Of a stretch of DNA of 64,000 nt, positions 1 to 64,000 are shown piece after piece (within the stretch, counting starts at the first letter, position 1; the number at the start of each line of letters is the position of its first letter). Made by a program: the position numbers and the translations under genes. Source of the stretch: Bacillus sp. SB49. Lineage in GTDB: Bacteria; Bacillota; Bacilli; Bacillales; Halobacillaceae. The stretch covers positions 3,013,501 through 3,077,500 of the forward strand of contig NZ_CP048117.1 of assembly GCF_000469135.2 (NCBI RefSeq), in the 5' to 3' direction. The notes beneath the pieces are model-generated. The model saw only the letters and a program-made list of their open reading frames with translations. It was not told the origin of the DNA and searched no databases.

Positions 1-1845
1 ATAGGCTTTGATTTGCTGATCGGCAGCCAGATACATAACTGTTTTTCCTTCCTGTTCCAAACGAGAAAATGCCTCGTCGTAAGGTTCATATGACAGCTGA
101 TTCCGTTCCATCCATTTTCTCGTACCGACAAGGATCTGCCTGCCTTCGACGACTGCCTTAATCCCAAAGCCAGGGACAGCCTCAAAGGATTCCGCTTCTC
201 TTTCTATCACGCCGCGCTTCTGACCGTACGTGACGATGGCATCAGCGAGCGGGTGCTCAGATGCCTTCTCAGCTGCGATCAAGTCAGGCAGCCAATCGGC
301 TTCTTCTCCTTGGAGAGTGATGACGTCCGTTACCTCGGGTTTCCCTTTCGTCACGGTACCTGTTTTGTCCAAAAGCACCGTTGTAAGCCCCTGGGTGCCT
401 TCCAAATATTCCCCGCCTTTGAAAAGAATCCCCTGTTCTGCTCCCTTTCCGGTTCCGACCATGATCGATGTCGGTGTCGCCAGTCCCAAGGCACACGGAC
501 AGGCAATGACAAGAACAGCGATGGCTGCTTCCAGCGCAGGTGCGATGTCACCGCTCAGGAAAAACCAGAGCAGGAACGTAAGAAGAGCGATTCCGACGAC
601 AATCGGAACGAAAATGCCGGAAATGGCGTCCGCAGTCCTTTGGATCGGAGCTTTCGATCCCTGCGCCTCTTCGACGATCCGAACAATGCCGGCAAGGGCG
701 GTATCTTTCCCTATCCGTTCCGCTTCCATCCGAATGGTTCCATTCTTGTTGATGGTCGATCCAATGACTGCGTCTCCTTCCTGCTTTTCCACTGGAAGAG
801 ACTCACCGGTTATCATGGACTCATCGACTGCGGAGGTACCTTTAAGCACGCGGCCGTCGACGGGAATTTTCTCCCCGGGTTTCACAAGCAGCGTGTCCCC
901 GACCGTTACTTGGTCGACCGGCACCTTTTCTTCCATTCCTTCTCGGATAACGGTCGCTTCCTTCGCCTGCAGATTCAGCAGGTTCGTGAGCGCGGCTGTC
1001 GTCCGTCCCTTCGCCAACGATTCCATCAGCTTCCCGACAAGAATCAGCGTGATGAGGACGGCACTCGTCTCAAAATAAAGCTCCGGCATCCGATCCGGGG
1101 CTGCCTGCCAGCGGAACGCTTCGACGACGCTGTAGAAATAGGCGGCGGAAGTACCGAGTGCGACCAGTACATCCATGTTCGCACTCTTATTCCTGAGCGC
1201 CCGATAAGCTCCGGAGTAGAACCGGGCACCGATATAGAACTGCACAGGCGTCGCAAGGACGAACTGGAACCACGGATTCATCAGGATACCCGGAACCGGG
1301 AGGCCGATATCCCACGGGAGATGAGCGATCATCGTGTATAAAAGAGGCAGGGAAAGCAAGGCAGACACGAACAACTTTATCTTCTGCTGCTTGATTCTCG
1401 CTTCTTTTTGTTCCTTCTCGGTTTCACGTTCCTGTTTGATAACCGCCTCATACCCGAGCTTCTTCACTTTGGCAATGATGTCATCTATGGATACACGATC
1501 CGGTTCGTATTCGACGAATCCGGCTTCCGTTGCCAGGTTGATGGTCGCCTGTTCCACTCCGTCCATCTTACTCAACACTTTCTGGATCCTCGTCGAGCAA
1601 GCCGAACAGGTCATTCCGTGAATGTCGAGTTCCACCTGTTCTTTCTGGACACCGTATCCGAGCTTTTCAATTTTTGCGGTTATATCGGATGGCTGGACGT
1701 GTTTGTCATCGTAGTGAATCGTAGCCGTTTCCATCGCAAGGTTGACATTCGCTTCGACACCTTCCATACGGTTCAGGACCTTCTCGATCCGGGTCGAGCA
1801 CGCGGAACACGTCATCCCGGTGATACCTACGTTCATATCCTTCAT
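1..1845 (-). CDS. copA: Copper-exporting P1B-type ATPase CopA (N-terminal 615 residues, cut by window edge)
   Basis: This P1B-type ATPase pumps Cu(I) out across the cytoplasmic membrane. Two heavy-metal-associated domains open the protein, each with GMTCSACS (Cys13/Cys16, and a second pair near residues 80/83). Membrane helices follow, then the actuator TGES motif near residue 343, the transport motif CPC near 448 and the phosphorylation motif DKTGT near 491. The nucleotide-binding domain begins but the C-terminus (about 180 residues in relatives) lies beyond the left edge. The ATG at 1845 is chosen because AGGAGGGA lies five bases upstream. It starts 12 bp after csoR ends, so the two form an operon. 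No copZ chaperone gene lies between them; the second N-terminal metal domain is usual in Bacillus CopA. Confidence 0.96.
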
Positions 1846-1856
1846 CTCTATCCCTC

Positions 1857-2177
1857 CTATTTGGAGAACTGTTGGATGACTTTCATCAATTCATCAATGG
1901 CCTCGTCACCGTTTCCATTTTTAATCGCACCCGCCACACAATGATGGGTATGGCGCTCCAGCAGGGAATGGCCGACTTTCTTCAACGCCTTATCTATCGC
2001 TGAAATCTGAATAAGGATGTCGACACAGTAACGGTCCTCTTCGACCATTTTCTGAATCCCTCTCACCTGACCTTCTATACGTTTCAAGCGGTTCACGACC
2101 GTATCTTTCTCTTGTACTGTTCTTGGTTTCGCCGGCTTTTTGCCGCTGTTCTCCGGTAAACTATGTTCTTCGCACAT
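1857..2177 (-). CDS. csoR: Copper-sensing transcriptional repressor CsoR
   Basis: CsoR is an all-helical DNA-binding repressor that releases its operator when it binds Cu(I). The 106-residue protein has the family core ([13 protein letters not shown]) and the Cu ligand set Cys (in RYCVDIL), His and Cys (in HTHHC). The ATG at 2177 follows a TCCTCCT (AGGAGGA) site at 2184-2190; an upstream extension is possible in the reading frame but has no ribosome binding site. It is the first gene of the csoR-copA operon and is preceded by its own operator-like inverted repeat, so autoregulation is expected. Confidence 0.95.
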
Positions 2178-2202
2178 ATGGATTCCTCCTGTCCATTTCA
2201 AT

Positions 2203-2219
2203 ATACCCCTATAAGGTAT
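2203..2219. promoter_or_regulatory. CsoR-type operator upstream of csoR-copA
   Basis: The inverted repeat ATACC-N7-GGTAT has the same half-sites and spacing as the GC-containing CsoR operator known upstream of B. subtilis copZA. It lies 26 bp upstream of the csoR start. Confidence 0.8.
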
Positions 2220-2273
2220 AAATAGTCAACGCAGAGGATTATGTTTATTTTAAAGATTCCTCTATGTTTATGA

Positions 2274-2290
2274 ATACCGCTACCGGGTAT
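2274..2290. promoter_or_regulatory. Second CsoR-type operator, upstream of the DUF4396 gene
   Basis: A second ATACC-N7-GGTAT inverted repeat lies 24 bp before the start of the rightward DUF4396 gene. It matches the csoR operator in half-sites and spacing but differs in the seven central bases, so it is an independent site rather than a duplication of sequence. Confidence 0.75.
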
Positions 2291-2314
2291 AGAAAATAAA
2301 AAAGAGGTGAGTAA

Positions 2315-2971
2315 ATGTTAGTCACGGTATCATGGATTGCTCTCAGTATTGGTTTGTTATCTTCCCTCATCATTCTTATCGACATCATCAAACATCCGCA
2401 GATGATGGGAGTGATGAATGTTGTCTGGCCGATCAACGGTTGGTTCTTCGGTCCTTTTGCCTTATGGACCTACTTCAAATGGGGCCGCTTGAAGGCAAAG
2501 AATATAGAAAAAGAGGATGACCGGGGCAAATCGGCCAAAGTGTTCGTTTCGACGAGCCACTGTTCGGCCGGATGCACGCTCGGCGATGCAGTCGGCGTAC
2601 CGATCGTTGCGCTGACCGGATTGACTATCGCAGGGACGACCCTGTTTGCGCATTATACGATCGAGTTCATCCTTGCTTATATTTTCGGAATCCTGTTCCA
2701 GTTTTATGCGATTTACCCGATGCACAAGAAAAAAGGTGCCGGACATGCAATCAAATCTGCTATCAAAGCGGATTCGCTCTCCTTGATCGCTTTTGAAATC
2801 GGCATGTTCGGCTGGATGGCGATTGTCCATTTTGTCTTATTCACACAGCCGCCGCACCCGGATCAAATCACCTATTGGTTCATGATGCAAATCGCTATGA
2901 TCCTCGGTTTCCTGACGAGCTATCCGGCCAACTGGCTGCTGGTAAAAAAAGGAATCAAGGAAGCGATGTGA
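2315..2971 (+). CDS. DUF4396 family integral membrane protein, probably copper-responsive
   Basis: A 218-residue polytopic protein that I assign to the DUF4396 family from its central TSHCSAGCTLGD signature (cysteines at about residues 83 and 87) followed by long hydrophobic segments. About five or six membrane helices are visible: two near the N-terminus, two flanking the HYTIEF segment at about 115-120, and two near the C-terminus. The biochemical role is unknown. The start follows an AGAGGTGAG site. It diverges from csoR-copA and has its own CsoR-type operator, so I infer a role in copper handling; the His/Cys-rich motif inside a membrane protein would suit metal binding. No clear terminator separates it from the following gldA. 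Confidence 0.82.
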   Translation: MLVTVSWIALSIGLLSSLIILIDIIKHPQMMGVMNVVWPINGWFFGPFALWTYFKWGRLKAKNIEKEDDRGKSAKVFVSTSHCSAGCTLGDAVGVPIVALTGLTIAGTTLFAHYTIEFILAYIFGILFQFYAIYPMHKKKGAGHAIKSAIKADSLSLIAFEIGMFGWMAIVHFVLFTQPPHPDQITYWFMMQIAMILGFLTSYPANWLLVKKGIKEAM

Positions 2972-3056
2972 CCTTTTTTTATGAAAGTCTTTGTTTAACA
3001 TCGATGATATGTTGGGAAGATACCTGTAGAAACAAATTACGAAAGGATGATGAGAG

Positions 3057-4172
3057 ATGAAGGAACGTATATACATCAGCCCGGCTAAATATGTGCAGGG
3101 GCGTAACGCCATTCAAAATATTGGGAAACACCTGGAAGGTTTAAGCGGAACAGCGGTCGTCCTGGCAGATGAAACCGTATGGAAGATTGCGGGGCATGAC
3201 GTCGTGGGTCACTTGAAAGAAGCAGGATTCGAAACGAACGAAGTCGTCTTCAACGGGGAAGCATCGACTCAGGAAATGGACCGGATCACGGATATTGCGA
3301 AGGAAGCCCAAGCTTCCATCGTCGTCGGTGTCGGCGGAGGTAAAACACTCGATACCGCTAAAGCCGTTTCCGACCAAGTAGAAGGCTTTACGGTCATCGT
3401 ACCGACAACAGCTTCCACGGATGCACCGACAAGTGCTTTGTCTGTTGTTTATTCCGACGAAGGGGTGTTCGAAACGTATCGTTTCTACAAAAAGAACCCT
3501 GATCTCGTCCTGCTCGACTCAAAAATCATCGCAGCGGCACCACCGCGTTTCCTTGCTTCCGGAATCGCCGATGCGCTCGCAACGCTCGTTGAAGTACGCA
3601 GCGTCGTAAGAAACAGCGGGAATACGATGGCAGGAGGGCAGCCGACCCTTGCCGCCCAGGCGATTGCAGAAAAATGTGAAGAGGTGCTGTTCGACTATGC
3701 ACTGCTCGCTTATGAGTCCAATGAGCGTCAAGTCGTTACACCGGCACTGGAACATGTCATCGAAGCGAACACACTTCTCAGCGGACTCGGATTTGAAAGC
3801 GGCGGTTTGGGTGCTGCCCACGCCATCCACAACGGATTTACCGCTCTGGACGGAGAAATCCACCATCTTACGCACGGAGAAAAAGTGGCGTTCGGTACAC
3901 TCGTCCAACTGACGATGGAAGAACACCCGCAGGAAGAAATCGAAGAATACATGGCGCTGTACACAAGTCTTGGCCTTCCGATCACTTTGGAAGACATCAA
4001 GCTGAAAGACGCCTCCAGAGAGGACATCCTGAAAGTAGCCGAAGCAGCGACCATCGATGGCGAAACGATCCACCAGGCATTCACCATCACAGCAGAAGAA
4101 GTGGCGGATGCCATCATCGCAACCGATCAGTACGCCCGAAGTTTCAAGGGTATGCTTGGATTAGGGGAATAA
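3057..4172 (+). CDS. gldA: Glycerol dehydrogenase (iron/zinc-containing alcohol dehydrogenase family)
   Basis: It oxidises glycerol to dihydroxyacetone with NAD+ in the cytoplasm. The 371-residue length is normal. The dinucleotide-binding [12 protein letters not shown] stands near residues 90-101, and the metal ligands are visible as Asp in IADAL (about 171), His in AAHAIHNG (about 255) and His in LTHGEK (about 272). The start follows GAAAGGATGATGAG. A strong terminator follows at once. No dihydroxyacetone kinase gene is beside it, so in this window it stands alone behind the DUF4396 gene. Confidence 0.93.
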
Positions 4173-4176
4173 TAAC

Positions 4177-4209
4177 AAGAGGCCGGGAAAACACTCCCCC
4201 GCCTCTTTT
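4177..4209 (+). terminator. Rho-independent terminator after gldA
   Basis: The hairpin AAGAGGC...GCCTCTT is followed by a T-tract. Confidence 0.85.
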
Positions 4210-4510
4210 CTATTTCGGATAAGATCAGGAGGAAATGCCCTGCCTTTCCCTCCTGAATCCACACACATTTCTTTCATGTGCATAAAACACCTCGGGTTAT
4301 GCTCCCGAAAACGCCCCCTTTTACATAGAAGCCTTTGACCGCTCCCATCTGTTTCGCTTCTATTTGCTTTCTCTTTTTATACCCTTCAGCTCTCCTCCCT
4401 ATAATTTTTTTTATTAATGATCAAAAAAACATTAATTTGTATTATGGATGATGCTGACCTACAATAAAAATCGCAATAGAAAATGAATCATTTCAGGAGG
4501 AATTCAAACG
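4210..4510. other. Non-coding gap between gldA and the DJ-1 operon
   Basis: About 300 bp without a credible gene. The left half is featureless. The right half is AT-rich, with a T-run at 4403-4412, the inverted repeat described separately at 4413-4436, and the ribosome binding site of the next gene (AGGAGGAA at 4496-4503). Confidence 0.6.
4413..4436. promoter_or_regulatory. Inverted repeat ATTAATG-N10-CATTAAT, candidate LysR operator
   Basis: Perfect 7-bp arms lie about 75 bp upstream of the DJ-1 family gene. The last gene of that operon encodes a LysR regulator, and LysR proteins bind interrupted dyads of this kind (T-N11-A), so this is a plausible target. The link is inference. Confidence 0.5.
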
Positions 4511-5179
4511 ATGAGTAAACATATATTAATGGTTGTCACGACAGCGGACAAAATGAATGAGGAACTGGATACAGGCCTCTGGTTGTCCGAGTTCGGAGAA
4601 GCTTATTTAGAATTCGTTAAACAAGGTTACACTATTACAGTAGCAACTCCTAAAGGCGGCAAGGCTCCTGTAGACGAACGCAGTCTGGAAGGAGGAGAGA
4701 CTCCTCAGGAGATTCTCGATACAGCTGTGCATCTTGAAAACACGAAAAAACTGGAGGACTTGGATCATACAGAACAATATGATGCCATCTTCCTACCGGG
4801 GGGACATGGTACAATGTTCGACCTTCCGGATAACAAGAAGCTGCACGACATCATTCAAGATCTATATGAAGCAGATAAAGTGGTAGCTGCTGTCTGTCAC
4901 GGTCCGGCAGGTTTGGTCGGTGTAAAGCGTTCGGATGGATCTCCTCTAGTGAAAGGTCATACCGTCACATCCTTCACGGATGAAGAAGAACGCGCTACGA
5001 CACTTGATGCTTATATGCCTTTTCTACTGGAAACTCGTTTACGCGAACTGGGAGCAGACTTTTCAGCCAAGGAAAATTGGACAGACCATGTACAGGTTTC
5101 CGGAAAACTGATTACCGGTCAAAACCCGCAATCTACCATCAGTGTAGCGAAGAAAGTAGTAGAACAGCTGAATAAATAA
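4511..5179 (+). CDS. DJ-1/PfpI family protein (type 1 glutamine amidotransferase fold; Hsp31-like glyoxalase III candidate)
   Basis: A 222-residue cytoplasmic protein of the class I glutamine amidotransferase-like superfamily. The nucleophile elbow AAVCHGPAGL places Cys129 followed by His130, and an N-terminal SEFGEAY segment supplies the conserved acidic partner. Homologues act as glyoxalase III, deglycase or stress chaperones; which activity applies cannot be read from sequence. It heads an operon with an ABM monooxygenase and a LysR regulator, which suggests response to reactive carbonyl or quinone stress (inference). The start follows AGGAGGAATTCAAACG. Confidence 0.88.
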   Translation: MSKHILMVVTTADKMNEELDTGLWLSEFGEAYLEFVKQGYTITVATPKGGKAPVDERSLEGGETPQEILDTAVHLENTKKLEDLDHTEQYDAIFLPGGHGTMFDLPDNKKLHDIIQDLYEADKVVAAVCHGPAGLVGVKRSDGSPLVKGHTVTSFTDEEERATTLDAYMPFLLETRLRELGADFSAKENWTDHVQVSGKLITGQNPQSTISVAKKVVEQLNK

Positions 5180-5252
5180 ACGAAAGGGGAAGGGCTTGCA
5201 AATCTAAAATCGGTCTGCAGGTCCTTCCTATATGAAAAGAGTGGGGGATCGT

Positions 5253-5534
5253 ATGATTGTCATTCAAGCACTATTGACAGCAAAAGATGGAAAAGAAGAA
5301 GAACTGTTCCAAGAGCTAAAGAAAATGATCGGCCCTTCCCTGGAAGAGGATGGGTGTAAGGATTATATCCTTCATCGTTCTATAGATGATAAATCTGTGT
5401 TTACATTTTATGAAGCTTGGAAGGACGAGCCGGCTTTGCAAGCACATATCGCCTCACCTCACTATGAATCCTACCGTCAACGTACAGAAGACTTAATAGA
5501 AACAAGGGATGTATACAGACTGAAGAGGATATAG
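5253..5534 (+). CDS. Antibiotic biosynthesis monooxygenase (ABM) domain protein, putative quinol monooxygenase
   Basis: A 93-residue ferredoxin-like-fold protein of the YgiN/ABM type, with the typical TAKDGKEEEL start, a central FYEAWKDEPAL strand-helix and an H-x3-H-like AHIASPHY helix. Members oxidise small quinols or serve as dimeric stress proteins. The ATG at 5253 follows GTGGGGGATC; an in-frame ATG at 5232 lacks a ribosome binding site. It lies between the DJ-1 gene and the LysR gene in the same direction. Confidence 0.82.
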   Translation: MIVIQALLTAKDGKEEELFQELKKMIGPSLEEDGCKDYILHRSIDDKSVFTFYEAWKDEPALQAHIASPHYESYRQRTEDLIETRDVYRLKRI

Positions 5535-5575
5535 AATAGAGACGCATAGGAAATGATATCGAAGGAGGTGAACAC

Positions 5576-6439
5576 GTGATTGACTTTGAGTGGTACCGGA
5601 GTTTCATCAGTATTTATAAACAAGGTTCCGTTTCGGCAGCAGCTAAAACGAGATTTCTGACACAGCCGGCTATGAGCCAGCACCTTGCCGCGCTGGAATC
5701 CGAAGTTGGAGAACCCCTTTTCCTCCGGGCTCCCAGGAAAATGATTCCTACTGATAAAGGGAAGGAAATGTACACGAAATTAGTGCCGCTGATCGAACAC
5801 TTGGAGACAGCAACTCAGGAAATTCAACATTATGCAAAGACGGATTCCCGCTCCCCCCTCTTAAAAATAGGCAGTCCAGTCGAATACTTCACCGGTCGGG
5901 TTTCAGAAAAGATAAAGGGGACCGACACGCGCTTAATCACAAGCTTCGGTGTAGCCTCCACCCTTTTGGACGAGCTGATAAAGGAAGAGGTGGATCTGAT
6001 CTTTACTCCTAAAAAGCAGACCGTTCCTGGTATCGAGTACAAAGAACTGGAAGTAGAAACATTTGTAATAGTCGCTCCCCCGGGTTTCAAAGAACAACAT
6101 AGTTCCCTTGCGGAAATTGAAGAGTGGGTGGAGGAACAGGCCTGGTTGAGTTATGGACTGGACCTCCCTATCATTAGACGATTCTGGCGTGAGCATTTCA
6201 AGAGACGCCCAACGATCCAAGCCCGTCACATCATTCCAAACTTGTATTCTATTCTGAAAGGCGTGGAGAACGGACTCGGTTTAAGTATCCTTCCATCCTA
6301 CCTGATTGAGGAATCTGTGGCCGAAGGAAAATCCACCGTCCTCTATGGTGAGCTTTCCGTTGACAACACCCTGTACGCAGCTTATCGGATGGATAAAAAA
6401 GGGGACCCTATTATTCAGTCCCTGTTGAATCAATGGTAA
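5576..6439 (+). CDS. LysR family transcriptional regulator
   Basis: A 287-residue regulator with the N-terminal winged helix-turn-helix (AAKTRFLTQPAMSQHLAALE, about residues 22-41) and a periplasmic-binding-like effector domain. The GTG start at 5576 is supported by GAAGGAGGTG eight bases upstream. It closes the DJ-1/ABM operon and probably regulates it. A strong terminator follows. Confidence 0.93.
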   Translation: MIDFEWYRSFISIYKQGSVSAAAKTRFLTQPAMSQHLAALESEVGEPLFLRAPRKMIPTDKGKEMYTKLVPLIEHLETATQEIQHYAKTDSRSPLLKIGSPVEYFTGRVSEKIKGTDTRLITSFGVASTLLDELIKEEVDLIFTPKKQTVPGIEYKELEVETFVIVAPPGFKEQHSSLAEIEEWVEEQAWLSYGLDLPIIRRFWREHFKRRPTIQARHIIPNLYSILKGVENGLGLSILPSYLIEESVAEGKSTVLYGELSVDNTLYAAYRMDKKGDPIIQSLLNQW

Positions 6440-6475
6440 AGAACGTCCTTTCCTTATAGGAAGACGTTCTTTTTT
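6438..6475 (+). terminator. Terminator after the LysR gene
   Basis: The stem GAACGTC/GACGTTC with an extended inner TTCC/GGAA pairing is followed by six T residues. It may also serve the convergent VOC gene. Confidence 0.85.
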
Positions 6476-6481
6476 GGTTAG

Positions 6482-6892
6482 CTATTTTCTCAATCCACCC
6501 GTATTCATCAGCACGACCCGCCACCCATCCGGGTCCTCGATTGTCACGCCTTTCTCCTCCCAATATGGATTTTCCGATGGGACTTCTTCATACCCCATCC
6601 GGGTAAGTCGATCCGCGGCCTTCCGTTGTTCCTGCTTATCTTCTATGTAGAAAACCAATAAGTTGTCCTTCGACGGAGCAGGGCACGGACTTCCTTCTTC
6701 GTGGGACGTGAACTCCAGCTGATAAGCGAGCGTCGGGAGTCCGAAGACGATGCCGTCATACCCCTGATGGCCATGAAACTCCGCCACTCGTTCCAAACCA
6801 AGACCCGTTTCATAGAACGTGATCATCTCATCCATTTGATCGGTTGGTCTTGCTATTCGTATCTGGCTTGCTTGAAAGTTGGTGAATTTCAT
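6482..6892 (-). CDS. VOC family protein (glyoxalase/bleomycin resistance fold)
   Basis: A 136-residue vicinal-oxygen-chelate fold protein with paired beta-alpha-beta-beta-beta modules: RIARPTDQMDEMITFYETGLGL in module one and the terminal EDPDGWRVVLMN strand carrying the usual acidic metal-ligand position. Substrate is unknown. The ATG at 6892 follows GGAAGGAGAGAGGG; the longer frame upstream has no ribosome binding site. Confidence 0.85.
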   Translation of the reverse strand: MKFTNFQASQIRIARPTDQMDEMITFYETGLGLERVAEFHGHQGYDGIVFGLPTLAYQLEFTSHEEGSPCPAPSKDNLLVFYIEDKQEQRKAADRLTRMGYEEVPSENPYWEEKGVTIEDPDGWRVVLMNTGGLRK

Positions 6893-7006
6893 ATATCCCT
6901 CTCTCCTTCCTGTCGTTCTAGTACACAGGCTCCCATCCCCGCTGCACCTATCATGCAGTGACGTTATGCCAATGTAAGACGCACAGCTGTTGCAAATAAA
7001 AATCAC

Positions 7007-7579
7007 TTATTTATTAATATTTCCACTTTCATTTAAGCGTCCTACGTACTCTTGTTCGTTGAGCATGGCAATATCCCTGCGCAATTTTGGTGTATCAACA
7101 AAAACAAAGACTTGATACTTAGGATTATTGCGATTTCTCATGGTATGTTCTATGTCATGCCCATTTCTAATCAAATTCATTGCGAGTGATTTTTTATAAA
7201 TATTCTTCAGCCCGAATTTTCTCTCTGTCACATCACCGTTTAATGCTGCCTCCTTTGCTGTTGGTTCTTTATTCCATTCTGAAATAAATTTATTATAAGC
7301 ACGCTCCATCGCTCCGGGGTTTAAATGTGTGTAAACCCACCTATCATCAATGAGCTGTATGTTTTTCTTTTTACTGCCGTTTTTCGATACGAAATATTCC
7401 GAGTCTGATGTGCGAATTCCTGCCTTCTCTATTGTTCTCACTGTCCTGTCTAAATCATAGTTCATGAAATAATCCCAAAACTTCCGAAAGCATCCTGCAT
7501 AGGATTTGTCGAGGATAGTCAGTGTGTCACCATTTACATTGAAGTTGTAAGTATGTCCCGTATGTAAGGTATCTTCCAT
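7007..7579 (-). CDS. Hypothetical protein, AT-rich; C-terminal region resembles phage-type DUF5659
   Basis: I do not recognise the first 120 residues. The last 60 (SLAMNLIRNGHDIEH, then KYQVFVFVDTPKLRRDI) have the pattern of the short DUF5659 domain found in phage and integrative-element proteins, where it follows a 'Ser-Leu-Ala...Gly-His' helix. The ATG at 7579 sits behind AAAGGGTGG; a GTG three codons upstream is less well placed. Composition is clearly more AT-rich than the neighbours, and the gene forms a pair with the 81-residue protein upstream. Possible remnant of a mobile element. Confidence 0.62.
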   Translation of the reverse strand: MEDTLHTGHTYNFNVNGDTLTILDKSYAGCFRKFWDYFMNYDLDRTVRTIEKAGIRTSDSEYFVSKNGSKKKNIQLIDDRWVYTHLNPGAMERAYNKFISEWNKEPTAKEAALNGDVTERKFGLKNIYKKSLAMNLIRNGHDIEHTMRNRNNPKYQVFVFVDTPKLRRDIAMLNEQEYVGRLNESGNINK

Positions 7580-7597
7580 TATTTCCACCCTTTCGTT

Positions 7598-7843
7598 TTA
7601 AATTCCATAAGGCAATAACTCTGCATTTATTTCCTTCATCCATTCATCCGCACGCATGTTACTTTCATAATAGTTTGTAAGATTGGTAATGATAGCTTTG
7701 TAAATACTGGGTGGTATTTCTTGAAAATCTTGCTCATCAGCAAGTGTATAATAGAAGCTTTCTCCTGAAAGATCATCAAAAGCAATTCCGTTTTCTAATC
7801 TAACTGCCTTCCAACGTCCTAAGTCCCATACATGCTTTCCCAT
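7598..7843 (-). CDS. Hypothetical protein (81 residues), first gene of an AT-rich pair
   Basis: A small acidic protein with no recognised family. It starts with KHVWDLGRWKAVRLENG, which looks like a small beta-sheet domain, and ends in an amphipathic helix. The start has an excellent AGAAGGAGGTACC site. It lies 18 bp upstream of the next gene with the same strand and composition, so the two are probably co-transcribed and co-inherited. Confidence 0.65.
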   Translation of the reverse strand: MGKHVWDLGRWKAVRLENGIAFDDLSGESFYYTLADEQDFQEIPPSIYKAIITNLTNYYESNMRADEWMKEINAELLPYGI

Positions 7844-7920
7844 AATGGTACCTCCTTCTCTTTGGTATTTATTCCATTATAAACATACAACTTCACAATC
7901 AAATCTATCTCCAAGCTCCT

Positions 7921-8076
7921 CTACTGGCTCTTTGCATGGATTCTGCATAGTACTGTAAGTATAGCAGCCGGGATAAAGTATTCCGCTTTAAAGTCCCCGC
8001 TCATGAAATAATATACGCCGAAACCAACAGCCGTAAGAGCACCTATCCACCCTGTATATTCGATGAATCGATGCAA
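7921..8076 (-). CDS. Small two-helix membrane protein (51 residues)
   Basis: The frame opens with a TTG behind GGAAGGTGAATAAG and encodes two hydrophobic segments (WIGALTAVGFGVYYFM and FIPAAILTVL). Function is unknown. A TTG start and the small size make this a moderate call. Confidence 0.5.
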   Translation of the reverse strand: MHRFIEYTGWIGALTAVGFGVYYFMSGDFKAEYFIPAAILTVLCRIHAKSQ

Positions 8077-8151
8077 CCTTATTCACCTTCCTTCGTTCCT
8101 GTAATCCCTCTCTGCCGGCATCTTATCATAGCTTGCGCCGGGTGTCTTCCC

Positions 8152-8529
8152 TCATTTTGCCGGTTTAGGCGCCTCCCCCGTTTTCAAAGTGAGGATAATA
8201 CTCCATACGCCCGCAGCCGTACCGGCCACACCGGCGACGCCGACGGAGAACTGATCCGGAACGAAGAAGCCGATCGGGATAATGACGAGGAAAGAAAAGA
8301 CAACGATCCCCTGATAAACAGCGGATGTGACTCGAGCAATCGTGCTCTGGAACAGGGCCAGAATCAACGGTGGCAGAAAAAGAACAACGATCATTCCGAT
8401 CGACAACCACAAGCCCATCGGCTCTTCATAGGAGATCGTATTAGGCCCTGTCGGATTCCTCGCAGCAAGTAATGCCGCCGATACGGCAAGAAGTAAAAGA
8501 ACACAGACGGGCAAGAATCGTTTCAACAA
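8152..8529 (-). CDS. Hypothetical four-helix membrane protein (about 125 residues)
   Basis: Four hydrophobic segments are visible: residues about 4-22, 42-60, 72-92 and 98-115. It opens with tandem TTG codons (8529 or 8526) behind AGGGGGAG. No family recognised; it ends in a short Lys/Pro-rich cytoplasmic tail. Confidence 0.7.
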   Translation of the reverse strand: MLKRFLPVCVLLLLAVSAALLAARNPTGPNTISYEEPMGLWLSIGMIVVLFLPPLILALFQSTIARVTSAVYQGIVVFSFLVIIPIGFFVPDQFSVGVAGVAGTAAGVWSIILTLKTGEAPKPAK

Positions 8530-8592
8530 GAGAACTCCCCCTCATTCCATTTTATTCCTATCATACAAAAAGGAAGTAGTCTTGCCTAGAAC

Positions 8593-8625
8593 AAAAAAAG
8601 AAGGCTCAGCAGATGCTGAACCTTC
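8593..8625 (-). terminator. Terminator after chrA
   Basis: On the minus strand the stem GAAGG-TTCAGCA/TGCTGA-CCTTC is followed by seven T residues. Confidence 0.85.
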
Positions 8626-8631
8626 TCCTCT

Positions 8632-9831
8632 TTAAAACCCTAATAGTTGGAACACATATCCGCCGGCAACACCGATTATGACAATCAGCCAGGCCGGGAC
8701 TTTCCAGACGTTCAATAAAGCGAATAAGATGGCTGCGAGCGCGAAGTCCGACCCGTCCATAATGGAGCTTGTAAGGACTGGATCATAGAACGCCGCAAGC
8801 AGGATACCGACAACGCTCGCGTTCACGCCCATCAAAACGCCCTGGAAGGAAGCGCGTCTACGCAGTTCACTCAGGAACGGCAGTGCTCCGAACAACAGCA
8901 GGAACGACGGCAGGAAGATCGCGACCGTTGCGACGACCGCTCCCGATACGCCCTGCATCATCGTCCCCAAATAGCTGGAGAAGGTGAAGAGCGGTCCCGG
9001 AACAGCCTGAGCCATTCCATACCCGGCCAGGAATTCATCCGGAGACAGGAAGCCTGTCGGAACGAGTTCTCTTTCAATCATCGGCAGGACGACATGCCCG
9101 CCGCCGAAGACGAGCGATCCGACACGGAAGAACACGTCAAAGATGTGCAGCAGCGGATGTTGAAGCGCCTGGTTCAGAACCGGCAGGAAAATGAGAGCTG
9201 CTGCCAACACAGCAAGCGAGGCGATTCCGAACTTCTTTGAAATAGCAACATGGAACGGTTCGATATTCGATTCTGCTTTCTTTTGAAACAACACATAACC
9301 AAGGGCACCTGCTCCGATGATAATAGCAATCTGCACCCAGGCGGACGGGAACAGAAGCATGATCAATGCACCGGCAAGGGCGATGGCGATCCGGCTTTTA
9401 TCCGGAGTCAGCTTCCTGCCGAGGCCGATCAGTGCGTGGAGGACGACAGCTGCGGCGACGATTTTCAAACTGTGAATGAAGCCGGCATCTCCGAGGGAGA
9501 AGTTTTGATAAAGCAGTGCGAAGATAACGAGGACGAACACGGACGGCAGGGTGAATCCGAGAAAGGAGACGATCCCTCCCAATATCCCCCCGCGCAAGAT
9601 TCCGATGGACATCCCGACCTGACTGCTCGCAGGTCCCGGCAGGAACTGACAGAGCGCGATCAGATCGGCGTATGTCTTATCGGTCAGCCACTTTCGGCGG
9701 TCGATGTACTCGTCCTTGAAGTAGGCAAGATGGGCGACAGGTCCGCCGAAGGACGTGAGCCCGAGTTTCGTCGACACAATCAGGATTTCCAAAAGGATCT
9801 GGAACTTACTCTTTTGCTGCATGGAATTCAT
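8632..9831 (-). CDS. chrA: Chromate transporter ChrA (long-chain, CHR superfamily)
   Basis: ChrA exports chromate across the cytoplasmic membrane. The about 399-residue protein contains two tandem CHR domains: the first with FGGPVAHLAYFKDEYIDR and QFLPGPASSQVG, the second with FGGGHVVLP and YGMAQAVPGPLF. Around ten to twelve helices are present. The ATG at 9831 follows TTGGGGGAG; the longest frame begins at a TTG overlapping the upstream stop. It is directly downstream of a PadR regulator, an arrangement reported for Bacillus chromate operons. Confidence 0.94.
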   Translation of the reverse strand: MNSMQQKSKFQILLEILIVSTKLGLTSFGGPVAHLAYFKDEYIDRRKWLTDKTYADLIALCQFLPGPASSQVGMSIGILRGGILGGIVSFLGFTLPSVFVLVIFALLYQNFSLGDAGFIHSLKIVAAAVVLHALIGLGRKLTPDKSRIAIALAGALIMLLFPSAWVQIAIIIGAGALGYVLFQKKAESNIEPFHVAISKKFGIASLAVLAAALIFLPVLNQALQHPLLHIFDVFFRVGSLVFGGGHVVLPMIERELVPTGFLSPDEFLAGYGMAQAVPGPLFTFSSYLGTMMQGVSGAVVATVAIFLPSFLLLFGALPFLSELRRRASFQGVLMGVNASVVGILLAAFYDPVLTSSIMDGSDFALAAILFALLNVWKVPAWLIVIIGVAGGYVFQLLGF

Positions 9832-9846
9832 AGATGTCTCCCCCAA

Positions 9847-10146
9847 TCATTTGATCTCTTTGAACAGCTCGTACGCTTTTGCGCGGGCTTCTTCCAATAC
9901 CGTGTCCCCTTGTTCGGTACTCCGGTAGTATTTTCTTATTTTGCCGTTCACATTAACGTCTTCCCGTTTTAACAGACCGTCCTTCTCCATCGTGTGCAGG
10001 ATCGGATAGAGTGTACCGGCACTTATTTCATACCCGTGCTCGCGCAGCTCCTCCAGCATCCACGACCCGTAAATGGCCTCTTCCTTGGCGTGATGCAGGA
10101 TGTGTATGTGAATGAATCCGAGAAACAGCTTTCTTAATACGTCCAA
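9847..10146 (-). CDS. PadR family transcriptional regulator, first gene of the chrA operon
   Basis: A 99-residue PadR-type winged-helix repressor: YGSWMLEELREHGYEISAGTLYPILHTMEKDGLL is the recognition module (as residues 26-60), followed by the wing and a short dimerisation helix. It precedes chrA by 15 bp and probably controls the operon through the palindrome just upstream. By analogy with PadR-type ChrI proteins it may sense chromate, which is inference. Confidence 0.92.
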   Translation of the reverse strand: MDVLRKLFLGFIHIHILHHAKEEAIYGSWMLEELREHGYEISAGTLYPILHTMEKDGLLKREDVNVNGKIRKYYRSTEQGDTVLEEARAKAYELFKEIK

Positions 10147-10180
10147 ACTGTCTGCCTCCTTTTCTTATTATCGAATGACT

Positions 10181-10197
10181 ATATCGAAATTCGATAT
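10181..10197. promoter_or_regulatory. Palindrome ATATCGAA-A-TTCGATAT, candidate PadR operator
   Basis: A perfect 8-bp-arm inverted repeat lies 35 bp upstream of the padR start, with a further TCGAAT half-site at 10171. It is in the position expected for autoregulation. Confidence 0.7.
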
Positions 10198-10247
10198 TAT
10201 TGTAATAGATGGGCATAAGGGATGCAAGGCAAGGGGAGAAAATTTAC

Positions 10248-10297
10248 ACAGCCTTAACAAAGGAAGCCCTGAAGAACGCTTCCTTTGTTAAGGCTGT
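10248..10297 (-). terminator. Perfect 20-bp-arm hairpin, probably terminator of the gene at 10340-10750
   Basis: Both arms (10248-10267 and 10278-10297) are perfectly complementary over 20 bp around a 10-base loop. The minus-strand exit reads GTAAATTTT, so the U-tract is weak for so strong a stem. Confidence 0.65.
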
Positions 10298-10339
10298 TAG
10301 GGGAACTTTTCCGTTTGATTCCTCCGACCGCTTCCCTCG

Positions 10340-10750
10340 TCAGGCCAGTTTCCATGCTGGAATAAGCGAGTGGAATCGGAAGAAATAACTCATCGGGATG
10401 TGGATGGCCGTGTAGACAGCGAGTGTAAGTCCGTAAGCAAGAAGCCACTGCGGCACAGCTGCACCAAGAAAGACGTAAAGCAAAAGCATGCCTGCAGGAA
10501 ACGGCACCAATACGATCAACCACATCGGACTTCCCACGGCTTCCGTCAATGCACCCAGCGTGACGACCGAAAATCCGATGATCAAAGCCTGCCAAAACGG
10601 CAGCCCGTGGCTGAGCAGGAAACCGGCAATATAGTAAGAGCACCCGGTTAATGCGATGGCTAAAGTAAAATCAAAAAAATACTTCACGGTTTTCCCAACT
10701 CTCTTTCCATTAAAAAATAGTGCCCCATTTCTTTCAGGCAATAACACCAC
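10340..10750 (-). CDS. Hypothetical membrane protein (up to 136 residues)
   Basis: Four hydrophobic segments cover most of the protein, including ALIIGFSVVTLGALTEAVGS and WLIVLVPFPAGMLLLYVFLGA. The family is not recognised. The start is uncertain: tandem GTG codons at 10750 follow AAGG, but an internal GTG before KYFFDFT would also work, leaving about 116 residues. Confidence 0.65.
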   Translation of the reverse strand: MVLLPERNGALFFNGKRVGKTVKYFFDFTLAIALTGCSYYIAGFLLSHGLPFWQALIIGFSVVTLGALTEAVGSPMWLIVLVPFPAGMLLLYVFLGAAVPQWLLAYGLTLAVYTAIHIPMSYFFRFHSLIPAWKLA

Positions 10751-10756
10751 CTTGAC

Positions 10757-11152
10757 TTAAGAAAGATTCAACTGCCAGGAAACGCCGTGACGATCGTTGA
10801 CCCAGCCGTATTTCCTGCTGAATCCATGGTTGCCAAGCTCCATCAGCGCCTGGCCGCCCTCGACGAGCGCCCGGTACAGCCGGTCGATCTCCTCCTCTGA
10901 ATCACATTCCACAAATATGGAAGATGACGGGGTGAAGTGAAAGGCATGTTCAATCGGACTGTCGAAGCAGCGGAATTGCTGCCCTTTCAGAGAAAAGACG
11001 CCGGCCTTGACGCTTCCTTCCGGGGCCCCTTCATCCGATCCGAAATGGACGATGCTTTCTATTTCGGCATCTTCGAACAACAACGCATAAAAGGACATCG
11101 CTTCTTCTGCATCTCCGTTCTGAAACATTAAAAACGGGGTGACTTTATTCAC
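10757..11152 (-). CDS. VOC family protein of the PhnB/3-demethylubiquinone methyltransferase-like type
   Basis: A 131-residue PhnB-like protein: the N-terminal KVTPFLMFQNGDAEEAMSFY, the central GQQFRCFDSP strand and the C-terminal YGWVNDRHGVSWQL are diagnostic. Despite the old family name, enzymatic activity is usually unproven. It ends 7 bp before the next gene on the same strand. Confidence 0.9.
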   Translation of the reverse strand: MNKVTPFLMFQNGDAEEAMSFYALLFEDAEIESIVHFGSDEGAPEGSVKAGVFSLKGQQFRCFDSPIEHAFHFTPSSSIFVECDSEEEIDRLYRALVEGGQALMELGNHGFSRKYGWVNDRHGVSWQLNLS

Positions 11153-11270
11153 TATGAACCAACTCCCTTCCGACTCTACTCCTTAAATTCCACAAACCTG
11201 GAAGAATTCCTTCTCCTATAGATACATAGTCCATATATTGGTAAACTCAGAGAAGAAGGAGGTTGGTACT

Positions 11271-11432
11271 ATGAGTGTCCAGGAATGGATGCCGCTGATC
11301 ATTTGGTTCATCTATCTGGTGATCTTCGCTGCTGTAGTAACCGGAATCTTTGTCTTTATCAAGCTGTTGAAATCAAAGAGCTCTTCTGCACATCCGGTGG
11401 AGGAAGCCGGAACAAAAAGGGGAACCGATTAA
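11271..11432 (+). CDS. Small single-helix membrane protein (53 residues)
   Basis: It has one transmembrane segment (residues about 7-32) followed by a Lys/Ser-rich cytoplasmic tail. The ATG at 11271 follows AGAAGGAGG; an in-frame start at 11238 lacks such a site. Function unknown. Confidence 0.65.
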   Translation: MSVQEWMPLIIWFIYLVIFAAVVTGIFVFIKLLKSKSSSAHPVEEAGTKRGTD

Positions 11433-11520
11433 CCCCCGTCTGCCTCCTGCAAGCCTTATGGAGGAAGTAAGGATAAGAAAATGGAATAAAGATAGAATTA
11501 TTAAATCACAGGAGATAATC

Positions 11521-12309
11521 ATGCCAAAAACACTTCCAGAAAACGATGCACTACTCCCGGCAGCCATTGGTCTATTCTTCACGGCCATACTGCTGTTATC
11601 CTGCCGACTCTATCTCTACGGTGCAGGAATCCTTGTACTTTTGATTCTTCTTTATACTTTTTCACGCCGGCATCGTCCGGTACTGTCCCTGTTCATTGGA
11701 TTCCTGACAGGAACGGCCCTTTACCAAGCATCCAGTGACTTTCTTTTTGCTTTCTGGGACGTTACTAAGGAGTGGAAGGTCATTGGAAACCGGAGCTTCC
11801 TTCTGTTCATATTGGCCGGTTCCCTCCTGGCCATCCGCTTCTCCGGACAGAAGGCTTCGTTCTTTGCAAAAGCTCCCGACTGGAGAAAGCGGATCGTCAT
11901 GCCCAACCACACGGTTCCATTGCCGCTCTTTTTGACATTCGGCCTTATCGGATCGGTGTCTATATTCCTTCCCCTGCTGTTTACCGACGGAGCTTACCCC
12001 CGTTCCCTTTTGCTTTACGGGCTGGTATTTTCCCTGTTAAACGCATCTCTGGAGGAGTTTCTCTGGCGGGGCGTTCTGCTTGATTATCTTCAAAAGAATC
12101 TCTCGACAGTTCATGCCGTGATCATCACAAGTATCGGCTTCGGGCTGCTTCACGTCTCTATCGGCATCCCGCTCGTCTTCAGCCTGCTGTTTTCCTTCGG
12201 CGGCCTCTTTTATGCCTGGGTCGTTCTGAAAACGGACAGCATCTACCCCGCCGTCTTTTTTCACTTTCTCATTAATATGGGGATGGTCCTCAACGGATGG
12301 ATCTTTTAA
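11521..12309 (+). CDS. CPBP family intramembrane glutamic endopeptidase
   Basis: A polytopic Abi/CaaX-like protease of about 262 residues. The three signature elements are present: LEEFLWRGVLL (E-E-x3-R, near residue 177), FGLLHVSIG with the second active-site His, and HFLINMG near the C-terminus. Members cleave prenylated or membrane peptides, or confer self-immunity; the substrate here is unknown. The ATG at 11521 has CAGGAG eight bases upstream. Confidence 0.88.
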   Translation: MPKTLPENDALLPAAIGLFFTAILLLSCRLYLYGAGILVLLILLYTFSRRHRPVLSLFIGFLTGTALYQASSDFLFAFWDVTKEWKVIGNRSFLLFILAGSLLAIRFSGQKASFFAKAPDWRKRIVMPNHTVPLPLFLTFGLIGSVSIFLPLLFTDGAYPRSLLLYGLVFSLLNASLEEFLWRGVLLDYLQKNLSTVHAVIITSIGFGLLHVSIGIPLVFSLLFSFGGLFYAWVVLKTDSIYPAVFFHFLINMGMVLNGWIF

Positions 12310-12313
12310 TAGA

Positions 12314-12352
12314 AAAAAAGCCGGGAACTCTATAGGAGCTCCCCGCTTTTCC
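12314..12352. terminator. Bidirectional terminator between CPBP and DinB genes
   Basis: An imperfect stem AAAAAGC-GGG-CTC/GAG-CCC-GCTTTT has A- and T-rich flanks and lies between two convergent genes. Confidence 0.8.
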
Positions 12353-12811
12353 TTATTCTGCAGTCGTTGCTTTCAGTGCTTTGATCGTACCTGTATGTAC
12401 CCCTTCATGGTACAACGTGAAGTTCAGGATCTCTCCGACCGTCGGAAGGCCCAGGAAGGCTTTCGCCGCTTCGTCTTCCAACTGTCCGGCTAAGGCTTGT
12501 TCCAGTTTCTTCGGCTGTTCCTCCAATGCCTGCTTCAATTCTGTAAGCGTCGGAACGTCGCCCTGCCAGTCTGCCGGTTTCGTTCCCGGTGCGAACAGCT
12601 CCAAATAACGGGATGGTGTTTCCACCGGCTTGCCTCCGAATCGTTCTACGAGAGAATTTTGGACGACAAGGATGTGTCCGAGGTTCCAGCGGATCGTGTT
12701 GCTGAATCCTCCCGGCTGTTTGTCTGCCTGCTCTTCCGTAACGCCGTCCATTTCCTTCAGCGTCGCCTGCCTGACCATATTAATCTGTGTGAAAATCTGT
12801 TTTTCGTTCAT
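12353..12811 (-). CDS. DinB family protein
   Basis: A 152-residue four-helix-bundle protein of the DinB/YfiT superfamily. Putative metal ligands are His in NLGHILVVQ (about 47) and the paired His in LYHEGVHTG (about 135 and 139). Relatives are thiol transferases or metal-binding stress proteins; the activity here is unknown. The start follows GAAGGGAGTGG. Confidence 0.87.
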   Translation of the reverse strand: MNEKQIFTQINMVRQATLKEMDGVTEEQADKQPGGFSNTIRWNLGHILVVQNSLVERFGGKPVETPSRYLELFAPGTKPADWQGDVPTLTELKQALEEQPKKLEQALAGQLEDEAAKAFLGLPTVGEILNFTLYHEGVHTGTIKALKATTAE

Positions 12812-12895
12812 ATGAATCCACTCCCTTCTTTTCTCTTATTCTAGCTTGCCCGATTCCCTGCCTCAAACCATCCGTCTCGTGTTTCCCATTTTTAA

Positions 12896-12930
12896 GAAAA
12901 AAGACCCGCTATCAAATACGGATCGGGTCC
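12896..12930 (-). terminator. Terminator overlapping the 3' end of the esterase gene
   Basis: The stem GGACCCG/CGGGTCT on the minus strand is followed by six T residues. The 5' arm lies within the last codons of the esterase gene. Confidence 0.7.
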
Positions 12931-13877
12931 ATGTGGAGAACGGTCTGCAGAACCTCTGTCATTTCCTCAAGCGCCTCTCTCGCTCGATCGACCCTGCCGA
13001 TCATATTAATAAAGCTGTGCACGAGGTCATCATAATGAAGGTGACGCACCACACCTCCCGCTTCTTTCAGACGCTCCGCATAGGAAAAACCTTCATCCCG
13101 GAGCGGATCGTAAGCTGCCGTTACGAGTAAAAGCGGTGGAAGACCGGTCACATCCAACGCCCGAAGCGGGGAGACGAAGACCTCCCCGCCGTCTTCCTCC
13201 TCTTTCAAATAATGTCCGAAAAACCATTCCATTTTTTCCTTCGTCAAATTGTACGCATAACCGGCTTGGTAAGAAGAGGTGTCGAACCGGTAGTCGAGGA
13301 CGGGAGTGATCAGAAATTGGTAAGTGATTTCTATATCCGCTCTGTCTTTAAAGTAAAGGGAAACAGCGGCTGCGAGGTTTCCACCGGAGCTTTCACCTCC
13401 TACGGCAATTCTTTCCGGATCGACATGCCATCGCGATGCCTCCGCCGTCATCCATTCTACGCCGTCCACGGCATCATGGAAGGCCGCAGGATAGGGATGC
13501 TCTGGAGCGAGACGGTAACCGACCGAAACAACCACCACCTGAGCCCGGCTGGAAAGATAACGGCACACATTGTCCGCGCTGTCGATATCCCCGAACACCC
13601 AGCCTCCTCCATGGAAATATACAAGGGCGGGGTGGGGACCTTCGTTCTCGGGTGTATAAATTCGGACAGGGATCTCGTTCCCGGATCGGTTTACAAACGA
13701 CGTTTCTTCCACCGATGCACCGACCACCGGAAGTGCGGTAAAAAACTCACGAGCAACTTGGTAGTACTCTCTGGACTCCCCCGGACTCAGGCGATCAAGG
13801 GACGGATGTTCCAGTTCTTTCATCCGTGCCCCGATGCTATTCAACAGGTCCAACACCTGCGGATCGACTGGTTTCAT
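12912..13877 (-). CDS. Alpha/beta hydrolase, hormone-sensitive-lipase (acetyl esterase) family
   Basis: A 321-residue esterase of the HSL/Aes family. The oxyanion motif HGGGWVFGD is near residue 89, the nucleophile elbow GESSGG near 163, the acid in YDPLRDEG near 262, and the catalytic His in DDLVHSF near 292. It overlaps the upstream acetyltransferase gene by four bases (ATGA), so it is translationally coupled and shares its Fur box. The context suggests an iron-linked role such as siderophore ester processing, which is inference; a general carboxylesterase is the alternative. Confidence 0.9.
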   Translation of the reverse strand: MKPVDPQVLDLLNSIGARMKELEHPSLDRLSPGESREYYQVAREFFTALPVVGASVEETSFVNRSGNEIPVRIYTPENEGPHPALVYFHGGGWVFGDIDSADNVCRYLSSRAQVVVVSVGYRLAPEHPYPAAFHDAVDGVEWMTAEASRWHVDPERIAVGGESSGGNLAAAVSLYFKDRADIEITYQFLITPVLDYRFDTSSYQAGYAYNLTKEKMEWFFGHYLKEEEDGGEVFVSPLRALDVTGLPPLLLVTAAYDPLRDEGFSYAERLKEAGGVVRHLHYDDLVHSFINMIGRVDRAREALEEMTEVLQTVLHMDPIRI

Positions 13878-14494
13878 GATAGAATCCCCCCTGCCTTGGA
13901 TGTCATCCTCTGCATCGGTTCCACGACGACTTGATGATCGGCCAACGACTTTTCAAACGCCGCTTTCTCCCCTTGAATCAGCGTCGCTTCCTTCCCTGGA
14001 AGGTCGATATGTCCAAGCACCTCGCCGCCGATCTGCTTCAGAATCGGCAGGATGATCCGGTTTCTTCGGTCCGGCTCCCCGATGATTCGATGCGCATCAT
14101 ACGTGTCGAAAAGAAAGTAAATCATCGCTCTGATCAGGCCGAGACCGTCTGCTTTGTTCAACAGCGGCCGGGGCCCGATCAGCAGATGCATTCCCAAGTC
14201 CTTTTCCTGATGATCATAATACTCACGGATCGGATCTTTCCTGATATCATAAGCAATGACATACGTGACCGGCTCCCCGTTGCAGGTGCCGATGTAGCAA
14301 TCCTTATGTTCTGCTTTCAGGGAATTCTCTACCCATTCCGTCAATTTCTCTTTCGAAACGTCGAGCTTCCAGAACGGTGCAATATGCTTTTGATGCATCC
14401 ATGTATGTAAAAGGTCTGCGTCCCCGATTTCAAGCGGTCGGAACGCAAAACGGCGGCTCTTATCTTCTTCTACTATCCTGAATTCTGTCTTCAT
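13874..14494 (-). CDS. GNAT acetyltransferase of the siderophore-biosynthesis (IucB/RhbD-like) type
   Basis: A 206-residue protein matching the Acetyltransf_8 branch of GNAT enzymes, which acetylate N-hydroxylated diamines in hydroxamate siderophore assembly: FRPLEIGDADLLHTWMHQKHIAPFW at the N-terminus, LGMHLLIGPRPLLNKADGL in the acetyl-CoA site, and EPDRRNRIILPILKQIGGE. The ATG at 14494 follows GATAGGGGGATAAG; the longer TTG-initiated frame would run through the Fur box. No siderophore synthetase lies nearby, so the gene is an orphan. Some homologues modify aminoglycosides or lysine instead. Confidence 0.86.
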   Translation of the reverse strand: MKTEFRIVEEDKSRRFAFRPLEIGDADLLHTWMHQKHIAPFWKLDVSKEKLTEWVENSLKAEHKDCYIGTCNGEPVTYVIAYDIRKDPIREYYDHQEKDLGMHLLIGPRPLLNKADGLGLIRAMIYFLFDTYDAHRIIGEPDRRNRIILPILKQIGGEVLGHIDLPGKEATLIQGEKAAFEKSLADHQVVVEPMQRMTSKAGGILS

Positions 14495-14512
14495 ACTTAT
14501 CCCCCTATCAAT

Positions 14513-14527
14513 TGATAACAATTATCA
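14513..14527. promoter_or_regulatory. Fur box upstream of the acetyltransferase-esterase operon
   Basis: TGATAACAATTATCA matches the Bacillus 7-1-7 Fur consensus TGATAATNATTATCA at 14 of 15 positions. A further ATTATCA extends it to 14533. It lies 19 bp before the start codon. Confidence 0.85.
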
Positions 14528-14575
14528 TTATCATTTACATCAAATTATAGAAGAGATGAGGAAAAAAGACAACGG

Positions 14576-14606
14576 GAAAAAAGCTCGACCCAGATGGATC
14601 GAGCTT
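14576..14606 (-). terminator. Terminator after the gene at 14612-15049
   Basis: The stem AAGCTCGA/TCGAGCTT is followed on the minus strand by a T-tract. Confidence 0.8.
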
Positions 14607-14611
14607 CCCTT

Positions 14612-15049
14612 TCATCCCACTATATCTTTAATCGTATTCCAATTCTGCACCAGTGCCAGGGCGGAGAAAAGGACATAAAAGCCGCTGAAGAACAGCACCT
14701 TCCTGAGCGGCTCTCCTTTTCGTACGTCAGCTCCGACGAAGAAAAGGGTCGTAAGAATGGTGGTAAAGAATATCCAGTACTGGCTCTGCTGCCGGTTCAC
14801 CAGATCGAGGAGGTAATCCACTTTCCACTCCTGTTCGTCGTTCGGCATAAAGGTAAGCTGCTCTTCCTCTACCCCGATCGAATTATTTTTCTGCAGAAGG
14901 ACCTCTGCCTCGTTTTTCTCCACGATTTCATACCCTTGCGGGGCATAGTGGAAGGTATAGGCGAAGATATACGATATACCAAGAGCAACCAGAAGAAGTA
15001 CAGCCCGCATCAGGATCCGCCTGACTTTCCCTGCTGTTTCTTCCTTCAT
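14612..15049 (-). CDS. Hypothetical membrane protein (145 residues)
   Basis: It has an N-terminal helix (about 13-32), an extracytoplasmic stretch of about 55 residues, and two further helices (about 92-106 and 117-134). No family recognised. The start follows GGGGGGGAGCAGG. Confidence 0.75.
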   Translation of the reverse strand: MKEETAGKVRRILMRAVLLLVALGISYIFAYTFHYAPQGYEIVEKNEAEVLLQKNNSIGVEEEQLTFMPNDEQEWKVDYLLDLVNRQQSQYWIFFTTILTTLFFVGADVRKGEPLRKVLFFSGFYVLFSALALVQNWNTIKDIVG

Positions 15050-15105
15050 CCTGCTCCCCCCCTATTCAAACAGTCCAGTTAGTAGGATACGTAGATACAG
15101 AGCCC

Positions 15106-16110
15106 TTATTGGTAATACGCATGAACCAAGTCATCCATGACGACGTTGGTACGAAGGGCCGTCTTTCCTGTACTCGGACAGCTCCCTTCCCCAAGCAGTT
15201 CCGCTGTGATCGAACGGATGTGGGGTTCCTGAATATGCTTCGGATGCTCGATGGAAAAGGACTCTTCTCCGGATTCGGTCAAAAGGACGACCGGTTCCTC
15301 ATCGAACGTGGAGAAACGGATTTCTCCCTCTGTACCGACAATGCGGTTCTCATCTTTATTTGTATAAGAAGAGAAGTTCCATATGCCCGTACCGAACGCA
15401 CCGGACGGGAAGGAGAAGGCTGCATTCACCGTGTCCTCCGCCGGATAGGAATCAGCGAGATTATCCGCCGCTCCTTTCACCTTTGTCAAAGGTCCAAGCA
15501 GATAGTCGAAGAGATCGAGCGTATGGGAGCCGACATCATAGAACAGGCCCGCCCCGCTTTCTTCCGGCAGAACACGCCAAGGCCATGCTCCGTTTTCGTC
15601 TTTCTTCATCAGGCGCTGCGTCTGCTGGATCGATGCGAAGCGGACGTCTCCGATCGCCCCGGATTCGATCAACTCCTTCACTTTCAAGAACCGCGGCAGC
15701 GACCTCCGGTAGTAAGCGACAAAAAGCGGGACATCATGCTTCTCACAAGCGGCTACCATTTCTTCACATTCCTTGGTATCCATCGCCATCGGCTTCTCTA
15801 CATACACAGGTTTACCCGCTTCTGCTGCCATGATGGTATAGGCTTTATGGGAGGAGGGCGGGGTCGCGATATAGACCGCATTCACTTCCGGGTCGTGAAT
15901 CAAATCCTCTGCTTTGTCGTACCATTTCGGCACGCCGTGGCGCTCTGCATAGTCCTTCGCCTTCGAACCGTTTCGTCTCATCACCGCGACAAGAGAGCTG
16001 TTCTCCACCCGCTGAAACGCGGGACCGCTTTTCACTTCCGTCACATCGCCGCAACCGATGATCCCCCACCGGACTACATCCTTTATGTACGCACGTTTTT
16101 TATCAGACAT
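15106..16110 (-). CDS. Gfo/Idh/MocA family NAD(P)-dependent oxidoreductase
   Basis: A 334-residue sugar or inositol-type dehydrogenase. The Rossmann motif GIIGCGDVTEVKSGPAF opens the protein, EKPMA follows near residue 95 (the lysine used in catalysis), and the C-terminal alpha/beta dimerisation domain contains DVGSHTLDLFDYLLG. The substrate is not deducible and no pathway genes are adjacent. The ATG at 16110 follows GGAAGGTGAC; the extended frame is unsupported. Confidence 0.92.
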   Translation of the reverse strand: MSDKKRAYIKDVVRWGIIGCGDVTEVKSGPAFQRVENSSLVAVMRRNGSKAKDYAERHGVPKWYDKAEDLIHDPEVNAVYIATPPSSHKAYTIMAAEAGKPVYVEKPMAMDTKECEEMVAACEKHDVPLFVAYYRRSLPRFLKVKELIESGAIGDVRFASIQQTQRLMKKDENGAWPWRVLPEESGAGLFYDVGSHTLDLFDYLLGPLTKVKGAADNLADSYPAEDTVNAAFSFPSGAFGTGIWNFSSYTNKDENRIVGTEGEIRFSTFDEEPVVLLTESGEESFSIEHPKHIQEPHIRSITAELLGEGSCPSTGKTALRTNVVMDDLVHAYYQ

Positions 16111-16248
16111 CTTTGTCACCTTCCTATACTGGAATCTACCCTCTACCAATTATTTCAAATCCGGAAGTTTTCTACAACTCTCTCCGCTTTTTTCACAAGA
16201 TTTCAGGAATAATAGATACATATAGGAAAGAAGCGTGCCTGCCTTTCT

Positions 16249-16857
16249 TTAATCCAACCGCTTCTTCATCAAATCCGCAATGGCGAGCTCGTTTTCCCGG
16301 CCGGACTGTTCAAGCTTTCGTACGACCCGCTCCCGGCAATCTTTCGAATGATTCTGGCTCAGTTTGGCTTTTCCTTCGATTCTATCTATCAGGATTCGAA
16401 AAGGGACAATGCCTTTCCTCATACCTTTGACAAATGCCGGATCTAATTCATTTAAACCGTAGCCGCTACCCGGTGCTTCGTAGGTAGTGACTAAATCATG
16501 AAGCGAGGCGAGTATCTGCTTCTCATCTTCTACTATTTCAAGCCTTCCGTAGACGTGAACGGCAACGTAATTCCAGGTCGGAACCGCTCGATTCGTTTCG
16601 TACCAGTCGGAAGATATGTAACAGTGAGGCCCTTGGAATACAGCCATCACCTGCTTTCCCTCCGCCTCTTTCCACTGGTCGTTCGGGAGGGCGAAATGGC
16701 CGTACAGTGCTTCTTCTTCTCTATTAATCTGCAGTGGAAGATGAGTAGCACACACTTCCCTTTCCCCCATAGAAACGAGGAGGGCGAACCCGTTATTTTC
16801 GATGACCTCAAGAGCAGCGGACTGTTCCATCTGGAAATGCTTCGGTATGTACATCAT
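16249..16857 (-). CDS. paiB: PaiB family FMN-binding negative transcriptional regulator
   Basis: A 202-residue split-barrel FMN-binding protein of the PaiB family: the N-terminal YIPKHF, the SDWYETNRAVPTWNYVAVHVYG motif near residue 85, and the C-terminal KLSQNHSKDCRERVV helix. In B. subtilis the pai genes reduce sporulation and degradative-enzyme expression. It overlaps paiA by four bases, so the two are translationally coupled. Confidence 0.93.
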   Translation of the reverse strand: MMYIPKHFQMEQSAALEVIENNGFALLVSMGEREVCATHLPLQINREEEALYGHFALPNDQWKEAEGKQVMAVFQGPHCYISSDWYETNRAVPTWNYVAVHVYGRLEIVEDEKQILASLHDLVTTYEAPGSGYGLNELDPAFVKGMRKGIVPFRILIDRIEGKAKLSQNHSKDCRERVVRKLEQSGRENELAIADLMKKRLD

Positions 16858-17381
16858 GTCTCCTCCTTCAGCGTCTTTGCCATAAGATAATCCGTCTGCT
16901 CATCCTCTCCCATGTAAAAGGAATGCTCCCCGATTCTTCTAAAGCCCAGCCGCTCATAAAAGACGAGTGCCGGTTCGTTCTTTTCCCAGACTCCGAGCCA
17001 CACCTCGGACTTGTCCCATCTGCCTGCCAGATCAAGCGCATAAGTAAGCAGGCGGCGGCCAAGCCCCTGTCTGTGAAACGCCTTCCTTATGTATATCCGC
17101 TCGATTTCAAGCGCATCCTCCCCCATCGGCTCACTCTGGGAATCTCCGATGTTCACTTTCAAGTAACCAGCGAGTACGCCATCCACGAACATACAATAAA
17201 AGAAGGAATCATCCTCTGCCAGTTCCGCTTCCATCCGCTCGATCGTGTACGCCTGAGCCAAATAATCGTTCATGTTCTTCTCCGTATTCTGTGCGGCGAA
17301 GGTGTCGTAGAATGTTTCCTTTCCGATAGAAAGCAGAGTGTGCGCCTGCTCTTGTCCGCAAGCTTTGATATGAATGTCCAT
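16854..17381 (-). CDS. paiA: PaiA-type GNAT spermidine/spermine N-acetyltransferase
   Basis: A 175-residue GNAT enzyme of the PaiA type: IERIYIRKAFHRQGLGRRLL is the acetyl-CoA-binding motif A (about residues 91-110), followed by WLGVWEKNEPALVFYERLGF. PaiA acetylates polyamines. The ATG at 17381 follows AAAGGAGGAG; the longer frame overlaps the upstream MarR gene. It is in operon marR-like, paiA, paiB. Confidence 0.9.
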   Translation of the reverse strand: MDIHIKACGQEQAHTLLSIGKETFYDTFAAQNTEKNMNDYLAQAYTIERMEAELAEDDSFFYCMFVDGVLAGYLKVNIGDSQSEPMGEDALEIERIYIRKAFHRQGLGRRLLTYALDLAGRWDKSEVWLGVWEKNEPALVFYERLGFRRIGEHSFYMGEDEQTDYLMAKTLKEET

Positions 17382-17395
17382 CGCTTTCTCCTCCT

Positions 17396-17848
17396 TTAAT
17401 AATTCCGTTTGTTCCCTTTCTTTACGAACTCCCAATCCTGTTCGATGTTCTGCCTCATCCGCTCGACCAAGTCAAAAGCAGCTGCCTTCTCCTCTTCGGT
17501 GAAGCCGCGGAAGGCAACGTGCTCCGAGTAGTCGTTTTCCCGTTTGATATGGGGATAGACAGCCTGCCCCTTCTTCGTCGGATACAGCCGTTTGATTTTT
17601 TTGTTTTCATCATCGGGCTTTTTCTCGATAAAGCCGTTCCCTTCGAGTTTCTTAATCGCACGCGCCGCAGTCGTGCGGTCGACTTTGATCATCTCCGCCA
17701 CCTTTTCCTGGATGATCCCGGGGTGCTCCACGATGCGGACCAGATATAAATACTGCCCTTTCGTAAGGTCATACTCCTTGAATTCTATGTTGCTGATCGA
17801 GTCAAGTGCCCTTGCGATCATACCTATTTCTCTCAATATCGCTTTCAT
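17396..17848 (-). CDS. MarR family transcriptional regulator of the paiAB operon
   Basis: A 150-residue winged-helix repressor. The recognition region is VAEMIKVDRTTAARAIKKLEGNGFIEK, followed by the wing DDENKKIKRLYPT. Tandem ATG codons are present; the second (17848) is better spaced from AAAGGAG. It heads the paiA-paiB operon and diverges from the YczE-type gene, with a TGTTGCA/TGCAACA palindrome between them. Confidence 0.9.
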   Translation of the reverse strand: MKAILREIGMIARALDSISNIEFKEYDLTKGQYLYLVRIVEHPGIIQEKVAEMIKVDRTTAARAIKKLEGNGFIEKKPDDENKKIKRLYPTKKGQAVYPHIKRENDYSEHVAFRGFTEEEKAAAFDLVERMRQNIEQDWEFVKKGNKRNY

Positions 17849-17913
17849 CATCTGCTCCTTTTCTTTCGTTGCAAATACAGCCTGTTTAAGATATGCTCAG
17901 TATAACGACTTAA

Positions 17914-17929
17914 TGTTGCATTTGCAACA
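17914..17929. promoter_or_regulatory. Palindrome TGTTGCA-TT-TGCAACA, candidate MarR operator
   Basis: Perfect 7-bp arms lie in the divergent region, 15 bp before the YczE-type start codon and next to its ribosome binding site. A second partial site, GTTGCAAAT, is at about 17869 near the marR start, so one repressor could govern both directions. Confidence 0.75.
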
Positions 17930-17944
17930 AAAAGGAGGATATAC

Positions 17945-18547
17945 ATGACCTACCTGCTGTATGTCACCGGGATCGTCATCCTGGCACTGGGTATTTCGCT
18001 TACCATCCTTTCCGGACTAGGCGCCTCCCCGTTCGACGCGCTGCTCGTCGGACTTTCCGAAAGCATCGGACTCACCGTCGGAAGCTGGGAAATCATCATC
18101 GCCTTCATTCTGATCGGATGCAACGCACTCCTCGTCAAGCAGCGGCCGGAGCTCTTCGGGCTTCTTACCGCAATGATTACCGGCATAAGCATCGATACTT
18201 GGCTGTTTCTACTGGATGACTTCCTGTTGCCCATTGCCTGGTACAGCCAGGCTACCTGCTTCCTGTTCGGTTTAACGGGGATCGGCTTAGGTACAGCTCT
18301 TTACCTGCAGTCGAATTTTGCAGCGATACCGATTGACCGGCTCACATTAATTTTGAAGGAATGGCTGCGTTCCAGCATTACACTTGCCCGGTCGTTCCTC
18401 TATCTCTTGTTCCTGATTCTCGCCTATCTTTTCAACGGTCCGATCGGAATCGGCACGCTGTTGACGGTCATTCTGGGAGGCGTCGTGCTTCACTACTTCA
18501 TAAACCGGGTAGAGCGCATGACGCGTCGTCCAGCCGGCAGTTCCTGA
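17945..18547 (+). CDS. YczE/YyaS/YitT family membrane protein
   Basis: A 200-residue protein with five hydrophobic segments and the family start (VTGIVILALGISLTILSGLGASPFDAL). In B. subtilis YczE is needed for surfactin production by an unknown mechanism. It diverges from a MarR operon and shares its operator region. The start follows AAAGGAGGATATAC. Confidence 0.88.
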   Translation: MTYLLYVTGIVILALGISLTILSGLGASPFDALLVGLSESIGLTVGSWEIIIAFILIGCNALLVKQRPELFGLLTAMITGISIDTWLFLLDDFLLPIAWYSQATCFLFGLTGIGLGTALYLQSNFAAIPIDRLTLILKEWLRSSITLARSFLYLLFLILAYLFNGPIGIGTLLTVILGGVVLHYFINRVERMTRRPAGSS

Positions 18548-18716
18548 GGAAAGAAGGCTTTAGACAGCTTCCCAAGGAGGAAGCAACCCCCCTCAGACGT
18601 CCGGTTTTGACGTTAGATATAGGAACGGAATGGTTGAGAAAAACTGGGTGAATGGCAGTTGGACATATAGCGGCTATTCAAATAAAGGGAAACAATAGCT
18701 GAGGGGAAAACTTTTT

Positions 18717-18899
18717 ATGTTAAAGAAACTAACGATCAGTTATATAGCCATTTTCCTTCTAAAGATGGCCGGATGCTCCGTAGCTGAAAGCGAAAAGAAC
18801 AATCAGGAAGCCTATTATAAACTTCAGCACGAAAAAAGGATGACCGGATACGCTCCCGATCATCCTTTTTTCTGTAGAAATTCCAGCACCTCTTCCTGA
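18717..18899 (+). pseudogene. Short lipoprotein-like frame, probably a truncated remnant
   Basis: The frame encodes a signal peptide with a lipobox-like LKMAGC followed by about 25 charged residues. It then runs into the terminator of the convergent hydrolase gene and ends inside that gene, so its C-terminus is unlikely to be authentic. GAGGGGAAAA lies 11 bases before the ATG. Either a very small lipoprotein or the 5' end of a deleted lipoprotein gene. Confidence 0.4.
18832..18871 (-). terminator. Terminator after the hydrolase at 18860-19762
   Basis: The stem AAAAAAGGATGA/TCATCCTTTTTT has flanks usable in both directions; it overlaps the last codons of the hydrolase gene. Confidence 0.8.
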
Positions 18900-19762
18900 A
18901 GCAGCATCTGGAACTGCCCGCGGTCAAATCCTTCCGGGTCTTGGGAAGGCGGGAAATCGGGGTGCTTGATGACATCCGGAAACGGGCTCAAAAAAGAAAA
19001 ATGCCCGGCTTGTTCGATGACTTGATGCTCGACCCGTTCTGGGTGCGGCACTCCCTGAAGCAGGATATCGGCATGGAACGAAGGCGTGATATCATCCTTT
19101 TCGCCTGTCATCACGAGAATCGGAACGTCCACACGATCAAGAGCACCGGCGGACCGGAACCAGCCTAAGGCAGGTGCGAGGAGAATCATTCTCCTGATCC
19201 TCCGCTCGACCTCTACTGCGATCGTTTCCGGATTCCCGTCGTCCGTCTCCCATGGCAGCGTGGCCGGGACGCCTCCCGCTGCGGCGACGGCGGTGTATCC
19301 ACCCATCGAATGTCCAATGATGGATATGTCTCCGGCATCCACATACTCCCGGAGCTGATCGTCCGTAAGCAGCCGATCGATCGTCTGTGTGATATGCATA
19401 GGCCGGCTTATCAGATTTTCCCGTGTGTTCTCCAGCCGATTGTCGTCTTTATTATTAAAGGGGTGCACCGGCATCGCCACGAAAAAGCCGTGACGTGCGA
19501 GATAACGGCCAAGCGTCCGATATACGAGCGGGGTGCCTCCTGTCCCGTGAGAGAGGACGACTAGAGGAGAACTTCCCTTACGCGGATCGGCCCCTTTTGC
19601 AATAGACATCTGGTATGGGCCGAGGTGCTCTTCTTTTTCCTCTGTTTCTGTAGGATAGAAAAGGTAAAGGGGGTAAGAAACGCCCAGGTGGTCCTCCTCC
19701 ACCTCTATCTTCTGAAAGCCCGCATTTGCTTGTGTCTTTTGTTCCAATTCCCATACCTCCAT
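18860..19762 (-). CDS. Alpha/beta hydrolase (dienelactone hydrolase/PAF-acetylhydrolase-like)
   Basis: A protein of about 300 residues with a full alpha/beta-hydrolase core: LSHGTGG (oxyanion), IGHSMGGY (nucleophile Ser, about residue 152), TGEKDDITP (acid) and EQAGHFSFLSPFPD (His). It is cytoplasmic, with no signal peptide. The ATG at 19762 has no ribosome binding site; a TTG at 19747 behind GGAGG is a realistic alternative. It starts two bases after the Lrp-type gene stops, which suggests translational coupling. Confidence 0.87.
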   Translation of the reverse strand: MEVWELEQKTQANAGFQKIEVEEDHLGVSYPLYLFYPTETEEKEEHLGPYQMSIAKGADPRKGSSPLVVLSHGTGGTPLVYRTLGRYLARHGFFVAMPVHPFNNKDDNRLENTRENLISRPMHITQTIDRLLTDDQLREYVDAGDISIIGHSMGGYTAVAAAGGVPATLPWETDDGNPETIAVEVERRIRRMILLAPALGWFRSAGALDRVDVPILVMTGEKDDITPSFHADILLQGVPHPERVEHQVIEQAGHFSFLSPFPDVIKHPDFPPSQDPEGFDRGQFQMLLQEEVLEFLQKKG

Positions 19763-19764
19763 GT

Positions 19765-20184
19765 TTATACAGGCTGTTTGTTAATGACGATTGAAAGCTT
19801 ATAGTTCGCCTGTTTATTTAAATCCACGAGAAACGCATCCAGTTCTTCATAGGACGGAAAGCGGCATTCGAGAATGTAGCATCCGTCTCCGCTGATTTTA
19901 TAATGATTCGAAACATACTCCTTGTTTGCGTCAACGAACTCTAAATACGGCCGGTGATGAATGCTTTCGGTGATGATTGTAAGGAAGGCATGAATCGTCC
20001 AGCCCACCTTCTGCTGGTTGAGGGTAATCGTATAGCCTTCGATGATGCCCTGATCCTCCAGCTTGGCGACCCGGGAAGCGGCGGCCTGACCGGTCAAATG
20101 GACCTTATCTCCAAGCTCCTTCATCTTGATTCTGCTGTTCTTCGTCAATTCTTTGATGATCTGCCAGTCTGTTTGGTCGAGCAT
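19765..20184 (-). CDS. Lrp/AsnC family transcriptional regulator
   Basis: A 139-residue protein: N-terminal HTH (DWQIIKELTKNSRIKMKELGDKVHLTGQAAASRVAKLE) and a C-terminal RAM/ligand domain with the GDGCYILECRF beta strand. It is the first gene of a two-gene unit with an alpha/beta hydrolase. The start follows GAAAGGATGG. Confidence 0.92.
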   Translation of the reverse strand: MLDQTDWQIIKELTKNSRIKMKELGDKVHLTGQAAASRVAKLEDQGIIEGYTITLNQQKVGWTIHAFLTIITESIHHRPYLEFVDANKEYVSNHYKISGDGCYILECRFPSYEELDAFLVDLNKQANYKLSIVINKQPV

Positions 20185-20302
20185 CCAGCTACCATCCTTT
20201 CATAAATCAAGTAAAAACAGAGAAAGACTTGATTCTGTCTATGTATCCCCTTTTTTCTTAAGTATAGAATAGACCTGAGCCTAAAATAAAGGAGATGTTC
20301 TC

Positions 20303-21064
20303 ATGAATATACAACTGATCCGCAACGCCACCCTTCTTGTCACCTATGCAGGGAAGAAGGTCCTCATCGATCCGATGCTCGCAGAAAAAGGAGCTTATCC
20401 CCCGTTTCCAGATTCGCCGAGACAAGAGGAACAGAATCCATTGGTGGATCTGCCGTTACCCGTGGAGATGATCCTTCAAGATGTCGACGCAGTCCTCCTC
20501 ACCCATCTGCACCTCGACCACTTCGATGACGCAGCGAAGGACGCTTTGCCGAAAGACATGAAACTGTTTGTCCAGAACGATGCGGATGCAGAAACTGTGA
20601 AAGAATCCGGATTCCGTCATGTGGAAGTCCTGACAGCCCATACCGAATGGCAGGGAATCGGACTCGCCAAAACAAAAGGAGAACACGGGAGAGGGGACAT
20701 CCTGACGCTCACCGGGGAAGTCTGCGGTGTCGTTTTCCGCCACCCGTCAGAAGAAACCCTGTATGTCGCAGGAGACACGGTCTGGTATGAAGGTGTGCAG
20801 GAGGAAATCGACCGGCACGCACCGGGCATCATCGTCGTCAACGGCGGCGACAACCAGTTCAACCAAGGCGGTTCTCTCGTCATGTCAAAAGAAGATATTC
20901 TTGAGGTGCACCGCGCTGCACCACATGCCACGATCCTGTCTGTTCATATGGAAGCGGTCAACCATTGGATGTTGTCGAGGGAGGAGCTGGCGCATTTCGC
21001 AGAGGAACGCGGATTTCATTCCCACCTTCTTGTACCGAAAGACGGAGAAAAGTACGACTTTTAA
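20303..21064 (+). CDS. MBL fold metallo-hydrolase
   Basis: A 253-residue metallo-beta-lactamase-fold enzyme of the UlaG-like type. The metal motif THLHLDHFD gives His68, His70, Asp72 and His73; downstream ligands include the GDTVW aspartate and the late VHMEAVNHW histidines. Substrate unknown. The start follows AAAGGAGATG, and a strong terminator follows. Confidence 0.9.
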   Translation: MNIQLIRNATLLVTYAGKKVLIDPMLAEKGAYPPFPDSPRQEEQNPLVDLPLPVEMILQDVDAVLLTHLHLDHFDDAAKDALPKDMKLFVQNDADAETVKESGFRHVEVLTAHTEWQGIGLAKTKGEHGRGDILTLTGEVCGVVFRHPSEETLYVAGDTVWYEGVQEEIDRHAPGIIVVNGGDNQFNQGGSLVMSKEDILEVHRAAPHATILSVHMEAVNHWMLSREELAHFAEERGFHSHLLVPKDGEKYDF

Positions 21065-21096
21065 AAAAGGGAAGCCGTGGCAGGCTTCCCTTTTTT
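21063..21096 (+). terminator. Terminator after the MBL gene
   Basis: The stem AAAAAAGGGAAGCC/GGCTTCCCTTTTTT has a six-base loop and is usable in both directions. Confidence 0.9.
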
Positions 21097-21109
21097 CATA
21101 TAGAAGAAA

Positions 21110-21283
21110 TTACGTAATATTCGGGTCCGTCACAGCCTGGCCAATATTGGCAGGTGCGACCGGCGCTTCGTCACTTTCACTGTCTGATACCGAGATCGGA
21201 GAGATATACAAGGAATCTCCGAAATTAACCACTCCGCCACACAAACTTCCAATTTCGATGTTGCCATAAATGATGCACGGCAT
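21110..21283 (-). CDS. GerPA/GerPF-type spore germination protein
   Basis: A 57-residue protein beginning PCIIYGNIEIGSLCGGVVNFGDSLYISP, which has the VVNFGD-x-x-xISP pattern of the small GerPA/GerPF family. These proteins sit in or under the spore coat and affect access of germinants to the inner membrane. The ATG at 21283 follows AAAGGTGG. It stands alone, away from a gerP operon, and carries two cysteines, which GerP proteins usually lack. Confidence 0.75.
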   Translation of the reverse strand: MPCIIYGNIEIGSLCGGVVNFGDSLYISPISVSDSESDEAPVAPANIGQAVTDPNIT

Positions 21284-21416
21284 ATTGTTTCCCACCTTTA
21301 CCTCATGCTTCTATCATCTTATGGAGCTTATCCCATGTTTGTATAGTCGAGCCGCCCTTGTAGAAGCTACTTCAGGCTTTTCCTTTTTTGTAGAAACAAA
21401 AGGCTTCGGTCCACCG

Positions 21417-22076
21417 TTATTCCGTCCATTCCTTAATCCCGGATAAATCGCTGTAAATGGAATCCGGCTGGATGTCTAGTTCTTCTTCCGGAAGCTCGTT
21501 CCGGTTGATCCAGGCCGTCCGGAAACCGAAGCTCTTCGCCCCGAGGATGTCCCATGGGTTCGAGGACATGAACAACACTTCCTCCCTCGACACGCCGAGT
21601 CTTTCCAGCGCATGGTTGTAGGCAGCCGGAGTCGGCTTGTACTGCTTGATCTCATCGGCACTGATGACCGAATCGATATACGGCTGAATCCGGGACTGAT
21701 CGACGAGTGGAGCGATCATATTCTCGGAACCATTCGAGAAGACGACGAGCTGTTTGTCGGATAGATCCTTCAAGACTTCTTCCACTTCCTCGAACAATGC
21801 AAGCTCAAGATAAGCTTCCATCAGACGGCTCTCATCCTCTTTAGACAGCGTGACGCCGTTCTCCTTACAGGCATACCTCAACGAATCGCGCGTAATTTCA
21901 TCAAACGGCTTATAGCGTTCGAACAACTGACGCAGGAAAAAATACTCCAACTGCTTGCTCCGCCACGTTTGACTGATCGCATCCCCTTTATCCGGAAACA
22001 GGTCGTTGCACGCTTTCCGAACGGAATAGACATCGAATAACGTTCCATATGCATCAAATACAAGTGCTTTAATCAT
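21417..22076 (-). CDS. Haloacid dehalogenase, type II (HAD superfamily)
   Basis: A 219-residue HAD enzyme with Asp8 in FDAYGTLFD (motif I), FSNGSENM (motif II), Lys in KQYKPTPAAY (motif III) and MSSNPWDILGAKSFGF (motif IV). The SSNPWDI form of motif IV is typical of L-2-haloacid dehalogenases. The start follows CGGAGGTATG. Confidence 0.92.
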   Translation of the reverse strand: MIKALVFDAYGTLFDVYSVRKACNDLFPDKGDAISQTWRSKQLEYFFLRQLFERYKPFDEITRDSLRYACKENGVTLSKEDESRLMEAYLELALFEEVEEVLKDLSDKQLVVFSNGSENMIAPLVDQSRIQPYIDSVISADEIKQYKPTPAAYNHALERLGVSREEVLFMSSNPWDILGAKSFGFRTAWINRNELPEEELDIQPDSIYSDLSGIKEWTE

Positions 22077-22222
22077 GTTTACATACCTCCGACTCTTCTA
22101 ATTAAATCCTACTGTATCTCTCCCTTCTGTTCATTGCCACATTTAAGACAAGGCAAACATAAACCTTCTTGTTATGAGCTGCCGAAAAGAGTAAATCCGA
22201 AGCGATCTGCAGAATATATCTA

Positions 22223-22251
22223 TTGACTCCACGCCGGATCTATCGTATATT
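22223..22251 (+). promoter_or_regulatory. SigmaA-type promoter TTGACT-17-TATATT
   Basis: The -35 box (22223-22228) and -10 box (22246-22251) are separated by exactly 17 bp, upstream of the HTH/CPBP/hydrolase operon. Confidence 0.75.
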
Positions 22252-22254
22252 TTC

Positions 22255-22278
22255 ATTGTTATCAAAAATGATAATAAT
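22255..22278. promoter_or_regulatory. Inverted repeat TTATCA-AAAA-TGATAA, candidate operator over the transcription start
   Basis: The 10-bp arms (one mismatch) lie immediately downstream of the -10 box, covering the expected start point. The orientation of the half-sites is opposite to a Fur box, so a site for the regulator encoded just downstream is more likely. Confidence 0.6.
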
Positions 22279-22294
22279 GGAGGAGGAACATTTC

Positions 22295-22831
22295 ATGAGT
22301 AAATCAAAAGCCGATGCCATTCTGCACCCGGTGCGGATGAAGATCATCCAATACTTGTCGAGAGGTCCCGCCACAGGCTATGCCATCGTCCAGGCTCTGC
22401 CGGACATTCCGCAGGCAACGCTGTACCGGCACCTTCATGTATTAGATAAAGAAAACGTGGTCCACGTCATCGAAGAGAAGAAAATCCGCGGTGCCGTTGA
22501 AAAGACCTATTCCTTAAAAAAGGACGGAGCCCGGATCCATGCCGGCGACTTCGCACAGATGAGCGAAGAGGAACAGATACAATTGTTCACCACTCTCTAC
22601 TTTCAGCTGCTGGATCAAACCGAAGCCTATATCAAGAGCAACCCCACGATAGAAAAAGACCCGTTCGGCTTCAATCGGCTGGACGTGCAATTGACCGACG
22701 AAGAATTCTCCGACATGCGAAGCGAACTGGCACAGATTTACGAGAAGTACCATCAAAAGAGCAAGGAGAACAACGGGAGAAAAATCCAGCTCTATCAAAT
22801 CTTTCTCCCGGAACAGGAGGATACGGAATGA
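22295..22831 (+). CDS. Winged helix-turn-helix transcriptional regulator (ArsR-like)
   Basis: A 178-residue protein with an N-terminal winged helix (HPVRMKIIQYLSRGPATGYAIVQALPDIPQATLYRHLHVL) and a C-terminal helical domain of about 90 residues. The ATG at 22295 follows GGAGGAGGAAC. It overlaps the CPBP gene by four bases (ATGA), so the two are coupled, and probably represses its own operon. Confidence 0.87.
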   Translation: MSKSKADAILHPVRMKIIQYLSRGPATGYAIVQALPDIPQATLYRHLHVLDKENVVHVIEEKKIRGAVEKTYSLKKDGARIHAGDFAQMSEEEQIQLFTTLYFQLLDQTEAYIKSNPTIEKDPFGFNRLDVQLTDEEFSDMRSELAQIYEKYHQKSKENNGRKIQLYQIFLPEQEDTE

Positions 22832-23547
22832 AAAGAATCTGGATAATCAGCTTTCTTTTGAGCATCCTTGGTGCAGCAGGGGGGTACTTCATCGCGATAG
22901 AAACCTTCACCACCTCCGCGCTTCCTATTCCAGACCGGGACGTGTTCACGGTTGTATTGACCGTACAGGCTGCCGTCCTGACACTTTTATTCAGCTGGAT
23001 CGGCCTGATTTTACAGAAGCGTACCGATTTAACGTTAATCAAGAAGGAGAAAAAACAGAAGGGACTTCTTCTTTCGCTGTGGTTCGGTGTGTTGACCGGC
23101 TTCCTCATTCAAGCAGGGGATGCATGGGTTTTCCCGCAGATCATTCCCGGGCTTGCCGACCACTCCCCGACCCCTTCTTTTGCCGGGCTTGCCGTCGGAG
23201 TTTTGTATGGAGGGATCGTGGAAGAAGTGATGCTCCGACTTTTCGGTATGACACTGTTTATCTATCTGGTCGGGAAGATCCGCAAGCAGCGGTCCGTCCC
23301 CGACAGCTATTACTGGGCAGCGATCATCCTGACCAGCATCCTCTTCGCTGTCGCGCACCTGCCGGCCAACGCGGCCTTATTCGGGGAACTCAGCCTTCCA
23401 GTTGTTTTTCGAGCGCTTCTCCTGAACAGCATTGGCGGTCTGTTTTTCGGATATCTTTACTGGAAGTACGGCTTCTGGTTCAGTGTATGGTCACATATGA
23501 CGGCCCATATCAGCATGCAGCTTATCTTTATACCTATATTTTTCTAA
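22828..23547 (+). CDS. CPBP family intramembrane glutamic endopeptidase
   Basis: A 239-residue polytopic protein with GGIVEEVMLRLFGM (E-E-x3-R near residue 135), LFAVAHLPAN (active-site His) and a terminal W-x4-H helix (YGFWFSVWSHMTAH). The substrate is unknown. It lies in the operon HTH regulator, CPBP protease, alpha/beta hydrolase. Confidence 0.88.
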   Translation: MKRIWIISFLLSILGAAGGYFIAIETFTTSALPIPDRDVFTVVLTVQAAVLTLLFSWIGLILQKRTDLTLIKKEKKQKGLLLSLWFGVLTGFLIQAGDAWVFPQIIPGLADHSPTPSFAGLAVGVLYGGIVEEVMLRLFGMTLFIYLVGKIRKQRSVPDSYYWAAIILTSILFAVAHLPANAALFGELSLPVVFRALLLNSIGGLFFGYLYWKYGFWFSVWSHMTAHISMQLIFIPIFF

Positions 23548-23562
23548 TTGGAGGCAAGGCAG

Positions 23563-24483
23563 ATGACAAAAGCACAGGAAGCAGTCATAGAGCGAGAAGG
23601 AACAAAGCTTTACGGGACCCTTACCCTGCCCGATCCGCACAGCAAGAAAGCGGTCCTCCTCATTCCCGGGTCCGGAAAAGTCGACAGGGACGGCAATGGC
23701 GGCTGGATGCAGGCGGATATCTATAAAGAATTAGCCGGCCGCTTACACGAAGCAGGACTGATCACGCTGCGCTACGACAAACGGGGAGTAGGAAAAAGCG
23801 AAGGCAGTTATGTGGCAGCAGGCTTATGGGACTTTATCGAAGATGCCGGGGACTGGCTGGAATTTTTGAAAGGCCGTTCCGAGGTGGAGGAAGTCACGGT
23901 GATCGGCCACAGCGAAGGGGCGATTATCGGACCGGCCGTCATGAGAGACAGAAGCGCAGACCGGTTCATCTTCCTGTGCGGGTCCTTTGATAAAGGAGAG
24001 GAGCTCCTTGATTATCAGAATCGGATGATCAGACAGGAAATCGCCGAGGCTTCCGGCATGAAGGGGTTCTTTTTCCGGATGCTTAAAGTGAACAAAAAAA
24101 TTGAAAAGCAGACCCGTAAGTTCTATGAGAAAATCGAGGCGGATCCTTCTGATGTCATCCAATACAAAGGAACGAAAATCAACGCCAAATGGGTGAGGGA
24201 AATGAGAGCCTTCGACACAGCTGACTACCTTTCCTACGTGCCTGCCCGTTCCCTCGCCATAGAAGGGGAAAAAGACGTCCAGGTGAAGCAAGGATCCGCC
24301 CGTGCATTCGCTTCTCATACCGGCGCGGAAGTGAAGGTTTATCCAGACATGAACCATCTGCTCCGGAAACGATCCGGCGATCATACACTTCTGAACGTAA
24401 AGAAAGAATATAAAGAAAGTATCAGGAAGGACGAAATGCACCCGGACATGCTGCGGGATCTGGTCCAGTTTCTCCAATCCTAA
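23563..24483 (+). CDS. Alpha/beta hydrolase (S9/X-Pro-type serine esterase-like)
   Basis: A 306-residue cytoplasmic hydrolase: LIPGSGKVDRDGN (oxyanion region), LRYDKRGVGKSEG, the nucleophile elbow VIGHSEGAIIG, the acid in IEGEKDVQVK and the His in YPDMNHLLRK. The ATG at 23563 follows GGAGGCAAGG. It is the third gene of the HTH/CPBP operon and is closed by a terminator. Confidence 0.9.
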   Translation: MTKAQEAVIEREGTKLYGTLTLPDPHSKKAVLLIPGSGKVDRDGNGGWMQADIYKELAGRLHEAGLITLRYDKRGVGKSEGSYVAAGLWDFIEDAGDWLEFLKGRSEVEEVTVIGHSEGAIIGPAVMRDRSADRFIFLCGSFDKGEELLDYQNRMIRQEIAEASGMKGFFFRMLKVNKKIEKQTRKFYEKIEADPSDVIQYKGTKINAKWVREMRAFDTADYLSYVPARSLAIEGEKDVQVKQGSARAFASHTGAEVKVYPDMNHLLRKRSGDHTLLNVKKEYKESIRKDEMHPDMLRDLVQFLQS

Positions 24484-24509
24484 ATGCTGTAAGCCAAGCA
24501 TACAGACAA

Positions 24510-24541
24510 AAAAGGAGGGTCATCAGAATGACCCTCCTTTT
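24510..24541 (+). terminator. Terminator after the alpha/beta hydrolase
   Basis: The perfect stem AAAAGGAGGGTCAT/ATGACCCTCCTTTT has a four-base loop and works for convergent genes in both directions. Confidence 0.9.
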
Positions 24542-24544
24542 CCT

Positions 24545-24715
24545 TCAGCGACCCTCATCGGCGTTCTGCTTCCTCAACTCCGCAAGAATCTCCTTCAAAT
24601 ACTCGTTCCTCTCTCTGGATCGATGCAGCATAGCCGCAACGAAATAAATAGCGAATCCGAGGATACCCAGATAGAAGATTACATTTAAAAATCCAAAAAC
24701 CATAAAGGATTCCAT
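24545..24715 (-). CDS. Small membrane protein with charged tail (56 residues)
   Basis: It has one N-terminal transmembrane segment (about residues 4-25) and a charged helical tail (SRERNEYLKEILAELRKQN) that could form a coiled coil. The start follows AGGAGGACAGGT. Function unknown. Confidence 0.65.
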   Translation of the reverse strand: MESFMVFGFLNVIFYLGILGFAIYFVAAMLHRSRERNEYLKEILAELRKQNADEGR

Positions 24716-24797
24716 ACCTGTCCTCCTTCTTTTTTGACAGTCTCCCAACTGTCGTCTATACTTCGATATCCACCTGTAGAAAAGGAGACGATTACCT

Positions 24798-25007
24798 ATG
24801 TACGACCATTCTGATTTAGTGGAAGCGAAACGGCAGCTCGATTCCACGGTCCACAAGCTGAAAGAGACAGTAAAAACGTTGCAAGCGAAAGAAAATCCGG
24901 CCCGCTACAAGGCACAGATCACCTTAGCCAAAAGGCGTATCCATGCATTTGAATTGTCCCTATCCCTCATCGAAAGAGAAATTTCCACATTAGAAACGGA
25001 TGGTTAA
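24798..25007 (+). CDS. Small coiled-coil protein (69 residues)
   Basis: An almost entirely alpha-helical, highly charged protein with heptad-like leucines (LVEAKRQLDSTVHKLKETVKTL). The start follows AAAGGAGACG. Not recognised; it diverges from the small membrane protein at 24715. Confidence 0.6.
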   Translation: MYDHSDLVEAKRQLDSTVHKLKETVKTLQAKENPARYKAQITLAKRRIHAFELSLSLIEREISTLETDG

Positions 25008-25045
25008 AAGCCACTTATACCTAATAATAGAAAGGAGTTTTCCGT

Positions 25046-25119
25046 AAAGGGCGGAGGGAAATGGACAGGCTCCGGCCGCCCCGTGGAAAGCGTCCCATTT
25101 CCCGGAGCCCGGTGCTCCC
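25046..25119. repeat. Dispersed foldable repeat, copy A
   Basis: This GC-rich element can fold through GGGAAATGG/CCATTTCCC and GGCTCC/GGAGCC pairings. It shares the order GGGCGGAGG, AAATGG, GGCCGCCC, GTGGAAAGCGTCCCATTT with copy B in inverse orientation; a 12-base segment between CTCC and GGCCG is missing here. Confidence 0.75.
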
Positions 25120-25142
25120 AAAAACTTCTTCCTCAACAAGCT

Positions 25143-25170
25143 AAAAAACCTCCTTTTAAAAGAGGCTTTT
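25143..25170 (-). terminator. Terminator after the zinc-ribbon gene
   Basis: A short stem, CCTC/GAGG with flanking A/T pairing, is followed by six T residues on the minus strand. Confidence 0.6.
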
Positions 25171-25172
25171 CT

Positions 25173-25370
25173 TTAATCCAACCGTTCCGGATGCTCCACA
25201 TACCACTCCAATATGTAACCACAGCTCGAACAGTAATGTGAAAGGACCGGCGAAGATGTGCTCCGCGGATTTCCTTTCGGCAACATATGTACAGCGCCGG
25301 CTGCGGAATGAACGACGCCCTCTTTCACTTTCTGCCCGCCGCATTTCGGACAGGAGTCAGTCTTTATCAT
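25173..25370 (-). CDS. Small zinc-ribbon protein (65 residues)
   Basis: Two CxxC knuckles (CPKCGG at about residues 7-12 and CSSCGY near 49-54) make a zinc ribbon. The ATG at 25370 follows AAAGAGGGGATTCCG. The frame further upstream overlaps the next gene and lacks a start signal. Function unknown. Confidence 0.72.
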   Translation of the reverse strand: MIKTDSCPKCGGQKVKEGVVHSAAGAVHMLPKGNPRSTSSPVLSHYCSSCGYILEWYVEHPERLD

Positions 25371-25437
25371 CGGAATCCCCTCTTTCCACCTTATGGTATC
25401 TATACGTACGCGGTGGATTTCGGTTTCAACAATGGCG

Positions 25438-25716
25438 TTATTTTCCCGGAAGGTAGATGGACTTTCCATTGTTTAAAGGATGAAACAAGCCAATGGTATC
25501 CCGATCAGGTTCTTCCTCGTACAGATCGTGAACGAGGGGATGATCATGATCCTCGCTGTCTATATAAACGACTCCATCCTCATCCGGCTCCACCATGACC
25601 TCGTAAAGCCCCTTCCCCGTCAGCTCCTTCAGAATTTCGGATTGGCGGTCTTCCTCTTCCTGCAGGCGCTCGATCTCTGCCCACTTTTCTTCTTCTGACA
25701 TGTTTTCCCTATCCAT
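25438..25716 (-). CDS. Acidic hypothetical protein (92 residues)
   Basis: A strongly acidic protein with an N-terminal charged helix (SEEEKWAEIERLQEEEDRQSE) and a small C-terminal region ending in GKSIYLPGK. The ATG at 25716 follows AGAGGAGGGGATG. Not recognised. Confidence 0.65.
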   Translation of the reverse strand: MDRENMSEEEKWAEIERLQEEEDRQSEILKELTGKGLYEVMVEPDEDGVVYIDSEDHDHPLVHDLYEEEPDRDTIGLFHPLNNGKSIYLPGK

Positions 25717-25759
25717 GTCTACATCCCCTCCTCTTTTTTCTTCCTTTTTATCCCATGAA

Positions 25760-25996
25760 CTATTTCCTAATCCTATCATTCTTCCTATGCAAAAAAAAGA
25801 ACTTCTCTGTAGAAGACAGCTTACTTCCTGATAAATAATACCTGGCATTTACAAAGCATATTCCACCTAAGAGAAACAGTAGGACGATGGCCCAGCTGGC
25901 AATTGCCCCATAATCCCCGTGAAAAATGTACTCGTTCGTCAACGTGATGATAACCATCGCAGTCATCACAACAAACATGCCGATGACGTACTTCAT
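25760..25996 (-). CDS. Small two-helix membrane protein (78 residues)
   Basis: It has hydrophobic segments at about residues 2-20 and 31-51 and a basic C-terminus. The start follows GGAGGGATGATGG. It overlaps the upstream gene by four bases, so the two small membrane proteins are translationally coupled. Confidence 0.65.
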   Translation of the reverse strand: MKYVIGMFVVMTAMVIITLTNEYIFHGDYGAIASWAIVLLFLLGGICFVNARYYLSGSKLSSTEKFFFLHRKNDRIRK

Positions 25997-26184
25997 CCAT
26001 CATCCCTCCTTCCTCTATCTTTCATTCCAGCTTCCGTCAAGTACATCAAGATCGGATAAGCTGCGAGCACTAGTGCGAGCGACAACACGACCGGCACATG
26101 TTTATGTAAGAACGGACTGACCGCAATGACGACCAGAATATAGAGAAAACGGACGATATCCTTAACCTTTTTCGCTCTTGACAT
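25993..26184 (-). CDS. Small membrane protein (63 residues)
   Basis: Two hydrophobic stretches (FLYILVVIAVSPFL and VVLSLALVLAAYPILMYL) are flanked by basic residues. The start follows GGAAAGGAGGAG. It is coupled to the next small gene and may follow the MFS gene in an operon. Confidence 0.65.
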   Translation of the reverse strand: MSRAKKVKDIVRFLYILVVIAVSPFLHKHVPVVLSLALVLAAYPILMYLTEAGMKDRGRRDDG

Positions 26185-26202
26185 CTTCTCCTCCTTTCCG
26201 GA

Positions 26203-27453
26203 CTACCTTCGTGACCAGATTACCACTGGCAGGAGAACGAGTGATAATAGTCCACCACCGATGGACAGCGCAGCATATCCGGCGTGTGCGACCACCATTC
26301 CTGATAGGGCCCCGCCGGAAGCACCTGCGAGCGCAACGAACACATCAAGCGTCCCCTGTGTTTTCGCACGTGTGAACGGCGTCGTCGAGTCGATGATCTG
26401 GGCGGTACCGCTGATCAGTCCGAAGTTCCAGCCTAATCCAAGCAGCGATAAAGCAACGATTAAGAGCACAACCGAATCATCCGGAGCGAGCGCTGCCACC
26501 AGTCCTGCGAGCAGCAGTGTCACACCCGAAGCGATGCTCATCGCGGTACGGCCGAATTTGTCGACGAGGACACCGGTCACAAGCGACGGGAGATACATCG
26601 CTCCAATATGGAAACCGATGACCATGCCGATCTCCCGGAGTCCATGACCGTGATGCCCCATGTGAACAGGAGTCATCGTCATGATGGCAACCATCACCAT
26701 CTGGGTGAGCACCATAACCACTGCTCCGACCGCAAGTCCGCGCTTGTTAACCGCTGCAGCTACTGCTCCATCCCTTTTGCAAACTTCCTCCTGAACCGCC
26801 AGCTTCTTCGCCATCGTCAACGGATCCGGCCGCAGCATAACGAACAGAAACAGACCAGCCAAAAGGAAAGCCGCCCCCGATAAGAGAAACGGCCCGGCGA
26901 GTGCCGGGATACCGATAGACAGAGCCGCATTTCCCATGACACCGACAAGATTCGGCCCAGCCACCGCTCCGAACGTCGTCATCACCATCGTGATGCTGAC
27001 CGCGGTCGCCCGCTGCTTCCGATCCGCTAAATCCGTACCTGCGTAGCGTGCTTGGAGGTTCGTTGCTGTTCCAGCTCCGTAGATGAATAAAGCCGCAAAT
27101 AAAAGGAAGACGCTGTTGAAAATGGCAGCGAGCACCACCCCGGCTGAACCGAGGCCTCCTACAGCGAAACCTGCCGCAAGCCCTGTCCTTCGCCCGTACC
27201 GCTGGGATAACCTTCCGACCGCCCACGCGGCGACCGCCGACCCCAATGTAAAGAGCGCCGCCGGCAACCCTGCGTATGCATCGGTGCCGAGCATCTGCTG
27301 AGCAAGCAGAGCACCGACGGTAATTCCGGCTGCAAGGCCAGCGCCGCCGAGAATCTGCGATATACTGACGACCACCAATACTTTGCGGTACAACGTTTTC
27401 CGCTGTTCCTTTGACACGTGTTCAGAAGCTGTTTCTACTTTCTCCATTCCCAT
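26203..27453 (-). CDS. MFS transporter (12-helix, DHA-type)
   Basis: A 416-residue major facilitator with two six-helix halves. Loop motifs include GRLSQRYGRRTGL after helix 2 and VDKFGRTAM after helix 8. The central loop carries HMGHHGHGLREIG, an unusual histidine cluster just before helix 7/8. Substrate unknown; drug export is the default guess. Confidence 0.9.
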   Translation of the reverse strand: MGMEKVETASEHVSKEQRKTLYRKVLVVVSISQILGGAGLAAGITVGALLAQQMLGTDAYAGLPAALFTLGSAVAAWAVGRLSQRYGRRTGLAAGFAVGGLGSAGVVLAAIFNSVFLLFAALFIYGAGTATNLQARYAGTDLADRKQRATAVSITMVMTTFGAVAGPNLVGVMGNAALSIGIPALAGPFLLSGAAFLLAGLFLFVMLRPDPLTMAKKLAVQEEVCKRDGAVAAAVNKRGLAVGAVVMVLTQMVMVAIMTMTPVHMGHHGHGLREIGMVIGFHIGAMYLPSLVTGVLVDKFGRTAMSIASGVTLLLAGLVAALAPDDSVVLLIVALSLLGLGWNFGLISGTAQIIDSTTPFTRAKTQGTLDVFVALAGASGGALSGMVVAHAGYAALSIGGGLLSLVLLPVVIWSRR

Positions 27454-27616
27454 CCAGGCACCTTCTCACTCGTTATTCTTTTTTTCTATGTATAGGATCA
27501 TTCTATGAATCTATCGTTTTAATGTCCTTCTCCCAGCCAACTTTCCTCTTTCATCATATGTTAGTTAAAAGAGACGTCCTTTGTCTCTTTCATTCTATCG
27601 GAAAGGAGGAATGCTT

Positions 27617-28327
27617 ATGTATGCATCCGACGGGCTCCTCAAATCCTACAACCACAAAGAAACACCACCATCCCTGCTTATCCCGCTCCAGACGACAGGG
27701 GTAGAAACGGGCCTGCAGGTTCCAGTGAGCTTGGAGCGTCTATGCTTGAGCAATCAGATAGAACTGATCGCAACCGCGAATTGGCTGATCACATTGGGTG
27801 GAGCGGCTGTCCTTACTGCCTACCTCCCCATCACAGCGGAGCCGTTAACGACTCTGGAATCGACGGTAAACGTAATGGTCGAAGCCCCTGTCACGTTTAA
27901 CGTGTACCGCGATGAAGAACTGATCTTCACGACTACGGATTTCCGGACGCTTATGTTCCGGGCAAGGGTTCCCGGCGCCGTCACCTCCACGACGGAAAGT
28001 ATAAGTCTCTCTCAGATCGACCTCACTCCCGTGTCTACAAGCAACGGACTGCCGTCTGCTGCGACGACCACCTTCCAGTATATCGACACAAATACCACCG
28101 CCGTAAAACACGTCTATACGATCACCGCGCAGCTGGGCAGGTATTCACCTGTGCCGATGGTCAACTCTCTGCGAACGACAGATACCACAACTCCGCTGAT
28201 TCCGGTAAACTTCACCATCACCAGCTTTCAACCGATTGCGCTCATATCCTACACAAACTTCTCAGGGAAAGTCATCAGGAAACAAGATCCCTGCCGGAAA
28301 AGGAACGGACAGAACGAAAGGCTGTAA
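27617..28327 (+). CDS. Hypothetical beta-rich protein, Thr/Ser-rich, possible spore-surface protein
   Basis: A 236-residue protein without signal peptide or transmembrane helix. Its Thr/Ser/Val-rich strands (TTLESTVNVMVEAPVTFNVYRDEELIFTT and similar) suggest a jelly-roll-like structural protein of the kind found on Bacillus spore surfaces; this is a guess from composition. Start by AAAGGAGG seven bases before ATG 27617. It stands alone and ends before a strong terminator. Confidence 0.6.
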   Translation: MYASDGLLKSYNHKETPPSLLIPLQTTGVETGLQVPVSLERLCLSNQIELIATANWLITLGGAAVLTAYLPITAEPLTTLESTVNVMVEAPVTFNVYRDEELIFTTTDFRTLMFRARVPGAVTSTTESISLSQIDLTPVSTSNGLPSAATTTFQYIDTNTTAVKHVYTITAQLGRYSPVPMVNSLRTTDTTTPLIPVNFTITSFQPIALISYTNFSGKVIRKQDPCRKRNGQNERL

Positions 28328-28375
28328 AACAAGTATATAGCCCGTGACAGCCCAACAACTATAAATATCCTAAAA

Positions 28376-28411
28376 ATCAAGCCCTGCACACACCGACATG
28401 CAGGGCTTGAT
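28376..28411. terminator. Bidirectional terminator (13-bp perfect stem)
   Basis: Perfect arms ATCAAGCCCTGCA/TGCAGGGCTTGAT surround a ten-base loop between two convergent genes. Confidence 0.85.
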
Positions 28412-28416
28412 TTCTC

Positions 28417-28767
28417 TTATTTCCGAAGTATCTTCTCCATCGCTTTTCCCTTTGCCAGCTCGTCGATCAGCTTATCCATATACCGGATTTCCCGCATCGT
28501 CGGTTCTTCGATCTCTTCCACCCGCACTCCGCAGATGACGCCTTTGATCATCGTTCGGTTCGGGTTCAGCGCTGGAGCCTCCGCGAAAAAGGTCTGGAAG
28601 TCTGTCTGATTTTCCAGGACACCCTCCATTTGTTCCTGGCTGTAACCGGTGATCCAGCGGATGATTTCATCCACTTCCTCTTTCGTCCGCCCTTTTCTTT
28701 CCGCCTTGGCAACGTAAGCCGGATAAACCTTCGCAAAGCTCATCGAATAAATTTTGTGCTCAGGCAT
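28417..28767 (-). CDS. DUF2200 family protein
   Basis: A 116-residue protein carrying the whole DUF2200 pattern: [25 protein letters not shown], then [24 protein letters not shown], and [13 protein letters not shown], ending in [15 protein letters not shown]-like residues. Function is unknown across the family. The ATG at 28767 follows GGAAGGAGGG. Confidence 0.9.
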
Positions 28768-28838
28768 AAGATTCCCTCCTTCCACTGTCTATAGTTCCTG
28801 TATATCCAGCGTAACATAAAACACCTACCGCTATACTC

Positions 28839-28877
28839 AAAAAAAAGCGGTCCTTCCCAAAGAGAAGAACCGCTCCT
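28839..28877 (-). terminator. Terminator of the siderophore permease operon
   Basis: The stem AGCGGTTCTTC/GAAGGACCGCT is followed on the minus strand by eight T residues. Confidence 0.85.
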
Positions 28878-28887
28878 GCGCCATCCT

Positions 28888-29943
28888 TTATGCATTTCTG
28901 CTTTTGTACAAAAGAAAAATGAAGTAAGGGGCACCGATGGCTGCTGTAAATACACCGGCCGGCACTTCCAACGGAAGGAACAGCGTCTTTCCCGCGAAAT
29001 CTGCGAGCATGACGAGAATTCCCCCGAGCAGTGCCGCAACCGGAAGCAGCGGAGCAAAGCCCGTACCGACAAGCCTCCGTGCCATATGAGGGGCCATTAA
29101 ACCGACGAACCCGATGCCGCCGGCGAAGGCTACCCCGACAGCCGTGAGCCCGATGCTCAACAACAGCAGCAAGAGACGGCTCAACTTGACGTTGCTTCCG
29201 ACTCCCGTCGCAATGCCGTCTCCTAAGTCCAGGATGTCGAGCTGCTTCGTGACCATTGCCGTCACCAGCAGCAGGACGACCGCAGCAGGAAGCAGGATCG
29301 TCACCTGGTCCCAGTTGGCGGCGCTCACAGAACCCGTGATCCAGACGTTCGCCTGAGTCGCCTGATAGATCGGTCCTTTGATCATGAACAGCGTCGTCAA
29401 GGACTTCATGAACATCGACACTCCGATACCGATCAACACCAGCCTTAAAGCCGAAGTCGTCTTTTTCCTTGCGAGGAAGTACACGCTGAAGCCTGTGATG
29501 ACCGCGCCGATGAAGGCGGCAAGCGGCATCCAGTGAATACTTACCATCAAGGAATTGTTCTGATCCGAGAACAGCATCAGGAAGACAACGACAGCCACTG
29601 ACGCTCCACCCGTTATCCCGATGATGTCCGGTGATGCGAGCGGATTACGTACGAGACTCTGAAGGATGCCTCCCGCTACAGCCAGACAAGCACCGACGAG
29701 GAAGGAAACGATGATCCTCGGTAAGCGGAACGACTGGATGATCAATTCATGGTAGGCGGTACCGTTTCCGATCAATGTTTGAAAAACGTCAATCGGATTG
29801 ATCATCGTCTCACCGACCCCGGTACTGATCAGGAATACGATCGCTGCCGTCAGTAGCAGGATCAGGCTGATACGCAAGGCTTTTTTATCAATAAGAAAGG
29901 AAATACGCCCGTTCTTCGAGCGGATCGTTTTGTATCTATTCAT
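28888..29943 (-). CDS. FecCD-family iron-siderophore ABC transporter permease
   Basis: A 351-residue integral membrane permease of the BtuC/FecCD family: the LPRIIVSFLVGACLAVAGGILQSLVRNPLASPDIIG signature stands at about residues 73-108 and the ATPase-coupling loop FVGLMAPHMARRLVG near 275. It is the second gene of a permease pair, overlapping the first by four bases. The operon has a perfect Fur-type palindrome upstream. Confidence 0.95.
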   Translation of the reverse strand: MNRYKTIRSKNGRISFLIDKKALRISLILLLTAAIVFLISTGVGETMINPIDVFQTLIGNGTAYHELIIQSFRLPRIIVSFLVGACLAVAGGILQSLVRNPLASPDIIGITGGASVAVVVFLMLFSDQNNSLMVSIHWMPLAAFIGAVITGFSVYFLARKKTTSALRLVLIGIGVSMFMKSLTTLFMIKGPIYQATQANVWITGSVSAANWDQVTILLPAAVVLLLVTAMVTKQLDILDLGDGIATGVGSNVKLSRLLLLLLSIGLTAVGVAFAGGIGFVGLMAPHMARRLVGTGFAPLLPVAALLGGILVMLADFAGKTLFLPLEVPAGVFTAAIGAPYFIFLLYKSRNA

Positions 29944-30941
29944 GCGTCCTCCCTCCCTTTTCTCGCAATGTAAATGAAGAAAGGAATGCCGAGCATCGCG
30001 GTCATGACACCGACAGGCACCTCACTCGGCATGACGATGTACCTTGCTGCGATATCCGCGTTCAGCAGGAGAATCGCACCGAGAACGGCACTGTACGGAA
30101 GAATCCAGCGGTAATCGTTGCCGACCAGGTACTTCGTAATATGCGGCACGACGACGCCTACGAAAATGATCGGACCTGCGATGGCGACTGAACCCCCGGA
30201 TAACAGCACGACCGTAGCAATGCCGAAGAACCGGACAAGCGGCGTTTTCAGCCCGAGACCGTTCGCTACGTCATCCCCCATGACAAGGATATTGATCTTC
30301 CCGGCAAGGAAAATGCACAGGACGAAACCAACCGTCATATAAGGAAGCACCGTGATCAAGGATTCCAGCTTCCTTCCCTGCACCGATCCGGACAACCAGA
30401 AAAGCACTTCATCAAAGGCTGCCTCATTCACGACCAGCAGTCCCTGCGTCATCGAAGAAAAGAACGCCGCCATCGCCGCTCCGGCCAGCGTCAGTTTGAC
30501 CGGCGTCAGTCCTTCCCTCCCGGCAGAGCCGAGTATGTAGACGATCGCCGCCGTCACGCCTGCTCCGAGGAAAGCGATCCAGGTAAAGGCTTGGATATTA
30601 TTGATGGAAAAGAAAGAAAAAGCGACGACGATAAAGAAGCCTGCTCCGGCATTGATCCCGAATACGCTTGGAGATGCGAGCGGATTGTTCGTCAGCGCCT
30701 GAAGCAGGACACCGGAAACGGCAAGCCCCGCCCCGACAACCGTCGCAATCAGCGCCCGAGGAAGTCGGACATCCTGAATGATGATATGTTCATTGGAATT
30801 ATCGAAATCCAGGAACGCCTGATAGGCCGTGTTCCAGCCCGTGTCGGCATAACCGTACACAATGCTTGCCCCCATCGACGCAAGCATAAGCAGGACACTG
30901 CCGATAAATACAAGTGTTTTTGCTCTATTGGAATGGATCAA
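29940..30941 (-). CDS. FecCD-family iron-siderophore ABC transporter permease
   Basis: A 333-residue partner permease with LPRALIATVVGAGLAVSGVLLQALTNNPLASPSVFG at about residues 58-93 and the coupling motif FVGVVVPHITKYLVG near 265. The start is a TTG at 30941 behind GGGGAG. It diverges from the binding-protein gene at 31137, with two Fur boxes in between. Confidence 0.94.
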   Translation of the reverse strand: MIHSNRAKTLVFIGSVLLMLASMGASIVYGYADTGWNTAYQAFLDFDNSNEHIIIQDVRLPRALIATVVGAGLAVSGVLLQALTNNPLASPSVFGINAGAGFFIVVAFSFFSINNIQAFTWIAFLGAGVTAAIVYILGSAGREGLTPVKLTLAGAAMAAFFSSMTQGLLVVNEAAFDEVLFWLSGSVQGRKLESLITVLPYMTVGFVLCIFLAGKINILVMGDDVANGLGLKTPLVRFFGIATVVLLSGGSVAIAGPIIFVGVVVPHITKYLVGNDYRWILPYSAVLGAILLLNADIAARYIVMPSEVPVGVMTAMLGIPFFIYIARKGREDA

Positions 30942-31034
30942 GAGAATCTCCCCTACACCAAAGTGTTAAAAAGCGGAAGCCGCAAGCGTTCGCCACTTCC
31001 ATACAACCATTGAAATTGTATCAAACATTCTTAT

Positions 31035-31055
31035 TATTGAAAATGATTTTCAATA
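31035..31055. promoter_or_regulatory. Fur-type operator controlling the permease operon
   Basis: A perfect 21-bp palindrome (10-bp arms TATTGAAAAT/ATTTTCAATA around one G) in the AT-rich divergent region, about 95 bp upstream of the permease start. The core resembles the GAAAATGATTTTC form of Fur boxes. Confidence 0.75.
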
Positions 31056-31102
31056 TCGCCATTGACAAACGTATCATCTTTTTTTACTATATAGCTTAGG
31101 TA

Positions 31103-31121
31103 AATGATAATGAATATCATT
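31103..31121. promoter_or_regulatory. Fur box upstream of the binding-protein gene
   Basis: AATGATAAT-G-AATATCATT matches the 7-1-7 Fur consensus with one arm mismatch and lies 16 bp before the start codon, overlapping the region just upstream of the ribosome binding site. Confidence 0.8.
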
Positions 31122-31136
31122 CTTAGGAGGAGACTT

Positions 31137-32126
31137 ATGCGTACATATAAGAAGAGTTTATGGGTATTCTTATCCGTTCTTGCGCTGTTGTTCATTACCG
31201 CTTGCGGAAGCGACTCGGATAAAGAGGCAGAAGACACCAACAGTGGCGACGGCGGGGAATCGTACACGGTGAAGCACGCGATGGGAGAAACGGAAATCCC
31301 GGAGAAGCCGAAGAAAGTCGTCGTACTGACTAACGAAGGAACAGAAGCCGTCCTGGCACTCGGCGTCCAACCGACCGGAGCCGTCCAATCGTGGCTTGGC
31401 GATCCTTGGTATAAGCATATCGAAGCAGACATGGATGGTGTCGAGGTCGTCGGTCTGGAGCAGGAAGTGAACGTAGAGAAGATCGCGGAACTGCAGCCGG
31501 ATCTGATCATCGGAAACAAACAGCGTCAGGAAGCCGTCTATGACAAACTTAGCGCTATTGCACCGACCGTATTCTCCGAGCAGCTGCGCGGAGACTGGAA
31601 GGAGAACTTCAAGCTTTACGCAGAGGCACTCGGCCTTGAAGACAAAGGCGAAGAAGTACTTGCTGACTATGACGCGCACGTCGAAGAAGTGAAGACAGCC
31701 CTTGGAGATAAGACAGATCAGGAAGTTTCCGTCGTACGCTTCATGGCCGGAACATCCCGGATCTACTACAAGGATTCCTTCTCCGGAGTCATCCTTGACG
31801 AGCTTGGCTTCAAACGTACCGAAGCACAGACAGAGATGTTCGACGAAAGCAACAAAATGGGTGAACTTGCCATCGAAGTAGGAAAAGAAGCCATTCCGAA
31901 AATGGATGGAGATATCCTCTTCTACTTCACTTACGCCCCTCAGGACGACCCGGAAGCATTGAGCACAGAAGAAGAATGGACAAGCGATCCATTATGGAAG
32001 AACCTCAATGTAGTCCAGGAAGGAAACGCTCATAAAGTGAGCGATGCCGTCTGGAACACTGCCGGAGGCGTCATTGCAGCCAACCAGATGCTCGATGAAC
32101 TGCAGGAAATCATGACAGAAGAATAA
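31137..32126 (+). CDS. Iron-siderophore ABC transporter substrate-binding lipoprotein
   Basis: A 329-residue class III binding protein. A lipoprotein signal peptide ends in LFITACGSDS (lipidated Cys near residue 22), followed by VKHAMGETEIPEKPKKVVVLTNEGTEAVLALGV and LQPDLIIGN, typical of ferric-siderophore receptors. The ATG at 31137 follows AGGAGGAG. It is divergent from its two permeases. No ATPase gene is present, so it probably uses a shared FecE/YusV-type ATPase encoded elsewhere. Confidence 0.95.
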   Translation: MRTYKKSLWVFLSVLALLFITACGSDSDKEAEDTNSGDGGESYTVKHAMGETEIPEKPKKVVVLTNEGTEAVLALGVQPTGAVQSWLGDPWYKHIEADMDGVEVVGLEQEVNVEKIAELQPDLIIGNKQRQEAVYDKLSAIAPTVFSEQLRGDWKENFKLYAEALGLEDKGEEVLADYDAHVEEVKTALGDKTDQEVSVVRFMAGTSRIYYKDSFSGVILDELGFKRTEAQTEMFDESNKMGELAIEVGKEAIPKMDGDILFYFTYAPQDDPEALSTEEEWTSDPLWKNLNVVQEGNAHKVSDAVWNTAGGVIAANQMLDELQEIMTEE

Positions 32127-32150
32127 TAATCTCTAATAAAGGAAAGAACG

Positions 32151-32182
32151 AACGGCCGGGGAGCTTCCCCGGCCGTTTTTTT
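32151..32182 (+). terminator. Terminator after the binding-protein gene
   Basis: A GC-rich stem, AACGGCCGGGGA/TCCCCGGCCGTT, with a three-base loop is followed by seven T residues. Confidence 0.92.
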
Positions 32183-32187
32183 CATGG

Positions 32188-32361
32188 TTATAAGCTCATC
32201 CCGATCCATATAAGTAATGCCGAACAGACGACAGCCAAGATGACAAGACTTTTGGACCCGTCTGCCTTCGCCTTTGCACCGGGAAAATCACGGAGAATGA
32301 CCGCGGCCCAGCCTCCGATCACTAATAGAATGATGACGATGTTCCTTCCCATCTCCCCCAT
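32188..32361 (-). CDS. Small two-helix membrane protein (57 residues)
   Basis: Hydrophobic segments IVIILLVIGGWAAVIL and LVILAVVCSALLIWIGM are separated by a basic loop. The ATG at 32361 follows TGGAGGG. Function unknown. Confidence 0.6.
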   Translation of the reverse strand: MGEMGRNIVIILLVIGGWAAVILRDFPGAKAKADGSKSLVILAVVCSALLIWIGMSL

Positions 32362-32562
32362 CAAAACCCTCCATATTCGGATGTAATAGACTCCATCCAA
32401 TTGAAGTACCCTTCCACTCTCCCTTCAAACTACTGTTCACCATTGAGCAATTCGGCTCATTTCTATCAACAAAGGCGATGGTACAAGCGGGTAGGAGGTT
32501 TTTTCATAGATTATTAAAGTAAGAGACGTCTCCTACATTCCAGTAATGGAGGAGGGAAAATC

Positions 32563-32706
32563 ATGAACTTCTTACGAAACTTAGTTGCGGTACTGATCGC
32601 TGTCCTGTTTTTGCTGGGTCTTTTGGTCGCTGTTCTACTAGGATCCAGTGAGCAACGCCAGATCGTCATTAACTGCATTAATGAGATCCTGCGAACCATC
32701 AACTAA
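32563..32706 (+). CDS. Small membrane protein (47 residues)
   Basis: A single long hydrophobic helix (LVAVLIAVLFLLGLLVAVLLG) near the N-terminus and a short polar tail with one Cys. The start follows AGGAGGGAAAA, and a terminator-like hairpin follows. Too short for usual gene callers; function unknown. Confidence 0.6.
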   Translation: MNFLRNLVAVLIAVLFLLGLLVAVLLGSSEQRQIVINCINEILRTIN

Positions 32707-32710
32707 TCAT

Positions 32711-32745
32711 AAGGGGCTATGGATAAAACCACAGCCCCTTCATTA
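32711..32745 (+). terminator. Hairpin after the 47-residue membrane protein
   Basis: The stem AAGGGGCT-TGG/CCA-AGCCCCTT is followed by a weak T-rich stretch. Confidence 0.6.
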
Positions 32746-32766
32746 TTAGAGAAAGGGGAAATACCT

Positions 32767-33066
32767 ATGAGTAAATTCGATCAAATCGATAAGAACAATT
32801 CAAAAGAAACGAAGAAAGATTCGTCCCAAGAATTGAATCTGGATTCTTTGATGAATCTCGCATCCAAACTGACGAAAGAGGATGCTTTATTCAACAACCT
32901 GCTGAAAAACGATGCTGCAGACGACTTGGACCTGTCCGGCATTTTCGGTGACATCACCGGAGCTGCATCGGACACGTTTGAAGGGGTAAAGAAGGAATTG
33001 GCGGAAATTAAGACGGAATTGGTGAAGCTGAATACGAATATCGAGGCTCTATTGAAAAAGTCTTAA
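32767..33066 (+). CDS. Hypothetical acidic helical protein (99 residues)
   Basis: A soluble acidic protein whose C-terminal third (EGVKKELAEIKTELVKLNTNI) is a predicted coiled coil. The ATG at 32767 follows AGAAAGGGG. Not recognised; the proximity to the 47-residue membrane protein may be functional. Confidence 0.65.
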   Translation: MSKFDQIDKNNSKETKKDSSQELNLDSLMNLASKLTKEDALFNNLLKNDAADDLDLSGIFGDITGAASDTFEGVKKELAEIKTELVKLNTNIEALLKKS

Positions 33067-33068
33067 AG

Positions 33069-33101
33069 AAAAGAGGTTGATCCAGGGATCAGCCTCTTTT
33101 T
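33069..33101 (+). terminator. Terminator
   Basis: The stem AAGAGG-TGATC/GATCA-CCTCTT is followed by five T residues. Confidence 0.85.
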
Positions 33102-33175
33102 CTCATGCTTATATAGGTGTTCAGTCCATTGTATATCTCATTTGTAAAGTGTGAATGCGGCAGCCGGCGTTTCTA

Positions 33176-33397
33176 TCAATCGTTTTCCTCCGGTCTCTTC
33201 CCATCCCCCTGCTCGCTTTCCTCCACCTCTTCGTCTTCCAAATTTTCTTCCTGGAACTCATGGACGACCTGGCCGGTAATATGATCGAACGGCGTATAAT
33301 AATTGTGGATGGTTTCTTTCTTTATCAATAATTTATAGGCAACTAAAATAAGCAGCGACACAAAGGCAAGCGAGAAAACTGCCACGATATAAACCAT
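33176..33397 (-). CDS. DUF3951-like small membrane protein (73 residues)
   Basis: It has one N-terminal helix (about residues 2-24) then ETIHNYYTPFDHITGQ, which matches the small Bacillus DUF3951 pattern, and a very acidic tail. Function unknown. It lies 18 bp downstream of the M28 peptidase gene. Confidence 0.72.
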   Translation of the reverse strand: MVYIVAVFSLAFVSLLILVAYKLLIKKETIHNYYTPFDHITGQVVHEFQEENLEDEEVEESEQGDGKRPEEND

Positions 33398-33415
33398 ACA
33401 TTCCTCTCCCTTCCT

Positions 33416-34609
33416 TCATGAATCCTGCTTCTTCGCCCATTCCACCTGCCTGTCCTGCAGGTCTTCGATGATCTCTAAAGCAAGCGACTGGACTTCCTGC
33501 AGCTTCTCCTGACTGATCCAACTGATTGTGTCCTCCTTCGAGTGGAGCAGGTCGGAAACACCGGTGCAGCTGAACGGGATACTCGGGACGCCGCGCGCGA
33601 AAAAGGTGTAATGATTGCTTTCATACCACGGGGTCCGCCATTGCACCGCAGGGTGGGAGTGCTTCCGACGCTTCAACGCTTTCTCCAATGCCTCTGACCC
33701 GGCCATAAGCGTCATCGTATTCGTGCCGAGGGACTGACCAATTCCGTCGAAATTCATGGCGACAATTGCATCCTTCAAACCTGCTTCGTGCTCCTTCACG
33801 TAGTGATCGTCTCCGAGGCCGAGGTATTCTTCTGAGCTGAAGGCGATGCATTCAAATCCTGTACGCCAGTCCGTCCGCCTGGCGATTTCCTCGACAAGCG
33901 CGAGGAGGAGGGCGACACCCGACCCATTATCAAAGGCACCGGCTGTATCGAATACGGTGTCATAGTGGGCGGCAAGAATGATTTTCTCCCGACCTGCTCC
34001 TTGCCTGCGACCTATCACATTGCACGTTTTCCCCTGTCTTCTCTCCGACTGGATCACGACCGTTGCGGTACCCTTGACGGAAAGAGCCGTCTCCGGCGTT
34101 ACCGTGAGCGACGGAATCCGGAAGTCCCAATCGTTGACGATCGGAACACGCTGCCCTTTCTCCATACTTACGAAGAGGATGGCAGAAGGCTCTTTATCCT
34201 CAAGTAATTGAATCGTCCGGCGGTGATGTTCCGGGTTATAGATGGAGAAGCCCTTTGGAACGTAGTTTTCCTTGGAAAGCTCCCCGTAGAGAAAAGCGAT
34301 TTTCCCGTGGAGTTCCGGAGATGCGTCCAGTTCATCCATCGTGCAGAAAGGAACGATCTCCCCGGTAACGGCACACGACTCGGAAAAGTTATTCCCCGTT
34401 GCTTCCAATCTCCTCCCGTCTACCTCTATGTAAGCATCCGTGAGCTGCCAGTCCGGCACTTCAAATGTCTGGACCTCTACCTCCAGGCCACAGCCTGCGA
34501 AGCATTCCTCTATATACTGCGCCGCTTCGTGGTTGGCTTCACTTCCGACCGGGCGGCACCCAATCTCTTCGGCTAATTTTTTCAGATGAACCATCGACCT
34601 CTGTTCCAT
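33416..34609 (-). CDS. M28 family zinc aminopeptidase
   Basis: A 397-residue peptidase with the two-zinc M28 site: His and Asp in LAAHYDTVFDTAGAFDNGSGVALLLAL (about residue 218 onward), Glu-Glu in FSSEEYLGLG, Asp in NFDGIGQS, and the late His in YESNHYTFF. There is no signal peptide, so the enzyme appears cytoplasmic, unlike secreted members. A protease-associated-like insertion occupies roughly residues 80-190. Confidence 0.9.
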   Translation of the reverse strand: MEQRSMVHLKKLAEEIGCRPVGSEANHEAAQYIEECFAGCGLEVEVQTFEVPDWQLTDAYIEVDGRRLEATGNNFSESCAVTGEIVPFCTMDELDASPELHGKIAFLYGELSKENYVPKGFSIYNPEHHRRTIQLLEDKEPSAILFVSMEKGQRVPIVNDWDFRIPSLTVTPETALSVKGTATVVIQSERRQGKTCNVIGRRQGAGREKIILAAHYDTVFDTAGAFDNGSGVALLLALVEEIARRTDWRTGFECIAFSSEEYLGLGDDHYVKEHEAGLKDAIVAMNFDGIGQSLGTNTMTLMAGSEALEKALKRRKHSHPAVQWRTPWYESNHYTFFARGVPSIPFSCTGVSDLLHSKEDTISWISQEKLQEVQSLALEIIEDLQDRQVEWAKKQDS

Positions 34610-34638
34610 CCCACTCCCCCTTTTAGGCTCCCTGCACC

Positions 34639-34899
34639 TTAAGTGTCGTCCCCATCTCCACTCGAAATGTCGTCATCGAAAAACTCTCTATCATAAGAAT
34701 GAAAAGAGCTATGGTTCCTGACATCCGGGCTCGCTAAAACCTCCCCCTTCCTCTGCTTGTGCGTCCGTTTCCAACGGAGGATAGAATAGACGATTCCGCA
34801 GACTAAGGCTGTGTAAATAAGAAAGTCCGCCTCATAAAAAAGGTAGATACACACTCCAGTGGCTGCCAGAATTAATAACAATACTTCCAATCCTTTCAT
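34639..34899 (-). CDS. Small membrane protein (86 residues)
   Basis: Two hydrophobic stretches near the N-terminus (VLLLILAATGVCIYLFY and LIYTALVCGIVYSIL) then a polar tail ending in an aspartate cluster. The third possible start (34899) has the best distance from AGAGGTGG. Not recognised. Confidence 0.6.
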   Translation of the reverse strand: MKGLEVLLLILAATGVCIYLFYEADFLIYTALVCGIVYSILRWKRTHKQRKGEVLASPDVRNHSSFHSYDREFFDDDISSGDGDDT

Positions 34900-34995
34900 C
34901 ATTTCCACCTCTCTTACTTGTGTACGTTCTCTCTTCCTCTTCGTTTCAAATCATTTCCAGAATACAAAAAAGGCGACACGTTCGCCGCCTCCCTG

Positions 34996-35559
34996 CTAAT
35001 CCAATTTTTTGATGATACGGGCCGGATTTCCTCCGACCACGACATTGTCCGGTACATCTTTTACAACGACCGCACCTGAGGCGATCACGGCATCATCACC
35101 GATGGTCACGCCCGGATTGATGACTGCCCGCCCTCCGATCCAGACACGGTTCCCGATCGTCACCGGCTTTGTGAATTCAATTCCGGACGTCCGCTCCCCG
35201 GCATCGGTCGGGTGGGTATTGGTATAAATGTGAACGCCGGGCGCAAGCATGCACTGGTCGCCGATCGTCACTTTCCCGCCGTCCAGTATCGTGCAGTCGA
35301 AGTTGGCATAAAAGTCTTCCCCGACATGAATGTTATAGCCGTAATCACAGCGGAAGGTCGATTCCACGTAAAGCTGCTCTCCTGTCGAACCGAAAAGCTC
35401 CTTCAACACTTCGGCACGTGCCGCTTCGTCCTCTTCTTCTATATCATTCAGCCTGCGGACCAGCCGTCTCGACCGGCGCCTGCCTTCGAGTAATTCTCTA
35501 TCGGCCGGATCATAAAACTCACCGGCGATCATCTTTTCTTTTTCAGATTTCATTCCCAT
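34996..35559 (-). CDS. Sugar O-acetyltransferase (maltose/galactoside acetyltransferase family)
   Basis: A 187-residue left-handed beta-helix acetyltransferase of the Maa/LacA type: an N-terminal helical segment ([18 protein letters not shown]) and hexapeptide repeats with the catalytic His in [14 protein letters not shown]. The C-terminal [30 protein letters not shown] coils are textbook. Confidence 0.93.
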
Positions 35560-35633
35560 AGCCCCTCTGCAGATGAAGTTCTTTTCTCTTTATCTATTCT
35601 GGAAGAGAGCAGGGATTCCTTCTCTATCTCCTA

Positions 35634-35665
35634 TAAAAAATAGCCTCTGAGAATAGAGGCTAAAA
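35634..35665 (-). terminator. Terminator downstream of repeat copy B
   Basis: The stem TAGCCTCT/AGAGGCTA is followed by T-rich sequence on both sides; it ends the transcript of the small gene at 35866-36024. Confidence 0.75.
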
Positions 35666-35683
35666 ATAAAAAAATGCTTATGT

Positions 35684-35767
35684 GGAGAGCGGACTCCGGT
35701 AAATGGGACGCTTTCCACAGGGCGGCCGGTGAGCCCGTAGGAGTCTGCCCATTTACCTCCGCCCTTC
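35684..35767. repeat. Dispersed foldable repeat, copy B
   Basis: The longest copy of the repeat. On the minus strand it reads GGGCGGAGG, AAATGGGCAGACTCC, a 12-base insert, GGCCGCCC, GTGGAAAGCGTCCCATTT, CCGGAGTCC. The two AAATGGG/CCCATTT and GACTCC/GGAGTC pairings form a long imperfect hairpin. It is not inside a gene. Confidence 0.78.
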
Positions 35768-35865
35768 AAGGTAACTATCCCTTTTCATTTGGGTGTCTTT
35801 TTGCGAAGTTTTTCTTAAGTCCCATGTGAGAATTCAGTAAAAGTCGTCTTTATTAAGGTGTTGTC

Positions 35866-36024
35866 CTACTTCCGATCTTCCGGCGTAAGTAAACCTATAA
35901 TGGTTACAACCAAACCAAACCCACCGATCCACAAACCGTAGCGAAGCCCGGGCTCGTTTTGGAACAAGACGCCGACTAACAGAATCGCGATTCCAGCTAA
36001 CATGATCTTGATAGGAACGTTCAA
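35866..36024 (-). CDS. Small two-helix membrane protein (52 residues)
   Basis: A TTG start behind AAAGGAGTGTTTC opens a frame with two membrane segments (IMLAGIAILLVGVLF and LWIGGFGLVVTIIGLL) around a short NEPGLRYG loop. Function unknown. Confidence 0.6.
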   Translation of the reverse strand: MNVPIKIMLAGIAILLVGVLFQNEPGLRYGLWIGGFGLVVTIIGLLTPEDRK

Positions 36025-36107
36025 AAGAAACACTCCTTTCTATTTCCTAAAACTATGTACATTTTTTCGAAAATCAGTTTATCATACCTCATAGAAATAG
36101 AAAAAAT

Positions 36108-36134
36108 AAAAAAGGGCGACGGTTCGCCCTTTTC
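36108..36134 (-). terminator. Terminator after the GNAT gene
   Basis: The stem AAAGGGCGA/TCGCCCTTT with a short loop is followed by an A-rich flank (T-tract on the minus strand). Confidence 0.8.
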
Positions 36135-36135
36135 C

Positions 36136-36591
36136 CTACGAATGCATCTTTCGGATGACGGCCATTTCTTTCCCGAACCGATCTCCGTTGTCGACAAAAC
36201 CCAGACTCTCGTAAAGCTTGTGAGCTCCGGTATTCTTCGGATGGTACCCGACAACGATCTTCCCGGCCCCCGGTAACTTCTCCATTTCGGTAATCATCAA
36301 GCTCGTTGCCGCTCTGCCGATTCCCCGCCCCTGGAACTTTTTATCGACCATAATACGGTACACCCAGTAACCGTCCAATTCCTCCGGCACCGAATTATAC
36401 ATGAGGAAACCGACGACCTCCTCTTCCAAACAAACAGCATAAGGTTTCAGCGTAGGTTCGAACTTGGATTGGGCAATCGATACGGCGTTCGGCTCCATGA
36501 ACTCACGCTGCTCCTCCGCCACTTCCAAGGTACAGCACGCATACCAGTTTTCTTCGTTGCATTCCACAATCGTTACGTTTCCTGTAGTCAT
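36136..36591 (-). CDS. GNAT family N-acetyltransferase (SpeG/diamine-type)
   Basis: A 151-residue GNAT: VTIVECNEENWYACCTLEV at the N-terminus, YRIMVDKKFQGRGIGRAATSLMI as the acetyl-CoA motif A (about residues 78-100), and GYHPKNTGAHKLYESLGF as motif B. The pattern resembles spermidine/diamine acetyltransferases. It overlaps the upstream serine hydrolase gene by four bases. Confidence 0.88.
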   Translation of the reverse strand: MTTGNVTIVECNEENWYACCTLEVAEEQREFMEPNAVSIAQSKFEPTLKPYAVCLEEEVVGFLMYNSVPEELDGYWVYRIMVDKKFQGRGIGRAATSLMITEMEKLPGAGKIVVGYHPKNTGAHKLYESLGFVDNGDRFGKEMAVIRKMHS

Positions 36592-37631
36592 TTTCGTATC
36601 TCCTCAGCGAATAGTATTTCCTCCAACCCTTTCGTCATCTCCAAAGGCCCGGACTCCTTATTGGACGGCACCACCACTTTGACATCAAGCCCGGGATAGA
36701 CAGATGCGCGGAAGCTGACGCCCGGGTCGTACCCCATCACGTGATATTTATAGATGTCGCTCCCTTTCTTATTCATCCAGATCCCGTAGCCGTAATGAAT
36801 CTCTTCGTTCACCGCTCGATGAGGATGAAGGAGTTTGTTCGTCGTCTCTTCCTCCAGCAGCTCATAACGGAACAGTGCCTCCCACAGCTTGATCATATCA
36901 GCGGCCGTCGTGTAGGCACCTCCGTCCGATCCGCCCTGTTTCGGAAGGGCGTAAATATTGGTCCGCCAAGTCCCTGCTTCCTCCTCATCGATGTACCCGA
37001 GAGCCGTATTCCGGGGGAGTCTGTCCATCGAGAAGTAGCCCGAATTCATCATACCGCAAGGCTTGAAAATTTCCGTTTCGATGTATTCCGTGAAGGTGCG
37101 CCCTGTTTGCTGCTCCAGGATAAGACCAAGGACGATATAGCCCGCATTATTGTAACGGAACCGTTCGCCGGGCGGGAATTTCATCTGTTCCTCCTGAAAA
37201 AGCGGCAGGAAATCATGAAGCGATTCGATCCGGTACACCGGATAGTCCTTCCACAGTTCTTCGTAATCGCTCTTCTCTTCGTCGAAGTAGTCCGGCATGC
37301 CTGACGTGTGGGTCAACAGCTGATGGATCGTAACCTGCGGGTCCACGTGAGGAAAAGCTATATCCAGACAGTCAGCCAGCGGCGTGTGGAAGTCTATCTT
37401 TCCCTGCTCGACCAACATGCAGATGCCGATGGCGGTGAACAACTTGCACCCCGATGCGATTCCGAAGCGGGTGTGAATATCATTCCGCCGTTCCTCCGAC
37501 CTGTCCGCACAGCCGAAGGCCCGGTGCACCAATACTTCCTCTCCCTGTTTCACATGGACGACACCGGAAAAATCGATATCGCTGCTTATGTTCGTGATAA
37601 TTCTGTTTAATTCCCTGCTTTCCAACCCCAT
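36588..37631 (-). CDS. Serine hydrolase, class C beta-lactamase family
   Basis: A 347-residue penicillin-binding/esterase-fold hydrolase with Ser60-x-x-Lys63 (SGCK) and Tyr160-Asn-Asn (the YxN motif). It lacks a signal peptide or membrane anchor, so a cytoplasmic esterase or peptidase role is more likely than antibiotic resistance. It is coupled (ATGA) to the following GNAT gene. Confidence 0.9.
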   Translation of the reverse strand: MGLESRELNRIITNISSDIDFSGVVHVKQGEEVLVHRAFGCADRSEERRNDIHTRFGIASGCKLFTAIGICMLVEQGKIDFHTPLADCLDIAFPHVDPQVTIHQLLTHTSGMPDYFDEEKSDYEELWKDYPVYRIESLHDFLPLFQEEQMKFPPGERFRYNNAGYIVLGLILEQQTGRTFTEYIETEIFKPCGMMNSGYFSMDRLPRNTALGYIDEEEAGTWRTNIYALPKQGGSDGGAYTTAADMIKLWEALFRYELLEEETTNKLLHPHRAVNEEIHYGYGIWMNKKGSDIYKYHVMGYDPGVSFRASVYPGLDVKVVVPSNKESGPLEMTKGLEEILFAEEIRK

Positions 37632-37787
37632 CTAAACGCCTCCCCTTTTTCTTACATTTTATGCTATATGAATATATTTTTATATACCCTCATGGTAACT
37701 ATATACATTGCTTGAAACTTTTCTACAAATATATTAAACTGGTTGCTCCTGCTGTTGCCTCACGAATCTTAGAGAGGAGGCAAAACT

Positions 37788-37961
37788 ATGCAAACATACG
37801 AAGTCGGTAGCTTGATCAAGAACCACTGCACCCATTGCCACCATGACGAACAAAAAGTCATCAAGGTCGTACCTAACGAATTTTCCGAGAAAATCGTCAC
37901 GACGCTGTGGACGCAATGTACGAAGTGTGGTCAAAACCATACCCGCTTAAATCAAGAATAA
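37788..37961 (+). CDS. Small zinc-binding protein (57 residues)
   Basis: Two CxxC knuckles (CTHC at about residue 14 and CTKC near 46) with adjacent histidines form a zinc ribbon. The start follows AGAGAGGAGG. The gene ends just before a strong terminator; it is unrecognised but well formed. Confidence 0.65.
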   Translation: MQTYEVGSLIKNHCTHCHHDEQKVIKVVPNEFSEKIVTTLWTQCTKCGQNHTRLNQE

Positions 37962-37967
37962 TATACA

Positions 37968-38006
37968 AAAAACGTGCCGGAGTCTTGCTTGCTCCGGCAC
38001 GTTTTT
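37968..38006 (+). terminator. Terminator after the zinc-ribbon gene
   Basis: The perfect stem AAAAACGTGCCGGAG/CTCCGGCACGTTTTT has a nine-base loop. Confidence 0.9.
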
Positions 38007-38055
38007 CGTTTACAGCATCCCTCGTAAAGGAACACACCTTTGTGGAGGGATATAT

Positions 38056-38241
38056 ATGAAAGTTGCGGTCGTCCTGCTGAAGATCATCGGCATTCCTGTC
38101 TACCTTTACCTGGTGATGCTGCTGCTCGATCAGATTTTTGATTTCGAAGCTGCAGAAAAGCCGGCGCTTCTTATTCCGGCAACACTTGTGACTTATTTGG
38201 ATGTTTTTTTCTTTAGGAGAAAAGGCAGGAAACAGGATTAG
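38056..38241 (+). CDS. Small membrane protein (61 residues)
   Basis: Two hydrophobic regions (VVLLKIIGIPVYLYLVMLLL and ALLIPATLVTYLDVFFF) and a basic C-terminus. The start follows TGGAGGGATA. Not recognised. Confidence 0.6.
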   Translation: MKVAVVLLKIIGIPVYLYLVMLLLDQIFDFEAAEKPALLIPATLVTYLDVFFFRRKGRKQD

Positions 38242-38264
38242 CATCCGCTCGTAAACGCGTCCTG

Positions 38265-38621
38265 TCAGATGGCGGATGAGTCTTCCTTTTCCAACACGTT
38301 CTCGACGTAATCCTTCCCCCATTCATACATGGCATCCAAAATAGGCATGAGACTTTCCCCATGTTCCGTCAGCGAGTACTCGACTTTCGGGGGAACGACC
38401 GGGTAGACTTCCCGGTGCACGATCAAATGGGCTTCGAGCTCCCTCAGTTGTGTGACGAGCATCCGCTGCGTGATCCCAGGCATGAGCGCCTTCAATTCTC
38501 CGAATCGTTTCGTGCCTTCCTTACCTAAGTGCCATAAGATCAGCATCTTCCATTTCCCCCCAATTACAGACAGGGTCAATTCCTTTTCACAGTTAAACGA
38601 TTTCTCTCCTAAGTTCGGCAT
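38265..38621 (-). CDS. hxlR: HxlR family transcriptional activator
   Basis: A 118-residue winged-helix protein with the HxlR core [35 protein letters not shown] and [19 protein letters not shown]. It is divergent from hxlA-hxlB, as in B. subtilis, where HxlR activates them in response to formaldehyde. The ATG at 38621 aligns with the family start and has AGAAGGGGTGG upstream; an ATG at 38645 would add eight residues. Confidence 0.93.
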
Positions 38622-38654
38622 CCCTCTCGCCACCCCTTCTATCATCCAATAGTA

Positions 38655-38718
38655 TACTTTTTATCACTATATGCGATTAATGTGCGTACTTTTTATTCTG
38701 GAACGGCCTTAGTATACT
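38655..38718 (+). promoter_or_regulatory. hxlAB control region: two TACTTTTTAT direct repeats and a -10 box
   Basis: Identical ten-base repeats start at 38655 and 38687, 32 bp apart, about three helical turns. A TATACT -10 candidate lies at 38713-38718 with no good -35 box, as expected for an activator-dependent promoter. The repeats are likely HxlR sites. Confidence 0.7.
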
Positions 38719-38796
38719 ATGGAACATGCCCGCGATAAAAGCATTCCACTTTATCCGGCACACGATACTCGAACCATAGAGAAGGAGAGAATATAC

Positions 38797-39429
38797 ATGA
38801 AATTACAATTAGCATTAGATCTCGTCAATATTCCAGAAGCGATTGAAGTAGTCAAAGAGGTGGAAGCATACATCGACGTTGTCGAAATCGGCACCCCTGT
38901 CGTGATCAACGAAGGACTGAAAGCAGTAAAAGAAATGAAAGCCGCCTTCCCGAACTTGACGGTTCTGGCCGACTTGAAAATCATGGACGCTGCCGGCTAT
39001 GAAGTAAGCCAGGCATCGGCTGCGGGCGCAGACATCATTACCATTCTCGGAACAGCGGAAGACGAGTCTATCAAAGGTGCGGTGGCCGAAGCGAAAAACC
39101 AAGGAAAAGAAATCCTTGTCGATATGATTGCCGTAAAAGATATCGCTGCCCGCGCGGAAGAGTTGGATCAGCTTGGAGCCGATTATATCTGCGTACACAC
39201 AGGCTACGATCTGCAAGCAGAAGGAAAAGACTCCTTCCAAGACCTGCACACGATCAAAAGCGTAGTAAAAAATGCCAAAACGGCCATTGCTGGTGGAATA
39301 AAACTGGAAACACTTCCGGAAGTCGTGAAGCAGAACCCTGATCTCGTCATCGTCGGCGGCGGCATCACAAGCAAAGAGGACAAGCAGGCGACCGCACGCG
39401 AGATGCAGACATTACTGAAACAAGGGTGA
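38797..39429 (+). CDS. hxlA: 3-hexulose-6-phosphate synthase
   Basis: It condenses formaldehyde with ribulose 5-phosphate to form 3-hexulose 6-phosphate, the first step of the ribulose monophosphate pathway. The 210-residue TIM barrel shows LALDLVNIPEA, VLADLKIMDAAGYE, DYICVHTGYDLQ and VVGGGITSKED, matching the OMP-decarboxylase suprafamily active site. The ATG at 38797 follows GAAGGAGAG. It is in operon with hxlB. Confidence 0.96.
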   Translation: MKLQLALDLVNIPEAIEVVKEVEAYIDVVEIGTPVVINEGLKAVKEMKAAFPNLTVLADLKIMDAAGYEVSQASAAGADIITILGTAEDESIKGAVAEAKNQGKEILVDMIAVKDIAARAEELDQLGADYICVHTGYDLQAEGKDSFQDLHTIKSVVKNAKTAIAGGIKLETLPEVVKQNPDLVIVGGGITSKEDKQATAREMQTLLKQG

Positions 39430-39434
39430 AGGAA

Positions 39435-39992
39435 ATGAAAACGGCTGGTTACTTAGCGGAGATCATGGAAGAACTGTCTCAGACGGTCCAGCAGATCCCT
39501 GAGTCAAAAGCAGAGGAGCTTGTGAACCAAATTACAGCTTCCAAGAAAGTATTCGTTACAGGCGCAGGCCGATCCGGCTTCATGGGAAAATCCTTCGCCA
39601 TGCGGATGATGCATATGGGAATCGATGCCTATGTCGTGGGGGAAACGGTAACAGCCAATCTCGAACCTGGTGATTTGTTGATCGTCGGATCCGGATCTGG
39701 AGAAACGAAAACCCTTGTCGCTATTGCAGAAAAAGCTAAACATTCTGGGGGAAAAGTGGCTGCGGTCACGATCTCTCCGGAATCGACGATTGGACAAATG
39801 GCCGACATTGTCATTCCCTTGCCAGGCATGACGAAAGACCAATCTGCCGGCAGTCACAGCTCTATCCAACCGATGGGAACGCTGTTCGAGCAGACGATGC
39901 TGCTGTTCTATGACGCCTTGATCCTTCGCTTTATGGAGAAAAAAGGACTGGATTCCGATAAGATGTATGGAAAGCATGCCAATCTTGAATAA
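39435..39992 (+). CDS. hxlB: 6-phospho-3-hexuloisomerase
   Basis: It isomerises 3-hexulose 6-phosphate to fructose 6-phosphate, completing formaldehyde fixation. A 185-residue SIS-domain protein: VFVTGAGRSGFMGKSFAMRMMHMG binds the phosphosugar, with SGSGETKTLV and SIQPMGTLFEQ downstream. The ATG at 39435 aligns with the family N-terminus; a GTG at 39426 would overlap hxlA. A terminator follows. Confidence 0.95.
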   Translation: MKTAGYLAEIMEELSQTVQQIPESKAEELVNQITASKKVFVTGAGRSGFMGKSFAMRMMHMGIDAYVVGETVTANLEPGDLLIVGSGSGETKTLVAIAEKAKHSGGKVAAVTISPESTIGQMADIVIPLPGMTKDQSAGSHSSIQPMGTLFEQTMLLFYDALILRFMEKKGLDSDKMYGKHANLE

Positions 39993-39997
39993 TCAGG

Positions 39998-40031
39998 AAA
40001 AGGACACAAATGAGCATTTGTGTCCTTTTTT
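39998..40031 (+). terminator. Terminator of the hxlAB operon
   Basis: The perfect stem AAAAGGACACAAAT/ATTTGTGTCCTTTT has a four-base loop. Confidence 0.92.
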
Positions 40032-40074
40032 GTATGATGGTTTCCTTATGGCTTTACAAAACAAAAGGCAGAAT

Positions 40075-40689
40075 TTAAAGAATGGAATACAGCTCCTTAA
40101 AGTCATGGAGAGTATGGTCGGCATGGTCGCTTTCTTCCTTGTGCTCCGAAAAGTAGCAGGCGCTGATTCCTGCATTCTTTCCCGAGAGAAGATCCAGGTC
40201 CCTGTCACCGATCATGATCGTCTGTTCCGGCTTCATCCTATGTTTCTCTATCAAATGATGGATCGCATCAGGACTCGGCTTTCTCGCAAATCCTCGTTCC
40301 GCAGTGATGCATTCCGTAAAGCAGTCGGCTATCCCGGCCTTTTGTAGTAATTCGACGGCCGTGATTCCCTTATGGGTAAACAGGTAATTCTTTCTGCCTG
40401 ATGCAGCTATGTAGGTACAGACGGCTTCGATCTCTTCATACGGCTTAGAGTGTTCCATCTCGGCTTCGCTTCTCTTCTTGTTATAAGCGGCCAGAAAATC
40501 TTCATCTATTCCATATTTCTGTTCATAATGCTTGTAGGCAGTGGATGCCGACACCCGCATATGCCCTTCAATGGTTTCTGCCGGCTCGTCAATTCCCCGG
40601 CTTTCCAGCGTTTCCTTGAACGCCCGCGCCATCCACGGATACGTATCGAACAGTGTGCCGTCAAAGTCCCAAATGATATGTTTATACAC
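40075..40689 (-). CDS. HAD-IA family phosphatase (phosphoglycolate phosphatase-like)
   Basis: A protein of about 204 residues: WDFDGTLFDTYPWM (motif I), LFTHKG (motif II), RKPSPDAIHHL with the motif III Lys, and IGDRDLDLLSGKNAGI (motif IV). The GTG at 40689 is seven bases after AAGGAGG; an ATG at 40695 is too close to that site. Substrate unknown. Confidence 0.88.
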   Translation of the reverse strand: MYKHIIWDFDGTLFDTYPWMARAFKETLESRGIDEPAETIEGHMRVSASTAYKHYEQKYGIDEDFLAAYNKKRSEAEMEHSKPYEEIEAVCTYIAASGRKNYLFTHKGITAVELLQKAGIADCFTECITAERGFARKPSPDAIHHLIEKHRMKPEQTIMIGDRDLDLLSGKNAGISACYFSEHKEESDHADHTLHDFKELYSIL

Positions 40690-40911
40690 GTCCATTCCTC
40701 CTTATAAAGTTGCCAAGATTCAACCAGTCCTTCTAAAACCATTCATCGTCGGATCACAGAGTGCAGCTTCCACTCAAATATACAAGAAACACCAAGCATT
40801 TTCCATACATTGGATATACATGACCGGCCGACCTTTTAATGAAGCAAGTAACCTGTATTATGCTATGCTAGAAAATATATTCATATATTTTACTGATATA
40901 GAGGTGGAAAA

Positions 40912-41667
40912 ATGTTGAAAGGTATAGAAGACATAAATTACCAGGAAGTAATGGAGTATTCTCTGGACCCGATCATTCTTCATACAGACTACAAAATCCT
41001 GTATATAAACAAGGCGGCGGAGGAATTCTTCCGGACGGATAAAGAAAGTGTGATCGGGATAAGCCCGTTAGATATATTTAAAGAGTCGTCCAAGGGTGCA
41101 ATCAAGCGGAGGATTCAATCGGCTTACGATTCTCCAGCAGCTGTCATTGAAGAGACCATCTATCGAATGGACAAAACAACGGTGACCGTTGAATTATATT
41201 GCCATCCCGTTATGCTTGGGGAAAATAATAAAGCCATTCAATCCTATATCCGTGATATCACCATCCGGAAAGAAAGCGAAAAAAAGCAGGAGGATATGCT
41301 TCAGGAAATAAACGAGCTGTCAGCAACCATCGTGCCTATCATGAGTAATATTGCTATCCTTCCATTAACAGGGAACATATGTGAGGACAAAGCAGGAATG
41401 ATCTTAGAAATCATCCCTGAAAAAGTAAAGGATCAAGCACTTAAATACCTCATTATAGATTTCTCCGGGGTGTACAGGTTAGATGATGTGGTGATTGATT
41501 CCCTGTTCAAAATCATCCACGTCTTATCTCTGCTCGGCGTACAGGCGGTGCTTACCGGCTTACGGCCTGAGATGGCGATCGAGGCAACAAAATTAGGGAT
41601 AAATTTGTCTGATGTTCCTACTCTGGCCTCCGTTAAAGACGCCCTTGTTTATTTGGGCATTCATTGA
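40912..41667 (+). CDS. PAS-STAS domain protein, RsbR-like stressosome paralogue with acidic residues at both phosphosites
   Basis: A 251-residue protein with an N-terminal PAS domain (about residues 8-120) and a C-terminal STAS domain (about 140-250) like the RsbR co-antagonists of the sigma-B stressosome. The PAS domain lacks the GRNCRFLQ motif of the YtvA light sensor. Aligned by eye on RsbR, the two phosphorylated threonines (T171, T205) correspond to Glu158 and Asp192. No rsb genes are adjacent. The start follows GAGGTGGAAAA. Confidence 0.85.
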   Translation: MLKGIEDINYQEVMEYSLDPIILHTDYKILYINKAAEEFFRTDKESVIGISPLDIFKESSKGAIKRRIQSAYDSPAAVIEETIYRMDKTTVTVELYCHPVMLGENNKAIQSYIRDITIRKESEKKQEDMLQEINELSATIVPIMSNIAILPLTGNICEDKAGMILEIIPEKVKDQALKYLIIDFSGVYRLDDVVIDSLFKIIHVLSLLGVQAVLTGLRPEMAIEATKLGINLSDVPTLASVKDALVYLGIH

Positions 41668-41839
41668 TGTTCACAGGTCATCCGCTGTAAAAAACGCAGC
41701 CATGGCCTGTGACCAATTGCATGCTCCACTAACCATTTATTTAATAAGCGCTTGTATTTCGTTATACTGAAGTAACTTTACATGGAAACACCTTTCATCA
41801 TCACGCTATTGGTATATCAAGCGGAAAGGGAGATGCTTC

Positions 41840-42028
41840 ATGAAAGAGCGAATGAAAAACGGGATGATTTCCGCTATCATGTTTGCTGTATTTGCTGTTC
41901 TCTTTGGGTACTTTGTCGGCGGAGAGATACGGTGGGAGAACGTTACAGGTCTAGCGATAGGCGGGTTTATTTCCTGGGCCTTCATTATTCCACGGATTCG
42001 GAAACTGAGAGGAAAAAAAGAGGAGTAA
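41840..42028 (+). CDS. Small two-helix membrane protein (62 residues)
   Basis: Hydrophobic segments at about residues 9-26 and 36-50, and a strongly basic tail (RIRKLRGKKEE). The start follows GGAAAGGGAGATG. Not recognised. Confidence 0.65.
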   Translation: MKERMKNGMISAIMFAVFAVLFGYFVGGEIRWENVTGLAIGGFISWAFIIPRIRKLRGKKEE

Positions 42029-42123
42029 CAGGTCACTTAGGCAAATATTCGTCCTCCTTTAAACCAGCTATTTTTATCAACCGATCTATAGAAACTTTCA
42101 ACTGCTCTCGGCCTGTTTCCTCT

Positions 42124-42573
42124 TTATGATGGCCGGCTCTCCTGATTATCCTTTTTCTCTATGTAGGTGATACGCGGTTCATACGTGCAACGTATGTCAA
42201 ACGTCGTTTCTGAAGTCGTTATGACGTGGTGTTGAATAGAATAGATTTCCCTCCCCGGCCCCGGCTGTTCATCATACCATTCAAGATATTCCGAATCCGT
42301 GCATTTATACAAGTACCACGGCCTGTCGTCTTTTCCAACATCACCCGCCCGCGCTTTGGAAGCATGTTCAACAAAAGAACCCATCTTCACTTCCCCCGCA
42401 ATTCGGAAGGACAGAACGAAATTTCCCTCGTCATACGTATCCTAATGAAAGTGCATCATACCCTTTTCGTTTTCAAAGGTAAGGATAAGACCATCTTTTG
42501 TCTCCCCCCATTCCACCTTCTCCAAATATCTCCCATGTCTATAGGCCGTCGGATTCCAGACGTGCATCTCCAT
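42124..42573 (-). pseudogene. Hypothetical gene interrupted by an in-frame amber codon
   Basis: From the ATG at 42573 the frame reads 43 residues, then a TAG at 42442-42444. The same frame continues without any other stop to 42124, for another 105 codons. The two halves together make one coherent protein of about 149 residues rich in Trp, Tyr and charged residues. A Trp codon TGG mutated to TAG is the simplest explanation. The family is not recognised. The downstream part (from an internal start near 42384) could in principle be re-initiated. Confidence 0.65.
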
Positions 42574-42601
42574 AGTAGTAATGAGGGGCACCCTTTCGAA
42601 T

Positions 42602-43276
42602 TTAATTTTTCAGAGGTTGTCCGCGTCGCAGCTGATTCTTACACCTTCCATCCCTGTTGTTTCTCATTTCATAAACGTCTTCCGCAATCACTTCTATCCT
42701 TCTTTTCGTAACATGTATGGCTCCTCCGTCGGCAAGTGCGATAAAAGGAATATTTTCTTTGTTTAAATGATGGTAAATGAATTCATCATCTTCTTTGACA
42801 TAATGACACCATAACCTAGTTCCATGCAGGAGCTGAAGTGGCCTGTATTGGTTGGTTTGTCTCTGTTTAGTCGTGTAGGAAATATCACTTCCGAACAGGA
42901 TGGCCCCGGCACTTTGACCAAAGATAATTCCTCCATCGTTATAGTACTGTCTTATAACCTCATCGAATCCACTCTTCTTTAATACTTCCAGCAAGGTTAC
43001 ACTTCTCCCTCCACTGAAATAAACCGCAGAAAAACGGGTTAAGTCCTCCCGTTTCTTATCGGCAAGGTCTGTCCACATCACGAATTCTTTTACGCCTAAT
43101 GGCATAAGGATACTCTTAATATAATCGAAGCTCCTTTGATAGGATCGATGCTCTGCATCACCAGCCAAAGGGATATAGAGGATGGGTTTATCTGCATCCA
43201 CCTTATTTACGAGAAACTGATATACGTCGAGGTTTTGTTCATAGCTTCCGCCGCCGGACAGGATTAAGCTTCCCAA
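42602..43276 (-). CDS. Peptidase S51 family protein (dipeptidase E-like)
   Basis: A 224-residue protein with the flavodoxin-like S51 fold. The nucleophile elbow GQSAGAILFG (Ser about 119) follows the YYNDGGIIF strand, and SGGRSVTLLE binds substrate in relatives that cleave Asp-X dipeptides or cyanophycin. It begins with TTG behind GGGAGTG. The last 30 residues are basic and may be poorly conserved. Confidence 0.87.
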   Translation of the reverse strand: MGSLILSGGGSYEQNLDVYQFLVNKVDADKPILYIPLAGDAEHRSYQRSFDYIKSILMPLGVKEFVMWTDLADKKREDLTRFSAVYFSGGRSVTLLEVLKKSGFDEVIRQYYNDGGIIFGQSAGAILFGSDISYTTKQRQTNQYRPLQLLHGTRLWCHYVKEDDEFIYHHLNKENIPFIALADGGAIHVTKRRIEVIAEDVYEMRNNRDGRCKNQLRRGQPLKN

Positions 43277-43402
43277 TTAATCACTCCCTCTCTTATTATT
43301 AGTTAACTCCTTAACAAGCGAATTTCTATAAATAAAGTTTCTTTTCCTCTCTCATAGCAAATTAAATGGAGACCATCTTCCCGGTTAAATCCAAAACACG
43401 AA

Positions 43403-43430
43403 AAAAAGAGCTGCCGAAACAGCTCTTTTA
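43403..43430 (-). terminator. Terminator after the AraC-type gene
   Basis: The stem AAAGAGCTG/CAGCTCTTT is followed by a T-tract on the minus strand. Confidence 0.8.
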
Positions 43431-44300
43431 CTTCTTTAAAACCGGGATCCAGATCTCGCTCCGGAACGTCGGAGCGCTCACGTCCTTCGACTCATTCCAA
43501 AGAATTTCCGGCCCCTCCTTTTGTTCATAGTTCGATGCCGGGAACCATTCCGAGTAAATCCGTCCCCAGACATCCTGCAGCGTTTCCGGAAAAGGACCGG
43601 CGGCTTCGAACACCGCCCATGTCGAGGCTTCGACCTCAAGCTTTGCGAAGGCATCGGGACACGCTTCGGTGGTCGCGACCCCTATATAGTGGTCGAGTTC
43701 TCCCTCCTCCTGCATCCTCCCTTCGGAAAAGTTCGCCGATGCACTGAGCATGCCGGATGGTTCGATGTTCGACAGCTGCTTCAGCTCCCGGATCGATGAT
43801 TCGTCCAACGCTTCCCACATGGCTGCGATTTCCGGGTTGACCCCTTCGAAAATAATGGGGACCCTCTTTTTCAAACCGATGATACGGAATGCTTCTTTTT
43901 CTTCGATACGGTAGTTCATTTCCACTCCTCCTTTGATGGATAACTGGAAGGACATCGGCGGATAGGCTTTCAAGGCTTTTCCGTCCCGCTTCCCTTCAGA
44001 CGGTGTGATGCCGTGCATGTGTTGAAACGCCTTGGCAAAAGCGTCGGGGGAGCCGTACCCGTAGCGGAGAGCTACGTCGATGACCTTGGCACCGCCCTCC
44101 CTCAACTCAAAGGCTGCAAGCGTCAGCCGCCTGCGCCGGATATATTCCGAGAGTGGGATGCCTGCAAGGAAGGGAAACATTCTTCGGAAATGGTATTCCG
44201 AACATTGTGCTATTGCCGCCACTTCCTTCATGTCGATCTCCCCGGTCAGGTGTTCCTCGATATATTGGATTGCGTTGTTCATAGCGTTGAGCCTATCCAC
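43428..44300 (-). CDS. AraC family regulator with GyrI-like effector domain
   Basis: A 290-residue activator: two helix-turn-helix motifs in the first 100 residues ([38 protein letters not shown], then [27 protein letters not shown]) and a C-terminal GyrI-like drug-binding domain from about residue 120. The GTG at 44300 is eight bases after AGGAGG; an ATG six bases earlier is too close to it. The upstream region carries a palindrome resembling that of the TetR gene at 46300. Confidence 0.92.
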
Positions 44301-44390
44301 TGGCATGACCTCCTATAGACTTAGAATAACAGGTCGGGATGCGGAGTACCCGACTTTCGGTGCACGATTTGGACGGTACGCACCGATACT

Positions 44391-44412
44391 ATTGATTGAT
44401 TCATCAATCAAT
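44391..44412. promoter_or_regulatory. Palindrome ATTGATTGAT-TC-ATCAATCAAT, candidate TetR operator
   Basis: A perfect 10-bp-arm palindrome between the MFS stop and the AraC gene. Its central 18 bases match the tetR upstream palindrome (46332-46349) at 16 positions. Confidence 0.75.
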
Positions 44413-44417
44413 ATAAG

Positions 44418-45695
44418 CTATAAATTACCTGCCTTCGCTTCTTCCTTCTCCTCCGTCCGAGTGAGATGCGTATCGACACGCAGAAACAGGACAAGCCCAA
44501 CGGCACCGAGCACCAGATATTTCATCCCCATCACCCAGGCAGGCACGAATCCGCTTAACAGGACGCCGAGAGCGGCGACGAGCATGGCGATGTAGCCGGT
44601 GAACTGGAAAACCGCTAAGTACGAGCTTCGTTTATTATCCGGAGCCAGATCTGCAAGCATGCTCTGTTTGACGGGGATATATAACAGCTCCCCGAACGTT
44701 ACGACAGCCATCAGTACGATCAGGATCCACGGAGAATCCACCACGGTAAACAGGGTGTAGCCGATCGTATAGGATATCAATCCTACCAACAGTATCGCTT
44801 TGTTCCTCCACTTTTTCACGAGCCACGTAAGGAAACCGGCAGCGAAGACGACGAGAAACGTGTTTTCCGAGCGCAGGATTCCAAGGATCAGGAACCCGTC
44901 GACCTCGACATTTATGGAAGAAAAGGAAAGCAGCGGCTGCGCTTCGATCGTTTGGACGAAGTGGATCGCCAGGAAGTTCGTCAGTTGTTCCTCGAGTGAG
45001 TATATACAGATCCCTGCAAAGAGGAGCATCAGGAATACCCGGTCCTGAAAGACGACTTTATAATTGTTCCATATCGTTGGTTGGACTTTTTGTACAGAAG
45101 GTTGCAGCTCTTGGTGAGGTTTGATGTAGGATTCTGTGATGAAGAGTTGTGTGATGACGGCAGAGAGCAGCGAGACACCGGCTATGCCGAGAAACAGCTG
45201 GAACAAGTACTGTTGAAAAAGGACGGCCCCGATCACGCCGGCAACCGCGGAGGAAATGTTCCCGACCCAGTACAACAGTGTGAATACATAGCGCCGGTGT
45301 TCACTGGAGGTCACATCGAGCACCATCGCTTGGGAGACCGGACCGATCAGCCCGCCGAAGAACATCCCGAAAATAAAGAAGCTGTAGGTGAGATACGGCG
45401 CGTCCAACCACGGGGAATTCAGCCAGGCAATGATAAAAAAAGTGAAAGCGGAGCCGATTTCTGCCCAAACCATCAAGCGCTTGCGCCCGATCCGGTCTGA
45501 GTAGAAGCCGCCGATGATGCCGCCGGCGATTCCTAAGAATACAAGGCTTGCGACCATCAGACCCGTCACCGTCTCGCCGACCTTCTGAGCGAAATATACC
45601 GTTAAGAAAGGAAGCACCATCATGTTGGAGAACTGGGTGATGAATTGCGTGAATACCCTGATCTTCACATTCGGGTGCAGCTGTTTAAAGGACAT
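44418..45695 (-). CDS. MFS transporter, drug-efflux type
   Basis: A 425-residue 12-helix transporter: PFLTVYFAQKVGETVTGLMVA, then GGFYSDRIGRKRLMVW as motif A, and a long central loop (about residues 200-250). It ends in a basic, acidic-rich tail. The ATG at 45695 follows GGGGAGAGGG and lies next to the TetR gene, which it follows in one operon. Multidrug export is the probable role. Confidence 0.9.
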   Translation of the reverse strand: MSFKQLHPNVKIRVFTQFITQFSNMMVLPFLTVYFAQKVGETVTGLMVASLVFLGIAGGIIGGFYSDRIGRKRLMVWAEIGSAFTFFIIAWLNSPWLDAPYLTYSFFIFGMFFGGLIGPVSQAMVLDVTSSEHRRYVFTLLYWVGNISSAVAGVIGAVLFQQYLFQLFLGIAGVSLLSAVITQLFITESYIKPHQELQPSVQKVQPTIWNNYKVVFQDRVFLMLLFAGICIYSLEEQLTNFLAIHFVQTIEAQPLLSFSSINVEVDGFLILGILRSENTFLVVFAAGFLTWLVKKWRNKAILLVGLISYTIGYTLFTVVDSPWILIVLMAVVTFGELLYIPVKQSMLADLAPDNKRSSYLAVFQFTGYIAMLVAALGVLLSGFVPAWVMGMKYLVLGAVGLVLFLRVDTHLTRTEEKEEAKAGNL

Positions 45696-45709
45696 GCCCT
45701 CTCCCCTCT

Positions 45710-46300
45710 TCATAAGGATCTCGGCCCGAACAGCAGGTAGGCATGGCGGGTGAACATATCCCACGCCTTACGGTCGTCCGCTGTCTCCGTGAAAGTCAGG
45801 CGCGCACCGTTGACGTAGGCAAGGTATGTATCACTGACGTCATCCGGCTCCAGTTCCATCAACTCCCCAAGCTCCTGCCCTTTGACGATCAACGGACGAA
45901 GCGCATTCCGCAGCTGAACGGCAAATTGGTCGAGCTCCATGAATAAATCAGGAAATCGTTCCCGCTGGGCAATCACATACTGCAGCAGACGTACATAGAC
46001 CGTTTGCTGAGCGAAGAAATTAACGTGCTGCTCGATCAGTTCGCGGATCTGCACGGTCGGCTCTTCCGACGGTTCCGGTGAAGCGAGCATCACCGCCTTC
46101 ACTTCCTCCAACGGCTCCAGGACAGAAGCGTGGAAAAGCTCCTCCTTGTTTTCAAAATAAGTAAACACCGTACCGAAGCTTACCCCGGCAGCCTTTGCCA
46201 CCTCTTTGATCGTCGCATTGGAGTACCCATTCATAGAGAACATCTGGATCGCAGCTTGAAGGATCCGTTCTCTCTTTTCTGCAGACTTCTGCATCGCCAT
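45710..46300 (-). CDS. TetR family transcriptional regulator
   Basis: A 196-residue regulator: HTH at about residues 25-50 (MFSMNGYSNATIKEVAKAAGVSFGTVFTYFENKEELF) and a C-terminal ligand pocket. It is upstream of, and almost contiguous with, the MFS gene, and likely represses it and itself. Confidence 0.93.
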   Translation of the reverse strand: MAMQKSAEKRERILQAAIQMFSMNGYSNATIKEVAKAAGVSFGTVFTYFENKEELFHASVLEPLEEVKAVMLASPEPSEEPTVQIRELIEQHVNFFAQQTVYVRLLQYVIAQRERFPDLFMELDQFAVQLRNALRPLIVKGQELGELMELEPDDVSDTYLAYVNGARLTFTETADDRKAWDMFTRHAYLLFGPRSL

Positions 46301-46331
46301 AAGTGTCCACTCCTTTTTCCATAGTTATTAA

Positions 46332-46349
46332 TGATTGATTGATTAATCA
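46332..46349. promoter_or_regulatory. Candidate TetR operator upstream of tetR-mfs
   Basis: TGATTGATT-GATTAATCA extends to 8-bp arms TAATGATT/AATCATTA. It matches the site at 44393-44410 at 16 of 18 bases and lies 30-50 bp upstream of the tetR start. Confidence 0.75.
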
Positions 46350-46546
46350 TTATTGTATTGGATAAAATTGGAGTTGTAAAGCAGGAATACATATCATCCC
46401 TTAAAACAGCTCTTACACACCCTTATATTTTTCCAGGAGATTAACCGGTCACAGTAAACGTTTTCATATATTTCGATTTGAAGATGTTTATCTATATATA
46501 TCAGGGGTATTACAGAACTAATACAATATACCTAAGGAGCCCTTGA

Positions 46547-46795
46547 ATGAGATTGGAACAAGACCTTCTCCAGAGAATTGAAAACAAAGACAAAGATTCT
46601 TTAACCGAAATTTATGATTGCTACATCCAATACATATACAGATTACTTACCAGCAGAATCGATGACTCTTCCAGGGTAGAAAAGATTATAAAAGAATTAT
46701 TTGAAGATATTTGGAACGATCCACAAAGCTATTCTCATGGTAAGTATTTCTCATCTACTTTAACTAAGAAATGTCTAATCCTAATCAGAGAGTAA
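46547..46795 (+). pseudogene. Truncated sigma-70 (ECF) region 2 fragment
   Basis: An 82-residue frame, AT-rich, covering sigma region 2 (LTEIYDCYIQYIYRLL and IIKELFEDIWNDP, analogous to the -10-recognising helix). It stops just where region 4 should follow; no region 4 is found downstream in any frame. The ATG is preceded by only AAGGAGCCC. Either the remnant of an ECF sigma gene or a stand-alone region-2 protein. Confidence 0.55.
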
Positions 46796-46891
46796 ATCAT
46801 TTCCTTTCATTGAATAGCTATCTGACATAGATTCAAGGCTTGCCAATGTATATACCTATTGATATGTGCTAAAATTTAATTACCACATTCT

Positions 46892-46919
46892 GGTCGGGAG
46901 CAATTCTCCCGGCTTTTTT
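46892..46919 (+). terminator. Terminator/attenuator hairpin upstream of the Spo0E-type gene
   Basis: The stem CGGGAG/CTCCCG with a five-base loop and six T residues ends 27 bp before the Spo0E-type start codon. Confidence 0.7.
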
Positions 46920-46946
46920 ATGTATACCTATGAAAGGAGGACAGCC

Positions 46947-47099
46947 ATGAGCGCGTGCATCTTACTTAAAGAGCGCATCGAGAAGAAAAGACGGAACATG
47001 TACAACGCCTACCTCAGCCACGCCGACTATCAAAGCATCGTCAAGATCTCGCAGGAATTGGACCACCTTCTGAACCTTTACCGGAAACATTGCCAGTAA
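46947..47099 (+). CDS. Spo0E family aspartyl-phosphate phosphatase
   Basis: A 50-residue two-helix hairpin protein: VKISQELDHLLNLY carries the SQELD signature of Spo0E, YisI and YnzD, which dephosphorylate Spo0A~P and delay sporulation. The start follows GAAAGGAGGACAGCC. It supports the view that the host forms spores. Confidence 0.88.
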   Translation: MSACILLKERIEKKRRNMYNAYLSHADYQSIVKISQELDHLLNLYRKHCQ

Positions 47100-47160
47100 G
47101 GACGAATACAACCACAGGCTCCGCGCATACTACATAATAAAAAGCAGATCGGAGAACAGC

Positions 47161-47271
47161 ATGTTTAACTTTTTTCCCTATGATACGGCCGGATGGATCA
47201 TGCTCGGTGCGATGGTTCTGAATTTTATTGGTATGCTTGTGCTGCTTTTTTTGGGACTGAAGGGTAAGTGA
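47161..47271 (+). CDS. Tiny membrane protein (36 residues)
   Basis: A single helix (WIMLGAMVLNFIGMLVLLFLGL) with few flanking residues. The start follows GATCGGAGAACAGC. No family. Confidence 0.45.
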   Translation: MFNFFPYDTAGWIMLGAMVLNFIGMLVLLFLGLKGK

Positions 47272-47375
47272 GGGTTTATGGAAGGAACGAAATGGAAAGG
47301 ATGCAGATGGTGGCTCCCCAAATGAAGTGCTTTGACTGCATTCAAACCTTCATGGCGAGTCCCCCTCCAATCTTT

Positions 47376-47403
47376 AGTCAGAGCGCATGCTCTGGCTTTT
47401 TTT
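47376..47403 (+). terminator. Terminator upstream of the VOC gene
   Basis: The stem CAGAGC/GCTCTG with a four-base GCAT loop is followed by eight T residues. Confidence 0.75.
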
Positions 47404-47462
47404 ATCTGCTTCGAACGATTTACATGGTAAAATAAACCCATATTAACAGGAGGTGGTTTCCC

Positions 47463-47885
47463 ATGAAGCCAAGAGTATCTGTCATTACGATCGGCGTCGA
47501 TAACCTGGAGGAATCGCTGCAGTTCTACCGGGACGGCCTCGGCTTTCCGACGGAGGGAATTGTCGGGGAGGAGTTCGAGTATGGAGCGGTCGCATTCTTT
47601 GATTTGCAGCCTGGTCTGAAGCTTGCTTTATGGAATCGGGAAAGCATCGCTCATGAAACGAAAGTGAAAACAGGCAGCCCGAGCCCGACCGAGTTCACGC
47701 TCGGTCACAATGTCAACAGTAAAGCCGAGGTCGATGAAGTGATGGCTAAGGCGGAAAAAGCTGGTGCATCAATCACCGACCCGGCGCACGATACGTTCTG
47801 GGGTGGATACTCCGGACACTTCCAGGACCCGGACGGGCACTTATGGGAAGTCGTCTGGAACCCTGACTGGGGTGAAGTGGAATAA
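47463..47885 (+). CDS. VOC family protein
   Basis: A 140-residue glyoxalase-fold protein with the paired modules (VITIGVDNLEESLQFYRDGLGF, then DTFWGGYSGHFQDPDGHLWEVVWNPDW). The second-module pattern is that of the common Bacillus 'VOC, lyase-like' group. Substrate unknown. The start follows CAGGAGGTGG. Confidence 0.9.
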   Translation: MKPRVSVITIGVDNLEESLQFYRDGLGFPTEGIVGEEFEYGAVAFFDLQPGLKLALWNRESIAHETKVKTGSPSPTEFTLGHNVNSKAEVDEVMAKAEKAGASITDPAHDTFWGGYSGHFQDPDGHLWEVVWNPDWGEVE

Positions 47886-47931
47886 TTGACTTCCTGTATT
47901 TAAAGAGACGACCATTTCTTTTACAGGATGG

Positions 47932-47976
47932 CAGGGGAAATGGGACGTTATCCAGAGCCCACTTCCGGGAAGCTCT
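47932..47976. repeat. Decayed partial copy C of the dispersed repeat
   Basis: The segment GGGAAATGGGACG-TTATCCA matches the minus-strand half of the repeat (GGGAAATGGGACGCTTTCCA) at about 18 of 20 positions; the remainder has diverged. It lies just downstream of the VOC gene. Confidence 0.5.
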
Positions 47977-48610
47977 AGTATTCCTTTGTAAGTATTCCCT
48001 CTTCCTCCTCTGCCTGGTACTGGACCATCACTTGGGCATGAGGAAGCTTAAGATCATTCTTCAAAATATCCAAAAGCTCATCGACGCTTCGCTCATCCAC
48101 AGGTTTCCGCTCTCGATTGACCCATATGGACACGGAAGGAGCTGCGTCCAGCTCTTGAATAGCAGGCAGATCCGTTTCCCCTATATACTTATCCGTCACG
48201 GCCGGGTCCGCATAGCTTACCATCACCATTTCGATCTCGGTAAACCGTTTTTCCACATCCTCCATAATCAAATCAGAGAGCTCATCTTCAAAATAATTGA
48301 CGGCATACGTATCCACCATTTCCTTACTGGCAGCATCCTCATAGACGGTGAAGTCGACGCCGTTCGTTGTATTCCTTACCTTGGCAGCATAATCGAATCC
48401 GTGGAAATTCCCCATGTTGTCGTACAACGTATCGTACATCTCCATCTGCCCGGAAAAATGAGCGTCCAGATACGCACCTGCCTTCTCCTTCACTTCCTCT
48501 TCTTTTCCTGCATCAGGAGTCATATCGACGATAAAAATAACGATGAGGAAACCGACGATAACTCCTGCACCTGCCATCGCAATGAGCGTCCATTTCCCTA
48601 ACTTTCCCAT
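47975..48610 (-). CDS. Membrane-anchored hypothetical protein (211 residues)
   Basis: It has an N-terminal signal-anchor (WTLIAMAGAGVIVGFLIVIFIV) and a large acidic extracytoplasmic domain of about 180 residues with an ending rich in Glu. No family recognised. The ATG at 48610 follows GAGGGGAGG. Confidence 0.75.
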   Translation of the reverse strand: MGKLGKWTLIAMAGAGVIVGFLIVIFIVDMTPDAGKEEEVKEKAGAYLDAHFSGQMEMYDTLYDNMGNFHGFDYAAKVRNTTNGVDFTVYEDAASKEMVDTYAVNYFEDELSDLIMEDVEKRFTEIEMVMVSYADPAVTDKYIGETDLPAIQELDAAPSVSIWVNRERKPVDERSVDELLDILKNDLKLPHAQVMVQYQAEEEEGILTKEY

Positions 48611-48640
48611 AGAATCCTCCCCTCGCACATGTCAGAATCC

Positions 48641-49102
48641 TTATCGCTTATCCTTACTCTGCCTATAGTTATCGATCACCAACTTCGCCCAATCAACAAC
48701 ATTTGAAGGCAGTCCGTCTATCGGAAAATACCTCAGGTCGATGCTCTCTCCATCGGCCATCGCTAATTTCCCAAATGTATGCTGCGCTTCATAAATGCCG
48801 ATCACGTTGTACACCTCATCGCCGTTCGGGTATTTGAAATAAAATTCCTTCCCGGACAGTTGGTCGATGAACGTGACTCTCTCCGCCCGCAGACCCGTTT
48901 CCTCAAAAAGCTCCCTCGCAGCGGTCTCTTCCAAACTTTCCCCGGGCTCCATGGCTCCGCCTGGTAATCCCCACTCCTCTGTATCAGAACGATGCTGCAG
49001 CAAAAGCTCTCCGGAATCGTTGAATACAAGCACGGTCGACCCAGGTACGATTAACGGTCTTGTTCCAATCAGCTTCCTCATCTGCATGACATAATCAGAC
49101 AT
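48641..49102 (-). CDS. NUDIX hydrolase
   Basis: A 153-residue pyrophosphohydrolase with a full Nudix box (GGAMEPGESLEETAARELFEETGL; catalytic RELFEE at about residues 63-68). Similar to MutT/YtkD-type enzymes; substrate unknown. The ATG at 49102 follows AAAAGGTGATC; a longer frame is possible. Confidence 0.9.
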   Translation of the reverse strand: MSDYVMQMRKLIGTRPLIVPGSTVLVFNDSGELLLQHRSDTEEWGLPGGAMEPGESLEETAARELFEETGLRAERVTFIDQLSGKEFYFKYPNGDEVYNVIGIYEAQHTFGKLAMADGESIDLRYFPIDGLPSNVVDWAKLVIDNYRQSKDKR

Positions 49103-49127
49103 ACCGATCACCTTTTCCTTTCCGAAA

Positions 49128-49421
49128 TCATTCCTCTTTAAAAGCTAACCCTTTCTCTTTCAAAGCGCCCTTCAGCTTCGGTATCGACGACGGCCCCAGG
49201 CCGTGAAATTTCAAGATTTCCTCTTCCCTGTAAGCAGATAACGTCTCCAAAGACGTGATTCCATTGTTTTCAAGAGCCCTTCTGGCGGGAGCTGCCAGGA
49301 TGGAGAGAAATCCGGTTTCCGGTTTTCGCTCGCTTTCACAAATCGGGCAAGTGGGACAATCGCTGCTTTTATAGTAACGATGGCCCTTCTCACAGGTTCT
49401 CTGTTCTTTATTTTCAGTCAT
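49128..49421 (-). CDS. RNA polymerase alpha-CTD-like helix-hairpin-helix protein
   Basis: A 97-residue protein: an N-terminal Cys/His knuckle (CEKGHRYYKSSDCPTC, CESERK) followed by two helix-hairpin-helix motifs (RRALENNGITSLETLSAY, GPSSIPKLKGALKEKG) as in the RNA polymerase alpha C-terminal domain. Function unknown; nucleic-acid binding is likely. The start follows AAAGGAGGCAGG. Confidence 0.85.
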   Translation of the reverse strand: MTENKEQRTCEKGHRYYKSSDCPTCPICESERKPETGFLSILAAPARRALENNGITSLETLSAYREEEILKFHGLGPSSIPKLKGALKEKGLAFKEE

Positions 49422-49438
49422 CTTCCTGCCTCCTTTAG

Positions 49439-49813
49439 TTACCAGTGTACCTGCAGTTTATTGCCGTCCGGGTCATAGAAGTGGAAGTAAGCATGGCCGT
49501 TGTCTTCCCGTATCTCCTCCACCTTCACCTTGTGATCGGTCAAGTGTTGGTGAAGCTCAGCCAGCCTCGGACTTGTAAACCCGATGCTGAACGCCGCTTC
49601 CTTATTAATCGTGAAATGAGCAAACGTTTCATCATTGGTAGGCACCAAGATAAGTAGAAACGGACCATCCTCCACTTTGATGATCGCCACCGGTTCTTCC
49701 GTTATAGTCAAAAGCTCGAGCCCCAACGCGTCCGTGTACCACCGGGCGGAAGCCGTCAAATCCTTCACTGGAATCCTGACGTAGTGCACCTGTTCAATAA
49801 ATGAATGACTCAT
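49439..49813 (-). CDS. VOC family protein
   Basis: A 124-residue glyoxalase-fold protein: VHYVRIPVKDLTASARWYTDALGLELL and a second module ending HFYDPDGNKLQVHW. The ATG at 49813 follows GGAGGGGATAGG. Substrate unknown. Confidence 0.87.
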   Translation of the reverse strand: MSHSFIEQVHYVRIPVKDLTASARWYTDALGLELLTITEEPVAIIKVEDGPFLLILVPTNDETFAHFTINKEAAFSIGFTSPRLAELHQHLTDHKVKVEEIREDNGHAYFHFYDPDGNKLQVHW

Positions 49814-49973
49814 CCTATCCCCTCCTTTTTTCATTTTTATTAGATTCCCACCATTCATGAAAAACTTAGGCAGAGCAATAGAAGTATCCATGGGGTTTCT
49901 TCCTTTCATGATACCATGAAAATTTTACCAAACGAACATCTTGATGGTGCTCACCAATACGATGGTATAAAAA

Positions 49974-50005
49974 GATGCCGGACCTCTCCATAGAGTTCCG
50001 GCATC
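49974..50005 (-). terminator. Terminator after the DUF3784-type gene
   Basis: The stem GATGCCGGA/TCCGGCATC with an inner CTCT/AGAG pair is followed by five T residues on the minus strand. Confidence 0.85.
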
Positions 50006-50017
50006 TCCTTTCAAGCG

Positions 50018-50302
50018 TCAATCGAGCAATTTCCTATTGATGATCACATATACGATGGTAAGCAGCACGAGCATGGCGACTATAAGGACCGTACCTTCCC
50101 CGGCGTAGTGAACCACACTGTTGAAGATCGCAAGCAAACCTAAAGGCAGAAAAAAGCCAAGGCCCGTAACGGTGCCTAACAACGACTTATTCCGAATCAT
50201 CTTCTCGTTAAAACCCGCCAGCAGCCACGTCTGTTTCTTTACTCCGACCAAAAAGGAAACCCCTAGAAGAACGATTCCGAGCAACAGCAATCCATAGTCC
50301 AC
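50018..50302 (-). CDS. DUF3784-like membrane protein (94 residues)
   Basis: Three hydrophobic stretches with a KKQTWLLAGFNEKMIRNKSLL linker, typical of the DUF3784 family of unknown function. It begins with GTG behind AGGCGGGAG. Confidence 0.75.
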   Translation of the reverse strand: MDYGLLLLGIVLLGVSFLVGVKKQTWLLAGFNEKMIRNKSLLGTVTGLGFFLPLGLLAIFNSVVHYAGEGTVLIVAMLVLLTIVYVIINRKLLD

Positions 50303-50380
50303 GTTTTCTCCCGCCTTTCTGGGTCTATACCATATCTACGTTTTAAATCCATCCAGGTTCCAATATTTTACTTTGATGAC

Positions 50381-51508
50381 TCAATACTTGCTTTTAGGAA
50401 CAACAAAGAGGGCGATCATACCGACAAGCGAGAATAGGATAAACAAAAACGGATATCCTTCCATATCGACCAACCTTCCGGCAAGCGTCGATCCCATTAC
50501 CTGCCCAAAGGCAAGCAGGACGAAAGGAACACCGATTCCGAGAGAAGGGTTGCTTTTGAATATGGAAATCCCCCATAGGATCAAAACCCCTGACATGAAA
50601 ATATAGGAGCTGCCGAATAAAGCGGGGGAAAGCACACCTGCTAGTTTGTTTCCCGATAAAAACACCAATGCAAGAGACGATGCAGCTAACAGAATCACAG
50701 AAATCCGGTAGGCGCTTGCCATTCCGATTTTTTGGATGACGCCCCCGACGGTCCCGCCAAGCAGCCCCGCCGCTCCGATAATCACCCAAAACCACTCGCC
50801 CAGGTAAAGAGGGGCTGTGTCCAAATGCAGGATGTAGTCTCTGGAAAACGTCCAATAAGCAGAGCTTGCGATTCCCAATAAAGTCGCAGCAATGATCAAT
50901 GGCAAGGAATGGTGCCAATTGGCTTTCTTAACTTGCACCGTCTTCTGCTTCCTCCCAATTCTCTGTTTCGGAAGTGACTTATAATTAAGGAAGCATACCA
51001 GCGCAGCGATTGCCATGAAGATGAGATAGCTGATTCTCCAATGGTCACTAAGGACAATCGCCGTCACGCCCGTAAGCGCTGTTCCGATGCTGGTGCCTGA
51101 GTTGATCCAGGAGTTCGTTTGACTCTGCTGCGTTTCTTCGATATGTTCCTGAACGATATCTGCGTATGGTGGAGAGGAAAAGCCTGTACTCAGCCCGGCT
51201 GTGAAAATACCCAGACCGAGGAGCAGGGGGTTGGCAGAAGCAGCGATCACTCCTAATCCTATGACGGACGTGAACCCGGCTGTCATCAAGATGAAGGTTG
51301 GTGTAAACCTTTGAGAGAATACCATCACTAGAACGATAGCGATACAGTAGGCTAAATAGGACAACGAAGAAATCAGACCGGAAGTGGAAGCGTTCATAGG
51401 TATCGATTCACTAATGTATGGAAGCATCAGCCCGTAACTGAAACGGGATAAGCCATACGTGACCGCTATCATCGGCAGACCGACGGATATCAGTTTATTG
51501 GCATTCAT
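50381..51508 (-). CDS. MFS transporter (YbfB-like) paired with a TetR regulator
   Basis: A 375-residue 12-helix transporter with VTYGLSRFSYGLMLPYI at helix 1 and motif A-like YCIAIVLVMVFSQRF. The second half is separated by a basic loop (RIGRKQKTVQVKK). The ATG at 51508 follows TGGAGGTG. Its promoter region contains the same TAGAACGTTCATTCTA-type operator as the TetR gene. Confidence 0.9.
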   Translation of the reverse strand: MNANKLISVGLPMIAVTYGLSRFSYGLMLPYISESIPMNASTSGLISSLSYLAYCIAIVLVMVFSQRFTPTFILMTAGFTSVIGLGVIAASANPLLLGLGIFTAGLSTGFSSPPYADIVQEHIEETQQSQTNSWINSGTSIGTALTGVTAIVLSDHWRISYLIFMAIAALVCFLNYKSLPKQRIGRKQKTVQVKKANWHHSLPLIIAATLLGIASSAYWTFSRDYILHLDTAPLYLGEWFWVIIGAAGLLGGTVGGVIQKIGMASAYRISVILLAASSLALVFLSGNKLAGVLSPALFGSSYIFMSGVLILWGISIFKSNPSLGIGVPFVLLAFGQVMGSTLAGRLVDMEGYPFLFILFSLVGMIALFVVPKSKY

Positions 51509-51522
51509 GTCGCACCTCCATT

Positions 51523-51546
51523 TATATAGAACGTTCATTCTAATTT
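51523..51546. promoter_or_regulatory. TetR-type operator upstream of the MFS gene
   Basis: The inverted repeat TAGAA-CGTTCA-TTCTA lies about 20-35 bp before the MFS start. The block TATATAGAACGTTCATT recurs upstream of the TetR gene. Confidence 0.8.
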
Positions 51547-51572
51547 AGGGTAAAAAGAAAAGGAAATAGCGA

Positions 51573-52130
51573 CTATTTCCTTGTTTGAACTTTTATCGTA
51601 TCTGCTAAATGTCCAGCACCGGCTTTCACTTTTTCTATATCAAGAATCTGAGCCATCGAAGTTATTCCTTCCAACAAAATGGAAATCTGTACACTAAGGG
51701 ATTCGCCATTTTTGAAAAACCTCAAATCTTTTGCGATTTTGTCGATAAGCTTCTGCTTGTGCTCCTGCGTCAGCGACGAAATGTCTTCGTTCGCTCCGGC
51801 ATACTCCTGCTTGGCCCGAAGGAACATGCAGCCATTCATCCCTTCCTCTTCCACCCATTTCAGATGGGCCTCTACGATGGAATCGATATACGCTTCCGCA
51901 TCCCCATCCTTGTTGATGATAAGGTCCAGACGCATGAAATACTGCTTCTCCCTTTCCCGTAACACGGCAGCGATCAACTCTTCTTTCGATTTGAAATGAT
52001 AATACATCGTCATCGTCGCTACGTCTGCCTGCTCCAGGATTTTCTTGACCCCGACAGAATGAAACCCGTGCTCATAAAATAGTGCTTCCGCTGTCTCCAT
52101 GATTGCTTCTTTTTTGCTTGATTTTTTCAT
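51573..52130 (-). CDS. TetR family transcriptional regulator (QacR/AcrR type)
   Basis: A 185-residue regulator: YEHGFHSVGVKKILEQADVATMTMYYHFKSKEELI is the HTH (about residues 20-55), followed by a ligand-binding domain. The ATG at 52130 follows AAGGATGATACG. It is in the same direction as the MFS gene, 64 bp upstream of it; both have the same operator, so each has its own promoter. Confidence 0.93.
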   Translation of the reverse strand: MKKSSKKEAIMETAEALFYEHGFHSVGVKKILEQADVATMTMYYHFKSKEELIAAVLREREKQYFMRLDLIINKDGDAEAYIDSIVEAHLKWVEEEGMNGCMFLRAKQEYAGANEDISSLTQEHKQKLIDKIAKDLRFFKNGESLSVQISILLEGITSMAQILDIEKVKAGAGHLADTIKVQTRK

Positions 52131-52142
52131 CGTATCATCCTT

Positions 52143-52165
52143 ATATAGAACGTTCATTATAACTA
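52143..52165. promoter_or_regulatory. TetR-type operator upstream of the TetR gene
   Basis: It shares TATATAGAACGTTCATT with the MFS operator (51523-51546). The right half-site is degenerate (TTATAA versus TTCTA), so the affinity may differ. Confidence 0.75.
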
Positions 52166-52220
52166 AGGTAACACAGGCCCGACATTAACACAAACCGGGA
52201 TTTATTATAAAACCCCCGAT

Positions 52221-52781
52221 TTAAAGGTCCATCCAGATTCTTTGGCACCCTATGAACGACTCCCCTTCAAAAGAGAGTCTATACACATCAGGCATCGCAA
52301 GCTGTTTCCAGAACGAATACCCATACGCTTCGTCAAAATAATTCATGATCAGCACCATGATATTCCCGTGCGTCCCGATGACGACATTCATGTTTTCATA
52401 GTCTGCTAAGACGGTTTTCATGCCTCTGATCCCTCGTTGCTGTGCGTCCCTGTTCGACTCTCCGCCTTCCCAGCTGAAGTCCGGGTCCGCCCATACTTTT
52501 TCGATTGCCGCTTCAAAGTCAGGGGCTTTCCCTTCCGTCAACGTCCTTTCTTTAAAATCCTCGAGGAGATGCACCTCTTTCCCATGAGAAACAGCCGTTC
52601 CTTCCACGGTTTGAACCGCTCTTGCATAGGGGCTGGAAAGGACGGCATCGATTTTCTCTTTTTTTAAAAGCTCGGTCACTTTCTCTGCATCCTTGTATCC
52701 TCTTTCTGATAACGGTCGATTCCTTTCGTCTGATGTGTAGGTCGAATGGGCATGTCGTACGAGGTACAGGTTGGTCGCCAT
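52221..52781 (-). CDS. Histidine phosphatase family protein (phosphoglycerate mutase-like)
   Basis: A 186-residue enzyme: LVRHAHSTYT with catalytic His10 near the N-terminus, SSPYARAVQTVEG, and the second His in IGTHGNIMVL (about residue 136). Substrate unknown. The start follows CAAGGAGGCTTC. Confidence 0.9.
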   Translation of the reverse strand: MATNLYLVRHAHSTYTSDERNRPLSERGYKDAEKVTELLKKEKIDAVLSSPYARAVQTVEGTAVSHGKEVHLLEDFKERTLTEGKAPDFEAAIEKVWADPDFSWEGGESNRDAQQRGIRGMKTVLADYENMNVVIGTHGNIMVLIMNYFDEAYGYSFWKQLAMPDVYRLSFEGESFIGCQRIWMDL

Positions 52782-52809
52782 AGAAGCCTCCTTGAAATAA
52801 AAGTTTCGG

Positions 52810-53451
52810 CTAATAAAGTCGCTTTGTATAGCTTTCTTCTAATCTCTTTTGAATGGAATCCACATTGGATTGTGGTAACTTCGCATGGTCAAACAACATG
52901 GCAGCAGCTGATGGCAGATGGGATTTGTCCAGCCAGGAGTCAGGCTTCCACAAGCCCGAACGCAGGAAAGCTTTCGCACAATGAACAAAGCATTCTTCTA
53001 CCTCCACCCCGATACCGAGGAGCGGCTTTTTCCCTTTATGGGACATGCTCTCCAGAAGCTCGTCATCTGTCACTAACGTCGCTTTCCCATTCACCCTTAA
53101 CGTTTCTTCCATTCCGGGAATGAAAAAGAGAAGACCTGCGCTTGGATTGGACAGAATGTTCCGCATCGAATCGACACGTTTATTGCCGGGCCTCTCCGGT
53201 ATGACAAGCTGCTTTTCATTCAGAACCCGTACAAATCCGGCCTCATCTCCCCTCGGGGAAACATCGCAGAAGCCGAATTCATCGGCAGTGGATATAACAA
53301 GGAATGGAGATTTGGAGATAAACGCAGCACAATGATGATCCAGATAGGTCAATACTTTGTTTTTAACTAAGTCACTGGGAATACCGATGATGGCCCGCAA
53401 TTCTTCTTCCGTTTGAATCGTTTCTTTGAAGCGATCGTTCTCTTTCATCAT
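52810..53451 (-). CDS. Pyridoxamine 5'-phosphate oxidase family protein (MSMEG_1061-type)
   Basis: A 213-residue FMN split-barrel protein: FISKSPFLVISTADEFGFCDVSPRGDEAGFVRVL binds the flavin, and the C-terminal VDSIQKRLEESY helix is typical. The exact substrate is unknown. Tandem ATGs open the gene behind GGAGGAGTA. Confidence 0.88.
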   Translation of the reverse strand: MMKENDRFKETIQTEEELRAIIGIPSDLVKNKVLTYLDHHCAAFISKSPFLVISTADEFGFCDVSPRGDEAGFVRVLNEKQLVIPERPGNKRVDSMRNILSNPSAGLLFFIPGMEETLRVNGKATLVTDDELLESMSHKGKKPLLGIGVEVEECFVHCAKAFLRSGLWKPDSWLDKSHLPSAAAMLFDHAKLPQSNVDSIQKRLEESYTKRLY

Positions 53452-53471
53452 TACTCCTCCCCATTGCCCGA

Positions 53472-53657
53472 TCAGCCAAGGCGCTTTGATCGGACTCTCA
53501 ATCCTTCATCAATGACGAAATAACCGAGAGCGACAGGCAAGGCAACATACATGGCGATCGTTATGTAATTGTTGGTAACGAATGCAGCGGTTAATAGGAG
53601 CGCTGTCCCGATTCCACTCTTAATCCTTTCGTTATTTTCCAATATAGAAAAACTCAA
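53472..53657 (-). CDS. Small membrane protein (about 61 residues), uncertain start
   Basis: Two hydrophobic segments (IGTALLLTAAFV and IAMYVALPVALGYFVI) and a basic tail. The reading frame begins at a TTG with no ribosome binding site, so the true start or even the gene is doubtful. The composition fits a small membrane protein. Confidence 0.45.
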   Translation of the reverse strand: MSFSILENNERIKSGIGTALLLTAAFVTNNYITIAMYVALPVALGYFVIDEGLRVRSKRLG

Positions 53658-53983
53658 ATGACTTAGTAATAATTACCAATAATTATTTCAGATTAACTAC
53701 TGAAATTCAATTATTACCACAAGCTGATTCTCATATATTCCTTCATAGAGCAATCGATATCTTCATTCTCTGCTTACACATATTTACTTATCAAATACCT
53801 CTCACTTAAAAGGAAGCTGTCAGTAGCCCCCCCAAATAAAGACTAATTATACGTCACTATTCAGGGGATGGTTCTGTTTTTTTCCTTTGTGTTCTCATTC
53901 CTTAATAGAGTAAGCTAGAAGATAGATGGTATATCCATATATGTTAGGGATAGTGTTACTACATAAGGGCTTAATCAGGAACC
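53658..53983. other. AT-rich non-coding gap upstream of the glycine-rich gene's 3' end
   Basis: About 325 bp with no credible gene on either strand. It contains poly-C (53828-53834) and several short A/T runs but no clear hairpin or repeat. It may mark the edge of an acquired segment, since the next gene differs in composition. Confidence 0.5.
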
Positions 53984-55624
53984 CTAATAGGAACAACATC
54001 GAACTTGCAGAATATTTGATTTGACAGTAGAGCCTTCCGGGTAGCAGCAAACTAGTTTATCTATGAAAGATAAAGGAACTATAAACGTACAAATCTTTGA
54101 TTTCCCGCAAAAATAATAAACACGAATCTTCGTGTTGAATCGGATTGAAACGGTATCAAGATCAGGGTTATCAGGATACAGTACACCTTGTTCAAGCACG
54201 GTTGAACGTGTTGACTCTTCCACCATCTCACACTCAACAGAAACCTTTCCGCCATTATTTCGGCATGCAATAATCTCTTCCATACAACCTGCCGGAATAG
54301 GAATATCCCTCTCCAACTCTTTACAAAACGAGACCCAATCCAATACACGCTGCGTTTTAATACACTCCACTTCATTTGTGAGCTCCGAATTACCCCCACG
54401 CGTCTGGACCCGGCCCTCCAACTTCAGCGTCACATCATCAACTACTTGCACCTCACCGCTCACAATAAGGCGAATCCGCGTCGTTTCCATAGAGCTTTGC
54501 TGAACAATGACCGCAAATCCACAAGATACGGTATTCCCCTCATTATCTACTGCTCTGCACGTTACTTGCGTCGTCCCTAATGAAAGAAAAGAACCCGAAC
54601 TAGGAATGCATGATACAGTTACGGGACTGGTTCCTCCAGTAACTTGAGGATCTGGAAATGAAACAAAGGCACCAGTGACTCCGGTAGATACTTCTATTAT
54701 TTGATTTTCCGGACATTGAATTCTGAATTCCGTGAAGGTTATTTCCACGAGGCCATCCCCATCACCAACACCAGTCAGGTTAACTTGGTTCGCGCCTGCA
54801 TTGAAGGACCCTCCACCTCCTCCACTTCTTCCTTCGTCAGCACCTCCACCTCCTCCACTGAAACCTCCGCCTCCTCCACTACCAGAGGTAGGTACTTCAT
54901 AGGCACCTCCACCTCCTCCGCCTCCGCCCAGACCACCATTATTTCCCGGATATGATAAAGGAGGACCCGCAGACCCACCTTCTCCTCCAGCTGCCCCGGA
55001 GATAATTGAAGTTCCCCCATCGCCTCCGCCAAGAGATCCTGGAATTGGTGCGCCTGCTCCACCATTACCGCTTATACCGCTGCCGCCTCCGCCGGCTCCA
55101 TCGGAGATTCCTCCGCCACCACCTCCTCCGCCTCCGCCAAATCCATTACCTCCATTGCCCCCATAAATGCTGCCTGGTCCTCCAGAACCACCTGCAGAAA
55201 AAGATCCTCCTTCTCCTGAAGCAGAAGAGCCAATTCCAGACTGACCTGCACTTGCACTATTTGTTATGACAGCGTTTATACCGTTAGCGAGTAATGAAGC
55301 TCCACCACCACCTCCAGCTGCAATAAGTAAATTATCACTATTTAAATCATCATAGTCATCCCCACGCCAAACAAATGATCCACCGCCACCACCTCGACCT
55401 CCACCTTCTTTATCCCCTCCCGCCCCTCCTGCTAAAATGGACAGGATTTCTCCTGGAATTACATTAAATTCGCCTTGCATGGATACCCCTAAGCCACCTT
55501 GTCTCGAAGTGAAAGGATAATCCCCCCCTTTTGCACCAACAGCCTTGATTGTTAATGAATAAACATCCAAAGGAACTATAAAATGCTGCAGACTCCCCGT
55601 GTACGAAAAAACTTGTGTTACCAT
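53984..55624 (-). CDS. Glycine-rich repeat protein with HYR domain and Cys-rich C-terminal domain
   Basis: A 546-residue protein in four parts: an N-terminal segment of about 80 residues (QVFSYTGSLQHFIVPLDVYSLTIKAVGAKGG, as in the glycine-rich domain of animal and bacterial surface proteins), about 200 residues of Gly/Ser-rich repeats (tracts such as GGGGGGGGG), an HYR-like domain (VSFPDPQVTGGTSPVTVSCIPSSG), and a C-terminal domain with about ten Cys (WVSFCKELERDIPIPAGCMEE). It has no signal peptide, unusual for a surface adhesin; the C-terminal part is compatible with a spore-coat location, which is inference. The start follows GGAGAGAAAAG. Confidence 0.75.
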   Translation of the reverse strand: MVTQVFSYTGSLQHFIVPLDVYSLTIKAVGAKGGDYPFTSRQGGLGVSMQGEFNVIPGEILSILAGGAGGDKEGGGRGGGGGSFVWRGDDYDDLNSDNLLIAAGGGGGASLLANGINAVITNSASAGQSGIGSSASGEGGSFSAGGSGGPGSIYGGNGGNGFGGGGGGGGGGISDGAGGGGSGISGNGGAGAPIPGSLGGGDGGTSIISGAAGGEGGSAGPPLSYPGNNGGLGGGGGGGGAYEVPTSGSGGGGGFSGGGGGADEGRSGGGGGSFNAGANQVNLTGVGDGDGLVEITFTEFRIQCPENQIIEVSTGVTGAFVSFPDPQVTGGTSPVTVSCIPSSGSFLSLGTTQVTCRAVDNEGNTVSCGFAVIVQQSSMETTRIRLIVSGEVQVVDDVTLKLEGRVQTRGGNSELTNEVECIKTQRVLDWVSFCKELERDIPIPAGCMEEIIACRNNGGKVSVECEMVEESTRSTVLEQGVLYPDNPDLDTVSIRFNTKIRVYYFCGKSKICTFIVPLSFIDKLVCCYPEGSTVKSNILQVRCCSY

Positions 55625-55811
55625 TCTTTTCTCTCCTCTGATCTCCTAATTAATTTCGGTCATATAAAAAATCCGCATTTAAATTACTGTATGCACCCCC
55701 GCTCTTTATGGTCAGGACGGTACTAAAGACCCAATATCGATGGTTCTTAAGTACGGAAAATAGCTATGGAAGCTCTTGTCGTTCAGGCATTCATTAAAGG
55801 ATAAGGAAAGA

Positions 55812-55851
55812 GGAAAGCGGATCTCCGGCATGATACGGAGATCCGCTTTCC
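55812..55851 (-). terminator. Strong terminator after the hydrolase at 55867
   Basis: Perfect 16-bp arms (GGAAAGCGGATCTCCG and its complement) around an eight-base loop, followed by T/C-rich sequence on the minus strand. Confidence 0.8.
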
Positions 55852-55866
55852 TCGTGCTGGGAGCAC

Positions 55867-56724
55867 TTATTTTAAACGGTCGTGCAGGAACTGTTTGATT
55901 AAAGAAGCACTTGTATGCAAATCTTCTTCTAATGGAAAGTGCCCGGTATTTAGAAGGTGTACTTCACAGTCTTCGAGATCTCTTTGAAAAGCAAGTGCCC
56001 CTTCCGGCCCAAAGAATATATCGTTTTTCCCCCATACAGCCAGTGTAGGAGGCTGATACGTCCTGAAGAATTCCTGCCAACGTGGATATTGTTTAAGGTT
56101 GTTCCTGTAGTCGTATTGCAAAGCAAGCTGGATGTCGTCATTGCCGGGACGATCCAATGCCCATTGATCCATATTCCAGGCATCGGGACTGATGCGTTCG
56201 GGGTTTCGCGTTCCGTTCGTATATTGATACTTCGTAAACTCCGCAGATAAAAGAAATCGGATGTTATTCTTATTTTCCTCACTCGGATTTCCCCAATAGG
56301 TGCGGACAGGGTCCCAGGCAGGCAGGAGCCCTTCTTCATAAGCGTTCCCATTTTGAGTAATGATGGATTGAATTCGTTCCGGATGGTCGGCTGCCAACCG
56401 GAAGCCTACCGGAGCTCCATAATCATGAACGTAAATACTGAACTTCTCTAAGTTTAATTCTTCTACAAATTCATGGATCAAAAGAGCGATGGTATCGAAT
56501 GTATAATCAAACTCTTCCAATTCAGGCTGGTCATTTCCGAACCCTGGATAATCAGGGGCCACAATATGATAATCCTCCATCAGCTCTGTAATTAAATTTC
56601 GGAACATATGAGAAGAGGAAGGAAAACCATGAAGCAAGAGAATCGTTGGATTTTCTTTATTTCCCGCTTCCCGGTAAAAAATCGATATGCCATTCACATT
56701 CACTGTTTTGTACGCCACTTCCAT
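55867..56724 (-). CDS. Alpha/beta hydrolase (epoxide hydrolase/haloalkane dehalogenase-like)
   Basis: A 285-residue enzyme: LLHGFPSSSHMFRNL (oxyanion), the nucleophile position in YVHDYGAPVGFRLA (Asp in HDYG, as in epoxide hydrolases and dehalogenases), WGKNDIFFGPEGA (acid) and NTGHFPLEED (His). Substrate unknown. It is divergent from a CGNR regulator that may control it. The start follows GAGGTGATTAC. Confidence 0.92.
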   Translation of the reverse strand: MEVAYKTVNVNGISIFYREAGNKENPTILLLHGFPSSSHMFRNLITELMEDYHIVAPDYPGFGNDQPELEEFDYTFDTIALLIHEFVEELNLEKFSIYVHDYGAPVGFRLAADHPERIQSIITQNGNAYEEGLLPAWDPVRTYWGNPSEENKNNIRFLLSAEFTKYQYTNGTRNPERISPDAWNMDQWALDRPGNDDIQLALQYDYRNNLKQYPRWQEFFRTYQPPTLAVWGKNDIFFGPEGALAFQRDLEDCEVHLLNTGHFPLEEDLHTSASLIKQFLHDRLK

Positions 56725-56803
56725 GTAATCACCTCATAAGTTTTAGTAGCCATGCTCCATCCAATCCTTGTAATACGACAACACTTTACATTCCCAACAT
56801 TTT

Positions 56804-56836
56804 TATAACCTCTTAAAAATAATTTTAAAGGTTATA
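56804..56836. promoter_or_regulatory. Inverted repeat TATAACCT-N17-AGGTTATA, candidate CGNR operator
   Basis: Perfect 8-bp arms lie between the divergent hydrolase and CGNR genes. A third GGTTATA copy lies at about 56884, near the CGNR start. Confidence 0.65.
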
Positions 56837-56911
56837 AACTTACGTTAAGGCACTTTTTATAACTTGTCAACATATCTTTTAACGGTTATATTTAAGGGGG
56901 AGGAGAAAGAG

Positions 56912-57496
56912 ATGGATAAATCACTATTTGTTTTAGGTGGTCCTGCATGGATCAACCTTGTCAATACTACTTACAACGCCAATAAACAAGAGATTGATAC
57001 CTTAGACGATAGATCTGCTACGTTTCAATGGCTGAAGGAAAACAACGTCGTGCGGCAGTCTGATCTTGACGCATTGGAAAACAAAGAAACCCTGCATGCG
57101 CTGATCCATGAGCTTCGTTCGCTTCGAAGCCTTTGCCAAATCGTCCTGTCTGATCTGGAACAAAATAAGGAAGTATCCCTCGATACAATCAAGCAGTTAC
57201 AAAAGATGTCGGAAGAGCTGAACGTCCGTCTGACCGTTGCATCTGCTGAGGAAGCATTTAAATTGGTGTGTGAAGGAATGTCGGTGAAGGATCATGTCCT
57301 GTACCATATCATTCGATCTATTTTTCACACACTGGAAACAACTTCTGTCAGCCGGATACGAAATTGTGAGCATGAAGAATGCCGTCTCTACTTCGTGGAT
57401 ACCTCTAAACCAGGGAAGCGACGCTGGTGCAGCATGGAAATGTGCGGCAACCGTAAGAAGGCTGCTGAATTCTATGCAAAGAAAAAGAAAAAATAG
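56912..57496 (+). CDS. CGNR zinc finger protein with ABATE domain, probable regulator
   Basis: A 194-residue protein: an N-terminal ABATE (stress-sensing) domain from LGGPAWINLVNTTYN, and a C-terminal CGNR zinc finger (CEHEECRLYFVDTSKPGKRRWCSMEMCGNRKKAAEFYAKKK) used in DNA binding. The ATG at 56912 follows GGGGGAGGAG. Its position opposite the alpha/beta hydrolase suggests it controls it. Confidence 0.9.
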   Translation: MDKSLFVLGGPAWINLVNTTYNANKQEIDTLDDRSATFQWLKENNVVRQSDLDALENKETLHALIHELRSLRSLCQIVLSDLEQNKEVSLDTIKQLQKMSEELNVRLTVASAEEAFKLVCEGMSVKDHVLYHIIRSIFHTLETTSVSRIRNCEHEECRLYFVDTSKPGKRRWCSMEMCGNRKKAAEFYAKKKKK

Positions 57497-57687
57497 TTAC
57501 TAAACAAACTGGAATGGAAAGATGTTACTCCAAAGCGTTGGGTTCGTTCCGAAAGCAGACGAAGTTCCCCTGCAACATTTATCTAACGCCCCTTTCAGGT
57601 GAAAACTTGAATCCAGGGGTTCTTCATCATGTATTACATGTGCAGTAAGTTAAGCACCTGCACGCTCTCCTAATATGTAGCAAACAA

Positions 57688-57717
57688 AAAAACCCGCTGC
57701 CTAAGCAGCGGGTTTTT
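57688..57717 (-). terminator. Terminator after the DAACS transporter gene
   Basis: The stem AAACCCGCTGC/GCAGCGGGTTT with a four-base loop and flanking T/A tracts; usable in both directions. Confidence 0.9.
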
Positions 57718-57734
57718 ACTATAAGCGAATGTTC

Positions 57735-58931
57735 TTATCCCACGTTCTGACCGGGTACTGGAACATCCTCTTGTTTATCTTTTTTCATAAGCTTATCAGC
57801 AATGGCAGTAATTGCTCCATCGCCCGTAACGTTCGTTGCGGTACCGAAGCTGTCTTGAGCCAGGTAGAGAGCAATAATTAAAGAGACCATGGTGGAATTA
57901 AATCCTAACATCGATTCGAGAAGGCCGATGGCTGCCATGACCGCTCCGCCAGGTACACCCGGGGCGGCAATCATCGTAATTCCTACCATCAGTATGAACG
58001 GGAATACGTCTGCGAATGTGGTTGCTTGTCCTTGCATATACATAACCGCCATGGCACAGCTGGTAATCGTGATCGCACTTCCTGCCAAATGGACATTAGC
58101 AAGTAACGGCACAGCAAAGTCTGCTACACGTTCCCGTACCCCGATTTTCTTCACGTGCTTTAATGTGACGGGAATCGTAGCCGCAGAAGACTGCGTTCCA
58201 AGCGCTGTAAAGTAGGCAGGCGTCATTACTTTCAATAAGCGGAATGGATTCCTGCCATGCATACTGCCTGCAATACAATACATGACTACAAGATAAAGCA
58301 AGTGCAGCGATATGATCATCAAGAACACTTTCGCGAATACACTCAAGATTGTCCCTACTTGTCCTGCATACGTCATATTCGCGAAGATTCCGAATATATG
58401 AAACGGTAATAGAGGAATGATGATGTTCTTTATTACTTTCTGGATAATGGAGCGGAATTCATTCATGACTTGTAATAAATAATCCCCTTTAACAGCCGTC
58501 ATTCCTACTCCTAACAGGAAAGATAATATAAGTGCGGCCATTACGCCCATAATGGGAGTCATTTCAACGGAAAAAGGTGCTTCCACCAGCGATTCTTCCG
58601 GATTAGCAAAGGATTCTCCACTTTGCCCTTGCAAAAAGGATGGGTACAGATTCTTAGCAAACAAAAAAGCCACCGTACCCGCCAGGACCGTAGAGGCATA
58701 GGCTAATCCAGTCGTCAGACCAAGCATCTTTCCTGCGCCTCTTCCCATGGACGCGATGCCGGGAGCAATAAAACCGAGAATGATTAACGGGATGACAAAG
58801 CTCAGAAAGTTACCGAATAAACCTGTAAATGTTGCAGCAATTTCAATAAGGATTTCTGGTGCAAATTGCCCTATCACGATACCTAGAGCGATCGCAAGAA
58901 CAATCCTTAACAACAATGGTATTTTTTTCAT
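57735..58931 (-). CDS. Dicarboxylate/amino-acid:cation symporter (DAACS family)
   Basis: A 398-residue carrier with the DAACS pattern: SFVIPLIILGFIAPGIASM near the N-terminus, the Ser-rich TALGTQSSAATIPVT loop (HP1), GSAITITSCAMAVMY (TM7), GVPGGAVMAA (HP2) and FGTATNVTGDGAIT (TM8). Glutamate, aspartate or serine with Na+ or H+ are the usual substrates. The start follows GGAGGAAGGAAGAGG. Confidence 0.93.
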   Translation of the reverse strand: MKKIPLLLRIVLAIALGIVIGQFAPEILIEIAATFTGLFGNFLSFVIPLIILGFIAPGIASMGRGAGKMLGLTTGLAYASTVLAGTVAFLFAKNLYPSFLQGQSGESFANPEESLVEAPFSVEMTPIMGVMAALILSFLLGVGMTAVKGDYLLQVMNEFRSIIQKVIKNIIIPLLPFHIFGIFANMTYAGQVGTILSVFAKVFLMIISLHLLYLVVMYCIAGSMHGRNPFRLLKVMTPAYFTALGTQSSAATIPVTLKHVKKIGVRERVADFAVPLLANVHLAGSAITITSCAMAVMYMQGQATTFADVFPFILMVGITMIAAPGVPGGAVMAAIGLLESMLGFNSTMVSLIIALYLAQDSFGTATNVTGDGAITAIADKLMKKDKQEDVPVPGQNVG

Positions 58932-59031
58932 CTCCCTCTTCCTTCCTCCTGTTGCTGAATTTTAACGAGTTCATGTGTAATAGAATAAAACCTGGTTTAT
59001 ACGATAACCTTTTTTTAATGGTTTGTGAAGT

Positions 59032-59054
59032 ATAAAAAAACTGTAAAAACAGTG
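59032..59054 (-). terminator. Weak terminator downstream of the gene at 59213-59356
   Basis: The short stem ACTGT/ACAGT with a four-base loop is followed by seven T residues on the minus strand. Confidence 0.5.
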
Positions 59055-59212
59055 GATATTTATGAGTACAGCTCCTGTTTTGTGCTGCTGCTTCCCCATC
59101 GCCATCCCAGTGTTTTAAGCAGCTCATGGTTTCTAATCTTCTATTTCACAAAAGAGAGGGAGTGCATGTCACGATACTTAGAGACGGTGATCATTCCTGC
59201 AGCACGTTCTAT

Positions 59213-59356
59213 TCACGATCTTCTCTCTAAATCACTGATTCTGTCTTCCAGCTCTTTCACTTTGTTGGTACTGATCGCGCCTGTCGTAAACGCAATCAGA
59301 CCGAAAATGAATCCCATGATCCCAAATATGAACCCCATCATTCCGAAAACATCCAT
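59213..59356 (-). CDS. Small membrane protein with coiled tail (47 residues)
   Basis: Two Gly/Phe-rich hydrophobic segments (MGFIFGIMGFIFGLIAF) followed by a charged coiled-coil tail (KVKELEDRISDLERRS). The ATG at 59356 follows AAAGGTGGG. Not recognised. Confidence 0.6.
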   Translation of the reverse strand: MDVFGMMGFIFGIMGFIFGLIAFTTGAISTNKVKELEDRISDLERRS

Positions 59357-59560
59357 GTAATTCCCACCTTTCTCCTGGTATATTGTTCCCAATCTGTTCT
59401 CCTTCGTTTTATGTATATGCCTTGATTGGGAGTTTACCAAATTCCATTTCCTTTCACGTCCATTCGCATATGAATGATACGACTTTCCCCAACTATATCC
59501 AATTCATCATAACAGATCATCATTCCTTCCTCTTTTTTGGTTTAACCAATCGTATAATAA

Positions 59561-59591
59561 AAACCGACCCTTTATCAAAAAAGGTCGGTTT
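59561..59591 (-). terminator. Terminator after the DsbA-like gene
   Basis: The stem AAACCGACC/GGTCGGTTT is followed by a T-rich tract on the minus strand. Confidence 0.75.
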
Positions 59592-59607
59592 ACATTCAGG
59601 ATTCCAT

Positions 59608-60237
59608 TCACGAAAGTATCTGTTCCAGTCGTGCCTCTATTTTCTCCGCGGTCATAACGCCCCCGCCAAGCCCGATTACTTCATCCCCTTTCTTCAAAAG
59701 CAGTGTGGGATAGCTGTGGATATCAAGCTGCTGAACCTTCGCAAAGTCCGCACGGGCGTCTGCGGTAGAATCTACACTTTCGAATCGTGCCTCTACCGCG
59801 TCTGGATCGAGTCGATTTTCTACAGCGATTTCCCGATAAGTTTCCGGGTCACGGAGACTCTTACCTTCGTAATAAAATTTATGCTGCATGGAAGCGGCCA
59901 GGTGGTATGCACGGTCTGGAGCGAAATGCCGCAAAGCTGCAAATCCTTCAGCCGCCGCTTCCGAGTCCAATAGGATACCTCCTTCTTCCAGCAATGTTTG
60001 GTAGGATTCCCCAAACTCGGCACCTGTCAACTGACTGATTCGCTTATTCGCTTCCGGTATGTGCGGGAAAGAGTCGATCGGCAGCTTTCTTTCACCTGCA
60101 AATAGACCTCCCGATAAAACAGTTAAGGAAAGTTCAGGGTGTTTCGCGTGAAATTCTCCCAGACTCCTGGAGAACCCGTAACACCAACCACAGTACGCAT
60201 CCCATATATAGAGAAGGGACATGCCTTCCTTATTCAT
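59608..60237 (-). CDS. DsbA family oxidoreductase (FrnE-like)
   Basis: A 209-residue thioredoxin-fold protein with the active site Cys16-Gly-Trp-Cys19 (WDAYCGWCYGF) and the cis-Pro loop SYPTLLL. There is no signal peptide, so a cytoplasmic thiol-disulfide or thiol-stress role is expected. The start follows AGGAAGGAGG. Confidence 0.9.
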   Translation of the reverse strand: MNKEGMSLLYIWDAYCGWCYGFSRSLGEFHAKHPELSLTVLSGGLFAGERKLPIDSFPHIPEANKRISQLTGAEFGESYQTLLEEGGILLDSEAAAEGFAALRHFAPDRAYHLAASMQHKFYYEGKSLRDPETYREIAVENRLDPDAVEARFESVDSTADARADFAKVQQLDIHSYPTLLLKKGDEVIGLGGGVMTAEKIEARLEQILS

Positions 60238-60274
60238 AGTAAAACCTCCTTCCTATTTTCAATGCAGACAGGAC

Positions 60275-60913
60275 TTACTCTGCTTCGCCGACGACCGTAA
60301 ACCGTTCATTCTTGTGCTGCGGGTTCTCTATTTCATCTAACACGGCAATCGCATAATCCGCATAACTGATGTAGCTTTCCCCTTTTGAATTGACGAGAAG
60401 ATGGTCTTTTCCTTTTTTATAGGATCCGGTTCTTTTTCCTTCCGCATCAAATACGGCAGACGGACTGACAAATGTCCAAGTAATATCAGGTGTTGCCTGC
60501 AGCTCTTCCAAATTCCGCCCCTGCCCTTTTGCCGTCGGTTTAACTGCATCCGGAAATTCCGGGGTATCTATTAATTGCACCGTTTTTTGATCATCCATAT
60601 AAAGACTTCCAGCCCCTCCGACGATCATCGCTCTTGTATTCGTCCCTTTCAAAGCTTCGATTAAAGCGTGGCCGGCATCCACATGTGCCTGCTCTTCTCC
60701 AAGTGGAGCACCGAAAGCATTCACGACTACTTCATACTTCTGAACGTCCTCCTGCGTAAGGTCTGATATATCTTTTTCAATCACATGAACATCCGTATCT
60801 TTGAGCTTCGACTTATCTCTTACGATAGCCGTCACGTGATGCCCCCGACGGACTGCTTCCTTCAAAATCAGGTTACCTGCTTTTCCACTTGCTCCAATAA
60901 TTCCGATTTTCAT
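60275..60913 (-). CDS. YwnB-like NAD(P)H-binding protein
   Basis: A 212-residue Rossmann-fold protein: KIGIIGASGKAGNLILKEAVRRGHHVTAIVRDKSKL at the N-terminus, without the SDR YxxxK pair. The atypical SDR (NAD(P)H-binding) group includes B. subtilis YwnB. It is divergent from a YwnA-type Rrf2 repressor that probably controls it. The ATG at 60913 follows AGAGGAGGAATTG. Confidence 0.88.
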   Translation of the reverse strand: MKIGIIGASGKAGNLILKEAVRRGHHVTAIVRDKSKLKDTDVHVIEKDISDLTQEDVQKYEVVVNAFGAPLGEEQAHVDAGHALIEALKGTNTRAMIVGGAGSLYMDDQKTVQLIDTPEFPDAVKPTAKGQGRNLEELQATPDITWTFVSPSAVFDAEGKRTGSYKKGKDHLLVNSKGESYISYADYAIAVLDEIENPQHKNERFTVVGEAE

Positions 60914-60953
60914 TTCAATTCCTCCTCTATTGATTTCAACCTGTAACAACTAC

Positions 60954-60965
60954 GGTTACATGTAA
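60954..60965. promoter_or_regulatory. Palindrome GTTACATGTAAC, candidate YwnA site near ywnB
   Basis: A perfect 12-bp palindrome between the divergent genes, sharing ACATGTAA with the longer repeat at 61022-61052. Confidence 0.7.
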
Positions 60966-61021
60966 CTAGTTTAATTACAACCGAGGTGGATGTCAACAAA
61001 AACAATTCCCTTTTGTTATAA

Positions 61022-61052
61022 TGTACATGTAACTGCATGATTTACATGTACA
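61022..61052. promoter_or_regulatory. Inverted repeat TGTACATGTAA-N9-TTACATGTACA upstream of the Rrf2 gene
   Basis: Perfect 11-bp arms end 20 bp before the start codon, so the regulator probably binds here to repress itself. Confidence 0.78.
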
Positions 61053-61072
61053 AAAGTAAGGATGGTGACCAG

Positions 61073-61522
61073 ATGTCCATCAGCAGCAGATTTTCCGTCG
61101 GCATTCATGTGCTGGCTCTGATTGAAATAAATAAAGATGGAATAAGTTCTTCTGAATATTTAGCTGGAAGTGTGAACACGAACCCAGCCGTAATCAGAAA
61201 AATCATGGGCATGCTTAGAAAAGCAGGATTAATAAAAGTACAGCCGGGTATTGCAGGAGCAGAACTGGCGAAAGATTTATCAGAGATCACCTTGCTGGAT
61301 GTTTATAAAGCCGTAGATGTTGTCAAAGACAAGGAACTCTTCAGCATACACGGAAATCCAAGTCCTGATTGTACCGTCGGAAGGAATATCCAACATACTA
61401 TCGAACCACTCTTCAGCAGTGCTCAACGTGCAATGGAGAAGGTGCTTGAAGCTGTCACCATTGAAGATGTGGTAAAGGATATTCAAGACAAAGAAAAAGG
61501 TAATGATGAAAACAAAATATAA
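61073..61522 (+). CDS. Rrf2 family transcriptional regulator (YwnA-like)
   Basis: A 149-residue winged-helix regulator: SSEYLAGSVNTNPAVIRKIMGMLRKAGLIK is the HTH region, followed by the wing VQPGIAGAELAK. The iron-sulfur cysteine triplet of IscR/NsrR is missing (one Cys only), as in YwnA. The ATG at 61073 follows AAGGATGGTGA. Confidence 0.9.
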   Translation: MSISSRFSVGIHVLALIEINKDGISSSEYLAGSVNTNPAVIRKIMGMLRKAGLIKVQPGIAGAELAKDLSEITLLDVYKAVDVVKDKELFSIHGNPSPDCTVGRNIQHTIEPLFSSAQRAMEKVLEAVTIEDVVKDIQDKEKGNDENKI

Positions 61523-61559
61523 AAAAGGACATTCCCTTTTCCAGGAATGTCCTTTTTTT
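61521..61559 (+). terminator. Terminator after the Rrf2 gene
   Basis: The stem AAAAAAGGACATTCC/GGAATGTCCTTTTTT with an eight-base loop is a strong bidirectional terminator between convergent genes. Confidence 0.92.
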
Positions 61560-61598
61560 CATTGCGACACCTTTATAGGAGTCATCTCTATAAATCTC

Positions 61599-63152
61599 TT
61601 ACCCTATCTTATGCGATTTCTCCTCGGACTCCCCCTGCGAGGACGCTCTGATATTCGACAGCACCTCACGAGTGGAATCACTGATTTCCGCTTCAAAGTA
61701 CGGCTCGTAAGCTTCCAAAGGAGCCCTTTTCGTCGAGTAAACCGCAATCAGTACACCAATGAGGGATGCTGCAACGGCGATGACAAAAGGCAGCTCGTAT
61801 CCTAAGGCCTTCGCCGCGATATAAACGAGAGAGCCGATAATGATACCGGCATAAGCACCGGCCCGGTTCATCCGCTTCCAGTACAGACCTAAGAATACGA
61901 CGAGGAAGAAGGCGGCGCCGAATCCTCCGTATACGTAGACAAAGCCCATTGCCAAAAACCACGGTGGATTGATCGCTAACAGAACAGCCACGGCGGCGAT
62001 CCCGAATATACTCAGGCGGAGCCAGTTCTTGAACTTCTTCTCACTGATCTTCTTCGGAGCTATGTTCAAGTACACATCATAATAAAGAGACGTAGCGCAG
62101 TGCAGGAGCATAGAGTTGGCCGTCGATATAGCCGCTGCACAAATAGCTACCAGGGTAATGGCACCGATAATCGGCGGCGTGTACTCCTGAATGACCAAAG
62201 GAATGATATAATCGGTCGTCTTTCCGACCGGTATGCTGGGTACAAGAACTTTCGCCCCGAGACCGATGACGATCAGCGGCCCCATGATGAAGATCAACAC
62301 GACGATCGTACCTACGACCTGCAAAATCGCCACTTTCACGTTTTGAGGCGCCAGCATCCTTGTGACCCAGTGCGGGGAAGAAGGCGTCCCTAAAGAGTTC
62401 GAAATAAAAATGGACAGCAGGGCCCCGATACCGAAGGTCCCGAACGGGGAAAGCAGGATACCCTCTTCAAGGTCCGGTCCGCCGACGTTTGTCGGAGCGG
62501 TTATCGTCGCAAGCGTGTCCAGGATACTGCCGATTCCACCCGTTAACGACCATACGACACCGCCCGCAAGCAGGACGCCGATCGTAATGAGGATCGTGTT
62601 CACCGTATCTGTCGCTGCCACCGACCAAAATCCACCTACACTGGTAATGATAATAAATAATAAGAATCCAAAGATTGCGAGTTTGTAATCAATGCCTGTA
62701 ATACTGGAAAACACAATACCGAAACCAGTCACCTGAATATTGACGAGAAGCAAATAACCGATAAACATAAGAATGCCGACAATCGCCTGCAGAGCACTCT
62801 TGTTCTCAAACGGCTCGAACCGATGCCGGATGAATTCCGGAAACGTCCTGGCCGGCTTTTCCGGTCGTCTAATTTTGTACGCGACGATCGGGATCAAGGC
62901 ACCGCCGAAGCACCAGCCCGCGACCCAGCCGATGACAGCTGCGACACCGGAGCTGTACAAATAACCAGGGACCCCGATGACAGAAGCCACACTGACCCAC
63001 GTCGCTGCCGTGGTACCGATACCAAGAAGCAGCCCCATCCTATGCCCTCCGGTTGTATAATCATCGATCGACTCTGCTTTTTTCAAACTTTTTATATTCG
63101 CCCATACTAGAAAAAGCACATAAAAACTAAATACGACTACATACCATATCAT
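61599..63152 (-). CDS. Sodium:solute symporter (SSS family), probably a methionine-related transporter
   Basis: A 517-residue, about 13-helix SSS carrier: DDYTTGGHRMGLLLGIGTTAATWVSVASVIGVPG at the N-terminus (helices 1-2 with the Na+ site), GRPTXSSP-like LGTPSSPHWVTRM, and AICAAAISTANSMLLH near residue 340 (TM8 Na+ site). The gene follows a tiny membrane protein and an S-box riboswitch, so I infer that the substrate is methionine or a precursor. The substrate itself is not readable from sequence. The start is ATG 63152. Confidence 0.88.
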   Translation of the reverse strand: MIWYVVVFSFYVLFLVWANIKSLKKAESIDDYTTGGHRMGLLLGIGTTAATWVSVASVIGVPGYLYSSGVAAVIGWVAGWCFGGALIPIVAYKIRRPEKPARTFPEFIRHRFEPFENKSALQAIVGILMFIGYLLLVNIQVTGFGIVFSSITGIDYKLAIFGFLLFIIITSVGGFWSVAATDTVNTILITIGVLLAGGVVWSLTGGIGSILDTLATITAPTNVGGPDLEEGILLSPFGTFGIGALLSIFISNSLGTPSSPHWVTRMLAPQNVKVAILQVVGTIVVLIFIMGPLIVIGLGAKVLVPSIPVGKTTDYIIPLVIQEYTPPIIGAITLVAICAAAISTANSMLLHCATSLYYDVYLNIAPKKISEKKFKNWLRLSIFGIAAVAVLLAINPPWFLAMGFVYVYGGFGAAFFLVVFLGLYWKRMNRAGAYAGIIIGSLVYIAAKALGYELPFVIAVAASLIGVLIAVYSTKRAPLEAYEPYFEAEISDSTREVLSNIRASSQGESEEKSHKIG

Positions 63153-63176
63153 TTGTCAGCAACTTCCTTCCCCACT

Positions 63177-63311
63177 TCATTTATACTTGAACAGTTTCCC
63201 TGTAGCTCCCCACCGTTTCACTCCTGATTTCTCCACTTTGTAACAGAGAAAGGTGCCTAACAGGAAGGAGAAAATCATCGTTCCCACCCACACCATCATC
63301 GCTATGAACAT
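63177..63311 (-). CDS. Tiny membrane partner of the SSS symporter (44 residues)
   Basis: One N-terminal hydrophobic segment (FIAMMVWVGTMIFSFLLGTFL) and a basic tail. The ATG at 63311 is six bases after AGAGGAGG; longer frames have poorer spacing. It lies 24 bp upstream of the SSS gene and downstream of the riboswitch, in the place of the small accessory subunits seen with other symporters. Confidence 0.68.
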   Translation of the reverse strand: MFIAMMVWVGTMIFSFLLGTFLCYKVEKSGVKRWGATGKLFKYK

Positions 63312-63379
63312 CGCCATCCTCCTCTTCATCCTTTTATGGAACCACTTGAAGCGATCATCAGCCCCTTTTTTGAAAAAAA

Positions 63380-63415
63380 TAAAAAACCCTTCACTCACTA
63401 AGAGAAAAGGGTTTC
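63380..63415 (-). terminator. S-box riboswitch terminator
   Basis: The stem AAACCCTT/AAGGGTTT is followed on the minus strand by TTTTTTATTTTTTT. It is the expression platform of the SAM riboswitch. Confidence 0.85.
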
Positions 63416-63442
63416 GCACAACCGTATCGGGCTGCTGCTTGT

Positions 63443-63553
63443 CCTCTCATCTTCGGAATGACTTTCGCCTTCCACTGAAATTGGCACCGTGCATGCATCT
63501 GCCGGTTGCCGAGGCTTCACAGGGTCAGTCCCTCTGCCTCTCTCGATAAGAAA
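63443..63553 (-). ncRNA. SAM-I (S-box) riboswitch upstream of a symporter operon
   Basis: On the minus strand the element reads CTTATCGAGAG (P1 and P2 5' side), GAGGGACTGACCC, GAAGCCTCGGCAACC, GGTGCCAATTTC, and closes with GATGAGAGG, which pairs with the opening CTTATC. These conserved segments and their order match the S-box consensus. The aptamer precedes an intrinsic terminator, so when SAM is bound the terminator forms and the operon is switched off. Confidence 0.92.
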
Positions 63554-63646
63554 ATTCAAAATATTCGATTGGTAATAGATTTCATTCTACCACATACCGC
63601 CGTTTCGTCAATTCCCTTCGTCACGAACCTCTCTAAGCTGGAGCCT

Positions 63647-63844
63647 TCAATTGGATACCAGTCGAATGATTTGAGTCAGGATATACATCAACAGCAGAAT
63701 CCCGATCCCTAAAGCCCGAATGCCGTACACCTGCCGTTCGGATAAATCCCTTCCCTGCCTTTGTCTCCACGCAGGATAGAAGAATCCGACCACAGGAGCA
63801 AGAATGAGACCGATGGACATGAGTATGACAGAGATAGCTTCCAT
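63647..63844 (-). CDS. Small two-helix membrane protein (65 residues)
   Basis: Two hydrophobic segments (VILMSIGLILAPVVGFFYP and ALGIGILLLMYILTQII) around a basic loop. The start follows AAAGGAGCCGGC. Not recognised. Confidence 0.62.
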   Translation of the reverse strand: MEAISVILMSIGLILAPVVGFFYPAWRQRQGRDLSERQVYGIRALGIGILLLMYILTQIIRLVSN

Positions 63845-63871
63845 ATGCCGGCTCCTTTTTTAAAGAATAAA

Positions 63872-63905
63872 AAGAGAGCCCGCTTTAGTGCAGATCGGCT
63901 CTCTT
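63872..63905 (-). terminator. Terminator downstream of the right-edge gene
   Basis: The stem AAGAGAGCC/GGCTCTCTT is followed on the minus strand by a T-rich tract. Confidence 0.7.
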
Positions 63906-63923
63906 CGTTCAACGCTTGTCCTT

Positions 63924-64000
63924 TCACCACAACAGGACAGCCATGATAAGAAATGCTATCAGAAAAATACTGATACGTATGATTCTCGGGATAGAAAACC
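63924..64000 (-). CDS. Partial gene at the right edge, C-terminus of a membrane protein
   Basis: A minus-strand frame enters from the right edge and ends at a TGA at 63924-63926; the last 24 residues are hydrophobic (IIRISIFLIAFLIMAVLLW). The terminator at 63872-63905 supports a real gene ending here. The identity cannot be determined. Confidence 0.4.
   Translation of the reverse strand, partial: FSIPRIIRISIFLIAFLIMAVLLW

Follow-up and report, generated by a model that had tools for sequence, protein, structure and literature searches.

In the S-box mechanism, binding of SAM lets a terminator form and turns the downstream genes off, while a shortage of SAM keeps the terminator arm sequestered, so that transcription goes on. 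The transporters known from S-box regulons (MetNPQ, NhaC-type carriers, MmuP) are importers preceded by a SAM-I aptamer, and carriers of these kinds are present in the genome studied here; the operon described below shares this leader with them and differs in that its carrier belongs to the SSS (sodium:solute symporter) family and is accompanied by a micro-protein. A methionine carrier with a small membrane subunit also has a precedent in MetPS of Corynebacterium, a methionine/alanine importer whose carrier is, however, of the NSS and not the SSS family; the family of the MetPS small subunit is not among the 15 Pfam families matched at E <= 1 by any of 40 members of our micro-protein. Small membrane proteins also include the DUF3311 proteins. 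Within the SSS family, the closest parallel is the pyruvate symporter MctP, which has a DUF3311 gene beside it, both being down in an rpuS mutant according to the portion of the paper used here (PMC9100948). The likeness lies in a small-protein gene adjoining an SSS carrier gene; the differences are that our micro-protein falls in no Pfam or NCBIfam family and that our symporter is of another subfamily (27.4 bits against the MctP model, for a cut-off of 625).

The sequence-only reading of this locus held that SSS carriers are not the standard methionine transporters of this bacterial group, and the literature agrees as far as it was covered: the main text of a review on microbial methionine transporters (PMC8140960) has no match for sodium, symporter, SSS or riboswitch, and the portion used of an SSS review (PMC7918813) has none for methionine, riboswitch or accessory. 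Among the matches listed, we found no report of an SSS carrier under a SAM riboswitch in open-access titles and the starts of abstracts, a scope that leaves aside supplementary regulon tables (PMC3766115).

The window, that is, the whole stretch of 64,000 nucleotides that was analysed, belongs to the one-contig, 3.77-Mb genome of a halophilic bacterium. The operon and its signals are as follows.

63584-63611, minus strand: promoter-like site TTGACG-16 nt-TAGAAT, 10 of 12 consensus positions, with TG preceding the second hexamer
63444-63552, minus strand: SAM-I (S-box) riboswitch aptamer, RF00162, 80.7 bits
63380-63413, minus strand: intrinsic terminator of the riboswitch (expression platform), a hairpin of -14.0 kcal/mol followed by 6 T
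63177-63311, minus strand: 44-aa membrane protein with one hydrophobic stretch and the C-terminal motif VEKSGVKRWGATGKLFKYK, a conserved partner without Pfam or NCBIfam family
61599-63152, minus strand: SSS (sodium:solute symporter) carrier of 517 aa, PF00474, with Na2-site residues aligned to SiaT
61521-61558, minus strand: terminator closing the two-gene operon, a 16-pair stem with a T-rich tail

This layout is the one proposed from the letters alone (aptamer and terminator, then the small membrane protein, then the symporter), and it holds. The covariance model confirms that the S-box aptamer is complete, with a score well above the gathering score of 44.4 (E 2e-17) and all 108 model positions (1-108) covered; it is the sole Rfam match at the gathering threshold in the window. 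As three promoter-like sites occur in 2.5 kb against 2.7 expected in shuffles, the one thing that speaks for the listed site is its position upstream of the aptamer. The terminator stem starts 30 nt past the aptamer and its T-run 57 nt past it; a terminator-type platform was found in all 10 leaders compared, with the T-run 57-61 nt past the aptamer. An antiterminator made of the 3' P1 strand and the terminator arm can pair in 10/10 leaders, in 8 of them no better than shuffled arms and clearly better only in L016 (10/500) and L087 (15/500). The two ORFs are separated by 24 nt. Outside the riboswitch operon, the window holds a sodium:dicarboxylate-type symporter (PF00375) at 57735-58931 and, at 61037-61522, a regulator of the Rrf2 family in convergent orientation.

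The symporter operon is one of 13 SAM riboswitch sites in the host genome, the other 12 of which precede methionine and sulfur genes. Downstream genes above an NCBIfam cut-off are those for a metI-type PLP enzyme, mmuP, msrA, a metY-type gene (subfamily model), cysH and a metE-like synthase; metE, metK, two metN genes and a homocysteine-methyltransferase-like gene after mmuP were recognised by reading of translations, as was a TauE-like permease that matched no NCBIfam model, and a NhaC-type carrier scored 96.8 bits, below the cut-off of 370. The site belongs to an ordinary methionine regulon that already holds several importers under SAM riboswitches, namely two MetN-type carriers, the NhaC-type carrier and MmuP. 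The likelihood of S-methylmethionine as the substrate is weakened by the fact that mmuP (737 bits vs 716) and the homocysteine-methyltransferase-like gene have a SAM riboswitch of their own.

We then compared the SAM-regulated genes of four genomes with the symporter (G000, G004, G006 and G008) and two without it (G005 and G009), using 59 regions of five genomes and 12 sites of the window's own genome; at each site the comparison took in the first long downstream ORF alone, and the symporter sites and genomes G003, G007, G014, G019 and G021 were left out. No SAM-regulated gene, hence no candidate partner enzyme, was common to the four bearers and lacking in the two non-bearers, which is what one would expect of a substrate that feeds into existing metabolism. 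metE and a metE-like gene come under SAM control in three of the bearers but in neither genome without the symporter; msrA does so in all six. In the genome of the window, SAM-controlled msrA is followed after 62 nt by a gene for an EutH-like permease (L101:279-1954, that is, C1:815678-817353; best score 313 bits for the part scanned, below cut-offs).

Of the 44 family genomes, 15 carry a close homolog of the symporter; identity is 86-100% for nine of these and 64-65% for the remaining six. A SAM aptamer lies upstream of all nine close orthologs and of none of the six distant ones; it also precedes the symporter of Lentibacillus kapialis (L087), a protein of 78% identity. When a model made from 16 aptamers was run over 56 loci (L044-L099), it gave eight matches at E <= 0.1, seven of them before the symporter (L045-L050, which are six of the nine close orthologs, and L087) and one before a metK-like gene (L089). 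The recurrence of the arrangement in 9/9 close orthologs and L087 exceeds chance. Conservation of the riboswitch in relatives, put forward earlier as a check on the locus, thus stands for this small set and fails for the six distant homologs and for other relatives, which lack the aptamer.

In a tree of 50 symporter sequences (L089 and L099 left out), the SAM riboswitch is confined to nine rows. Fourteen rows form one group (support 100/98), made of the Neobacillus/Bacillus sequences L051-L053 and an 11-member subgroup (support 100/100) that joins the nine SAM-controlled rows to L092/L093, from another family. L092/L093 are 77% and L051-L053 about 71% identical to the window symporter; at these nearest relatives outside the SAM rows no riboswitch was found. 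L092/L093 have no degenerate riboswitch either, the stop in L093 is the natural end of the gene and not the mark of a pseudogene, and both loci adjoin genes for an Fnr-like regulator and a molybdo-oxidoreductase, as judged from their translations. The SAM label needs two changes on the tree, and a single clade is not rejected (p-AU 0.32). The riboswitch at the symporter is a late addition.

The neighbourhood of the other relatives is of a different kind. A cluster gene of the BKACE family (PF05853) lies near the symporter in at least 27 of 47 named homologous loci, as does, again in at least 27/47, a gene of the ketopantoate-reductase family; both counts are undercounts in GC-rich loci, where ORF choice took antisense frames. 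BKACE-type loci often add an SDR gene and a TrmB-like or sigma-54-dependent regulator, and on a Paracoccus denitrificans plasmid (megaplasmid; L044, record 10534-14097) the symporter, the ketopantoate-reductase-family gene and BKACE stand in a row. No gene of either family was seen beside the fourteen grouped rows, for which the neighbourhoods covered are those of ten named loci, L104/L105 and the window, L020 being covered over 4.5 kb only. Neobacillus niacini MER TA 87 carries one symporter of each type (L052, L072). As for the chemistry of these operons, query position 14 is Gln in the BKACE of L057, whereas the lysine-fermentation enzyme carries Glu there. The usual carnitine-dehydrogenase operon, with carnitine as substrate, is unsupported, the dehydrogenase being of the ketopantoate-reductase family; AraC-type regulators beside some proteobacterial copies do not look, by reading only, like the GATase kind. 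The group of fourteen would have left the BKACE/ketopantoate-reductase-family operons, and the SAM riboswitch would have been gained in Halobacillus, Thalassobacillus and Lentibacillus.

The micro-protein is the better-supported new fact of this analysis. Upstream of the symporter, each of the 47 named loci encodes a protein of 41-62 residues; 40 of these loci come from a scripted search (finding 50 of its 57 loci) and seven from separate output (L060, L070, L071, L073, L074, L075 and L091). These loci span Bacillota, Alpha-, Beta- and Gammaproteobacteria (Pseudomonadota), deltaproteobacterial bins and Actinomycetota; the gap to the start of the symporter match runs from -4 to 176 nt, and the tail of the protein reads I/V-E-x2-G/K-V/L-K/R-R-x-G. 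The window micro-protein matched no Pfam or NCBIfam family, and 40 members searched against both libraries gave no family and scattered matches only (best E 0.0084-0.56). Among the 44 family genomes, the micro-protein is found at E <= 1.1e-22 in exactly the 15 that carry a symporter homolog; the other 29 have no strong match and two weak ones at E 0.006-0.008. Among 397 genomes of the order, it is present in 11/11 with the symporter (ten at E <= 2.7e-22, G183 at 1.6e-5), and the other 386 give three weak matches (G123, G272 and G313), which we rejected as true copies, no SSS gene lying beside them. The co-occurrence is significant in the family (Fisher p 4e-12) and in the order (4e-19), both values being uncorrected for kinship. 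One has to keep in mind that the query alignment was built from symporter loci, some of them in these very genomes, so that presence is partly by construction and the telling part is absence elsewhere.

The protein is also under purifying selection: in eight group A copies, 61% of the synonymous sites differ but 6% of the nonsynonymous ones (pN/pS 0.105, 8 sequences). We conclude that the micro-protein is a true partner of the symporter subfamily, as the sequence-only reading had supposed for its small accessory protein, and we infer that it binds the carrier. It would form one helix with a basic, conserved and probably cytoplasmic C-terminal tail, and would act as an obligate subunit or as an assembly or stability factor, since it is present with the symporter subfamily wherever examined. 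It is very unlikely that the small ORF is a translational leader, a coupling peptide for the symporter rather than a subunit: it is short and upstream, at 24 nt here, and the cbrX-cbrA pair, where a small ORF couples translation of an SLC5-type sensor (PMC9100948, in the portion used), is a precedent, but conservation at the amino-acid level across phyla despite gaps of -4 to 176 nt, the low pN/pS and the conserved C-terminal motif argue against such a role. As the micro-protein is common to the whole symporter subfamily, it is uninformative about methionine. For Paracoccus denitrificans plasmid 1, the gene table, itself incomplete, shows no feature at its ORF (L044:9806-9937). A distant symporter, 45% identical, goes with a diverged micro-protein of 53-56 aa in G183 (L099/L116), next to acyl-CoA-dehydrogenase- and SDR-like genes recognised by reading of translations.

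The symporter itself matches PF00474 at 156.7 bits (cut-off 22.8) and just misses TIGR00813, the NCBI model of the SSS superfamily (181.2 vs 184). It passes no NCBIfam cut-off: besides MctP, the scores and cut-offs are 157.7/515.5 for PutP, 157.1/328 for PanF and 41.4/750 for ActP. We placed its residues on SiaT through a HMMER alignment and took the residue roles from the portion used of PMC5931594. S343 and T344 (TM8) align with SiaT S342/S343 and form a predicted Na2 site, in which S343 is invariant in 43 rows and position 344 is T or S. The optional Na3 site of SiaT (Asp182, Ser/Thr345, Ser/Thr346) is not reproduced, N346 replacing Ser345; D182 and S347 are invariant in the 43 aligned rows. 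S54 and S57 hardly vary among 43 sequences and are aligned with Ser60 and Thr63, the residues by which SiaT binds the carboxylate of sialic acid (PMC5931594, same portion), a match that fits a carboxylate substrate without naming it. The symporter thus resembles SiaT in the Na2 site, in Ser at both carboxylate-binding positions and in Asp182, and departs from it at Arg135 (Tyr133), Gln82 (Trp80) and the Na3 residue Ser345 (Asn346), and its substrate would be expected to differ from that of SiaT.

Eleven positions (32, 81, 134, 136, 138, 139, 167, 201, 290, 392 and 405) hold one residue in nine SAM-clade rows and another in 36 other rows, these being the rows outside the fourteen-row group of the tree; six further positions (30, 84, 142, 203, 256 and 258) have no residue common to the two sets. 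Positions 81-84 come after the residue aligned with the substrate-binding Gln82 (TM2), and positions 134-142 after the one aligned with Arg135 (TM3). This proximity to pocket residues of SiaT suggests that the substrate may have changed, with the caution that a compact clade has such fixed positions anyway; positions 84, 136, 139 and 290 are already altered in the five rows that have neither operon genes nor riboswitch.

What, then, does the carrier import? We think it probable, and the best explanation of the locus, that the two genes form an operon encoding a sodium-driven importer that serves the cell at times of SAM, and so of methionine, shortage. By analogy with described S-box leaders, SAM binding would let the terminator form and turn both genes off, and low SAM would leave the terminator arm sequestered, so that micro-protein and symporter are transcribed; the carrier would then bring in, with Na+, a small carboxylate feeding methionine and SAM. 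Methionine itself is a tentative candidate for this substrate, somewhat short of an even chance, and the same degree of belief goes to a methionine precursor or a sulfur- or methyl-bearing analogue. That the carrier is a methionine (or precursor) importer is our best guess and not an assignment, drawn from SAM control only. The importer proposed by the sequence-only reading is sound as a hypothesis, which has gained a conserved riboswitch and a true partner protein, but it is too narrow: from the SAM riboswitch one can read the conditions under which the carrier is needed, not the identity of its substrate. The riboswitch is limited to a small group, and other relatives sit with BKACE and ketopantoate-reductase-family genes. 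Points that weigh against our explanation are the restriction of the riboswitch to nine of 50 tree rows, its absence at L092/L093 and L051-L053, the Tyr133 that stands in for SiaT Arg135, an antiterminator pairing that does no better than shuffled arms in 8 of 10 leaders, and the SAM regulation of metE and the metE-like gene in three bearers and neither non-bearer.

A sub-case of this explanation, plain methionine import by an extra Na+-driven carrier suited to high-salt habitats, is possible without being the outcome we would predict. It draws on the S-box control and on the finding that no SAM-regulated gene tracks the symporter across four bearers and two non-bearers, but the carriers already in the regulon (two MetN-type, NhaC-type, MmuP) would make it redundant, which counts against the methionine-importer reading, and the SSS relatives examined have no methionine link. 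Many relatives lie in catabolic operons without visible tie to sulfur, which also weighs against import for methionine supply. In another reading, the carrier has kept the substrate that its relatives in operons take up, a beta-hydroxy or beta-keto acid (e.g., a carnitine-like or sulfonium zwitterion) processed by BKACE and the ketopantoate-reductase-family dehydrogenase, and SAM control reflects the use of this compound as a methyl or sulfur donor and not methionine uptake. We hold this to be unlikely: the frequency of BKACE and ketopantoate-reductase-family genes (each in at least 27/47 loci), their consecutive order with the symporter in Paracoccus denitrificans and a second SSS carrier, whose operon with acetoacetate-CoA ligase and thiolase-like genes is also preceded by SAM riboswitches, are in its favour, but the 11 positions fixed in the SAM clade, several of them beside SiaT pocket residues, suggest a changed substrate, and no BKACE neighbour was seen at the SAM-controlled copies. 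Whichever substrate applies, a sodium-coupled SSS carrier is placed in the SAM regulon, and SAM control offers a clue to the substrate of a widespread SSS subfamily for which no substrate-specific NCBIfam model reaches its cut-off. Added to this is a conserved micro-protein, about 44 residues long, for which the Pfam and NCBIfam libraries searched have no entry; should the carrier need it as a subunit, the pair would extend the short list of SSS carriers known to have small partners.

The least expected lead points to two entries of SSS carriers into the SAM regulon. The second carrier (499 aa, 25% identical to the window symporter) has homologs at E <= 1e-150 in 23 of the 44 family genomes and is collinear with a gene for acetoacetate-CoA ligase (TIGR01217, 697 bits vs 521) in 17/44; judged by position, each of these 17 has a SAM aptamer a short way upstream. 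In G036, a homolog with one internal stop lies directly behind a SAM aptamer, also by position. The operon comprises genes for a thiolase (in five of the six loci read, absent in L180), acetoacetate-CoA ligase, an SCP2-thiolase-like protein, a protein of ~140 aa without NCBIfam match and the SSS carrier, and complete aptamers occur in tandem in all six loci read (L179-L184); an example is given below.

L181, 193-297 and 364-471: tandem SAM aptamers of the second-carrier operon
L181, 543-6835: genes of the second-carrier operon

The window genome has neither the second carrier nor the ligase at the thresholds used. Both operon types are found together in G004 only, and between them they cover 25/44 genomes; an overlap of at most one genome has P = 0.06, uncorrected for kinship. 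There is no obvious reason for SAM control of acetoacetate-type metabolism. Since the second operon and the relatives of the first carrier both deal in beta-keto-acid chemistry, one might speculate, as a long shot, that halophilic Bacillaceae brought the two SSS carriers into their SAM regulon in separate events and that both import beta-hydroxy or beta-keto acids, perhaps sulfonium compounds such as gonyol, as a sulfur or methyl source for methionine. If they do, they would make up a route to methionine not recognised before, in which one carrier has a subunit from an unclassified micro-protein family. SAM aptamers in tandem, spaced by a few hundred bases, also precede metN-type genes in several genomes of the same genus, the 13 SAM sites of the window genome including no such tandem: they lie at C20:79048/79365 in G004, C1:2890304/2890571 in G006, C13:17629/18027 in G008 and C7:143114/143381 in G009.
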